Below, piece after piece: positions 1 through 42,018 of a stretch of DNA of 42,018 bases. Every line of letters begins with the position of its first letter. The stretch's first letter is position 1. A model generated the notes under the pieces. That model had not been told where the DNA came from and searched no databases. It saw nothing but the letters and a program-made list of their open reading frames with translations. This DNA comes from Deltaproteobacteria bacterium (lineage in GTDB: Bacteria > Desulfobacterota > Desulfomonilia > UBA1062), in NCBI GenBank assembly GCA_017992605.1, contig JAGOOG010000018.1:1-42018 (forward strand), read 5' to 3'. The translations under genes were made by a program, and so were the position numbers.

Positions 1-261
1 CATGAGCGTCCAGACGGCTCCGGCTACCCCTTCGGCATGACGGATATTCACCCGTGCGCACGAATCTGCGCCATCGCCGACATCTTCGACGCGCTGATAT
101 CGGTCAGACCCTACAAATCGCCCATGAAACCACTGGACGCCATAGAGATCATCAAGAAGGAGGCCCGCACCGATTTTGACAAGAGCCTCCTGGAAACCTT
201 CTCCCGTATGCTCGGCATCGAGGACCAGGACCGGAACACGTCGCTGACGGCAGCGTGCTGA
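1..261 (+). CDS. HD-GYP domain protein, C-terminal fragment (5' end outside window)
   Basis: The reading frame is open from base 1 and ends at a TGA, so only the last 86 residues are seen. It begins with HERPDGSGYP, the 'GYP' half of the HD-GYP signature, and continues with ARICAIADIFDALISVRPYK, which matches the conserved stretch that follows it in this family. HD-GYP proteins are metal-dependent phosphodiesterases that usually hydrolyse cyclic di-GMP. The catalytic HD pair lies upstream of the window and cannot be checked, so activity is not proven. The remaining ~45 residues are an ordinary helical tail. The gene converges on the metallophosphoesterase that ends at 336, with about 75 bases between them. 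Confidence 0.88.
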   Translation, partial: HERPDGSGYPFGMTDIHPCARICAIADIFDALISVRPYKSPMKPLDAIEIIKKEARTDFDKSLLETFSRMLGIEDQDRNTSLTAAC

Positions 262-335
262 CGCGACGGCTCATTCCCTCCATGCCGATTTCATGATGTT
301 TTCTTGCATCTGAGAAGGCCTCATGCCCCGGCCCA

Positions 336-1292
336 TCACCCCTTGAGCACCCTCTCCATGAAAAACGCCTTGACCTTGCGCATGCGCCTCTCGGGCATGA
401 GCCCGTGCATGTCGCCCATGGGCATGATTTTTCCGAAGACGGTATGGGTCAACGAGGCTTCCGGGTCGTCGGTGTCGAGGATGAGGGCATGGAGCGTCTC
501 GGGGTTACACCCGGGATTCGCAGCAGTGGTCTTGCCTATGCGGGTCCGAAAGAACCCGGACATGTAGGGCGCCTCGTGGATATGCCCGTGCAAACTCAAA
601 AGCGGCTGCCTGTCCTCGAGAAACGACCTGATAGCCCGTGAGCCTATGGGTCTGCCGTTGTGCAGCGTGTCGAGCCCCGTGTCGTACGGCGGGCAGTGGA
701 ACACGCAGATGGCCCGGCCCGGGGCATCGAACCGGACGCCGGAAAGATCTTCCTCCATGCTGGCAGAGTTCTGGGCATACTCGCCCCCGGGGCTTTCGAG
801 AAGCCTGTCCGTGCCGCTGACGATGGCGAACCTGCTCGGCACGTAGGGATCGGCTGTCCTGTCGCGTCGTGCATAGTCCTTGACCCAGAAGGTGGAGTCC
901 GTCACGCAGGCATAGCCGAGGAAGTCGTGTCCGTTCAGGGATACCGTGCGCGCATGGATGTTCATGGCCCCGGGGAGTGCCTCCTCGAACCTCTTTACTG
1001 CGGGGATCCAGTCGTGGTTTCCCGGGATGTACAGGAGCCTGACACCTGGACGGGCCGAGAGGAAGTCGCGCAACGTCGGGGCAAGGTAGCTCTCGACGAA
1101 GCGGAGCTGGCCCTTCAAGTCGTTCTGAAAATCGGCACGGCCGTTTATGAGCGTGACGGGGTTGGGAATGATGGTAGGAAAGAGGTCGCCTCCGAGGATG
1201 ACGAGCCGGGCGGCGCTGCGGGAAGCCAGTTCCATCAAATCCCCGTAGAGGTTGACTCTTCCGTGCAGGTCGGATGCATAGAGTGTTTTCAT
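336..1292 (-). CDS. Metallophosphoesterase (calcineurin-like)
   Basis: A 318-residue protein with the ordered metal-binding blocks of calcineurin-like phosphoesterases: SDLHGR at residues 7-12 (the D-x-H block), GGDLFP near 34, IPGNHDW in the first third, FHCPP near 200 and HGHIHE near 240. These residues coordinate a two-metal centre that hydrolyses phosphate mono- or diesters; the substrate cannot be told from sequence. There is no signal peptide or membrane segment, so it should be cytoplasmic. The ATG at 1292 is the first residue of the metal-binding strand (MKTLYASDLHG), which supports this start. An AGGAGG lies about 14 bases upstream, rather far for a ribosome site. It is transcribed alone, divergently from the CoA-transferase fusion. 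Confidence 0.88.
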   Translation of the reverse strand: MKTLYASDLHGRVNLYGDLMELASRSAARLVILGGDLFPTIIPNPVTLINGRADFQNDLKGQLRFVESYLAPTLRDFLSARPGVRLLYIPGNHDWIPAVKRFEEALPGAMNIHARTVSLNGHDFLGYACVTDSTFWVKDYARRDRTADPYVPSRFAIVSGTDRLLESPGGEYAQNSASMEEDLSGVRFDAPGRAICVFHCPPYDTGLDTLHNGRPIGSRAIRSFLEDRQPLLSLHGHIHEAPYMSGFFRTRIGKTTAANPGCNPETLHALILDTDDPEASLTHTVFGKIMPMGDMHGLMPERRMRKVKAFFMERVLKG

Positions 1293-1440
1293 GAATGTCG
1301 TCTTGGCCTCCTGGACTCGGTAACGGCACTGACCATGATATATGGCCGCCCCGGTCAGTCAAGGACTTTCGGGAAGGAGCGGATCGAGGGCTCGTTCCCC
1401 CGTGACTTGCGGGGTAATAAATTACAGCAAGGATGACGAT

Positions 1441-1539
1441 ATGGTCTCCATATTGATCGTGTGTCACTCGCAAGGGGGGAACAAGGCTCAGATGGCGCTT
1501 GCGGTGGCCGAAGGCGTGCATGCATGGAGGACTGCCTGA
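1441..1539 (+). pseudogene. Flavodoxin/WrbA-like N-terminal remnant (32 codons)
   Basis: A short frame starts at an ATG with AAGGA about 8 bases upstream. It encodes MVSILIVCHSQGGNKAQMAL followed by AVAEGVHA, then runs into WRTA and a TGA. The first 28 residues resemble the opening strand, phosphate-binding loop and first helix of flavodoxin-fold proteins such as WrbA (pattern ILIVYYSxxGNTxxMAxxVAEGV). Nothing else of a flavodoxin follows in any frame, because the CoA-transferase gene starts inside it at 1524. The simplest reading is the 5' stub of a flavodoxin gene truncated by a deletion or rearrangement. The surviving start may now act as a leader that couples translation to the next gene. 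A chance match over 28 residues cannot be excluded. Confidence 0.5.
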
Positions 1540-3464
1540 CCAAGAAGGTATCGGCCGAGATGATCCAGGAGATCATCCACCCAGGGTCGAGCCTGTTCGT
1601 TGAATCCGGGTGTGCGGAGCCCCAGCATCTCGTCCGGACCCTCATCCTCGGCAACCTGCACCTCAGCGACGTCCAGGTGTTCACCACCATCCCGCTGCGC
1701 ACCTATGCCGACTTCGGCGGCGAGGCGGGGGCCCGGTTCCGCATACACTCGTTCTTCGTGTCGCCAGGGCTGTCCGGACCCTTTTCCTCCGGCAAGACCG
1801 ACCACATCCCCCTCTCCTCGGACATGCTCGAGAGGATGATCAGGGACGGGGCCATCCGGATCAATACGGCCCTCATCCAGCTCAGCCCACCCGATGGACA
1901 TGGATTCATGAGCCTCGGGGTGACCGTTGATGTCATGCGGGCAGTCATCGAGAAGGCCGATGTGGTGATCGCACAGGTCAACGCTGAGATGCCGTTTTCC
2001 GGCGGAGACAGCCTCGTGCACCTCTCAGAGGTGGACTACATCATCGAGCACAGCGAGCCGCTGGTGGAGTATGGTACCGAAGAGCTCGACTACGAAACGA
2101 GGCGTATCGGTGAGCACGTCGCCCGTCTCGTCGACGACGGCTCCACCATCCAGATCGGGTTCGGCAGGATACCCGATGCGGCACTGAGGGCCATGAGCGG
2201 GAAAAGGAATCTTTCCGTTCATTCGGAGATCATAACCGATACGGTCATGGACCTCATCCGTGGAGGGGAGATCCCGGACGGGAACACGGTCACGACATCA
2301 CTGTGCATCGGGACCGAGAGACTCTTCAGGTTCATGGACGGCAATACGGGAATCACCATGGCCTCACTCGCCAGCGTGGGCGACCCCCAGACCATTCTCT
2401 CAAAGGAACCCTTCGTGGCCATCAACGGTGCCGTGGAGATCGACCTCACGGGGCAGTCCTGCGTCTCCCTGGGGGAACGGGGGGGGCACCTCGGAACTCT
2501 GGGCCAGCCCCACTTCAACCGCATGACCCAGCTCACGAGAGGGGGCAAGGCCATCATCGCCCTGCGTTCCACCTCGCGCGACGGGAGCATCTCCCGCATC
2601 GTACCGCGTTTCACCGAGTCGCGGATGGGCATCATCACCACCCAGACGGACATCGGTCACGTGGTGACAGAGTACGGGAGCGTGAACCTCTTCGGAAAAT
2701 CCATCAGGGAACGCGCCCTGGAACTCATCACCATTGCCCACCCGAAGTACCGTTCGTGGCTTCTCGAAGAGGCGAAGAGGATGAACTACCTCTTCCAGGA
2801 CCAGGTCATGCCTCCCGGGGACGCACTGTATCCCGCCCAATACGAACACCTGCAGGTCTTCTCGGGGAAGGAAGTCCTTCTGCGGCCCGTCAGGATCACG
2901 GACGAGCGGGCGGTGCAGAACCTCTTCTATTCACTGAGCAGCGACGAAAAGTTCCACCGCTTCCATGTCCACCTCACCTCTCTCCATCACAAGCAGGCCC
3001 AGCAGATGGTGAACTGCGACTACCACGATTCCCTCGCACTGGTTGCGGAAGTCGAGGAGGGGCAGACGAAGAGCCTCGTCGCCATAGCTCATATCTGCCG
3101 GGAAAGGGAAATTGAAAACCGGGTGATCTGCGAATTCGCCGTCATGGTTCATCCTGCATGGCAGAACATGGGACTCGGCACGTACCTGCTCCGGACCATG
3201 ACCGAGATTGCCAGGGAGCACGGGTTTACGATCTTCCGTGCCTACGTGTGGGAGGAAAACGTCAGGATGCTCAGGGTGTTCGAGAAAATGAGTCTGCACA
3301 TGACGGCACTGGTGGATTACAGTGTCATCAGGATGGACTACGAGCTCACCCCCCCTGCCGGGGACATGGCCGAGCGGCTTCCCGGCGGGGTCTGTGTCGA
3401 CAGGACGGGAGACGTGCCTGCAGCTGGCCACCCCCTGATGCTCCATGCAGGAAAGACACGGTGA
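1524..3464 (+). CDS. Acetyl-CoA hydrolase/CoA-transferase fused to a C-terminal GNAT acetyltransferase
   Basis: A 646-residue two-domain protein. Residues 1 to ~445 form a class I CoA-transferase of the acetyl-CoA hydrolase/4-hydroxybutyrate CoA-transferase type. Evidence is the opening KKVSAEMIQEII block, SGCAEPQHLVRTL, the HSEIITDTVMDLI block whose Glu (about residue 235) sits where the family carries its catalytic glutamate, and the C-terminal VVTEYGSVNLFGKS block. From about residue 452 a GNAT domain begins (LLRPVRITDERAV) and carries the acetyl-CoA-binding motif WQNMGLGTYLL near 550. This GNAT resembles the acetyltransferase part of Pat/PatZ-type protein acetylases. The ATG at 1524 is chosen because family N-termini begin just before this block; an in-frame GTG lies at 1461. 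The domain pairing suggests acyl-CoA turnover with protein acetylation, which is inference. The last ~30 residues are low-complexity. Confidence 0.9.
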   Translation: MEDCLTKKVSAEMIQEIIHPGSSLFVESGCAEPQHLVRTLILGNLHLSDVQVFTTIPLRTYADFGGEAGARFRIHSFFVSPGLSGPFSSGKTDHIPLSSDMLERMIRDGAIRINTALIQLSPPDGHGFMSLGVTVDVMRAVIEKADVVIAQVNAEMPFSGGDSLVHLSEVDYIIEHSEPLVEYGTEELDYETRRIGEHVARLVDDGSTIQIGFGRIPDAALRAMSGKRNLSVHSEIITDTVMDLIRGGEIPDGNTVTTSLCIGTERLFRFMDGNTGITMASLASVGDPQTILSKEPFVAINGAVEIDLTGQSCVSLGERGGHLGTLGQPHFNRMTQLTRGGKAIIALRSTSRDGSISRIVPRFTESRMGIITTQTDIGHVVTEYGSVNLFGKSIRERALELITIAHPKYRSWLLEEAKRMNYLFQDQVMPPGDALYPAQYEHLQVFSGKEVLLRPVRITDERAVQNLFYSLSSDEKFHRFHVHLTSLHHKQAQQMVNCDYHDSLALVAEVEEGQTKSLVAIAHICREREIENRVICEFAVMVHPAWQNMGLGTYLLRTMTEIAREHGFTIFRAYVWEENVRMLRVFEKMSLHMTALVDYSVIRMDYELTPPAGDMAERLPGGVCVDRTGDVPAAGHPLMLHAGKTR

Positions 3465-3509
3465 GGTACATCTTGACCATGGCCGGCATCGGTACTAAAT
3501 GATGTCACG

Positions 3510-4790
3510 ATGCACGGCAATGACATTCTGGATGACTTCGTCAAGGACCTGACCGGCCCCTGCCGCGTGACCAGGGGCGAACAGGTCCTGGCCTGCGTCT
3601 CCGGCGGTATCGATTCCATGGTGCTCCTCGACCTTCTGTGCAGGGCAGCGCCACTCCTCGACCTGGGCCTCGGGGTCATCCACGTCGATCATGGATTGCG
3701 GGGCACGTCCTCCGGACAGGACGCACGCTTCGTCGAGGAACGGTGCAGACGGCTCTCGCTGCCCTTCCATCTCGCGCGACTCGGCATGGGCCCGCATGCC
3801 TCGAATCTCGAAGAGAGGGCGAGGGAGAAGAGGTACCACGCGATCCTTGACTGTTTGAGCCGAAACGGGTATGGGTGCGCCGCAACCGGGCACACCCTCG
3901 ATGACCAGGCCGAGACCGTGATATACCGCATCGTGCGAGGGACGGGCCTCAGGGGTCTCTCGGGCATGGCGCACCGCAGGGACGACGGCGTCATAAGGCC
4001 CCTGCTGGGAATCGCCAGGGCCCGGATCGAGGAATATGCGGCACGCATCGACCTGGAGCACGTCCAGGACACATCCAACGACGACACGCACCATGCACGG
4101 AACCTGATACGTCTTTCCATCATGCCCCTCATGAGGCGCATCAATCAGCGTGCGGCGCAAGCGGTGTCGTCACTGGCGGCCATCGCATCGCAGGAAGGGG
4201 ACCTCATGGACGCACTGTCCGCCGAACTCGCTCGGAAAGCCCTGGCCTTCGACTGGGAGATGATCAGGGCTTTCCGTACCGAAACCCTCCGGGAGGCCCA
4301 TGAGTCGGTGCTGCGGCGGTTTCTCATCGACACCGTAACCTCCATGACCGGAGAACCGAGGGGAATCGATGCCGCACAGGTCGAGGCGGCGCTGCGGGTC
4401 GTCGGCGGCCATGTCTCGGCCCATACCGTGCGGCGGAAAGTCAGGATCTGCCGTGACAACGACCTGCTGGTGTTTCACCTCCTGTCAGGAGGGACGTGCT
4501 ACAGGCACCCCATCGATCGTGGGGGAGATTTTCACATACCCGAGATCAACAAGTCCGTGCGCATCATCCCTGCCGGGGAGTGCCCCGGGCGCCCCGTCCT
4601 GCGCCCATGGCGTCCCGGCGACAGGATGCGCGGCAGAAGGGTGGCCGACATGCTCTCCGCCATGAGGGTCCCCCGCAGTCTTCGCCCTTTCTGGCCCGTG
4701 CTGGAGTCGGACTGCGTCTTGGCGGTTGCCTCTCCCGGAGAGAACCAAGCAGCCCCTCACTTGATCGTGGACCTGGGTCATGGCGAATAG
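3510..4790 (+). CDS. tilS: tRNA(Ile)-lysidine synthase
   Basis: A 426-residue protein that uses ATP to join lysine to C34 of the CAU anticodon of a minor tRNA-Ile, changing both its codon reading and its charging. The N-terminal PP-loop SGGIDS is at residues 31-36. It is followed by HVDHGLRG and GHTLDDQAETV, both diagnostic of TilS (MesJ). The C-terminal RPWRPGDRM block and the following 'kVPRSLRPFWPVL' type sequence match the TilS C-terminal domain, so the protein is full length. The start lacks a clear ribosome site. Its last 11 bases overlap the mfd start, implying coupled translation. Confidence 0.95.
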   Translation: MHGNDILDDFVKDLTGPCRVTRGEQVLACVSGGIDSMVLLDLLCRAAPLLDLGLGVIHVDHGLRGTSSGQDARFVEERCRRLSLPFHLARLGMGPHASNLEERAREKRYHAILDCLSRNGYGCAATGHTLDDQAETVIYRIVRGTGLRGLSGMAHRRDDGVIRPLLGIARARIEEYAARIDLEHVQDTSNDDTHHARNLIRLSIMPLMRRINQRAAQAVSSLAAIASQEGDLMDALSAELARKALAFDWEMIRAFRTETLREAHESVLRRFLIDTVTSMTGEPRGIDAAQVEAALRVVGGHVSAHTVRRKVRICRDNDLLVFHLLSGGTCYRHPIDRGGDFHIPEINKSVRIIPAGECPGRPVLRPWRPGDRMRGRRVADMLSAMRVPRSLRPFWPVLESDCVLAVASPGENQAAPHLIVDLGHGE

Positions 4791-7700
4791 ACTTCTCGAT
4801 GCCCTGGGGAGCCTGAGCGCCACCGGGTTTCTGCCCCCCTCCCTCCAGGCCCTCGCGGCAGCCTGCATGCTCCGCCGGGACCGCAGGAACGTGCTGTGGA
4901 TCGTTCAGGACAGCGAGGACATGGAAAAGGCCGAGGACGACCTCCTGTGCTTCCTCGGGCCTGACCAGGTGAGACTGTTCCCGCCCTACGACGTGAGGCC
5001 CTACCAGGACGACAGCCCTTCCCGGGAGATCATGGCCCGCAGGATAGCCACGCTGTATTCCCTGACCACGTCGAACCCCGCCGTCATCGTCGCGCCCCTG
5101 CGGGCCCTCGTTGGATACACCGTGCCCAGGGAGGAACTCCTCGAGGCCGTCATTCCCCTCAAAGCCGGGACGGAGGTCAACCGGGACGATCTCTCGACCC
5201 GCCTCGTGGGCATGGGGTACACCAGGGAAGCCCTGATAGACGATGTGGGCCAGTTCAGCGTGCGTGGTTCAGTCATGGATATCTTCTCTCCCGCCATGGA
5301 TGCCCCCGTGCGCCTCGACATGTTCGGGGACGAGATCACGGCCATCAAGGCCTTCGACATCAGGTCCCAGAGGACGACCAGGGAGCTCTCGTCCGTCACC
5401 CTGCTGCCCGCGGGGGAGGTGATACTGGATCCCCGTTTCATAAGAAACGCGAGGCCGCGCATGCGCAGGCTCGGGGAAGACAGGGTCAGGGTCCTCATCG
5501 AGGACCTGGAGCAGGGGATCCGCACACCGGGCATCGAGTCGTACCTTGTTCTCTTCTACGAGCGTCCCGGCAGTCTTCTTGACTATCTCCCCCGGGCATC
5601 GACGGTCATGACGCCTGACACCGAGGAGATCGAGGCCCTGTGCAAAGAGATCTTCGACTCCTATGCCCACGGATATGAACGTGCCAGAGCACACGGCCGG
5701 GCAGCGGTCGAACCCGGAGAGGCCATCCTGAAAAGGGACGTGCTCGGGGATCTCATCGGCGGCTTCGCTCGCTCTGTTTCCACGACACGCTCCTGCCTGG
5801 AGGGGGCGCTGGAGTTCCGGCAGATGCAGCCGCACGTTCAGGCCGGCACCGGCAGCGAGGCCGTGTTCGACCGGGTCGTCTCCCTGGTGCACGGCAGACA
5901 CGATGTGTTCGTCTTCTCGTCCTCGGAGCTTCTCACCGAGCGCATCGCGTATGCACTCTCAAACCGCGGCATACCGACGGACCCCTCGGACGGCGACTTC
6001 CTCATGCGTCAAGGCGGGTTCACGTCGCGGGTGAGAATCATCGAGGGGGTCCTGTCATCCGGATTCATACTGCCTGGCCTCGGCGTGGCTCTTCTCAGTG
6101 CCGAGGAACTGCTCGGCGCCCGCAGGCGGAGAAGGAAGGGCCCCTCCGGTCCCCCCATCTACGACCCCTTCACCCAGCTCAACGTCGGAGACGCCGTGGT
6201 GCACCGGGACAACGGCATAGGCGTCTTCAAGGGCGTGGTGCGCCTCGAGGTGAGCGGTACGTCCAGCGATTACGTGCTCCTCGAGTACCTGGGAGGCGAC
6301 AGGCTCTATGTGCCTGTCTACCGACTCTCCCTCCTCCAGCGTTACGTGGGCGATGTCGACCATTATACCGTTGACAGGCTCGGCGGGACCCGATGGATAA
6401 CGGCCAGGGCCAAGGCAGGACAGTCGGTGGCGAAGCTCGCCGGTGATCTCCTGGAGCTCTATGCCACGAGACAGACGGCCAGGGGGGTCTCCCTCGACAC
6501 GTCGCACCCCCTCATACGGGAGTTCGAGGATTCGTTCCCCTACGTGGAAACCGACGATCAGCTCAAGGCCGTGGAGGAGACCTATGCAGACCTTGCTTCA
6601 ACGCGGCCCATGGACAGGCTCGTGTGCGGAGACGTGGGATACGGGAAAACCGAGGTCGCCCTGCGCGCCGCCTTTGTCGCTGCAATGTCGGGCCGGCAGG
6701 TGGCCGTCCTGGTCCCCACGACCCTCCTGGCCCACCAGCACCTCGTGACCTTCCGCGACAGGATGGAGAAGTGGCCGGTCAGGGTCGAAGCGCTTTCCAG
6801 CATGGGTGCCTCCTCGGGGAACCGGGAGATCCTGGCGGACCTCGAGGCTGGCAGGGTGGACATCGTCATAGGCACGCATGCCCTGATTTCCGAAAGAACG
6901 AAGTTCAGGGACCTCGGCCTCCTGATCGTCGACGAGGAGCACCGGTTCGGCGTGAGGCACAAGGAAAAGATAAAGTCGATGCGGTCCGAGGTGGACGTGC
7001 TGACGCTCACCGCCACCCCCATACCGAGGACGCTCAACATGGCCATCTCAGGGCTTCGTGAGCTCTCGGTCATCGAGACCCCTCCGGCCGAACGCAAGTC
7101 CATCGACACCGTCATCGCCCGTTTCGACGACGAGGAGATCATGTCCGCCATAACCAGGGAGCTCGAACGGGGAGGACAGGTCTTCTTCGTCCACAACACG
7201 GTCTCCACCATCGAGGCCATGGCCCGCCACATCCAGTCTCTATGCGGGCAGGCCCGTGTCGGCGTGGCCCACGGCCAGATGCCCAGGCCCCGGCTGAACA
7301 AGGTCATGGCCGGCTTCCTCGACAGGACCACGAACGTGCTCGTGACATCTGCCATCATCAGCGCCGGCATCGATATCCCCAACGCGAACACCATCATCAT
7401 CAACCGTGCCGACAAGTTCGGCCTGGCCGACCTCTACCAGCTGCGGGGCAGGGTCGGCAGATCGAAGGTCAAGGGATTCTGTCTCCTGCTCCTGCCCGAA
7501 CTCGGCCAGATCACCAGAGACGCCCGCAAAAGGCTGGCCGCCATCAAGGAGTACGAGTCTCTCGGTGCCGGGTTTCACATGGCCATGCGCGACATGGAGA
7601 TCAGGGGCGTAGGCGATATCCTCGGCAAGGCCCAATGGGGTCACGTCACGGCCATCGGATACGAGCTCTACCAGGAGATGCTCAAGGATGCGGTCGACAA

Positions 7701-8145
7701 ACTGCAGGGCAGAGAGCCGGCCGCCGAGGTCGATCCTGAGATCAGGATCAGCCTCGATGCCTTCATCCCGGAGGATTACTGTCCGGACCAGCACCTGCGC
7801 CTTGGCCTGTACAAGCGCCTCTTCTCGGCATCCGCCGATGAGCTCATGGCTATCGCGGATGAGCTCAAAGACCTCTACGGACCCCTGCCGCAACCGGTGA
7901 GATCGCTCCTGTTCATCTCGGAGGTCCGCGACGTCATGAAGAAGATGAGGTTCCGGAAGCTCGAAATGTTCGATGAGGTGTTGAGGTTGCATGTGAGCCG
8001 TGATAGCATCATGGACCTCGAGAAGATGAAGCGGCTCCTCGAACGGAAAAAGGGCAGGCTCAGGCCTGAGGGGTTCCTGGAACTACCGGTGACGGAATCC
8101 CGTTTGACGGACGAGATCAGGGAAACGCTCTACGCCCTCGCGTAG
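4780..8145 (+). CDS. mfd: Transcription-repair coupling factor Mfd
   Basis: An 1121-residue DNA translocase that removes RNA polymerase stalled at lesions and recruits UvrA. In order it shows: the UvrB-like N-terminal module (PYDVRPYQDDSPS near residue 70; a GSVMDIFSP block near 165); the RNA-polymerase-interacting domain at about 462-527 (LNVGDAVVHRDNGIGVFKG); helicase motif I GDVGYGKTEVALRAA at about 616; the DEEH box (DEEHRFGVRHK) near 717; LTATPIPRTLNM; the motif VI block LYQLRGRVGRSKVKGF; and a C-terminal TRCF domain. Length is normal for the family. It overlaps tilS by 11 bases and is followed at 38 bases by the periplasmic chaperone gene. uvrA is the next gene but one, so both ends of the coupling step are encoded close together. 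Confidence 0.97.
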   Translation: MANRLLDALGSLSATGFLPPSLQALAAACMLRRDRRNVLWIVQDSEDMEKAEDDLLCFLGPDQVRLFPPYDVRPYQDDSPSREIMARRIATLYSLTTSNPAVIVAPLRALVGYTVPREELLEAVIPLKAGTEVNRDDLSTRLVGMGYTREALIDDVGQFSVRGSVMDIFSPAMDAPVRLDMFGDEITAIKAFDIRSQRTTRELSSVTLLPAGEVILDPRFIRNARPRMRRLGEDRVRVLIEDLEQGIRTPGIESYLVLFYERPGSLLDYLPRASTVMTPDTEEIEALCKEIFDSYAHGYERARAHGRAAVEPGEAILKRDVLGDLIGGFARSVSTTRSCLEGALEFRQMQPHVQAGTGSEAVFDRVVSLVHGRHDVFVFSSSELLTERIAYALSNRGIPTDPSDGDFLMRQGGFTSRVRIIEGVLSSGFILPGLGVALLSAEELLGARRRRRKGPSGPPIYDPFTQLNVGDAVVHRDNGIGVFKGVVRLEVSGTSSDYVLLEYLGGDRLYVPVYRLSLLQRYVGDVDHYTVDRLGGTRWITARAKAGQSVAKLAGDLLELYATRQTARGVSLDTSHPLIREFEDSFPYVETDDQLKAVEETYADLASTRPMDRLVCGDVGYGKTEVALRAAFVAAMSGRQVAVLVPTTLLAHQHLVTFRDRMEKWPVRVEALSSMGASSGNREILADLEAGRVDIVIGTHALISERTKFRDLGLLIVDEEHRFGVRHKEKIKSMRSEVDVLTLTATPIPRTLNMAISGLRELSVIETPPAERKSIDTVIARFDDEEIMSAITRELERGGQVFFVHNTVSTIEAMARHIQSLCGQARVGVAHGQMPRPRLNKVMAGFLDRTTNVLVTSAIISAGIDIPNANTIIINRADKFGLADLYQLRGRVGRSKVKGFCLLLLPELGQITRDARKRLAAIKEYESLGAGFHMAMRDMEIRGVGDILGKAQWGHVTAIGYELYQEMLKDAVDKLQGREPAAEVDPEIRISLDAFIPEDYCPDQHLRLGLYKRLFSASADELMAIADELKDLYGPLPQPVRSLLFISEVRDVMKKMRFRKLEMFDEVLRLHVSRDSIMDLEKMKRLLERKKGRLRPEGFLELPVTESRLTDEIRETLYALA

Positions 8146-8183
8146 GGTCGTCGGGAACGGAAAACACGAAAGGATCCGGGCTC

Positions 8184-9050
8184 TTGGATAGAGAGGGAAA
8201 CACCACGCGAATTCGGCAGGTCGCGCTGAATCTGACGGTTGCGGCATTCGTGCTCGTCACGTTCATGTCCCAGAACGCCCGGGCCGAGATGATCGACGGG
8301 ATCGTGGCCGTGGTCGACGATACGGTCATCATGTATTCCGATGTCATCAGGAAAATGGGTGAGCTCGGTGCCCAGGAGTACGACCTGGCCACCACCCGGC
8401 AGGTTCTCCAGATCATGATAGAGGACGCGGTGGTGGACAAGGTCTACAAGCGTCTGGGGTTGCAGCCCGTGGACATCCGTCGTGCCGAGCAGACGGCCCG
8501 GGAGATGAACATCGACGTCGGAAGCGCCAGGTCCATGATCATGAAGTCAACGCTCATGGAAATCATGGTGAAAGCAAGGGTCGTGATCACGGACGCCATG
8601 ATCCAGGGGTACTATGACAGCAGGCAGGACTATGCCGGGACCGAATCCTTCCACCTCAGGCAGATCCTCGTCAGGGGAGACCCTGACAGGGCCCGCAGGG
8701 CCATGGAAGAGCTCGCGTCGGGGAAACGGTTCGAGGATGTCGCTGCATCGCACTCCGACCTCCTCGTCGACGGATCCCCCGATATAGGCTGGGTCGCCGT
8801 CAAGGACATGGCGAAGGAGGTGCGCGATGCCCTCGAAAATGCAAAGAAGGGCGACATTGCGGGCCCCGTCCAGGCAGGCGACGCGATCCTCATCTTCGAG
8901 GTTGTCGAGCAGGGAAGCTCGGGGGGGAAGCCCCTGGAAGAGGTGAGGGACGAGATCATCGAGGCCCTGCAGGAAAAGTACCGCAAGGAGGCCTTCGATC
9001 ACTGGCTGGGCATGATCATGGCGGACCACTACATCGGGGTTTATCTCTGA
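8184..9050 (+). CDS. SurA/PpiC-type periplasmic peptidyl-prolyl isomerase
   Basis: A 288-residue exported foldase. The TTG at 8184 is taken as start because it gives a complete signal peptide: a charged N-terminus, a hydrophobic core around residues 13-27, and a likely cleavage after ARA at 34. An AAAGGAT lies about 8 bases upstream. The mature protein opens with IDGIVAVVDDTVIMYSD, matching the SurA N-terminal chaperone domain. A parvulin/PpiC rotamase domain follows at about 145-245 (FHLRQILVR, FEDVAASHSD, DIGWV). Members of this family help outer-membrane proteins fold in the periplasm. The protein is shorter than E. coli SurA and has one rotamase domain. It sits between mfd and uvrA, with no functional link to either that I can see. 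Confidence 0.88.
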   Translation: MDREGNTTRIRQVALNLTVAAFVLVTFMSQNARAEMIDGIVAVVDDTVIMYSDVIRKMGELGAQEYDLATTRQVLQIMIEDAVVDKVYKRLGLQPVDIRRAEQTAREMNIDVGSARSMIMKSTLMEIMVKARVVITDAMIQGYYDSRQDYAGTESFHLRQILVRGDPDRARRAMEELASGKRFEDVAASHSDLLVDGSPDIGWVAVKDMAKEVRDALENAKKGDIAGPVQAGDAILIFEVVEQGSSGGKPLEEVRDEIIEALQEKYRKEAFDHWLGMIMADHYIGVYL

Positions 9051-9082
9051 GATGGGTGCGCCTTGAGGTCGCGTCGTGGAGC

Positions 9083-9109
9083 AGCAGGGCACTGTTTTGA
9101 AGCCCTGCT
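9083..9109 (+). other. Inverted repeat (hairpin) upstream of uvrA
   Basis: AGCAGGGC at 9083-9090 pairs perfectly with GCCCTGCT at 9102-9109 around an 11-base loop. It lies in the 86-base gap between the chaperone gene and uvrA. There is no T-run after it, so a classical intrinsic terminator is unlikely. It could be an attenuating or stabilising RNA structure in the leader of uvrA, whose start has no obvious ribosome site. Confidence 0.4.
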
Positions 9110-9136
9110 CAGGCCGTTCAAGCACACAGACCCTGC

Positions 9137-11938
9137 ATGAAAGACTTCATCGAGATAAAAGGCGCCAGCGAGCACAACCTCAAGGGTATCGACGTGCGCA
9201 TACCGAGGAACCGGTTCGTCGTGGTCACCGGCGTATCCGGTTCAGGCAAATCCACGCTTGCCTTCGACACGCTCTATGCCGAGGGCCAGAGACGATACGT
9301 CGAATCGCTCAGTGCCTATGCCAGGCAGTTCCTCGAGCAGATGCCCAAGCCCCAGGTCGATTCCATCGAGGGGCTCTCGCCGGCCATAGCCATCGAGCAG
9401 AAGACGACCTCGAACAATCCCCGGTCAACGGTGGGCACGGTCACCGAGGTCTATGACTACCTGCGTGTCCTCTTCGCCCGGACTGGGACGCCCCACTGCT
9501 GGGTCTGCGGGAGGCCCATACAGTCCATGACCATCCAGCAGATGGCCCAGTCCGTCATGGATATCGGGCCCGGGAGCAGGATCATGCTCCTGGCACCGGT
9601 GGTGACGGGACGCAAGGGGGAATATGCGAAGCTCCTGGACAAGCTCTCGCGCGAGGGTTTTGTCCGCGTACGCATAAACGGCGAGTTCTTCGATCTGGAG
9701 GATGTCCCGAAGCTGGACAAGAACAGGAAACACACCATCGAGGTGGTGATCGACAGGGTCGTGCTCAAGGACGGGGTCGTCTCGCGCCTGATCGATTCCA
9801 TAGAGATGGCGTGCAGGCTTTCCGGGGGCACCCTGGCAGTGGTCGACGACAAGGACGGATACACCGTCTACTCCGAGCACCATGGCTGCCCGGTCTGCAA
9901 CACCTCACTGCCCGAGATTTCGCCCCGTATGTTCTCCTTCAACAACCCCCACGGTGCGTGCGGAAACTGCCACGGCCTCGGGGTGCTCATCGAGATCGAT
10001 CCGGACCTGGTGGTTCCGGACGGGGACAGGTCCATGGCCCGGGGCGCCATAGCGCCATGGGGCGTGCCTCCCGGGAAATTCGCCGCGCGCATGGTCACCT
10101 ATCTGGCGCGGAACCTGCGATTCGACGAGGACGCGCCCTTCCATGACCTGCCGGAGGATGTGAAGCGGACGATCCTGTACGGCGGCCCCATGAAAGACCA
10201 GTATTCCGCACCCTTCGAGGGCGTCATCCCGAACCTGACGAGACGGATGAAGGAGAGCGACACCGGGGACATCAGCGATGAGATCTCCCGCTTCCTCAAC
10301 ACCATCACCTGTCCCATGTGCTCAGGGGCGCGGCTCAAGAAGGAACTCCTCCATGTCACGATCGGGTCGAAGAACATCTTCGAGCTCACCACCCTGAGCG
10401 TGGACGACCTCATGGGTTTCTTCGACGGCCTGAGGTTCGACAGGAAGGCTGAGGAGATAGCATCCCGCCTCGTCAAGGAGATCATGGACCGCCTCGGGTT
10501 TCTCAGCTCGGTGGGCATCGGGTACCTCACCCTGAGCCGCTCGGCCGGCTCGCTGTCTTCCGGAGAGTTCCAGCGCATCAGGCTCGCCACCCAGATAGGG
10601 TCCGCACTCATGGGTGTCATGTACATCCTTGACGAGCCTACCATAGGGCTCCACCAGCGGGACAACGAACGCCTCATCGGCACGCTGAAGCGCCTGCGGG
10701 ATCTCGGCAACACGCTCATCGTCGTCGAGCACGACGAAGACACCATCCTGAGCGCAGACCACGTCATCGACATGGGGCCGGGCGCAGGCGAGCAAGGGGG
10801 CCGCGTCGTGTTTCAGGGCGACCCCGACGCCCTCGTGAGTGACTCCTCCTCGCTGACCGGACGCTATCTCTCGGGACGGCTGCGCATCCATGCACCCGGG
10901 CACAGGAGGAGACCGCGGGCAGGCTGCCTGGGCATTTCCGGGGCACGCGCCAACAACCTGAAGGACATCAGCGTGAACATACCCCTGGGTCTCTTCACCT
11001 GTGTCACCGGGGTGTCGGGATCGGGCAAGTCGAGCCTCATCATCGACACGCTTTATCCTTTTCTCACGGGCGTGCTGTCCTCACAACGTGTCCAGAACCT
11101 GCCCGTCAAGGCTGTAACCGGGATCGAGAACATAGACCGGGTCATCAACGTGGATCAGAGTCCCATCGGCAGGACGCCGCGATCCAATCCCGCCACGTAC
11201 ACCGGGGTCTTCACCCTGATCAGGGAGCTCTTTTCCCAGCTTCCGGACGCGAAGGTACGGGGCTACAGGCCGGGAAGGTTCAGCTTCAACGTCAAGGGAG
11301 GCAGGTGCGAGGCCTGCCAGGGCGACGGGCTCATCAAGATAGAGATGCATTTCCTCCCCGACGTGTACGTCATGTGCGACCAGTGCCAGGGGAAACGCTT
11401 CAACGAAGAGACCCTGGACATCAGGTACAAGGGGAACTCCATAGCCGATGTGCTGGACATGACCGTGAGCCAGGCCTACGAACTCTTTGACGCGGTGCCG
11501 AAAATCAAGCGGAAACTCAAGACCCTCATCGACGTGGGCATGGATTATATCAGGCTCGGTCAGAGCGCCACCACGCTCTCCGGCGGCGAGGCACAGCGGA
11601 CGAAGCTCGCGAGGGAACTCTCCAAGCGCGCGAGCGGACGCACGGTCTATATCCTGGACGAACCCACCACGGGCCTTCACTTCGACGACATCAACAAGCT
11701 CCTCATCGTCCTGCACCGTCTCGTGGACGAGGGAAACACGGTCATCGTGATCGAGCACAACATGGACATCATATGCTCCGCAGACCACGTCATCGACCTC
11801 GGGCCCGAGGGCGGGGACGGTGGCGGGAATGTCGTGGCGGCGGGGAGCCCCGACGAGGTCGCGAAGGTCAGAGCGTCATACACGGGACGGTTCCTGAAGA
11901 AGCACCTCAAGAAGAATCCCCTCCCCGAACTCCATTGA
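9137..11938 (+). CDS. uvrA: Excinuclease ABC subunit UvrA
   Basis: A 933-residue damage-recognition ATPase of nucleotide excision repair. It contains two ABC ATPase modules: Walker [15 protein letters not shown] near residue 31 and [14 protein letters not shown] near 625. Zinc sites are visible as [25 protein letters not shown] with the following ACGNCHG; and CEACQGDG with CDQCQGKRF. The C-terminal signature [13 protein letters not shown] and both DEPT Walker B blocks ([30 protein letters not shown]) are intact. The first ABC signature reads [12 protein letters not shown] at 473 instead of the usual LSGGEAQ. Length is typical of UvrA, so this is the repair protein and not a drug-resistance paralogue. 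No uvrB or uvrC is in the window. Confidence 0.97.
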
Positions 11939-12031
11939 CTGGCCCCACCGACTGTGGTTAGACTGCTATCATATTGAATGAGCGGCAATTTGATCCGCAG
12001 GGATACATGCAAGAAAGAGGGGGGTAAGACA

Positions 12032-13051
12032 ATGAAGAGATTTCTTGTAGGTGCTGTCTGTGTCCTGTCCATGATCATCGTGCTCTTCGCCACCGGAAGT
12101 GCCGAGGACAAGAAGGTCAGGGTGGAAGTCCTCCAGGTGACCAACATAGAGCCATATCAGAATTCATACTCGGGCTTCGTCAACGAGCTCGCACGAAACG
12201 GTTTCGTGCAGGGCAAGAACCTGGAGATCCGTCGCAAGATCATCGGGTTCGACATGGAGAAGGCCAGCCTGTGGAGCAGGGTGGGCGTGCTCATGCAGAT
12301 CAAGAGCGAGGCCATGCGCATCGCCGACGTGAAGCCCGACCTGGTCCTTACCATCGGCACCCCTTCGACCAAATTCTCAAAGGACAAGGTGGTCGGGGCC
12401 AACATTCCGCTCGTCTTCACCGCTGTGGCCATCCCCACGGCTGCGGGCTGCAAATCGCTGACCCAGGCCGGGCCTGGATTCACCGGGGCGACATTGTACA
12501 TGAGCATGAAGGACGCGATGAAGATCGTGAAGCTGGCCTTCCCGAACCTCAAGACCATCGGTATGGTCCACAGCGACGACGAGAACGGCGTCGCCCATGT
12601 GGATGAGGCCAAGGCCGTCGGCCCGACCCTCGGGATAAAGGTCCTGGCAAGACAGATCGACAAGAACGACAAGATAACCCCGGTGCTTGCCGAGCTCCAG
12701 AAACAGGGCATGCAAGCCTTTGCCGTACCACTGGACACCTATTACGGCATGAGGGATTACGCGGCCTGCGAAGAGTTGGAAAGGTTCTCCCTGCAGACGA
12801 AGATCCCGGTCTTCAGCTTCGCGCTCATGAAGGTGCCCGGTGCCCTCCTCTATGTCGGGTCAGACTTCGGCGAGATCGGCACGCTCTCCGGCCGGCAGGC
12901 ATCGAAGATCCTCAAGGGCGAGGCGAAGCCGGACACCCTTCCCATCCTCAAACAGGAGGACCTGAAGATCCTCGTCGACACGAAGATGATGAAGAAGCTC
13001 AACCGGCAGCTCCCCATGGAGATACTGCAGGTAGCCCAGGGGATCGAGTGA
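12032..13051 (+). CDS. ABC transporter substrate-binding protein (ABC_sub_bind/TrpX-like)
   Basis: A 339-residue exported protein. The ATG at 12032 is chosen over an in-frame ATG at 11978 because it follows a strong purine-rich site (AGAGGGGGG) and gives a clean signal peptide, with cleavage likely after residue 24 (ATGSA). The mature part reads EVLQVTNIEPYQNSYSGF, then LVLTIGTPSTKFSKDKVVG and IPLVFTAVAIP, then GMVHSDDENG and LYVGSDFGEIGTLSGRQASK. This is the usual order of the PF04392 family, a two-lobed periplasmic binding fold whose better-known members are linked to amino-acid uptake. No permease or ATPase gene is adjacent, so the transporter partner and ligand are unknown. A weak promoter-like pair (TTGACT at 11935, TAGACT at 11959) begins at the uvrA stop codon. 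Confidence 0.85.
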   Translation: MKRFLVGAVCVLSMIIVLFATGSAEDKKVRVEVLQVTNIEPYQNSYSGFVNELARNGFVQGKNLEIRRKIIGFDMEKASLWSRVGVLMQIKSEAMRIADVKPDLVLTIGTPSTKFSKDKVVGANIPLVFTAVAIPTAAGCKSLTQAGPGFTGATLYMSMKDAMKIVKLAFPNLKTIGMVHSDDENGVAHVDEAKAVGPTLGIKVLARQIDKNDKITPVLAELQKQGMQAFAVPLDTYYGMRDYAACEELERFSLQTKIPVFSFALMKVPGALLYVGSDFGEIGTLSGRQASKILKGEAKPDTLPILKQEDLKILVDTKMMKKLNRQLPMEILQVAQGIE

Positions 13052-13137
13052 GACAGGGCACGGGAGTGGAGGCGCACGAAGCGCCTGTGCGCGAACTCCT
13101 CGTTTATGCGGGGTGCGGTTCGGCCCCTACGGGTGGT

Positions 13138-13174
13138 GAGGCATTTCTCGGGCAGAATGCCCGTAAATGCCCTC
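13138..13174 (+). terminator. Long imperfect hairpin, possible terminator before the rpsP promoter
   Basis: CGGGCA at 13149-13154 pairs with TGCCCG at 13158-13163 around a GAA loop. Outside it, GAGGCATTT (13138-13146) pairs with AAATGCCCTC (13165-13174) with one bulged C. The whole forms a long hairpin with a small internal loop. It lies between the substrate-binding-protein gene and the promoter at 13186, where a transcription barrier is expected. It lacks the T-run of a textbook intrinsic terminator, so termination is inferred from position and stem length only. Confidence 0.5.
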
Positions 13175-13185
13175 GGATAAATGAC

Positions 13186-13213
13186 TTGACAATGTTTCGG
13201 CAAGTAATATATG
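13186..13213 (+). promoter_or_regulatory. Sigma-70-type promoter of the rpsP operon
   Basis: A perfect -35 box TTGACA at 13186-13191 is followed 16 bases later by TATATG at 13208-13213, inside the AT-rich run TAATATATG. The predicted transcript starts near 13220, about 40 bases before the rpsP ATG, which is preceded by AAAGGGGAG. It is the strongest promoter-like sequence in the window, fitting a ribosomal protein operon. Confidence 0.7.
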
Positions 13214-13259
13214 TGTGGCAACCTAGAATGCAGACAGAGCGAAAGGGGAGTCCAGATAC

Positions 13260-13505
13260 ATGGCAGTTAGCATCAGATTGACCCGTGGCGGCGCCACCAA
13301 GAAGCCTTTCTATCGAGTTGTCGTGACCGACTCGCGCTGCAAGCGCGACGGCCGGTTCATAGAGATAGTCGGTTATTTCGATCCCAAGTTCAGGCCCGAG
13401 AGCATAAACCTGAAGATGGATCGCATCAAGGAATGGGTTGCCAACGGCGGACAGCTCACGCCGGCTGTGAAAAAGCTCATCAAGGACAAAGGATACTCGC
13501 TCTAA
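13260..13505 (+). CDS. rpsP: 30S ribosomal protein S16
   Basis: An 81-residue protein with the S16 N-terminal signature [20 protein letters not shown] and the conserved VVTDSR and [12 protein letters not shown] blocks. S16 binds 16S rRNA and helps assemble the body of the 30S subunit. Length is typical. An AAAGGGGAG ribosome site lies upstream. It is the first gene of a plus-strand operon that continues through khpA, rimM, trmD and rplS, the standard order in many bacteria. The promoter is at 13186-13213. Confidence 0.98.
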
Positions 13506-13538
13506 GACATCTTCACTCTGTCACCGAGGTGGTGTTCC

Positions 13539-13769
13539 ATGAGAGAGCTCATCGAGCTGATCGCAAAGGCTTTGGTCGATTATCCTGACGAGGTGAGGGT
13601 CTCCGAGGTCGAGGGAGAGGTCACATCCGTCATCGAGCTGAGGGTTGCCAAGTCCGATCTCGGCAAGGTCATCGGCAAGGAAGGCCGCACGGCCCGGGCA
13701 ATGCGGACGCTCCTTACCGCTGCCTCCACCAAGATGAAGAAGAGGGCGGTACTGGAAATCATCGAATAG
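13539..13769 (+). CDS. khpA: KH-domain RNA-binding protein KhpA
   Basis: A 76-residue single KH domain. The RNA-gripping GxxG loop is seen in [19 protein letters not shown] (GKEG near residue 51). It belongs to the YlqC/KhpA family, which binds RNA, often as a partner of KhpB, and in Gram-positive species affects cell elongation. It lies between rpsP and rimM, its usual place, with five bases before rimM. An SD-like GAGGTGGTG precedes the ATG. It acts in the cytoplasm. Confidence 0.93.
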
Positions 13770-13774
13770 GCCCG

Positions 13775-14278
13775 ATGTCGGATCTTGTGGAGATCGCGCG
13801 GATCAAAGGTCCGCATGGCCTCAAGGGCAGGCTCAGGATCCTATCCCTCAGTGGTTCCTCTGAACATTTCAAGCACTACACGCACCTCATCATCGGCCTC
13901 ACGGGCTCTCCGCTGAGACTCCTGTCCGTGGAACAGAGAAAGGGGGGTGCCATCGTGGCCCTGGAGGGTCTCACCCACATCTCGCAGGTCGAGCATCTCG
14001 CCGGGGAGGTGCTGTACGTGCGCAGGGATCAACTTCCGGAACCGGGTGAAGACGAGTTCTACTGGCGGGACCTCCTGGGCCTCAGGGTCATGGACACGCA
14101 GGGGAACGAGTGGGGGGAGGTGGTGAGGATCTTTTCCACCGGGAGCAACGACGTGCTCGAGGTGAACAGGGACAAGCGCCACCTGATACCCGTCACCAAA
14201 GACGTCGTGCGCGAGATCTCGCTCGAGGGCGGCCGCATCGTCATCGATGCCTCCCTCCTGGAAGAGATCCTGGATTGA
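13775..14278 (+). CDS. rimM: Ribosome maturation factor RimM
   Basis: A 167-residue protein. RimM binds S19 and helps mature the head of the 30S subunit. The N-terminal VEIARIKGPHGLKGRLRI block is the RimM signature (typically xGKIxxPHGLRGEv). The C-terminal half (DEFYWRDLLGLRVMDTQGNE, then STGSNDVLEV, then HLIPVTKDVVREI) is the PRC-barrel domain. Its start is five bases after khpA, and it ends 13 bases before the chosen trmD start, so the three are surely co-transcribed. Confidence 0.95.
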   Translation: MSDLVEIARIKGPHGLKGRLRILSLSGSSEHFKHYTHLIIGLTGSPLRLLSVEQRKGGAIVALEGLTHISQVEHLAGEVLYVRRDQLPEPGEDEFYWRDLLGLRVMDTQGNEWGEVVRIFSTGSNDVLEVNRDKRHLIPVTKDVVREISLEGGRIVIDASLLEEILD

Positions 14279-14291
14279 GGACCTCAAAAAC

Positions 14292-15008
14292 ATGCATATC
14301 AATATCATCACCCTGTTTCCCGGCATGTTCGACGGGGTCTTCCGGGAGAGCATCCTTGCCCGTGCCGTTGCAAAAGGCATCGTGACGATGCGTGTGATTT
14401 CCCTGCGGGAGCATGGTCTCGGGCCCCACAGGGTCGTCGACGACACCCCCTACGGCGGGGGCGGCGGCATGATACTCAGGCCCGAGCCCATTGCAGCGGC
14501 CATAAACGACCTGGTTTGCCGGGGGCGGGTCATCCTCACCACGCCACGGGGCAGGCCCTTTTCCCAGCATGACGCGCTGCGCCTGAGCGGAGAACCTGCG
14601 ATAACCCTCCTGTGCGGACACTACGAAGGCGTCGACGAACGGGTGTCACAGCTTTTCGTGGACGAGGAACTTTCCATCGGGGATTACGTCCTCACCGGGG
14701 GAGAACTCCCCGCCATGGTCATGACGGACGCCATCGTCCGTCTTCTGCCCGGGGTGCTGGGCAGAGACAGCCTCCACACGGGCGATTCACACTACGACGG
14801 CATCCTGGAGCACCCCCACTACACGAGGCCCCGACAATTCATGGGGCTGAGCGTGCCCGAGGTCCTTCTGTCGGGCGATCACGCACAAATCCGTTCATGG
14901 CGCGAGGCCATGGCCCTGGAAAAGACCCGTGCCGTGAGACCCGATCTCATCGATCGGTTGCCGGCCCCTCCCAGGAAAGGGCCGGGGACCGGGAATGGAA
15001 GCGGCTGA
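14292..15008 (+). CDS. trmD: tRNA (guanine-N1-)-methyltransferase
   Basis: A 238-residue SPOUT-class enzyme that methylates G37 of tRNAs using S-adenosylmethionine, protecting the reading frame. Signatures include the N-terminus MHINIITLFPGMFDGVFRES, VDDTPYGGGGGM, LLCGHYEGVDERV and the trefoil-knot loop IGDYVLTGGELPAM. The ATG at 14292 is preferred to the upstream in-frame ATG at 14247 because it begins exactly at the conserved N-terminus and is preceded by GAGG. The 14247 start would overlap rimM by 32 bases. Its TGA overlaps the next ATG (TGATG at 15006-15010). Confidence 0.97.
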   Translation: MHINIITLFPGMFDGVFRESILARAVAKGIVTMRVISLREHGLGPHRVVDDTPYGGGGGMILRPEPIAAAINDLVCRGRVILTTPRGRPFSQHDALRLSGEPAITLLCGHYEGVDERVSQLFVDEELSIGDYVLTGGELPAMVMTDAIVRLLPGVLGRDSLHTGDSHYDGILEHPHYTRPRQFMGLSVPEVLLSGDHAQIRSWREAMALEKTRAVRPDLIDRLPAPPRKGPGTGNGSG

Positions 15009-15529
15009 TGCTTTCCGTTGCGCTGCTGCACTGGCCCTGCCTCGACAAGAACGGGAACGAGATAGCCACGGCCATAACAAACCTTGACCTTCACGATTGT
15101 GCAAGAGTATGCTTGACATACGGCATCGATACGCTCTATATCGTTCACCCAAACCGGGGCCAGTTGGATTTCGCCGGGCGCATCACGGAACACTGGCTCA
15201 GGGGGTTCGGCGGACAGTACAACCCCTCCCGGAAAAGGGCTCTGGAGATTATACGGCTCGCTGCAGGTCTTGACGAAGTCAAGCGGCAGACCAAGGCCCT
15301 CATGGTGGGAACCTCGGCCAGGACGACGCCCGGCTGCATAACCTGGAGCGAAGCGAGGGTGCTCGCACACACCCGCGACACGTGCCTGCTGTTCGGAACG
15401 GGCTGGGGCATTTCACCGCGGATGTTCGAGGCGTTCGATGCCGTGGTGGAGCCCATTGCGGGAAGGGGAGACTTCAACCATCTCTCTGTCCGGGCAGCCG
15501 TGGCCATAGCCATAGACAGGATAGCTTAG
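15008..15529 (+). CDS. SPOUT-type RNA methyltransferase (Methyltrn_RNA_4 family)
   Basis: A 173-residue protein starting [20 protein letters not shown]. The conserved N-terminus, the VGTSART block and the knot-like [11 protein letters not shown] block match the RNA methyltransferase family PF09936. This family is frequently encoded between trmD and rplS in Deltaproteobacteria, Aquificae and relatives. The fold implies S-adenosylmethionine-dependent methylation of RNA, probably tRNA or rRNA, but to my knowledge the target has not been established. The ATG overlaps the trmD stop (TGATG), so translation is coupled. A longer frame opening upstream at 14612 is only trmD read in another frame. Confidence 0.88.
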
Positions 15530-15537
15530 GAGGAACG

Positions 15538-15882
15538 ATGGACATCTTGGATGCTTTCGAAAAATCGCAGATGAAGGAAGGGCTGCCCGAAATACGTATC
15601 GGTGATAAGGTCCGTGTCTCCATGAAAATTGTCGAGGGGTCGCGGTCGCGTTCCCAGATCTTTGAGGGTGTCGTGATTGCACGTCATCGTGGGAACAACC
15701 GCGAATCCATTACCGTGAGGAAGCAGTCCTACTCGGTGGGCGTGGAAAGGGTCTTTCCCCTCCATGCGCCGAGCGTGGAGAAGGTGGAGGTCGTGAGCCA
15801 CGCCAAGGTCAGGCGCGCGAAGCTCTACTACATGAGGGAGCTCAGAGGCAAGGCGGCCCGTCTCAGGGAGATACGCAGCTAG
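15538..15882 (+). CDS. rplS: 50S ribosomal protein L19
   Basis: A 114-residue protein at the subunit interface of the ribosome. The L19 signatures are [50 protein letters not shown] and the C-terminal [19 protein letters not shown]. The ATG at 15538 has a near-perfect AGGAGG seven bases upstream, and the family N-terminus ([13 protein letters not shown]) fits, so the longer in-frame start at 15382 is rejected. Only one base separates its stop from rnhB. Confidence 0.98.
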
Positions 15883-15883
15883 C

Positions 15884-16474
15884 ATGCCCCTGGAAGACGA
15901 CCTCATCGCCAGCGGCAGGTGGCCCATCTGCGGGGTTGATGAGGCCGGGAGAGGTCCTCTTGCCGGCCCGGTCGTGGCCGCAGCGGTCATCATGGGCCCT
16001 GCCTGCCCGCTGCGCACCGTGGTGAAGGACTCGAAGAGGCTCTCCGCATCCCGCCGCGAAGACATCTACGGCAAGCTGTTAGCTTCTGAAGACGTGCAGA
16101 TAGGGGTCTCCATCGTCGACGCGCCTGCCATCGATACCATGAACATACTGAGGGCTACCCTTGCAGCCATGCGCGAAGCCGTGGGAAGGCTGAGCATCGC
16201 CCCCGTGGCAGCACTCGTGGACGGAAATGCGGCTCCTTCCGTCTCCTGTGCCTGCTACACGGTCGTCAAGGGAGATCAGACCGAGCCGTCCATATCCGCA
16301 GCGAGCATAATAGCAAAGGTGACCCGGGACAGGATCATGGAGCAGATGGACGGCCTCTATCCAGGCTACGGCTTTTCCCGGCACAAGGGGTACCCCACCA
16401 GAGACCATTTCGCAGCCATCCGCAGGCTCGGCGCGTGTCCCATTCACAGGAGGTCCTTCAAGGGTGTGTCCTAG
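15884..16474 (+). CDS. rnhB: Ribonuclease HII
   Basis: A 196-residue endonuclease that cuts the RNA strand of RNA/DNA hybrids and starts removal of misincorporated ribonucleotides. The active-site block VDEAGRGPLAGPVVAAAV begins near residue 18 and supplies the first Asp and Glu. VVKDSKRLS, ALVDGNA, VKGDQTEPSISAASIIAKV and YGFSRHKGYPT are the other conserved blocks. Length is typical. It sits directly after rplS, as in many genomes, and overlaps the next gene by 11 bases. Confidence 0.97.
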   Translation: MPLEDDLIASGRWPICGVDEAGRGPLAGPVVAAAVIMGPACPLRTVVKDSKRLSASRREDIYGKLLASEDVQIGVSIVDAPAIDTMNILRATLAAMREAVGRLSIAPVAALVDGNAAPSVSCACYTVVKGDQTEPSISAASIIAKVTRDRIMEQMDGLYPGYGFSRHKGYPTRDHFAAIRRLGACPIHRRSFKGVS

Positions 16475-16820
16475 ATCCTCACGGGAAAAGGGGTCCATCG
16501 GAGAAGAAATCGCCAGGAAGTACCTCACGGAAATCGGCTTCACGATACTCGACGCAAACTTCCATGCGCGTGCGGGAGAGATAGACATTGTTGCCCGAGA
16601 GGGAGAGGAGCTTGTCTTCGTCGAGGTCAAGACGGCCATGGGAACCACCTTCGGAAACCCGGCGTACTGGGTCCCGCATTGGAAGCAGCGGCGCATCATC
16701 CTGGCCTCACTGACGTATGCACACAGGAAGGGACTTGCACAGGCCCCCATGCGCTTCGATGTCATCACGGTCGACCCGGAAAGAAAGGTGTTCCATGTGC
16801 GCGACGCGTTCAGGGCCTGA
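16464..16820 (+). CDS. YraN/UPF0102 family nuclease-like protein
   Basis: A 118-residue protein. The GTG at 16464 is used as start; a perfect AGGAGG at 16448-16453, within rnhB, supports it. The family blocks are GSIGEEIARKYLTEIGFTIL, then RAGEIDIVAREGEELVFVEVKT. The D and E-x-K residues in that stretch form the PD-(D/E)XK nuclease signature. Proteins of this family resemble Holliday-junction resolvases, but no accepted substrate is known to me. It lies inside a run of nucleic-acid hydrolases, overlapping rnhB by 11 bases and the Mut7-C gene by 26. Confidence 0.9.
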   Translation: MCPRSSREKGSIGEEIARKYLTEIGFTILDANFHARAGEIDIVAREGEELVFVEVKTAMGTTFGNPAYWVPHWKQRRIILASLTYAHRKGLAQAPMRFDVITVDPERKVFHVRDAFRA

Positions 16821-17268
16821 TCTCTGTTTCCTCTGCGACCAGAACCTGGGCCGGCTCACACGGTGGCTGAGAATCCTCGGGTTCGACGCCGAGTACATGC
16901 ACGGCTACGACCAGGGGCGTATCGACAGGGCCATCGCGGACGGCAGGATCGTGTTGACCAGGAAGTCCTCCCTGGCGGGCAGAAGGTCCGTGCTCGTCAT
17001 CAGGCACGACCGGGTGCACGACCAGCTCCTCGAGCTTGGCGGTATTTTCGATCTCTCCTGCAGGATCAAGGCATTCTCACGGTGCTCCCTCTGCAACACC
17101 GGGCTCGTGCATGTCCCTCGCGACGAGGTGAAAGGCCTGGTCCCCGACTATGTCCATGCCACCTGCGAGGCCTTCGCCCGATGCCCGTCCTGCGGCCGCA
17201 TCTACTGGAAGGGTACCCATTTCACCCGGGCTTGTGATAGAATGAGATTCACCCTGAAGGGTTGCTGA
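16795..17268 (+). CDS. Mut7-C RNase-domain protein (PIN-like fold plus zinc ribbon)
   Basis: A 157-residue protein of the PF01927 type. The N-terminal half has the conserved DQNLGRLTRWLRILGFDAEY block and VLTRKSSLAGRR, matching the PIN-like Mut7-C domain. The C-terminal half has paired cysteines (CSLCNTGL and CPSCGRIYWKGTH) that likely bind zinc. The family is predicted to be a ribonuclease, named after the C-terminus of C. elegans Mut-7, but direct evidence for the bacterial form is thin. The ATG at 16795 follows AAAGGTG and overlaps the YraN-like gene by 26 bases. Only three bases separate its stop from the DHH gene. Confidence 0.88.
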   Translation: MCATRSGPDLCFLCDQNLGRLTRWLRILGFDAEYMHGYDQGRIDRAIADGRIVLTRKSSLAGRRSVLVIRHDRVHDQLLELGGIFDLSCRIKAFSRCSLCNTGLVHVPRDEVKGLVPDYVHATCEAFARCPSCGRIYWKGTHFTRACDRMRFTLKGC

Positions 17269-17271
17269 CTA

Positions 17272-18339
17272 ATGACCAGACAAGAACTCACGGACAGACT
17301 GCTCAAGCCGCTCAAGGGCAAGCGCAAGGTGCTCATCGTAGCCCACGAGAACCCCGACCCGGACAGTATCGCCGCCGCGTTCGGCCTGAAATACCTCTTC
17401 CGCAAGGCGGCGGGGGTGACGAGCGTCATCGCCTACAGCGGCATCATCGGCAGGGCTGAAAACCGGGCAATGGTGAAAATCCTGGACATCGACCTCATAC
17501 CGCTGGCCAAGGTAAATCCCCGGAACTATTCGGTCATTGCCGTGGTCGACTGCCAGCCCCACACCGGCAACCTCAAGCTGCCCAAGGGGGTGTTCCCCAA
17601 CATCATCATCGACCACCACCCGGTGCGCAAGACATCCATGAAGGCGGAGTACCACGACCTCCCCCGGGACGTGGGAAGCACCTCCACGGTGATCACCCAG
17701 TACCTGCGCACCCTGGGCATCGAACCCGACCGCAAGGTCGCCACTGCCCTTTATTACGGGATCAAGTCGGACACCCGCGACCTCGGCCGCCAGTCCACCG
17801 ACGACGATGTGCGGGCGACCATTTACCTCTTTCCCCACATACTCCAGAAGAAACTCTCCCGGATCGAGCACCCGGACCTGCCGAGACAGTATTTCCAGGA
17901 GCTCAACGCCGTGCTCAACGGTGCACTCATCTACGGTGATGTCGTGGTGGCCCGGGTCGAGATGATGAGCTGGCCCGAGATGATCGGGGAGTTCGCCGAC
18001 GAACTCATCCAGATGGAAGGCATCCGCTGGTGCCTGTGTTACGGCAGGCACAACGGGTCGCTGCTCTTCTCCATCAGGGCAAAGAAGACCAACGACATGG
18101 CGGGTGTCCTCGCCCACAAGATATCCACGGGCATCGGAAAGGGCGGGGGGCACGAGACCTTTGCCGCCGGCAAGATCGACGTCGCCCAGGCGCTCAAGAA
18201 GGTGAAGGATCCCGAGGACATCCTGGTGAAGAGATTTCTCAAGGAGGTCAATACCAAGGGAGCCGAACCGGTGCCCCTGGTCACACCGGAGAAACCCGTC
18301 GAGACAGACAAACCACTACCCGGGAATGTCAATCCCTAG
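17272..18339 (+). CDS. DHH/DHHA1 family phosphoesterase (NrnA/RecJ-like)
   Basis: A 355-residue metal-dependent phosphoesterase. It shows the motif block VAHENPDPDSIAAAFGL near residue 24, VVDCQ, the name-giving IIDHHPV near 120, the GIKSDTRDL block, and a DHHA1 domain with GIGKGGGHETFAAG near 290. Related proteins degrade nanoRNA, pAp or cyclic dinucleotides, or act as 5'-3' exonucleases. The size fits the small NrnA-like group, but the substrate cannot be assigned. The tail after residue ~325 is rich in Pro, Glu and Lys and probably unstructured. It closes the rpsP operon, and its last 24 bases overlap the 3' end of the opposing PP-loop gene. Confidence 0.9.
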   Translation: MTRQELTDRLLKPLKGKRKVLIVAHENPDPDSIAAAFGLKYLFRKAAGVTSVIAYSGIIGRAENRAMVKILDIDLIPLAKVNPRNYSVIAVVDCQPHTGNLKLPKGVFPNIIIDHHPVRKTSMKAEYHDLPRDVGSTSTVITQYLRTLGIEPDRKVATALYYGIKSDTRDLGRQSTDDDVRATIYLFPHILQKKLSRIEHPDLPRQYFQELNAVLNGALIYGDVVVARVEMMSWPEMIGEFADELIQMEGIRWCLCYGRHNGSLLFSIRAKKTNDMAGVLAHKISTGIGKGGGHETFAAGKIDVAQALKKVKDPEDILVKRFLKEVNTKGAEPVPLVTPEKPVETDKPLPGNVNP

Positions 18340-19317
18340 CATGTCTGCCGCATAGCGGACCATGGTCATGTCCTCGTCCTGGCAGACCTTGTGCAGTCCC
18401 TCCTCCCTGTCCATGGATCCCGAACGCACGATCCCGGCGATCTCCCAGGCATAGGGGTGGAACGAGAACCGCTGCCTGTGGAGGTAATTGGCAAGGGCGT
18501 TCAGGAGGCAGTTGGTGGAGTTCGGGTCGGTGTCTTCGGGCTTGACCCACCCGATAGCCTTGATTTTCTTGAGGATCTCGTCCTCGTCATAGTCCGTGAA
18601 GGCCAGCGGGTGGATGTTCACCGGCCACCGTGACTGGTCTATGGCCAGCTCGTCGTCGCTGAGGAAGAAGGGGCTCAACTCGTTCCCGACCGCCTGCACC
18701 AGGGGGTCGCGCACGGTGCGCTGGGAGATGCGCTGGAGCCTCGGGTTTGTCTGCATCACGGCAGACGCGATGGGAGCCTGGCCCGGGGACCATCCATAGG
18801 CGACCAGCGGGATGCCGTAGGCCAGGGCCGTCTTGAGGATCATGGCCTTGACGATGCCGATGCAGGTGGTGCAGATGGAGCTCGCCCTGTCCAGGGTCTT
18901 GGGGCTGTAGAGCATCTTTCCCGCCGCAAGCCCGAAGGTCCGCCTCATGAGGGGGAAGGAGGGCCTGAAGAGGATGCTCGTGGCACCGAGCCTGTCGGTC
19001 ATGGTCGAGATGTTCGCCTTGGCCTGTTCGGAGATGAACCCGTTGTCGAAGGTGTAGGCCATGACCCTGAGGTTGTACTCCTGCGTGAGCATCATGAGCG
19101 TGTAGGTGGAATCCTTGCCGCCGCTGTACGCGAGGAGGCAGTCAAACCCGGGGCCGCCCCGCTTCCGCCCGATGAGCTCCTCGAAGCGCTTGAGATGTTC
19201 TCTCTTTTCCTCGTCCGTGGGAACCGGGGTCTTCCTGCAGTAGTTGCACACCCCCTCCTCGTCGAAGCTTATGCCGGGGAAGGTATCAGGCAACACGCAC
19301 TTCGCGCAGTAGGTCAT
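18316..19317 (-). CDS. Zinc-ribbon PP-loop ATPase, N-acetyl-sugar amidotransferase-like (WbpG family-like)
   Basis: A 333-residue protein. The N-terminus MTYCAKCVLPDTFPGISFDE with the following GVCNYC has four cysteines (4, 7, 24, 27) typical of the zinc ribbon of N-acetyl sugar amidotransferases such as WbpG. The PP-loop SGGKDS is at 65-70 and a second pair, CTTC, at 149-152. PP-loop enzymes adenylate a carbonyl and replace it with nitrogen or sulfur. WbpG-type proteins turn an acetamido sugar into an acetamidino sugar, with ammonia from a separate glutaminase. No HisH/HisF-like partner is present here. It is somewhat short for that group. Its start overlaps the ligase gene by 32 bases, so it belongs to the carrier-protein trio and may act on a carrier-bound substrate (inference). 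Confidence 0.75.
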   Translation of the reverse strand: MTYCAKCVLPDTFPGISFDEEGVCNYCRKTPVPTDEEKREHLKRFEELIGRKRGGPGFDCLLAYSGGKDSTYTLMMLTQEYNLRVMAYTFDNGFISEQAKANISTMTDRLGATSILFRPSFPLMRRTFGLAAGKMLYSPKTLDRASSICTTCIGIVKAMILKTALAYGIPLVAYGWSPGQAPIASAVMQTNPRLQRISQRTVRDPLVQAVGNELSPFFLSDDELAIDQSRWPVNIHPLAFTDYDEDEILKKIKAIGWVKPEDTDPNSTNCLLNALANYLHRQRFSFHPYAWEIAGIVRSGSMDREEGLHKVCQDEDMTMVRYAADMLGIDIPG

Positions 19318-20821
19318 TCTTCAGTGCCTCCTTGTCTATCTTGCCCGAAGGCTTCTTGGGCAAAGCCTTCACGACATGCCAGAATCTCGGGTGCTTGTGT
19401 CCGGCGAGGAGCTCGGCGATATACGACTTCAGGGAATCCAGGTCGAACGAGCCCTCGTCGATGGGCACCACGTACGCGGCGGGCACCTCCGAGAGCAGCT
19501 CGTCCGGGGCGCCGATGACCGCCGTCTCGTGCACCATGCCGGATGCGATCACGGCGTCCTCGATCTCCTTCGGCGAGACGCGCTCCCCGCCTATCTTGAG
19601 CATGTCCTTCTTCCTGCCCGTGAGGAAGAGGAATCCTTCGTCGTCCCTGTGGCCGAGGTCGCCGGTGACAAGGCCCCAGGGCTTGAGCGCCCGCCCGGTC
19701 TCCTCGGGGTCCTGCCAGTAACCCTGCATGATGTTGGGCCCGGTGGCGCAGATGTTGCCGACCACGCCGTCGGGCAACTCATTGCCCGCATCGTCCCTGA
19801 CCGTGATGTCGACCCCGGGTATGGGTATGCCGATGGAGCCCAGCTTGTCCCTGACGAGCCGGTGGGGCGGCAGGTAGGTGAGCCGCGCCGAGGCCTCGGT
19901 TGCCCCGTACATGACGAACAGGGGGACGCTTCCGAGGTGGTCGATGAGGCGCCTTGTCAGCGCGGGGGCCATGGCCCCGCCAGCCTGGGTGACATAGCGC
20001 AGCGACGGGATGACCGTCTTGGTGAAGATCGAGCGGTTCATGAGGATGGCGAAGGTGGAGGGCACGCCCGAGAACCCCGTCACCTCCCGGTCGGCCATCT
20101 CCTTGACCACGGCGTTCGGGAACGCGAACCGGTTGTTGATGACCACCGACCCCCCCACCATGAAGTGGGTGTTCAGGAGGGTCTTGCCGTACACATAGTA
20201 GAAGGGCAGGACCGCCATGACCCGGTCGGTTTCGGTGAGACCGAGATAGGACACGATCGACTGCGTGTTCGAGCAGAGATTCCGGTGCGTGAGCACAACG
20301 CCCTTGGGTTTGCCCGTGCTCCCCGACGTATAGACGATGGCCGCCAGGTCGTGCCCGCTCAGGTCGGCCCGGGGTGCCGTCTCCGGCATGGCATCGAGGT
20401 CGCCCCAGGAATAGACGGTCTGCCCATGCCTGCCCTGCAGCTCCCCGGCGACGAGGACGGTCGGGACATCGATGCCCTCGAGCCTCCTGGCCGCCGTCTT
20501 GGACAGCACGCAGATCCGCGCCCCTGAATTCTGCACGTAGTACCCGGTCTCGGCCGGGGTGGACCGGTCGTGGATCTCCACGCACACGCCGCCGGCCTTC
20601 AGGACGCCATAGTAGGAGGCCACGTTCTCGATGGAGTTCTCCATCACCACGAGTACCCGGTCGCCCGTCTTGAGGCCGGCCTTCAGGAGCAGGTTGCCGA
20701 TCCTGTTGGAAAGAGCCTCGATCTCCCGGAATGAGGCCGTGCGCTCCCCGTGCAGGATGGCGGTCTTGTCCGGGAACGCACGGGCAGAGGAGGCGAGATA
20801 CTCGTGGACGAGCAGGGCCAC
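19286..20821 (-). CDS. AMP-forming acyl-CoA/acyl-ACP ligase (ANL superfamily)
   Basis: A 511-residue adenylate-forming enzyme. Core motifs: A3 YTSGSTGKPKGVVLTH at residues 164-179, FYYVYGK, the A5 block MYGATEAS near 310, A7 VTGDLGHRD, the A8 hinge GRKKDMLKIGGERVSPKEIE, and the catalytic Lys of A10 at 494 (PSGKIDK). It would activate a carboxylate as its AMP ester and load it on CoA or on the adjacent carrier protein. It resembles the acyl-CoA ligases that accompany exosortase/PEP-CTERM loci, although the usual decarboxylase neighbour is absent. GTG is the start, sharing a base with the ACP stop (TAGTG on the minus strand). It overlaps the PP-loop gene by 32 bases. The substrate is unknown. 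Confidence 0.85.
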   Translation of the reverse strand: MALLVHEYLASSARAFPDKTAILHGERTASFREIEALSNRIGNLLLKAGLKTGDRVLVVMENSIENVASYYGVLKAGGVCVEIHDRSTPAETGYYVQNSGARICVLSKTAARRLEGIDVPTVLVAGELQGRHGQTVYSWGDLDAMPETAPRADLSGHDLAAIVYTSGSTGKPKGVVLTHRNLCSNTQSIVSYLGLTETDRVMAVLPFYYVYGKTLLNTHFMVGGSVVINNRFAFPNAVVKEMADREVTGFSGVPSTFAILMNRSIFTKTVIPSLRYVTQAGGAMAPALTRRLIDHLGSVPLFVMYGATEASARLTYLPPHRLVRDKLGSIGIPIPGVDITVRDDAGNELPDGVVGNICATGPNIMQGYWQDPEETGRALKPWGLVTGDLGHRDDEGFLFLTGRKKDMLKIGGERVSPKEIEDAVIASGMVHETAVIGAPDELLSEVPAAYVVPIDEGSFDLDSLKSYIAELLAGHKHPRFWHVVKALPKKPSGKIDKEALKNDLLREVRVA

Positions 20822-21072
20822 TACGCCACTCCCTTGGACCTCAGGAACGTGATGATGTTGTTGACGGTCTCCAGGTTTTCCGGTACCAGCTCCTCGTCCT
20901 CGACCTTGATGTCAAAGGTGGACTCGAGGTATTCCACGAGTTCGAGGACACCGGTGGAATCCATGATCCCGCTCTCTATGAGGGATTCGTCGGGATCGAT
21001 GCTCACGTCGCTGCGGCCGGCGATGAAATTCTCACGAATGAACCCGGTGATGACTGCACTGAGATCTGCCAT
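20821..21072 (-). CDS. Acyl carrier protein
   Basis: An 83-residue carrier protein. ESGIMDSTGVLELVEYLE contains Ser39 in the D-S position that receives 4'-phosphopantetheine, followed by the helix II pattern and the acidic composition typical of ACPs. The ATG at 21072 is preferred to longer upstream frames because it starts at the first helix and follows GAAGGGG. It is the first gene of a minus-strand trio (ACP, ligase, PP-loop ATPase) and ends on the ligase GTG. It is unlikely to be the fatty-acid-synthesis ACP, which normally sits among fab genes. A promoter-like pair lies at 21122-21149. Confidence 0.9.
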   Translation of the reverse strand: MADLSAVITGFIRENFIAGRSDVSIDPDESLIESGIMDSTGVLELVEYLESTFDIKVEDEELVPENLETVNNIITFLRSKGVA

Positions 21073-21121
21073 GTAAAAACCCCTTCTGTATTCTTGTGAT
21101 TCTTCTCTCCTATCGGCATCT

Positions 21122-21149
21122 TCTATAGCACATATGAATGCACCGGCAA
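21122..21149 (-). promoter_or_regulatory. Promoter-like sequence for the ACP/ligase/PP-loop operon
   Basis: On the minus strand TTGCCG (21149-21144) and TATAGA (21127-21122) are separated by 16 bases, a good sigma-70 spacing. The predicted transcript starts about 40-45 bases before the ACP ATG. Confidence 0.5.
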
Positions 21150-21159
21150 CGGGAAAACC

Positions 21160-21188
21160 TTGTGCAGCCCCCCGCACAGTGCTACTAT
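21160..21188 (+). promoter_or_regulatory. Promoter-like sequence for the NadE-like gene, with an inverted repeat in the spacer
   Basis: TTGTGC at 21160-21165 and TACTAT at 21183-21188 are 17 bases apart. Within this span TGTGC (21161-21165) and GCACA (21174-21178) form an inverted repeat around AGCCCCCC. An inverted repeat covering the -35 and spacer is a common operator position, so this divergent promoter may be regulated. This is based on pattern only. Confidence 0.45.
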
Positions 21189-21228
21189 TCCCTCAAGGAA
21201 ATCCATACTATGAGGCACAGGAGGCCCC

Positions 21229-22212
21229 ATGGCGTTCGGCCCTGACATACTCAAGATCGATGTGGAGAGGGAGACGGAGAGGGTTGTCTCGTTCCTTCGG
21301 GAACAGGTCAAGACCGTGTACCGGAGAAACGGCATCGTGGTGGGGCTCAGCGGCGGCATAGACTCGGCCGTGATGGCCGAGCTTGCCGTGAGGGCTTTCG
21401 GGGCACAGGCCGTGGTCGGTCTCATCCTGCCCGAGAGGGAATCGAACCCGGTGAGCAGCTCCTATGCAAAGGCCCACGCGGAAAAGATGGGCGTCGCATA
21501 TCGGGAGGTGGATGTCACGGCGACGGTGGCCGGCGTCATGGCATACGAGCTGCGCGACGATTACATACGCACCCTGGTACCCGAGTATGCCCCCGACTGC
21601 AGGTACAACATATCCCTGCCGACCGACCTTCTCGAGAGAGAGTCCTTCAGCTTCTACGTGCTCCAGGTCCAGCTTGCCGACGGGACCATCAGGAGGAAGA
21701 GGCTCGGTTTCGAGGCGTTCCGGGCCATCACCTCCTTTGCCAACATCAAGATCAGGGCCCGTATGATCCACCTCTACCGCGAGGCGGAGAGCCGCGGATA
21801 CGTGGTGGCCGGCACCACGAACCGCACCGAGTACCTCCTGGGCGACTTCTGCAAGTACGGCGACGGCGGCACCGACATCGAGGCCCTGGCCCACCTCTAC
21901 AAGAACCAAATCTATCAGCTGGCGGATTACCTGGGCGTGACCCCCGACATCGTCAACCGCCCGCCGAGCCCCGACACCTTCAGCCTGCCCGTGACGGACC
22001 AGGAGTTCTTCTTCCGCATCCCCTTCGACCGTCTCGATCACCTGCTCTATGCCTGGGAGCACGGGGTGGGGGTGCCGGAGACGGCATCAGCCCTGGGGCT
22101 TGGCCATGACGCGGTGAAACGCGCGTTCACCGACTTTACCACCAAGAACCGCGCCACAGCACACCTGAGACAGATGCCGGGGTCGATCCCCTATGAAATT
22201 GCGGTGGATTGA
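21229..22212 (+). CDS. nadE: NAD(+) synthase family protein (ammonia-dependent NadE-like, enlarged)
   Basis: A 327-residue N-type ATP pyrophosphatase. The P-loop GLSGGIDSAVMAELAVRAFG is at 39-58, and VAGTTNRTEYLLGDFCKYGDGGTD carries the conserved NadE deamido-NAD site. No nitrilase/glutaminase domain is present, so ammonia would be the nitrogen donor. The reaction would be ATP-driven amidation of deamido-NAD to NAD. It is longer than typical ammonia-type NadE (about 250-275 residues). The region after the NRTEYLLG block reads PPSPDTFSLPVTDQEFFFRI, unlike the usual SAGLWEGQTDE pattern. It may therefore be the housekeeping enzyme or a paralogue for another carboxylate. AGGAGG precedes the ATG. 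It diverges from the ACP operon and is transcribed alone. Confidence 0.82.
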   Translation: MAFGPDILKIDVERETERVVSFLREQVKTVYRRNGIVVGLSGGIDSAVMAELAVRAFGAQAVVGLILPERESNPVSSSYAKAHAEKMGVAYREVDVTATVAGVMAYELRDDYIRTLVPEYAPDCRYNISLPTDLLERESFSFYVLQVQLADGTIRRKRLGFEAFRAITSFANIKIRARMIHLYREAESRGYVVAGTTNRTEYLLGDFCKYGDGGTDIEALAHLYKNQIYQLADYLGVTPDIVNRPPSPDTFSLPVTDQEFFFRIPFDRLDHLLYAWEHGVGVPETASALGLGHDAVKRAFTDFTTKNRATAHLRQMPGSIPYEIAVD

Positions 22213-22218
22213 GTCAAC

Positions 22219-23850
22219 TCAGAGAGGGGGCAAGGCGATCACGTTTCCCCTGTTCAGGATCAGGCCGGGGTCCATGGCGCGTTTCGTCGACAGGACCTGT
22301 ATTGCAGCGTCCTCCCCGTAACATTTCAGAAAGTCCCCGCGCTTGCGTTTGCCCGTGCCGTGCTCGCCGGAGTAGACCCCGCCGAGAGCAGCCGATTTCT
22401 CCACGATGAGGTCGTACACGGCAAGGGCACTGTCCAGCTGGTCCGAGCGGGGCATGATCATAAAGTGGAGATGGCAGTCGCCCAGGTGGCCGAAGACGAG
22501 GTAGTCCAGGCCTTCCTTGCCGATCAGATCGTGGGCGTACGTCAGGAAAACCTCGAATTTCCCGGCGGGCACCACGGTATCGGTCATGAGGGTGTAGGTG
22601 CCCCGACGCTTGACCTCTTCGAGCGAGTTGGCCGGCATCGAGTGGCGGGCCTGGAAGAAGAGGTTCCTGTCCTTGTCGGTCAGGAGCACCATGACGGCAT
22701 CCTCGTCGATGGTGCACGGCGCCCCCCCGATGGCCTCGACCCATCGTTCTGCGGCGGCGTCCAGGGTCTGGCCCGTCAGCGCCGCCTGGAGGTAGATGCC
22801 CACCGTGTGGTCGGTCCTGAAGATCCTGTTCTCGTGGTCCATGTACTTCCTGCAGTTTGGCCCGAAGTACTCGCACGAGGACAACCCGGCGAAGAGGTCT
22901 GGTTGCTCGTCCCTGAGATACGCCAGGAGGCTGAGCATGTGCCGCTCGTCAGGCAGCGAGATGAACAGGTCGAGATAGGCGTCGGGTCTTTCGGACAGTC
23001 TCAGGGTGCAGGCTGTGATCAGGGCAAAGATGCCTTCGCTTCCCACCATGAGATCCACCAAATCCACGGCGCCGTCGGGACTCGAAAAGGGGCCGCTTGC
23101 ATTCTTGACCGAGGGCCTTGGATACCGGGGGACCGGGACGGACGTCTCATGGTCGCCCTGCACGAGAACGAACGCTCCATCCCGTGAAACATACTGGTTT
23201 CTCTGTGCCCTTATGAGATGTCCGGTCGTTGTTACGATCCTGACCCCGGTCACCCACGGTCTCATGGCTCCCGCCTCGCCGGGCACGAAGCCCGATGCGT
23301 TGCACGACAGGGCTCCCCCCACCATGGCATCGCACCGGCTCGTGGGATCGACCGGAAAGAAAAGCCTTCCCCCGCTCTGGTCGAGCACGGCGTTGCGCAT
23401 GTCCTCGAGGATGATACCCACCGGGGCGGTTACGGATCGTTCCTCCCTGTCGATCTTGGTCAGGGGAGCGGTCATCCTGTCGAGTGACAGGATGATGCCG
23501 CCCTCGGGGGTGGCGCTCCCCGTCAGGCTCGACCTGCCGGCCGCCACGGTCACCGGGATGCGGGCCCCCGTGCAGGCACGAAGGACCAGTGCGCACTCGC
23601 GCTCACCGATGGGCCGCGTCAGCCCCGATGCCATGCCGGGGATATTCGACTGGTCGCAGGCATACCCGGAGACGATGTCCCCGTCGAGTTCGATGGTCAG
23701 GGAAAAGGTGTCACGAAGAAAGGAGGCCAGCGCATCCAGGCTGGACATTCCCCGGTGGTCCCGGCAGAAACCGTCGACTTCACGGCACTCGTCGGGCAGC
23801 AGGAGATCTTCGAGCTGCACCCTGTGCGAGGACATGGCCCTTCTTTTCAC
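22219..23850 (-). CDS. FAD-linked oxidase (GlcD/D-lactate dehydrogenase family)
   Basis: A 543-residue flavoprotein of the vanillyl-alcohol-oxidase fold. The FAD-binding (PCMH) half includes PVTVAAGRSSLTGSATPEGG and FFPVDPTSRCDAMVGGALSC. The C-terminal half includes VFGHLGDCHLHFMIMP and SGEHGTGKRKRGDFLKCYG, which match the active-site His-rich block and the C-terminal signature of GlcD-type 2-hydroxyacid dehydrogenases. No Fe-S cluster domain is fused. The likely reaction is oxidation of a D-2-hydroxy acid, with the acceptor unknown. The GTG start at 23850 overlaps the deacetylase stop as GTGA, a coupling arrangement. An ATG at 23835 with AGAAGG close upstream is an equally possible start. 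It converges on the NadE-like gene, six bases away. Confidence 0.87.
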   Translation of the reverse strand: MKRRAMSSHRVQLEDLLLPDECREVDGFCRDHRGMSSLDALASFLRDTFSLTIELDGDIVSGYACDQSNIPGMASGLTRPIGERECALVLRACTGARIPVTVAAGRSSLTGSATPEGGIILSLDRMTAPLTKIDREERSVTAPVGIILEDMRNAVLDQSGGRLFFPVDPTSRCDAMVGGALSCNASGFVPGEAGAMRPWVTGVRIVTTTGHLIRAQRNQYVSRDGAFVLVQGDHETSVPVPRYPRPSVKNASGPFSSPDGAVDLVDLMVGSEGIFALITACTLRLSERPDAYLDLFISLPDERHMLSLLAYLRDEQPDLFAGLSSCEYFGPNCRKYMDHENRIFRTDHTVGIYLQAALTGQTLDAAAERWVEAIGGAPCTIDEDAVMVLLTDKDRNLFFQARHSMPANSLEEVKRRGTYTLMTDTVVPAGKFEVFLTYAHDLIGKEGLDYLVFGHLGDCHLHFMIMPRSDQLDSALAVYDLIVEKSAALGGVYSGEHGTGKRKRGDFLKCYGEDAAIQVLSTKRAMDPGLILNRGNVIALPPL

Positions 23851-24686
23851 ACCTCGAGGAGATTCAAGCTCCTCAGAACGTCCCGGACCGGCGAGAACCT
23901 GAAATCCGAGATCAGCCTCTCGAATCTGCTCCTGGCGGTCCTGATACCGCTATAGGTCCTGAACCGTGAGAAGGCAGACATTCCGTGCACCCTCGGGGTG
24001 TCAGGATTCAATTCCCAAGGGTGAATGTAGAAGACAAAAGGGTTTCCTCCCGACATCAGGATCTTCAGCCCCGTCCTCGTGAGGGGGTAGGGCAGCAGCC
24101 GGAAATACCCTCCCCCTGATATGGGGAGGTTCACCGGCCCCAGACGGAGCGTGGAGATGGGGAATTCCACCAGGGTGCTCCCCGGGATGCGGTGGGGAAA
24201 CCGGGGGGCGTCAGGTATGCCATAGTTGTCGTGATAGATGGGGAAGATGCTCGAGTCATAGCGGAATCCCGCGTCTTCGAGAATCTTCAGTGCCCACAGG
24301 GTCTTTCCCGTTATGGAGTAGGTGGGTGCCCGGTAGCCGACGACGGGGTCGCCCGTTGCGTCCTCGAGGACCTGTTTGGCCCGGGTTACGTCATCGCGGA
24401 ACTTCTCCGGGGCCTGCCGGTAGATAACCTGGTGTGCATACCCGTGGCAGGCAACCTCGTGTCCCTGCTCGTGGATCCTCCTTATGAGCCCTGCGTGGCG
24501 TTGTGCGATCCAGCCGAGACAGAAAAAGGTGCCCCTGATCCCGTGCTCTTCCAGGAGGTCGAGGATCCTGGATGTGTTTTCCTGCACGGAAGACGGAATC
24601 TCCTGCCACGTGTCCTGTCTTATGATGCCGGAGAGCACATGTATCTGGAAATACTCCTCAACGTCGATGCTCAAGGCGTTGGTCAT
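23847..24686 (-). CDS. Polysaccharide deacetylase of the exosortase (XrtA/PEP-CTERM)-associated type
   Basis: A 279-residue NodB-fold deacetylase. The start NALSIDVEEYFQ carries the metal-site Asp-Val-Glu variant, GTFFCLGWIAQRHAGLIRRI follows, and GHEVACHGYAH supplies the second metal motif. YRAPTYSITGKTLWALKILE, YDSSIFPIYHDNYGIPDAPR, PISGGGYFRLLPY and FYIHPWELNPDTPRV match the subfamily, with its C-terminal DUF3473-type extension, found in exosortase/PEP-CTERM exopolysaccharide loci. It would remove N-acetyl groups from a surface polysaccharide. There is no signal peptide from the ATG at 24686, the family-typical start. No exosortase or glycosyltransferase is in the window. It is coupled to the FAD oxidase by a GTGA overlap. 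Confidence 0.9.
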   Translation of the reverse strand: MTNALSIDVEEYFQIHVLSGIIRQDTWQEIPSSVQENTSRILDLLEEHGIRGTFFCLGWIAQRHAGLIRRIHEQGHEVACHGYAHQVIYRQAPEKFRDDVTRAKQVLEDATGDPVVGYRAPTYSITGKTLWALKILEDAGFRYDSSIFPIYHDNYGIPDAPRFPHRIPGSTLVEFPISTLRLGPVNLPISGGGYFRLLPYPLTRTGLKILMSGGNPFVFYIHPWELNPDTPRVHGMSAFSRFRTYSGIRTARSRFERLISDFRFSPVRDVLRSLNLLEV

Positions 24687-24868
24687 TGCCGGCACTATAA
24701 TGTATTTCTCCACACTTCGCAATCGTCCATCCCGCACCATGCGAACGGATAATGTGGTTGTTGAACAGGGGAAAATGGTATACAACCCCATACGTCTGAA
24801 ACGCGATACATTCTCCTGACAACACGAGATGTCTCCAACATCTTAAGAACCTTTAGAAGGAGGGGAAT

Positions 24869-26677
24869 ATGACGTATTCCGAGAAACACATTGCCGGTAT
24901 CTTCCACAACAGGGCTGAAACGTACCAGTACGAGACGTGCGTGCGATACAAGAAAGACGGCAGGTACACGCCCATCAGCTGGAAGGAGATGCAGAACAAG
25001 GTCGTCAGAACCGGCCTGGGGCTTGTCTCGCTGGGCGTTGAGCCCGGAGACATGGTGGGCATCTTTTCGGAGAACAGCTGGGAGTGGATGGTTGCCGATC
25101 TTGCCGCCCTGTCCATCGGGTGCCCGGACGCACCCATCTACGCCACCAATTCTGCAGCCGAATCCGCCTACATCATCAACGACTCGCTGACCAAGGTGCT
25201 CTTCGTCTCGGACAAGGACCACCTGGACCGGATTCTCTCGGTCAGGACGAAGCTCTCGCCGCTGAAGCACATCGTCACCTTCGACGAGATCGATGTCTCT
25301 GACAAGGATGTCATGAGCCTCGAAGAGCTCATGAGACGGGGAGATGCCCTGCAGGACAAATCGGTTTTCGAAAGCCGCTTGGCTGCCATCAGGCCTGAAA
25401 ACCTCGCGACCCTCATCTACACCTCGGGAACCACGGGGCAGCCCAAGGGGGTGATGCTCACCCACGCCAATTTCGTCGCCAACGTCATGCAGGCCTATGC
25501 CTCCCACCCCATCATAGACCATCGGGACGAAGCCCTCGCTCTCCTTCCCTGGAGCCATTCTCTGGGAAGGACGGTGTCCCTGTACCTCATGTTCCAGATC
25601 GGTGCCCCGGTCAACCTGGCCGAGTCCTTCTCGACGGTCCTGGAAAACATGCAGGAGATCCGTCCCACCCTGGTCGTGAGCGTTCCGAGGCTCTTCGAGA
25701 AGTTCCACTCCGGCATCATCTCCAAGGCCGACAAGGCCCCGCCTCTGAAGAAGAAACTGTTCGGCTGGGCACTGGCCGTCGCCGACAGGGCGGTTGACTA
25801 CCTCGTGCAGAGAAAACCCATGCCCGTCCCCATCAGGGTCCAGTACGAGCTCGCCGAGGCGCTCGTGTACAGCAAGCTGCGCCAGGCGCTGGGGCTCGAC
25901 CGCATAAGGATATTCATCAGCGGTGGCGGACCCCTCGCCCCCGAGATCGACCGGTTCTTCAACGGGATCGGTGTCGCGGTCCACAACGGCTACGGCCTCA
26001 CCGAGACGAGCCCGGTGACCAATGTCAACCGGTTCGACGTGTTCGAGTTCGGCTCCGTCGGTCCCGCGCTGCCCGACACCCAGGTCAGGATCGCACAGGA
26101 CGGGGAAATCCTCATCAAGGGGCCCCAGGTCATGAAAGGGTACTTCAACAAGCCGGACGACACCAAGGCGGTGTTCACCGAGGACGGATGGTTCATGACC
26201 GGGGACATAGGACGCATCGACGACCGCGGATGCCTGTACATCACCGACCGGAAGAAGGACATCATCGTCACGGCCGGCGGCAAGAACGTCGCGCCCCAGA
26301 ACATCGAGAACACGCTCGTGTCGGACCTCTTCATCGAGCAGACCGTGGTCATCGGCGAGGGCAAGAAGTTTCTCAGCGCGCTGATCGTGCCGAACTTCAA
26401 GGAGCTCACCGGCTACGCGAAAAAACAGGGTATCTCGTTCAACTCCAACGAGGACCTCGTGAAGAAGCCCGAGATCGTTGCCTTCTACGATGCGAAGATC
26501 AAGACGCTCATGAAGGACTACGCCCGGGTGGAACAGATACGGAGGTTCACCATACTCCCCAGGGAGTTCAGCATCGACACCGGTGAACTGACCCCGACGC
26601 TGAAGATCAAACGCAAGGTGGTCGGCAAGAATTACGCGGTGGAAATAGACAACATGTACAAAGAAGACAAGGACTAG
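24869..26677 (+). CDS. Long-chain fatty-acid-CoA ligase (AMP-forming)
   Basis: A 602-residue adenylate-forming enzyme of the long-chain acyl-CoA synthetase (FadD15/ACSL-like) group. It has the A3 motif IYTSGTTGQPKGVMLTH near residue 188, the LPWSHSLGR block, SGGGPLAPEIDRFFNGIGV, GYGLTETSPV, TGDIGRIDDRGCLYITDRKK, and IIVTAGGKNVAPQNIE before a C-terminal domain of the long form (KKPEIVAFYDAKI). It would convert fatty acids to acyl-CoAs via acyl-AMP at the cytoplasmic membrane, for beta-oxidation or lipid synthesis. A strong AAGGAGGGG precedes the ATG. It is transcribed alone and followed by the hairpin at 26714. It is distinct in subfamily from the 511-residue ligase at 19.3-20.8 kb. Confidence 0.93.
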   Translation: MTYSEKHIAGIFHNRAETYQYETCVRYKKDGRYTPISWKEMQNKVVRTGLGLVSLGVEPGDMVGIFSENSWEWMVADLAALSIGCPDAPIYATNSAAESAYIINDSLTKVLFVSDKDHLDRILSVRTKLSPLKHIVTFDEIDVSDKDVMSLEELMRRGDALQDKSVFESRLAAIRPENLATLIYTSGTTGQPKGVMLTHANFVANVMQAYASHPIIDHRDEALALLPWSHSLGRTVSLYLMFQIGAPVNLAESFSTVLENMQEIRPTLVVSVPRLFEKFHSGIISKADKAPPLKKKLFGWALAVADRAVDYLVQRKPMPVPIRVQYELAEALVYSKLRQALGLDRIRIFISGGGPLAPEIDRFFNGIGVAVHNGYGLTETSPVTNVNRFDVFEFGSVGPALPDTQVRIAQDGEILIKGPQVMKGYFNKPDDTKAVFTEDGWFMTGDIGRIDDRGCLYITDRKKDIIVTAGGKNVAPQNIENTLVSDLFIEQTVVIGEGKKFLSALIVPNFKELTGYAKKQGISFNSNEDLVKKPEIVAFYDAKIKTLMKDYARVEQIRRFTILPREFSIDTGELTPTLKIKRKVVGKNYAVEIDNMYKEDKD

Positions 26678-26713
26678 CCACCTCGTTCCCAACGGCCGCG
26701 AGGCAGAGCCTCA

Positions 26714-26752
26714 CCCGAGGGGGAACGGGTCCGGCGCCCGTTCTCCCTCGGC
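26714..26752 (+). terminator. Strong GC-rich hairpin after the acyl-CoA ligase
   Basis: CCCGAGGGGGAACGGG (26714-26729) pairs with CCCGTTCTCCCTCGGG-like sequence at 26737-26752, a 16-base stem with one G-T pair around a 7-base loop. It begins 37 bases after the ligase stop. No T-run follows directly, though A- and T-rich sequence comes about 6-15 bases later. The position suggests a terminator that insulates nrdD control from upstream transcription. Confidence 0.6.
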
Positions 26753-26775
26753 AAGGATTTCCCCGAAAAAACCTC

Positions 26776-26803
26776 TTGCATTTCCATTTTGAAGTCCTAT
26801 ATA
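26776..26803 (+). promoter_or_regulatory. Candidate upstream promoter of nrdD, overlapped by NrdR box 1
   Basis: TTGCAT (26776-26781) and TATATA (26798-26803) are separated by 16 bases. The -10 lies inside the first NrdR-type box, so NrdR binding would block polymerase here. It would give a leader of roughly 140 bases. Confidence 0.4.
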
Positions 26804-26809
26804 TAGTAT
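26794..26809 (+). promoter_or_regulatory. NrdR box 1
   Basis: GTCCTATATATAGTAT matches the NrdR operator pattern (acaCTATATATAGtgt-like) at its core CTATATATAGT. Its centre is exactly 32 bases from that of box 2, three helical turns, which is the spacing usual for NrdR box pairs. NrdR is the nucleotide-sensing repressor of ribonucleotide reductase genes; its own gene is not in the window. Confidence 0.82.
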
Positions 26810-26825
26810 GGAGTTTTTGCTTGAT

Positions 26826-26841
26826 ACACTATATATAGTAT
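26826..26841 (+). promoter_or_regulatory. NrdR box 2
   Basis: ACACTATATATAGTAT is a near-perfect NrdR operator (14 of 16 bases symmetric in the ACACTATATATAGTGT pattern). It pairs with box 1 at a 32-base centre-to-centre spacing and lies 112 bases before the nrdD ATG. It sits upstream of the second candidate promoter (-35 at 26878). Confidence 0.87.
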
Positions 26842-26877
26842 CACGCTATGATTTACCGGCAACGCCGTTTATCAGGT

Positions 26878-26906
26878 TTGAGGGAGCTTGAGGCGGTCAC
26901 TATCAT
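26878..26906 (+). promoter_or_regulatory. Candidate downstream promoter of nrdD
   Basis: TTGAGG (26878-26883) and TATCAT (26901-26906) are 17 bases apart. Transcription would start near 26914, about 39 bases before the ATG. The NrdR boxes would then lie upstream of the -35 element. Which of the two nrdD promoters is real cannot be decided from sequence. Confidence 0.45.
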
Positions 26907-26952
26907 AATCCGTACTACTGGATAATGTTTCGACCTTAGAGGAGGAAACCGT

Positions 26953-29166
26953 ATGTTCACCACCATCAGGAAGAGGGACGGGCGCGTTTTGCCTTTCGAC
27001 GCTTCGAAGATCACGGCTGCCATCGCCAAGGCGGGCAGTGTCACCGAGGAGTTCGACGATGACGTGGCACACAAGCTCACGATCAAGGTCCTTTCCATAG
27101 CGGAACAGACCATCGCGGACATACCGACGGTGGAGGCCATCCAGGACATCGTGGAGGAGGTCCTTCTCCAGTCGATGTACCGGAAGACCGCGAAGGCGTA
27201 CATCATCTACCGGGACCAGCACGCCAAGATCCGCGACATCAAGGCGGGCATGGGGGTCGACCTCATCGACCAGTACCTCGAGAAGCTCGACTGGCAGGTG
27301 AACGAGAACAGCAACATGGCGTTCTCCCTGCAGGGGCTGAACAACTACCTCTCGTCCGAGATCAGCAAGATCTACTGGCTGAACAAGATCTACCCGCCCG
27401 AGGTCCGCAACGCCCATTCCGGGGGGGACTTCCACATCCACGACCTCAACATCATCTCGGTCTACTGCGTGGGCTGGGATCTCTACGACCTGCTCCTCCA
27501 GGGATTCAAGGGGGCCCCGGGCAAGGTCGAGAGCAAGCCGGCCAGACACTTCCGCACAGCCCTGGGCCAGATCGTGAATTTCTTCTACACCCTCCAGGGG
27601 GAGGCCGCCGGTGCCCAGGCCTTTTCCAACTTCGACACCCTGCTGGCCCCCTTCATACGCTACGACGGCCTCGACTACCTCCAGGTGAAGCAGGCCCTGC
27701 AGGAGTTCATCTTCAACATCAACGTGCCCACCCGTGTCGGTTTCCAGACGCCCTTCACCAACGTGACCCTGGACCTCAAGGTGCCTTCCCACTACGCCGA
27801 CCAGGGGGTGGTCATGGGCGGCAAGATACAGAAGGAGACCTACGGGGAGTTCCAGCACGAGATGGACCTCTTCAACAGGGCCTTCGTCGAGGTCATGGCC
27901 AACGGCGACGCCAAGGGACGGGTCTTCACGTTCCCGATCCCGACCTACAACATCACGTCCGACTTCAACTGGGACAATCCGAACCTCGAAGGCCTCTGGG
28001 AGATGACGGCGAAGTACGGGGTTCCCTATTTTTCGAACTTCATCAACTCGGACATGGACCCGGGCGACGCGAGGAGCATGTGCTGCAGGCTCAGGATAGA
28101 CAACCGCGAGCTTGTCAAGAGGGGAGGCGGCCTGTTCGGATCCAACCCGCTCACGGGTTCCATCGGGGTCGTGACGATAAACCTCCCGAGGCTCGGATAC
28201 CTGAGTTCATCCGAGGGCGACTTCATGCAGCGCCTCGAGGACCTCATCGACATCGCGAGCACCAGTCTCGAGATCAAACGCAAGGTCCTCGAGAGCTTCA
28301 CGGACCACAACCTGTATCCCTACACCAAGTACTATCTCTGCGGCATGAAACAGAAATTCGGGGAGTACTGGAAAAACCACTTCTCCACCATCGGCATCCT
28401 GGGCATGAACGAGGCCTGTATGAACCTCTTCGGCGAGGGCATCGGCACGGACAGGGGGAAGGTCTTCGCCCTGAAGGTGGCGGACTTCATCAGGGACAAG
28501 CTCGTCATCCTCCAGGAGAAGACCGGCAACAACTACAACTTCGAGGCAACCCCGGCCGAGGGCACCTCGTACCGCATGGCCCGCCTGGACAAGAAGCGCT
28601 ACCCCGACATCATCTGTGCCAACGAGGAAGCCTACTGTCAAAGACACGAGCCCTACTATACCAACTCGTCCCAGTTGCCCGTGAACTACACGGACGACAT
28701 CTTCGAGGCCCTCGACCTCCAGGACGAGATCCAGGCGAAATATACCGGCGGCACGGTCCTCCACCTCTTTGCCGGGGAACGCGTGGACGATCCCGAGGTC
28801 ATCAAGCGTCTGGTCAAAAAGATCTGCACCGGATACAAGATGCCTTACTTCACCTTCAGCCCGACCTTCAGTGTCTGCCCGGGGCACGGGTACATCACCG
28901 GCAATCACCCCTCATGTCCTGACTGCGGCGAGACCACCGAGGTCTATTCCCGCGTGGTGGGATACCTGAGACCCGTGGCCCAGTGGAACAACGGCAAGAA
29001 GGAAGAGTTCCTGCAGAGGACTTCTTTCAGGGTCGAAACGGCCGTCCCGGCCGAAGAAATCGTTAAGGGGCAGGTCTACAGGGTTCGGCCCGCCCAGTCT
29101 CCGGCGCAGCAGGAAGGCATGTCGCTGGGACCCGGGTCCCAGGACACCATGACGAGGCAGGTCTAG
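26953..29166 (+). CDS. nrdD: Anaerobic ribonucleoside-triphosphate reductase (class III, glycyl radical)
   Basis: A 737-residue enzyme that reduces ribonucleoside triphosphates to deoxyribonucleotides without oxygen. An ATP-cone regulatory domain fills about residues 1-95 (TTIRKRDGRVLPFDASKI). The catalytic barrel follows (DFHIHDLNIISVYCVGWDL; CCRLRIDNRELVKRGGGLFG). A zinc site is formed by SVCPGHGYITG and SCPDCGE near 655. The glycyl-radical block is RVVGYLRPVAQWNNGK, with the radical Gly at about residue 670. About 45 residues continue past the usual end, an unusual low-complexity tail. AGAGGAGG precedes the ATG. Two NrdR boxes upstream imply repression by NrdR, and the activase gene lies 0.6 kb downstream. 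Confidence 0.97.
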   Translation: MFTTIRKRDGRVLPFDASKITAAIAKAGSVTEEFDDDVAHKLTIKVLSIAEQTIADIPTVEAIQDIVEEVLLQSMYRKTAKAYIIYRDQHAKIRDIKAGMGVDLIDQYLEKLDWQVNENSNMAFSLQGLNNYLSSEISKIYWLNKIYPPEVRNAHSGGDFHIHDLNIISVYCVGWDLYDLLLQGFKGAPGKVESKPARHFRTALGQIVNFFYTLQGEAAGAQAFSNFDTLLAPFIRYDGLDYLQVKQALQEFIFNINVPTRVGFQTPFTNVTLDLKVPSHYADQGVVMGGKIQKETYGEFQHEMDLFNRAFVEVMANGDAKGRVFTFPIPTYNITSDFNWDNPNLEGLWEMTAKYGVPYFSNFINSDMDPGDARSMCCRLRIDNRELVKRGGGLFGSNPLTGSIGVVTINLPRLGYLSSSEGDFMQRLEDLIDIASTSLEIKRKVLESFTDHNLYPYTKYYLCGMKQKFGEYWKNHFSTIGILGMNEACMNLFGEGIGTDRGKVFALKVADFIRDKLVILQEKTGNNYNFEATPAEGTSYRMARLDKKRYPDIICANEEAYCQRHEPYYTNSSQLPVNYTDDIFEALDLQDEIQAKYTGGTVLHLFAGERVDDPEVIKRLVKKICTGYKMPYFTFSPTFSVCPGHGYITGNHPSCPDCGETTEVYSRVVGYLRPVAQWNNGKKEEFLQRTSFRVETAVPAEEIVKGQVYRVRPAQSPAQQEGMSLGPGSQDTMTRQV

Positions 29167-29202
29167 GAAAACATCACGAACCATCCGGGAGATGAGGCGC
29201 CC

Positions 29203-29237
29203 GGCACCGGTCGGGTGCCCGTCACCGGGATTCCCGG
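29203..29237. terminator. Two tandem small hairpins between convergent genes
   Basis: GGCACC/GGTGCC (29203-29208 with 29214-29219) and CCGGG/CCCGG (29225-29229 with 29233-29237) form adjacent short stems in the 80-base gap between nrdD and the opposing receiver gene. Neither has a T-run. They may stop transcription in both directions. This is a weak call. Confidence 0.35.
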
Positions 29238-29246
29238 GGGGAAGGC

Positions 29247-29630
29247 TCAGGTTTTCAGGACTTCCTGGAGGACATCGCGGAGGTCTTCCATCTTGAACGG
29301 CTTCCTCACGACGCCCTTGAACCCGTATTCCGTGCAGTTGCTCATGATGGGGTCGTTGGAGTAGCCGCTGGAAACGATAGCCCTGACCTGGGGGTCCAGG
29401 GCCATGAGATCCCGTATCACCTCCTTGCCACCGCGCCCCCCCGGGATGGTGAGGTCCATGATCACCGCACCGATGGGATTTGGCGTACCCAGGGAGGTCT
29501 TGTAGATCTCGAGGGCTTCCTGTCCGTTCCGGGACAGCTCGACCTCGTATCCAAGGTATTCGAGCATGCTGCTCACGACATCGAGAATGAGGTCCTCATC
29601 ATCCATTATAAGAATCCGTGTCTTCGCCAC
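29247..29630 (-). CDS. Single-domain response regulator (CheY-like receiver)
   Basis: A 127-residue receiver domain with no output domain. Acidic residues sit in ILIMDDEDL near residues 10-12, the phosphoacceptor is Asp59 in VIMDLTIPGG, the switch Ser is in VSSGYSND, and Lys110 lies in VVRKPF. The GTG at 29630 is chosen because GGAGGGG lies about ten bases upstream and the protein then starts just before strand 1. Longer forms from 29663 or 29699 lack a ribosome site. Its sequence resembles the receiver parts fused to PAS/HDFNN-type kinases, two of which lie 1-5 kb away, so it may take phosphate from them (inference). Confidence 0.9.
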   Translation of the reverse strand: MAKTRILIMDDEDLILDVVSSMLEYLGYEVELSRNGQEALEIYKTSLGTPNPIGAVIMDLTIPGGRGGKEVIRDLMALDPQVRAIVSSGYSNDPIMSNCTEYGFKGVVRKPFKMEDLRDVLQEVLKT

Positions 29631-29800
29631 GATGAGTTTCCCCTCCCGGTTTCGTGGTTGCATTATGGATGGGAATTCCCCACAAATCAAGTGTTTCATG
29701 ATCCTTCACGAGGCACCCGCCGGGCGTGACCTGTGTCGTAACACCCTTGTCGGATGTGCATGATGAAGCCCCTGCCACAATGTGCTAGAATGGAACCTGC

Positions 29801-30490
29801 ATGAAAGCGGCCTACCTCCAGAAGACATCCTTCATAGATTATCCGGGCAGGATAAGCGCCGTCGTCTTCACCCAGGGATGCAATTTCCGCTGTCCCTACT
29901 GTCACAATCCCGAGTTGGTTGTGCCGGAACGGTACTGCGGGACGATACGCATCGAGGACATCTTCTCGTTCCTCGAGAAGAGGCGGGGAAAACTCGATGC
30001 CGTGGTCATTACCGGCGGAGAACCAACGCTCCAGGCAGACCTCGTACCCTTCATGCAGAGGATTCGGTCCATGGGATTTCTCGTGAAGCTCGACACGAAC
30101 GGATCGAGACCGCAGGTGCTCAGTGAAGTGATCGCCCAGGGCCTTCCCGACTATGTCGCCATGGACGTGAAGGCCCCGTGGGACAAGTACGCCTTCGTCG
30201 CAGGCTCGCCGGTGGACATCACCGACATCGGGGCCAGCGTTGAGCTCATCATGGGATCCGGCATACCCTACGAGTTCCGCACCACCCTGGTGAGATCGCT
30301 GCTGGACCCGGATGACGTGATGGGCATTGGCAGGGCGATCAGGGGCGCATCGCTGTACGTGCTGCAGAGGTTCGCCGCCTCGAAGCATGTGGAGAGCAGC
30401 TACACGGACATGGCACCCATGACGGACGATCAGATCGCCACCCTGGTCAGAGATCTCGGCCCCCTGGTGGAAAGGTGCATCACCAGGTAG
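29801..30490 (+). CDS. nrdG: Anaerobic ribonucleotide reductase activating protein (radical SAM)
   Basis: A 229-residue radical SAM enzyme. Cysteines 27, 31 and 34 in QGCNFRCPYCHNPELV form the CxxxCxxC site of the [4Fe-4S] cluster that cleaves S-adenosylmethionine. The TGGEPTLQADL block and LDTNGSRP follow as in PflA/NrdG-type activases. The opening SFIDYPGRISAVVFTQGC matches the nrdG subfamily found with stand-alone NrdD in anaerobes. It would generate the glycyl radical on NrdD. It is separated from nrdD by the opposing receiver gene, so it must have its own promoter, not identified here. It ends 11 bases from the opposing kinase gene. Confidence 0.9.
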   Translation: MKAAYLQKTSFIDYPGRISAVVFTQGCNFRCPYCHNPELVVPERYCGTIRIEDIFSFLEKRRGKLDAVVITGGEPTLQADLVPFMQRIRSMGFLVKLDTNGSRPQVLSEVIAQGLPDYVAMDVKAPWDKYAFVAGSPVDITDIGASVELIMGSGIPYEFRTTLVRSLLDPDDVMGIGRAIRGASLYVLQRFAASKHVESSYTDMAPMTDDQIATLVRDLGPLVERCITR

Positions 30491-30501
30491 AAACGGGTGC
30501 A

Positions 30502-32031
30502 TCACGCAAACAGGGATCTGACCTTATCGACGAGGTCCTGGGGCAGAAAGGGCTTCTGGAGAAACACGCTGTCCTTTAGGGAATCATCGTCAAGCATTCC
30601 GCCGCCATACCCGGACATGAACATGACCTTGATATGCGGCCTGATTGACCTCATCTTCTTCGAGAGCATCATGCCGTCTATCCGGCGCATGACCATGTCC
30701 GTGATGAGCAGGTCGATGTTCCCCTCGTACTGGCGGACAATCTGGAGGGCATCCCCGCCGTTACGGGCAGTCAGCGTCACATGACCCTGCCCCTTGAGCA
30801 CCTCGTTCACGAGATCCCTCACGGTATCGTCATCCTCGACGACGAGGATGGTCCGGGATGCATCGTGTTCGGGTCCCGCCTTCGGGTCGGTCTTCCCGAC
30901 GGGTTCGCCCTGTGAATCGGCGCCGGACACGGGGAGCAGGATGGTGAAGGTCGTCCCGGTTCCGGGGCAGGACTCCACGGATATATACCCTTTTGCCGCA
31001 TGCACGATGTTCTGCGCAGTCCACAGGCCGATCCCTCTCCCTCCATCCCGGGTGGAGAAGAAAGGATCGAAGACCTGGCGGCACACCTCCTCAGGCATGC
31101 CTTCGCCGTTGTCCTGGATGCTCAACCGCACGTAGCTGCCACGGGACACCCGGGTGTGGAGACTCTCGCTGGATGCGTCGACGACGTAAGGCTCTGTGCT
31201 GATTACTATCTCGCCGCCTCTCGGCATGGCCTCCTTAGCGTTGACCGTAAGATTGACGAGGAGCGTCGCGAGCCTTGACGGTTCGATCAGGACCTTTCCG
31301 AGTCCCTGCGACTTCGCGAACCCTACCGATACGTTCTCCCCGATGACATGCCGTATGATCCCCTCCTGGTTGGAGATCTCCATGTTGATATCGACAAGCT
31401 CCGCCTTCGCCTTGCTCTTTCTGCTGAATTCAAGCATCCTGCCGGTGAGCTGGGAAGCCTGTCTCCCCGCCTCGCAGATCTGGGACGCCTTATGGAAGAG
31501 TGGGCTACCCTCGTCTATGGACAGCCGCATGATCTCTGCGTACCCGTTGATGACCGTGAGCAGGTTGTTGAAATCGTGGGCAAAGCCCCCGGCTATCTGG
31601 GCAATGACCTCGGCGCTGGCCGACGCCAGGAGATTCTGCTCCTGGACCTTGTGATCCATCATGTCGAGGGCCTGGTAATGAAACAGAACGACCTTCCCGT
31701 CCCTGACGATGGGTCTGCCGCTCACGAGGAAATACATGACATGCCCATCCGCAGCGGACATGCGGAGGTCGTAATTCACCTCCTTCTTCTCCCTGAGGCT
31801 CTCCTGCCATCGCTCGATGACCTTGGCCCTGTCATCGACGTGTATGAACTCGAGGATATTCCTCCCGATCACGGAGCCGAGGTCCTGTTCGGTGCCGAAA
31901 AACATCTCCATGGCCCTCTTGTTGACTTTCCTGAGTATGCCGTTCTCATCCGTGACGGCCGAAATGGCCGTGGAATAGACAAACAGGTCCTCGTAAAAGG
32001 AATCGTCGTATGCGGTGCATTCTGGCATCAT
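30502..32031 (-). CDS. Hybrid sensor histidine kinase (PAS, kinase, receiver)
   Basis: A 509-residue cytoplasmic hybrid kinase with no membrane segment. One PAS domain occupies about residues 12-130 (the NILEFIHVDDRAKVI block is typical). The phosphoacceptor is His152 in AGGFAHDFNNLLTVINGYAE. The ATPase has an N box near 260 (NLTVNAKEAM), DNGEGM at 307-312, FDPFFSTR, and a glycine box GGRGIGLWTAQNIV. The receiver domain covers about 393-509 with Asp445 (LLITDMVM) and Lys493. The ATG at 32031 follows GGGAG; an in-frame ATG at 32028 is adjacent. It follows the larger hybrid kinase by 106 bases on the same strand, so they may be co-transcribed. The signal sensed is unknown. Confidence 0.92.
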   Translation of the reverse strand: MMPECTAYDDSFYEDLFVYSTAISAVTDENGILRKVNKRAMEMFFGTEQDLGSVIGRNILEFIHVDDRAKVIERWQESLREKKEVNYDLRMSAADGHVMYFLVSGRPIVRDGKVVLFHYQALDMMDHKVQEQNLLASASAEVIAQIAGGFAHDFNNLLTVINGYAEIMRLSIDEGSPLFHKASQICEAGRQASQLTGRMLEFSRKSKAKAELVDINMEISNQEGIIRHVIGENVSVGFAKSQGLGKVLIEPSRLATLLVNLTVNAKEAMPRGGEIVISTEPYVVDASSESLHTRVSRGSYVRLSIQDNGEGMPEEVCRQVFDPFFSTRDGGRGIGLWTAQNIVHAAKGYISVESCPGTGTTFTILLPVSGADSQGEPVGKTDPKAGPEHDASRTILVVEDDDTVRDLVNEVLKGQGHVTLTARNGGDALQIVRQYEGNIDLLITDMVMRRIDGMMLSKKMRSIRPHIKVMFMSGYGGGMLDDDSLKDSVFLQKPFLPQDLVDKVRSLFA

Positions 32032-32137
32032 GTACGCTCCCGGGAGATGTCCGGCCGTCAGGACGGCTGCTGTCTGTCCGGCTGTAAGGATACTATCGGC
32101 ACGGCGGGACGGGAAGATAAGCCGGAGGATGCCCTGA

Positions 32138-34393
32138 TCAGGAAAGGGCCTCTTCAAGGACCAGGGACAGTTCGTTGAGATTGAACGGTTTGTTCAGGCG
32201 GGCAACGATGAGCGGGTTGGTGAGGAGGTCGTCCTTCTCGTGCTCGAAGGAGAACCCCGAGGAGATGATCACGCGGGTATCGATGCCCAGCCTCGTCATC
32301 TCCAGGAGGGTGTGGTACCCGTCCAGTTCCGGCATGATCATGTCGAGGATCACCAGGTCGAATCCCTTCCTGTCCTTCCTGAGGATTTCCATGCACTCGT
32401 TGCCGTTGGCCGCCGTTTCCACCGTGTGCCCCAGGAGACTGAGCATCTCCTTGCCGATGTCGCGGAGCATGTCCTCGTCGTCGACGATCAGTATCCTTGC
32501 GCTGTTGGTGGGTACGCAGTCCGAGAGCTTCTCGTCCGCCGACTTGGTCTTCTCCCGGGATCTGCACAGGGGCAGCACTATGCTGAAGCAGGAGCCCTTG
32601 CCCTCGGTGGAGGTGACCTGTATGCTGCCGCCGGCATTCTTCACGATATTGTACGCGATGGACAGGCCGAGGCCCGTGCCCTTTTCCGGGCCCTTCTGCT
32701 TGGTGCTGTAGAAGGGGTCGAAGATCTTGGGCAGTATGTCCTGTCTCATGCCGGAGCCGTTGTCGGACACCTCTATGCGCACGTATCTCCCGACGGACCC
32801 GAGAAGGTACTGCCTCCGTGACTCCTTGTCGATCACGACAGGGTTCAGTAGGATCGATATGCGTCCGTTCTGGCTGTCGCCTATGGCATCCTTGGCATTG
32901 ACGATGAGGTTCAGGAGAACCTGAATGAGGTGCGTGTGGTCTATGAAAACCCGGTAATCCTTCCCGGATGCATTGCTGTCGATCCTGACGTTCTTGGGGA
33001 TCGACTTGACGCACATGTCCATGACCTCGCTGATGGCCTTGTTCAGCGACACGGGTTCGGGCTTGCCCTCGTTGCGCTTGGTGAAGGCGAGCATCTGGCG
33101 GATGAGGTCGCGGGCGCGGTCCGTTATGTTCTCGAGGGTGGTGATGTAGTGTTCCTTTTTGGCTTCGTCGGCCGTGTACTTGAGCATGGAGATGTTGCCC
33201 GTTATCCCTGTCAGGATGTTGTTGAAGTCGTGCGCAACCCCCCCTGCCAGCTCCCCGATGGTCTCCATCTTCTGTGCATGGATGAGCTGGAGTTCCATGT
33301 GCTTCTTTTCGGATATGTCCACCGCCGTGAAGACCACGCCTCCGAAGTTCCCATTCATGAGGGGATAGATGCTCACGTCGAAGAGGTCGTTGCTGTCGTC
33401 CGAGAGGACCTCCTCGTGGAGGAACAGGGGGACCTTCTCCTTCTGGACGTCCTGGATGACCTTCTGGTACGATGCCATCTGGGAGCTCAGCGACGAGATC
33501 CCCCGTCCGGTAATGGCGCTGACGGGCTTGCGGAAGATGCGTTCGGTCACGGGGTTGGCCATGACGACCTTGCCGGTACAGTCGAGGCAGATGATCATGT
33601 TGGGGCTCGATTCGAAGATGCTGCTCAGGTTGTTCTTGAGACCTTCTATGGTCTGCTGTGCCTCCTTCAGGGTTGATATCTCCTGGGCGTTGTACTGCAC
33701 CTCGATGATCTTCCTGCCCTTTTTGATGGCACTCCCGCTGGCCAGCAGCCATGCCTGACTCCCGTCCTTGCCCACTGCCCTGAGCTCGAGGCGAGGCGTC
33801 TTGCCTTCGAGCAGCTGTTTCCAGAAATCGATGTAGATGTGCCGGTCGTCCGGGTGGGATATGACCAGTATGCTCTGGCCGATGAGCTCGTTCCTGCCGT
33901 ATCCGGATATCTCCTCCACCTTCTTGTTCAGCCGCCGGATATAACCATAGGCGTCGGTGGTGATGATGAGCTCGTTGGCATTCTCGAACAGGGCCTCGAA
34001 TCGCTCCCTGTTCTCCCTGAGCTGTTCCTCGAGGCGCTTGCGCTTCGTTATGTCGCTGATGAGGCCGCAGAACCCTACGATGTTGTTGCCCCCGTCCCGC
34101 ATCAGGCTTATGGTGTTCTCGATGGTCTTGCGCCGGTTGTCCCCCAGGATGATCTCGTACTCGATCCTCTGGGGAATACCGGTCTCGAACACCTTGTTGA
34201 AGGTCTTGAATACGCGCCGTGCAGTCGCCTTGGTGGTATACGCGATATAGTTGAGCCCGATGATCTCTTTCTTGGGCAACTCTGCTATCTTACACACGAT
34301 CTTGTTGACGAAGGTCAGGGTGCCGTTGAGGTCTATTTCGTAATAGCCCTCTTCCATGTCCTCAAGGATCTGTCTGTAGCGAGCGTCAGCCAT
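32138..34393 (-). CDS. Hybrid sensor histidine kinase with three PAS domains and receiver
   Basis: A 751-residue soluble hybrid kinase. Three PAS domains are seen at about 5-120, 128-245 and 252-365; each ends in a recognisable C-terminal motif, for example LISDITKRKRLEEQL. The phosphoacceptor His388 lies in AGGVAHDFNNILTG. ATPase boxes are NLIVNAKDAI near 495, SDNGSGM at 543-549, FDPFYSTKQ and the glycine box KGTGLGLSIAYNIV. The receiver domain covers about 632-751 with Asp684 (VILDMIMPELDGY) and Lys735. There is no transmembrane segment, so it senses a cytoplasmic cue, perhaps redox or a ligand bound by PAS. No HPt or DNA-binding partner is adjacent. Confidence 0.94.
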   Translation of the reverse strand: MADARYRQILEDMEEGYYEIDLNGTLTFVNKIVCKIAELPKKEIIGLNYIAYTTKATARRVFKTFNKVFETGIPQRIEYEIILGDNRRKTIENTISLMRDGGNNIVGFCGLISDITKRKRLEEQLRENRERFEALFENANELIITTDAYGYIRRLNKKVEEISGYGRNELIGQSILVISHPDDRHIYIDFWKQLLEGKTPRLELRAVGKDGSQAWLLASGSAIKKGRKIIEVQYNAQEISTLKEAQQTIEGLKNNLSSIFESSPNMIICLDCTGKVVMANPVTERIFRKPVSAITGRGISSLSSQMASYQKVIQDVQKEKVPLFLHEEVLSDDSNDLFDVSIYPLMNGNFGGVVFTAVDISEKKHMELQLIHAQKMETIGELAGGVAHDFNNILTGITGNISMLKYTADEAKKEHYITTLENITDRARDLIRQMLAFTKRNEGKPEPVSLNKAISEVMDMCVKSIPKNVRIDSNASGKDYRVFIDHTHLIQVLLNLIVNAKDAIGDSQNGRISILLNPVVIDKESRRQYLLGSVGRYVRIEVSDNGSGMRQDILPKIFDPFYSTKQKGPEKGTGLGLSIAYNIVKNAGGSIQVTSTEGKGSCFSIVLPLCRSREKTKSADEKLSDCVPTNSARILIVDDEDMLRDIGKEMLSLLGHTVETAANGNECMEILRKDRKGFDLVILDMIMPELDGYHTLLEMTRLGIDTRVIISSGFSFEHEKDDLLTNPLIVARLNKPFNLNELSLVLEEALS

Positions 34394-34559
34394 GGTAAGC
34401 CTTCATGTCGAACATCGGAAAACACTTGAAAAAACTTAATATCAGAGCTTCCTTCCCATAGAAAAATGATTATATTTACTTGGTGAACGTCCTGCATGCC
34501 CCGGCCGTTCCGTGGAGACGCCGGTACGTGCGGAGGCCTGCCAGGGAAGGGAGCCCGCT

Positions 34560-34754
34560 ATGATGAACCTCGACGTGACGAAGGAAGAGCTCGAACTCAT
34601 CAGGATGCTCCTGCACAGGGAGGAACTCACCACCCGCATCGAGATCCACCACGCACGCATGTCGTTCGAGTACCGAGACTATCTCAAGGGCCGCGAAAAG
34701 GAGATCCAGCAGCTTCTCGAAAATGTGAACAGGCTTCTCCCCACGGGGACCTAG
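34560..34754 (+). CDS. Small uncharacterised helical protein (64 residues)
   Basis: The frame from the ATG at 34560 encodes MMNLDVTKEELELIRMLLHR and then a charged, heptad-like sequence to the stop, ending NRLLPTGT. AAGGGAG lies about eight bases upstream. It is predicted to be almost entirely helical and has no cysteine, signal peptide or membrane segment. I do not recognise the family. It stands at the head of the MoxR/DUF58/transglutaminase operon, 116 bases before the MoxR start, and may be co-transcribed. Codon use looks like the neighbours, supporting a real gene. Confidence 0.6.
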   Translation: MMNLDVTKEELELIRMLLHREELTTRIEIHHARMSFEYRDYLKGREKEIQQLLENVNRLLPTGT

Positions 34755-34870
34755 TTCCCGGGAGAACCCCGGCCATCGCCCTGGAACGCGGCCTGCAGGA
34801 TTCCCTTGAAATCGATCGCCCCGTTTCGTACAAGACTAAGAAAGCGACGGGAGATGCCGATCAGGACATC

Positions 34871-35794
34871 GTGAACGATATGGGCGATCACGGGAAAGTG
34901 CACTACATCATAAGCAGGATGCACGACGTGTACCTGGGCCAGGACGAGGTCCTCAAGTGCATCCTGGCCGCGCTCCTCTCTGGCGGCCACGTCCTTCTCG
35001 AAGGTGTCCCCGGGGTGGGGAAGACCCTGCTCGCCATCGCCCTCTCCCAGCTCCTGCACCTGAGCTTCAAACGCATCCAGTTCACCAACGACATGCTCCC
35101 GTCCGATGTGACCGGGTTTCACACGTTCAGGAGCGGCGCCTCCAGCCTGGACATCGTCAAGGGGCCCGTGTTCGCGAGCATCGTCCTTGCAGACGAGATC
35201 AACAGGACGTCGCCCAAGACCCAGTCGGCCCTGCTCGAGGCCATGGAGGAGGCCCAGGTCACCATCGACGGCATCACCTACAAGCTGCCGGAGCCCTTCA
35301 TGGTCATAGCCACGCAGAACCCGGCCGAGGTCGTCGGGACCTTTCCCCTCCCGGAGAGTCAGCTCGACCGGTTCCTCATCAAGATCAACGTGGGATATCC
35401 GCCCCTGGAGGAAGAAACCGAGATCCTCAGGAAGGATATCGACCATTCCGATGCGCTGAAGCTGACCCCGGTCATGGACCTGGAGGAAGTGCTCTCGCTC
35501 GTCGAGGCGACCGCGGGGATCAGTGTCCATGCGGAGGTCCTCACCTACATAACGCGGATCGTCCGCGCGAGTAGGACCCACCCCCACATCGAACTCGGCG
35601 TATCGCCCCGGGGCGGACTCGCCCTGAAGAGGGCGTCCCAGGCGTGGGCCTTCATCGACGGCAGGGACTTCGTCACGCCTGGAGACGTCAGGACCATGGC
35701 GCCGTATGTCCTCGAGCACAGGATCATCCCCAGAAACGGCGCCTCGGGCGGCCTGATTGAGACCATACTCGATGAGGTTGAACTCCCTCTTTAG
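34871..35794 (+). CDS. MoxR-family AAA+ ATPase
   Basis: A protein of about 307 residues with Walker A LEGVPGVGKTLLA near 43, Walker B VLADEINRTSPKTQSALLEA near 110, the sensor block MVIATQNPAEVVGTFPLPES, and the MoxR C-terminal lid (PRGGLALKRASQAWA). MoxR ATPases act as chaperones that mature enzyme complexes and nearly always pair with DUF58 proteins, as here. The start is uncertain: the GTG at 34871 has AGGA upstream, an ATG lies at 34880, and the frame stays open further back into the preceding small gene. It overlaps the DUF58 gene by 23 bases. The substrate complex is unknown. Confidence 0.9.
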   Translation: MNDMGDHGKVHYIISRMHDVYLGQDEVLKCILAALLSGGHVLLEGVPGVGKTLLAIALSQLLHLSFKRIQFTNDMLPSDVTGFHTFRSGASSLDIVKGPVFASIVLADEINRTSPKTQSALLEAMEEAQVTIDGITYKLPEPFMVIATQNPAEVVGTFPLPESQLDRFLIKINVGYPPLEEETEILRKDIDHSDALKLTPVMDLEEVLSLVEATAGISVHAEVLTYITRIVRASRTHPHIELGVSPRGGLALKRASQAWAFIDGRDFVTPGDVRTMAPYVLEHRIIPRNGASGGLIETILDEVELPL

Positions 35795-36695
35795 GTACCT
35801 CAAGCCACCGAGGGGATTTTGCCTTACCAAGGCCGGCAAGATCTTCTTCTCCTTCCTGACCTGCCTCATCGTCATCTCGCTGGCAACCGGGAACAACCTG
35901 CTCTACCTGATGCTGGCCGCGATGCTGGCGTTCATGATCGTCTCGGGCATTGAATCCGAAATGAATCTCCGCCACCTGGAACTCGACCGGGTCATGCCCC
36001 CGGAGATCCATGCCGGCATCCCGGCCAGAATCGGCTATCTCGTCAGAAACAAGAGGAACTCCTCGTCACGGCTGGTGCTCCGCGACCAGGGCCGCCTGAA
36101 GATCCCTGCCGTCGGGCGGGGCGAAACCCGCCTCATGCAGACGGAGATCAGCTTTCCCACGAGGGGCAGGAAGACCCTGGGAGACATCGTCATATCCACG
36201 ACGTATCCCTACGGGCTCTTCGAGAAATCCATCACCTTCCCGGCGTCGGCGGAACTCGTCGTCTTTCCCCGTCCTGTTGCCTTCTCCCTGCCTCGGGCAA
36301 CGGGCACGCAGGATGCCGGGGGAGGCAAATCCCACGATGCAATATCCCATGTGCGACCGTATACCCCAGGCGATCCCCTGTCCTCGGTGGTGTGGAAGAA
36401 ACAGCACCTGGGACTGGTGACGAGGGTTCTGGAAGGCGGGGCCGGCATGAACGGCCTCGTCGTGATCCAGCCCGGCCATGACGTGGAAACGAAACTCTCC
36501 TGCGCCGCGTATGTCATCGCCGAACTCCACCGCGCGGGCAGACCCTTCGGGCTTGTCCTGGGAGATTATTACAGCGGGATAGCCCTCTCCCGCGAACACA
36601 AGAACGCTATCCTGACCCGGCTGGCCCTGACCGGGGCCATACGCAGGCCTTCTCTCGAGACCGTACCCGACGATGCGCACCTCATCCACATATGA
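35772..36695 (+). CDS. DUF58 domain membrane protein
   Basis: A 307-residue protein. Two hydrophobic helices near residues 20-60 (FFSFLTCLIVISL; LLYLMLAAMLAFMIVSG) anchor it in the membrane. The DUF58 core is seen in DAISHVRPYTPGDPLSSVVW near 190-210, the family's most conserved block. DUF58 proteins are the standard partners of MoxR ATPases and precede TgpA-type transglutaminases in many bacteria. The ATG at 35772 is preferred over the TTG at 35757. It overlaps both neighbours by 23 bases, so all three genes are translationally coupled. Function beyond this association is unknown. Confidence 0.9.
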   Translation: MRLNSLFRYLKPPRGFCLTKAGKIFFSFLTCLIVISLATGNNLLYLMLAAMLAFMIVSGIESEMNLRHLELDRVMPPEIHAGIPARIGYLVRNKRNSSSRLVLRDQGRLKIPAVGRGETRLMQTEISFPTRGRKTLGDIVISTTYPYGLFEKSITFPASAELVVFPRPVAFSLPRATGTQDAGGGKSHDAISHVRPYTPGDPLSSVVWKKQHLGLVTRVLEGGAGMNGLVVIQPGHDVETKLSCAAYVIAELHRAGRPFGLVLGDYYSGIALSREHKNAILTRLALTGAIRRPSLETVPDDAHLIHI

Positions 36696-38532
36696 ACCCT
36701 CGGGGGAGCTGAGGCTGCTGAGCTTGGCCACCTCGGCGGCGGGAATGCTGTGCCTGAGCCTCTCAGGCCTCCTTCACTGGGGCGTCTTCTCCATCCTCGC
36801 CGTAGTCCACCTGATCATCTGGCGGCGTTTCTTCGATCGCGAGATCATCGGGACGTGGACCGCTCTCGGGGTCATCGCGGCGTCAGGGGTGTTCGAGATG
36901 TGGAGGATCTCCCTGTCAGGCCCGGATGCCGTGATCCCCGCGCTGAGGGACTTCATCATCATCCTCGCCATGACCAGGGTGCTCATGCGGAAGACCCCGC
37001 GGGAGATCTATCAGATCGTCGGGATATCCGTCACCCAGTGCATGCTCGGCACGATCTTCACCATAAGCCCTCTGTTTCTCATAGGTCTCGCACTGATGGT
37101 CGTCCTGGTGCCGATGACGCTGTATCACCTCGATGCCCATTCATTCTCGACCGCACCGCTGCACCGGAAACGGTATCTTGCGCACTGGGCCAAGGTGTCG
37201 CTCGGCATCGTCCTGTGCACCGGCATGCTCTTTTACATCCTGCCGAGGCCGGCCTCCTCGATCATCCGGCATTCCTTCGTCCGGCAGAGCCGGTTCAGCT
37301 TCGACGAGGATGTGGATCTCACCGAGAGGGGCCGTGTCAGCAACGACTCGGCCATCGTCATGAGAATCATCTGGTCGTCCGGGGCGGCTCCCCGGGTTAT
37401 ATACCTGTCGGGTGCGCGCCTCGAAGGTATCTCGCCGGACGGGTTCTTCAGGCAGGAGACGAGGGGCTCGGTGGCCCCCGTGTCCAACATGGTCACCGAC
37501 CGTCTCACCGTCTATCCATCCGGCATCTCTTCAGAGAATGTCTTCTACCCCTACTGGTTTCACGACATCTCACCCAGGCTCTGCCTGTTCAGGGGGTCAA
37601 ACCTCTACTGGTTGGGCGAACCCCCGCCCCGGTATGACCTCTGGGTGAGTCGCGCCACGGGCCCGTCGGTCCCCGGGAGCAAGGACGTGCCACGGGAACT
37701 GTCCCTGGTTGCCGAGTTCGGGCTCCGCACTGCCGGCCAGGGAGACGCCAAGACACGGGTGGACCGGCTTGTCCGCCACCTGAGGACGAACTATGTCTAT
37801 TCCCTCGACCAGCAGCAGACACCGCCCGGCAGGTACGGCATCGAATGGTTCGTCCTGTCGGGCCGCAAAGGCACCTGCGAGCACTTCGCCTCCGCACTGG
37901 CCGCCATGATCCGCGGGTGCGGGATTCCCGCCCGCGTGGTCACGGGTTTCCTGGTCAGCGAATACAACGAGACCGGGAACTACTACATTGCCCGTGCCGC
38001 GGACGCCCACGCCTGGGTCGAGTACTGGGACGGCTCCTGGCACGTCGCCGATGCCACGCCCACGGGACGGAGCGCCCCGGCCCTCCGTTTCCACCTGCTC
38101 GACGAAATACGGTTCAGCTGGCTCAGGTGGGTCATCGAGTACTCCCTGGACGACCAGATCCATATCGCCGTACGGGTTTTCTCGTCGGCCCCGCGGGTGA
38201 CCAACCGGATAGAGCTGACCGCATCGTATGCCCTCGCCCTCATCGGTGCACTCGTGGCGCTCCTCGCTGCTGCGACCCTCGTCAAAAATTCACTTCTTTC
38301 CCCCTACGAGAAGGTCCGCAGGGCCTTCGAGAAAACAGGAACACGTCTGCCCGCCACCAGCTCCCACGAGGAGCACCTCGCCATCGTGAGGGGCACTGAC
38401 CCGGCGCTGGCCGAAACGTTCCGTCTCTATCTCGGAGATTACCTCGCCTGGAGGTTCGGCAGAGGGTATGCGGATATCGGCGAGCAGACCAGGAGCATGC
38501 TCCGCCAGATCAGGAAAACGGGCAGAAGATAG
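36673..38532 (+). CDS. TgpA-type transglutaminase-like membrane protein
   Basis: A 619-residue membrane protein. Several hydrophobic segments fill the first ~190 residues (DUF3488-type region), followed by a large extracytoplasmic domain with a transglutaminase core. The catalytic triad is visible: Cys402 in GRKGTCEHFASALAAMIR, His446 in DAHAWVEYW and Asp460 in HVADATP. A further membrane helix near 515-535 (ALALIGALVALLAAATLV) leads to a cytoplasmic tail. TgpA homologues are linked to envelope integrity; the natural substrate here is unknown. It overlaps the DUF58 gene by 23 bases and ends the operon. Confidence 0.92.
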   Translation: MRTSSTYEPSGELRLLSLATSAAGMLCLSLSGLLHWGVFSILAVVHLIIWRRFFDREIIGTWTALGVIAASGVFEMWRISLSGPDAVIPALRDFIIILAMTRVLMRKTPREIYQIVGISVTQCMLGTIFTISPLFLIGLALMVVLVPMTLYHLDAHSFSTAPLHRKRYLAHWAKVSLGIVLCTGMLFYILPRPASSIIRHSFVRQSRFSFDEDVDLTERGRVSNDSAIVMRIIWSSGAAPRVIYLSGARLEGISPDGFFRQETRGSVAPVSNMVTDRLTVYPSGISSENVFYPYWFHDISPRLCLFRGSNLYWLGEPPPRYDLWVSRATGPSVPGSKDVPRELSLVAEFGLRTAGQGDAKTRVDRLVRHLRTNYVYSLDQQQTPPGRYGIEWFVLSGRKGTCEHFASALAAMIRGCGIPARVVTGFLVSEYNETGNYYIARAADAHAWVEYWDGSWHVADATPTGRSAPALRFHLLDEIRFSWLRWVIEYSLDDQIHIAVRVFSSAPRVTNRIELTASYALALIGALVALLAAATLVKNSLLSPYEKVRRAFEKTGTRLPATSSHEEHLAIVRGTDPALAETFRLYLGDYLAWRFGRGYADIGEQTRSMLRQIRKTGRR

Positions 38533-38623
38533 AAACCTCGAATCATCAATGCGTTATGAAGCCATCCCCGCACCTGTTCATCGTGCTTCCTCGCCCGCAC
38601 CCGAAATCTCGAGGCAGGAGAGA

Positions 38624-38642
38624 ACCGTCACCACCCGACGGT
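38624..38642. other. Inverted repeat next to the lptF promoter
   Basis: ACCGTC (38624-38629) and GACGGT (38637-38642) form a 6-base inverted repeat with a 7-base loop in the 151-base gap between the transglutaminase gene and lptF, ending two bases before the -35 box. It may be the end of the upstream transcript or an operator; sequence does not decide. Confidence 0.35.
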
Positions 38643-38643
38643 G

Positions 38644-38673
38644 TGGACAAGGTTCCGTTCGCCCGGTTATAAT
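38644..38673 (+). promoter_or_regulatory. Promoter of lptFG, giving a nearly leaderless transcript
   Basis: TGGACA (38644-38649) and a perfect TATAAT (38668-38673) are 18 bases apart. Transcription would start near 38680, only about four bases before the ATG at 38684. No ribosome site precedes that ATG, so the message would be read without a leader. Confidence 0.6.
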
Positions 38674-38683
38674 CACGGCACAT

Positions 38684-39754
38684 ATGAGAATCAGAGGGTA
38701 TATCCTCACCCACCTCGTGCAGGTCTTTGCAGGGACCCTGGCCGTGCTGTACGCCGTCATGCTCATCGTGCAGTGGGTCCGTCTGGGGCGGGCCCTTTCC
38801 ATCAGGGATGTCGATGTCCTCATCCTCGCCATGGTCCCCATGTCGTCGTTCGTGATCCCCATGGGCCTGATCTTTTCCATTCTCCTGGTCCTCGAGAGAC
38901 TTTCCGTGGAATCCGAGATCATCGCCATGAAGGCCTGCGGTGTGCGCTTGGGAACCATCAACGCGCCGATACTGTTCCTGGCGATAATCTGCATGCTTGT
39001 CCATCTCGCCATTTCCTCGTACCTGGGCCCCCTTTCCATGAAGAAGATCCAGTCAGATCTCGTCAGAGAGGCCCCGAAGAAAATCCTCGCGTTTATCGAA
39101 GAAAGGGAGTTCAACGACACCTTCAAGGGCATCGTGGTCTACGTCGAGGCGGTGAACCAGAAAAAGAAGCAGCTCAAGGGAATCTACATCGAGACATCGG
39201 GCCGCGAGAACGCGGTGATCACGTCCGAGAAGGGGACCATCGAGCCGAACCGGGGTTCCATAACCATGCTCCTTAAGAACGGCAGCATCTTCATGGCGTC
39301 AAAGCAGGCCGACCGTTACCTCACCTTCGACGAATACGCCTTTACCATCGAGGCGGACTTCGCATCCGAGCTCAGGATCAAGTCATACGACACGGCGACG
39401 CAACCCGAGTTCAAAAGGCTCCTGGAACAGAAGGCAAACCCGAAAAGGATCAAGGAATACCACAACCGGTATGCATTTCCTGTCTTCAACCTCATACTCG
39501 GCCTGGTCGGCATAAGCTTCGGCATCCAGAGCCCCCGCTCGCCCAAATTCACCGGGTTCATCGTCGGGCTCGCCACGGTGCTCGGGTATTACCTGGTCTT
39601 CGTCATGTCGGACCGTCTGGTCAAGGTGGGCGTCCTGCACCCGATCCTGAGCGCATGGCTGCCGAACGTGATCTTCCTGTCCGTCCTCCTTGCGGCGTGG
39701 ACATGGCGGGCCGTGGGCATGAAAAAGAGGGGAGGGCGGCTACGGACATCCTGA
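38684..39754 (+). CDS. lptF: LPS export permease LptF (YjgP/YjgQ family)
   Basis: A 356-residue permease with membrane helices at the N-terminus (about 12-30, 45-70 and 95-120), a large periplasmic beta-jellyroll domain in the middle (about 130-260), and three helices at the C-terminus, the usual LptF/LptG plan. Typical blocks are IRGYILTHLVQVFAGTLAVL, then RLSVESEIIAMKACGVRL and RYAFPVFNLILGLVGISFG. With LptG and the ATPase LptB it extracts lipopolysaccharide from the inner membrane. The ATG at 38684 begins the family N-terminus; longer in-frame starts back to 38468 are rejected. The two paralogues are hard to tell apart by eye, so F versus G rests on gene order. Confidence 0.85.
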   Translation: MRIRGYILTHLVQVFAGTLAVLYAVMLIVQWVRLGRALSIRDVDVLILAMVPMSSFVIPMGLIFSILLVLERLSVESEIIAMKACGVRLGTINAPILFLAIICMLVHLAISSYLGPLSMKKIQSDLVREAPKKILAFIEEREFNDTFKGIVVYVEAVNQKKKQLKGIYIETSGRENAVITSEKGTIEPNRGSITMLLKNGSIFMASKQADRYLTFDEYAFTIEADFASELRIKSYDTATQPEFKRLLEQKANPKRIKEYHNRYAFPVFNLILGLVGISFGIQSPRSPKFTGFIVGLATVLGYYLVFVMSDRLVKVGVLHPILSAWLPNVIFLSVLLAAWTWRAVGMKKRGGRLRTS

Positions 39755-40821
39755 ACAGATACGTCTTCATCAAGGCGGCCCTCATGTGCCTGGCTGTCTG
39801 GCTCGGCCTGTCGCTGCTCGTCCTTGCCTCGGTGTTCCTCGGCAACATCGGGCTTTTCACCGAATACGACGCGGGCGGGGCGGTCATCGCGCGATTCATG
39901 CTCTTCTCCTCGCCCATGATGATCCACTGGGTCCTCCCGTTTTCCGTGTGCGTGGGCGTCATCGCCACGCAGGCGTCGTTCTCGCGCCACGTGGAGACCA
40001 TTGCCATGCAGGCGTGCTCGATTTCCTTCTTCAGGCTGTCGGTTCCCTACATCGCGGTCAGCCTCATCGCGGTCCTCTTCATGGGCGCTCTCTCCTTTTC
40101 CATCTATCCCCTCGCACAGCGGCATGCGGAGAAGATCGAACAGGTCTCCATCAAGAAAAGGGGGATCGAGGGCTCGTTCTCCGTGCGTGGCGGGAGGTTC
40201 AAGATAGGGGGAGACATCTACCATGTCCAGCATGTGGACATCGCCCGGGGGATCATGAGGAACATCCGCTGCTACCGGACCAGCGGGGGCAGGATAACGA
40301 CCATGCAGCGCGCCGAGACCGTCGTCTGGGACGGGAGGGCATGGCGATCCGACGACATGGAGACCTTCCGCTTCTCCGACGGGGGAATCGCGACCGATCG
40401 GGGGCCGTCGGCCCTCGGCCTTGCGCATCCGCCTGCCGACCTGGTGATCGCCCAGCCCGGCGCCGATGTGCTTACCCTCGGCGAGCTTCTCGAATACCGC
40501 GGGAACCTCAGCGGTGAGCGTATCCGCTCGGTGAACCTCGATACCCAGATTCACAGCCGCATCAGTTTCGCCGTGGCCCCGCTCATCATGACCCTCCTGG
40601 TTCTCCCCTTCGGTCTGCGCTTTCCCAGGGCAGGCGGTATAGCGCGCGGCATCTCGACCGGGCTCATCCTCGGTCTCGCGTTCTGGGCGGTGCACTCGGT
40701 CATGACCGGCGCAGGCATGGCAGGGTATGTCCACCCTGTCCTGGCGGCATGGTCGGCCGACCTGGCGGCCCTTCTCACAGGCGTCACCCTCATGACAACA
40801 AGGAGGTCCACCTATGGCTGA
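39703..40821 (+). CDS. lptG: LPS export permease LptG (YjgP/YjgQ family)
   Basis: A 372-residue second LptFG-family permease: N-terminal helices (LAVWLGLSLLVLASVFLG and the HWVLPFSVCVGVIATQ region), the conserved SRHVETIAMQACSISFFRL block, a periplasmic domain (about residues 125-270) and C-terminal helices (SFAVAPLIMTLLVLPFGLRF). It would pair with LptF in moving lipopolysaccharide toward the periplasmic bridge. The homologous region begins around DILNRYVF, just after the lptF stop. The nearest in-frame ATG is 39703, inside lptF (52-base overlap), without a clear ribosome site, so the true start is uncertain. Its end overlaps the FAD dehydrogenase by 8 bases. lptB, lptA and lptC are not in the window. 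Confidence 0.83.
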   Translation: MAGRGHEKEGRAATDILNRYVFIKAALMCLAVWLGLSLLVLASVFLGNIGLFTEYDAGGAVIARFMLFSSPMMIHWVLPFSVCVGVIATQASFSRHVETIAMQACSISFFRLSVPYIAVSLIAVLFMGALSFSIYPLAQRHAEKIEQVSIKKRGIEGSFSVRGGRFKIGGDIYHVQHVDIARGIMRNIRCYRTSGGRITTMQRAETVVWDGRAWRSDDMETFRFSDGGIATDRGPSALGLAHPPADLVIAQPGADVLTLGELLEYRGNLSGERIRSVNLDTQIHSRISFAVAPLIMTLLVLPFGLRFPRAGGIARGISTGLILGLAFWAVHSVMTGAGMAGYVHPVLAAWSADLAALLTGVTLMTTRRSTYG

Positions 40822-42018
40822 CGTGGTCATCATCGGTGCGGGTCCTGCAGGCATCTTTGCAGCCCGGGAACTGGTCCTGAACGATCCTTGGCTCGACATC
40901 GTCATCATCGAGCAGGGAGACGACATCAGCGTCAGATCCAGGGCCGGCATGGGGATGCTCATCGGGTGGGGCGGCGCCGGGGCGTACAGCGACGGCAAAC
41001 TCACCATATCCACCGACGTGGGCGGTCAGCTCGCCAGCATCGTGGCCGACGAAGAGCTCCTCGGCATGCTCGAGCACGTGGACGAAATCTACACACACTA
41101 CGCCCCGGCCGGCGATCTGTTCACCGTCCAGAGCGACGACGCCGAGGCCATGATCGCTCAGGCCAGGCTGGCCGGCCTGGTCTACGTACCCACCAGGGTC
41201 AGGCACATCGGCACCGAGAAACTCCTCGTGATCCTCGAGAAGCTCAGGCGCGAGCTGGACGACAAGGTGCGCATGGTCTTCAACGTCCAGGTCAGCGAAA
41301 TCCTCCACGACGGCGGCCGGGTCACCGGTGTCGAGCTGTCGGACGGGACCGTGATCAGCGCGACATACGTCATCGCTGCGCCAGGCAGGGTGGGTTCCTC
41401 GTGGATGTCGGGCCAGGCAAGGAAACTCGGGATCGAGACCCACCCGAACCCGGTGGACCTGGGTGTGCGCGTGGAGCTTCCCGCGGCGGTCATGGACCAT
41501 CTCACCGCCAAGGCCTACGAGACCAAGTTCATCCATTATTCCCGAACCTTCGACGACAAGGTGAGGACCTTCTGCATGAACCCTTACGGCGAGGTCGTCA
41601 TCGAGACGCTCGGAGACATCGTCACGGTCAACGGTCACTCCTGGGCCACCAAGCGAACGGAGAACACCAACTTCGCCCTGCTGGTGAGCGCGAACTTCAC
41701 CGAGCCGTTCGACGACCCCATCGGATACGGGGAGTCCGTGGCGCGCCTTGCCAACATGCTCGGCAAGGGCGTCATCGTCCAGCGGCTGGGCGACCTCCTG
41801 AGCGGCAGGCGGACCACTCCCGGCAGGCTGCAGAAGTGCACGACCCGTCCCACCTTGAAACAGGCCACGCCAGGGGACCTGAGCTACTGCATTCCCTACC
41901 GCATCCTCACCGACATCGTGGAGATGCTCGCCGGGCTCGACCGCGTCGCTCCGGGTGTGAACTCCGCCCACACCCTGCTCTACGGCATCGAGGTCAAGTT
42001 CTACTCGAACAGGATCAT
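40814..42018 (+). CDS. FAD-dependent dehydrogenase, COG2509 type (3' end outside window)
   Basis: An ORF with no stop before the window edge, at least 401 residues. The ATG at 40814 has a perfect AGGAGG at 40801-40806. The N-terminus ADVVIIGAGPAGIFAARELV is the dinucleotide-binding fold for FAD. Family blocks follow: GWGGAGAYSDGKLTISTDVG near residue 55, VRTFCMNPYGEVVIET and ENTNFALLVSANFTEPFDDP near 285, VIVQRLGDLLSGRRT near 320, and LLYGIEVKFYSNRII at the edge. This is the uncharacterised FAD-dehydrogenase family COG2509. Substrate and acceptor are unknown. It is coupled to lptG by an 8-base overlap, which may be only operon packing. Confidence 0.88.
   Translation, partial: MADVVIIGAGPAGIFAARELVLNDPWLDIVIIEQGDDISVRSRAGMGMLIGWGGAGAYSDGKLTISTDVGGQLASIVADEELLGMLEHVDEIYTHYAPAGDLFTVQSDDAEAMIAQARLAGLVYVPTRVRHIGTEKLLVILEKLRRELDDKVRMVFNVQVSEILHDGGRVTGVELSDGTVISATYVIAAPGRVGSSWMSGQARKLGIETHPNPVDLGVRVELPAAVMDHLTAKAYETKFIHYSRTFDDKVRTFCMNPYGEVVIETLGDIVTVNGHSWATKRTENTNFALLVSANFTEPFDDPIGYGESVARLANMLGKGVIVQRLGDLLSGRRTTPGRLQKCTTRPTLKQATPGDLSYCIPYRILTDIVEMLAGLDRVAPGVNSAHTLLYGIEVKFYSNRI

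Follow-up and report, generated by a model that had tools for sequence, protein, structure and literature searches.

A short frame at the start of a CoA-transferase gene

A 32-codon reading frame resembling the beginning of a flavodoxin overlaps the start of a CoA-transferase gene. The question raised by this locus is whether the frame (hereafter, the stub) is the remnant of a lost gene, a functional leader, an artefact of the draft sequence, or a chance resemblance. We analyzed the window, that is, the whole stretch of 42,018 nucleotides, which is an entire contig of a draft genome (2.71 Mb, 63 contigs, 98.5% complete). The draft may have been assembled from a metagenome, as its named relatives were. 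The comparison set consisted of 24 genomes of the family, including the window's own.

The stub (1441..1539, plus strand) was recognized from the listing of open reading frames, by homology and by a profile search. It runs from ATG 1441 to TGA 1537–1539 and is translated as MVSILIVCHSQGGNKAQMALAVAEGVHAWRTA, followed by the stop. An AAGGA ribosome site is located 7 nt upstream of ATG 1441. ATG 1524 of the CoA-transferase gene falls within the stub but in another frame, and the stub terminates 13 nt inside that gene, as the preliminary description had stated. A first-start listing opens the frame at an earlier ATG (1342; 65 aa), and homology begins only at 1441.

The gene overlapped by the stub (1524..3464, plus strand, present start ATG 1524) encodes an acetyl-CoA hydrolase/transferase fused to a GNAT acetyltransferase, as judged by Pfam matches (PF13336, 1.1e-42; PF02550, 2.7e-22; PF00583, 2e-11), and its orthologues show 49–61% identity. 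Nine matches to this gene, including itself, were found in its own genome, so that it has paralogues; among the seven matches listed, four cover the CoA-transferase as well as the GNAT part, and three are confined to the CoA-transferase. The divergent neighbour (336..1292, minus strand) is presumably a metallophosphatase-like gene, and the downstream neighbour (3510..4790, plus strand), which is syntenic in part of the relatives, is presumably TilS-like. Positions 1–261 hold the C-terminal end of a gene that runs off the contig start and that we take to be HD-domain-like; a relative of it lies near the metallophosphatase gene in genome G003 as well.

Homology of the stub to a flavodoxin gene

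The first 26–28 residues of the stub correspond to the start of a flavodoxin-fold protein of 151–156 aa in relatives. The first 26 residues of the protein from G007, one of the two best-matching relatives, were compared with each of the window's 83,876 six-frame positions; the score was 88 at 1441 and 32 at the next best position (mean −25, sd 10). The stub matched an intact flavodoxin in 10 of the 23 other family genomes, with E-values of 1.5e-6 to 8e-4 per genome. A profile of these ten intact proteins was searched against the stub and the 895 six-frame window segments that are 20 residues or longer. It detected the stub at E = 2.2e-8 and its longer stop-to-stop segment at 1.2e-7, and the next, unrelated segment appeared at 0.33.

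The flavodoxin-derived part comprises codons 1–26 (1441..1518, plus strand) and includes the first strand, the HSQGG phosphate loop and the first helix. In the eight intact genes linked to a CoA-transferase gene, 12–18 of these 26 residues and 43–54 of the 78 bases are shared with the stub. The base differences fall mostly at third codon positions (for example, 7, 4 and 13 at the first, second and third positions against G007). HSQGG is invariant in the ten intact proteins, and the stub keeps the P-loop residues.

Positions 1429..1440 (plus strand) are the leader retained from the lost gene; they contain the AAGGA ribosome site and, directed towards the ATG, TGACGAT. The sequence TGACGATATG spans the start codon in seven of the ten intact flavodoxin genes and in the window (1434–1443). 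It is identical between genera whose remaining upstream sequence differs. We also considered TGACGATATG as a genome-wide signal and rejected this, as the 10-mer occurs five times in the whole genome and the reversed pattern three times.

General profile libraries are too blunt for 32 residues. NCBIfam gave NF002999 (NAD(P)H:quinone oxidoreductase; E = 0.032, positions 1–28 on 1–28), the sole match in Pfam was Mbeg1-like (E = 0.078), and a PHROGs search with the 32-residue stub yielded no match. The Pfam match would point to an alpha/beta-hydrolase nucleophile elbow; this reading was ruled out because the homology already includes residue 1 and because synteny ties the locus to a flavodoxin. 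The preliminary description had proposed a profile search of the 32 residues, with a missing flavodoxin match counting against it. Judged by the general libraries, at 0.032–0.078, the description would have been refuted; judged by the profile of orthologues, it is not.

Related genomes with an intact flavodoxin gene at this position

A CoA-transferase orthologue (E ≤ 1e-150) was found in 13 of the 24 family genomes. In eight of these (G007, G008, G011, G014, G016, G017, G019 and G020), an intact protein of 151–156 aa, with an N-terminus such as MTTILVVYHSQGGNNRKMARAVAEGV, is encoded directly upstream on the same strand. The other five carriers are the window's genome, with the stub, and G002, G009, G010 and G015, with neither stub nor flavodoxin. 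In total, an intact flavodoxin gene is present in 10 of the 24 genomes. G021 (L098) and G023 (L099) keep the flavodoxin without an orthologous CoA-transferase, and G009, G010 and G015 show the reverse. Thus, the two genes are not strictly tied, as each occurs without the other.

The order of metallophosphatase (minus), flavodoxin (plus) and CoA-transferase (plus) genes in G007, G014, G017, G019 and G020 is that of the window, and the metallophosphatase orthologue is likewise divergent just upstream of the intact flavodoxin in G021. In G011 and G016, a gene that we assume to be acyltransferase-like lies between the metallophosphatase and flavodoxin genes, and no metallophosphatase gene was found within the stretch fetched around the locus of G008. 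TilS follows the CoA-transferase gene in G002, G004, G008, G009, G015 and G016, as in the window, and comes after the metallophosphatase gene in G003. The stretches fetched from G007, G011, G014, G017, G019 and G020 did not contain it; among these, the contigs of G011 and G014 are short.

In a wider contig search, from which records of the window's genome itself or of a very close one may be missing, the best 80 of 385 relatives comprised 11 at 48–61% identity and 69 at 35–39%. The CoA-transferase orthologue of G007 (L044) is broken by an in-frame TGA at codon 187 of the match, where relatives read on, and its flavodoxin gene is intact; the break is either a pseudogene lesion or a draft error.

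These comparisons bear out the preliminary description in so far as a complete gene does stand upstream of the CoA-transferase gene in relatives (8 of 13 carriers), and the "fossil" that it suspected has its whole counterpart at the same place. The complete gene encodes a short flavodoxin and not the wrbA that was expected. The further suggestion of a gene replacement was dismissed because the CoA-transferase gene already followed the flavodoxin gene before the deletion, which moved it nearer.

Nature of the lost protein

Two of the ten intact proteins, those of G007 and G008, were scanned against family models. They exceeded the cut-off of PF03358 (24 bits) with 47.7 and 36.5 bits, respectively, and the G007 protein was also above the Flavodoxin_5 and Flavodoxin_1 cut-offs. 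In the predicted structure of the G007 protein, the best of five models reached a pLDDT of 90.8 (the other four, 57.5–60.1). The closest solved chain was 2ark, a flavodoxin of Aquifex aeolicus (profile 1.7e-18; fold E 1.5e-12, TM 0.89), ahead of WrbA. The intact orthologue thus has a flavodoxin fold and P-loop, and it may bind FMN.

The preliminary description had named the stub a WrbA-type start. The N-terminal strand, loop and helix do align with the WrbA models at positions 1–28, and in the fold search WrbA structures follow behind 2ark. However, the intact proteins have 151–156 aa against 197–200 model positions, and the two scanned proteins scored far below both equivalog cut-offs: 48.6 (G007) and 45.9 bits (G008) for NF002999 (cut-off 141), and 38.9 and 39.9 bits for TIGR01755 (cut-off 132.5). 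The flavodoxin start therefore stands and WrbA itself does not. The short flavodoxin family (TIGR01753, flav_short; 2ark) shares the fold and about the length with the intact orthologues, but the G007 and G008 proteins (41.4 and 30.5 bits) are also below its cut-off of 123, and the window retains only 26 codons. The lost protein is a short flavodoxin-fold protein, WrbA-like at the N-terminus and outside WrbA by curated models. Its subfamily is widespread: in a sample of 297 genomes from the phylum, 42 contained it at E ≤ 1e-30, including six that belong to the window's family.

Deletion and junction

Measured from the last base of codon 26, the PG[SA] motif of the CoA-transferase lies 468–498 nt away in the eight relatives and 62 nt away in the window; therefore, 406–436 nt are missing. 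In the MAFFT alignment, flavodoxin homology ends and CoA-transferase homology begins at the junction GTGCATGCA (1517..1525, plus strand), whose exact point is ambiguous. The break coincides with the end of the first helix, as the predicted model of the G007 protein has a strand at residues 2–8, a loop, and a helix at 14–27. A search of the 98.5% complete draft genome for the rest of the flavodoxin gene (E ≤ 10) recovered paralogues at 32–35% and no further piece.

Downstream of the junction, the codons WRTA (1525..1536, plus strand) are probably ancestral codons of the CoA-transferase gene according to DNA alignments, and now lie in the fossil frame, out of frame with the present gene. They resemble the relatives' CoA-transferase starts MWRT, MWRD and MWKT, so the tail of the stub looks like the old start read in the fossil frame. 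In DNA alignments with six CoA-transferase starts, G020, G009 and G008 fit with small indels, and G019, G010 and G015 were ambiguous. The present N-terminus, MEDCLTKK, may consist partly of old codons in a shifted frame.

History of the locus in the family

In a tree of the CoA-transferase with 17 rows, the window groups with G002 and G004 (100/100), and seven flavodoxin carriers from genera g4 and g8 form the sister group of this clade (94/92). One long outgroup branch in this tree was flagged by the program, and G004 covers 38% of the columns. The carrier G008 branches deeper, and the non-carriers G009/G015 and G010 branch between it and the rest of the tree. Because these non-carriers branch in between, more than one loss or gain of the flavodoxin is needed.

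None of the five genomes of the window's genus has an intact flavodoxin gene. In the sister species G003 of the same genus (L095, G003:C68 9283–9401), 117 nt separate the start of the metallophosphatase gene from TilS. In an alignment, about 90 columns of this locus match the end of the CoA-transferase gene and the start of TilS in the window, and G003 is therefore without both the flavodoxin and the CoA-transferase genes. In G004 the contig ends within the CoA-transferase copy, and in G001 no such locus is present next to TilS.

We sought further fossils by tblastn in stretches of about 0.1–2.5 kb, located upstream of the CoA-transferase gene (G002, G009, G010 and G015), before TilS (G001), and in the metallophosphatase–TilS gap (G003); the best E-value was 0.34. 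A deletion shared with G002 is not borne out by the upstream alignment, which scored 26 where mononucleotide shuffles averaged 23.6 and 130 of the 500 did equally well. The sequence TGACGATA in G002 is only suggestive as a trace of the same deletion.

Origin of the stub and alternative explanations

Judged from sequence comparison, the stub is almost certainly a genuine but ordinary gene fossil, the first sixth of a small flavodoxin gene. Two features of such a fossil are present: significant homology to a gene that stands intact in this position in relatives, and a disabling lesion with the remainder absent. We assign a probability of about 0.84 to the whole explanation, that is, a lineage-specific fossil formed by deletion, incidentally translated and without function. 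The ancestor would have carried the small flavodoxin gene with the CoA-transferase/GNAT gene behind it, probably in one transcription unit. We infer that a single internal deletion of 406–436 bases, relative to the relatives, took flavodoxin codons 27 to stop and the spacer up to the CoA-transferase start, and spared 26 codons together with their ribosome site and the region upstream. From there, the fossil frame would enter the apparent old CoA-transferase start (WRTA) and stop, and one or two more small indels probably separate it from the present CoA-transferase frame at ATG 1524. The CoA-transferase gene is most likely transcribed from the promoter of the lost gene and starts at its own ATG, with the stub most likely translated incidentally in the mRNA leader as a non-functional remnant. 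Points against the fossil explanation are that it concerns a single draft genome, in which a misassembly is conceivable, that the junction and small indels are ambiguous, that the family history calls for more than one loss or gain, and that TilS synteny is not seen in all relatives. The nonsynonymous share of changed codons was 0.40–0.64 between the single stub copy and the ten intact genes, and 0.18–0.67 among the intact pairs listed (those with G008, G011, G016 or G019). Retention of the P-loop is unlike a very old neutral fossil; it fits a recent deletion or some constraint.

Alternatively, the same fossil would be a functional leader kept by selection. Ribosomes would load at the stub site, and translation of the 32 codons would end 13 nt within the CoA-transferase gene; reinitiation at ATG 1524 would then couple or tune CoA-transferase translation. 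A stop just inside the next gene is a layout where termination and reinitiation can occur; this geometry, the AAGGA site, and the intact frame and P-loop residues agree with the proposal. However, the stub was found in one of 24 family genomes, only the window's, so the conservation expected of a selected leader is not seen. The congener G002 keeps the CoA-transferase gene without the stub, and G003 also lacks the stub. The anti-SD energies are ordinary (stub, −5.2; CoA-transferase, −3.8; 3,000 random positions, median −3.1 and 25th percentile −5.4), and the leader RNA fold has z = −0.26, with 76 of 200 shuffles as good. We thus regard a selected leader as unlikely. It is similarly doubtful that the deletion was co-opted, so that the 32 codons and their start site, once the front of the lost operon partner, now couple or tune CoA-transferase/GNAT synthesis as a regulatory leader.

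An error in the draft is still less probable. The real genome would then hold an intact flavodoxin gene from which the contig lost about 400 bases, and the locus does lie 1.4 kb from a contig end in a draft of 63 contigs. Against this, no other flavodoxin piece was found in the genome, the four congeners searched (86–99% complete) are also without an intact gene, and the shifted frame at the junction is unlike a simple collapse. A random short frame resembling a flavodoxin start would accord with the values of 0.03–0.08 from general libraries, but it is hardly credible, as the stub shares locus, strand and order with the intact gene and has the profile match described above; synteny refutes it. 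The preliminary description would, on its own terms, have been refuted by relatives with the same short frame unconserved in residues, and none of the 23 other family genomes carries the frame.

Implications

Gene remnants (pseudogenes) left by internal deletion are known in bacterial genomes. The present fossil differs in nothing of kind from these, having an intact orthologue at the same locus, a disabling deletion and collinear flanks, with the particular feature that it overlaps the start of the next gene. Among the titles and abstract openings listed in literature searches, none describes this locus. A fossil of 26 codons can be established by synteny and an orthologue profile where general profile libraries fail, and the case calls for caution in gene calling at this CoA-transferase start. 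If the stub were a regulatory leader after all, it would be a clean case of one born by deletion. For the family, the locus shows a two-gene unit eroding within one bacterial family, with both genes kept, the flavodoxin gene alone lost, or both lost.
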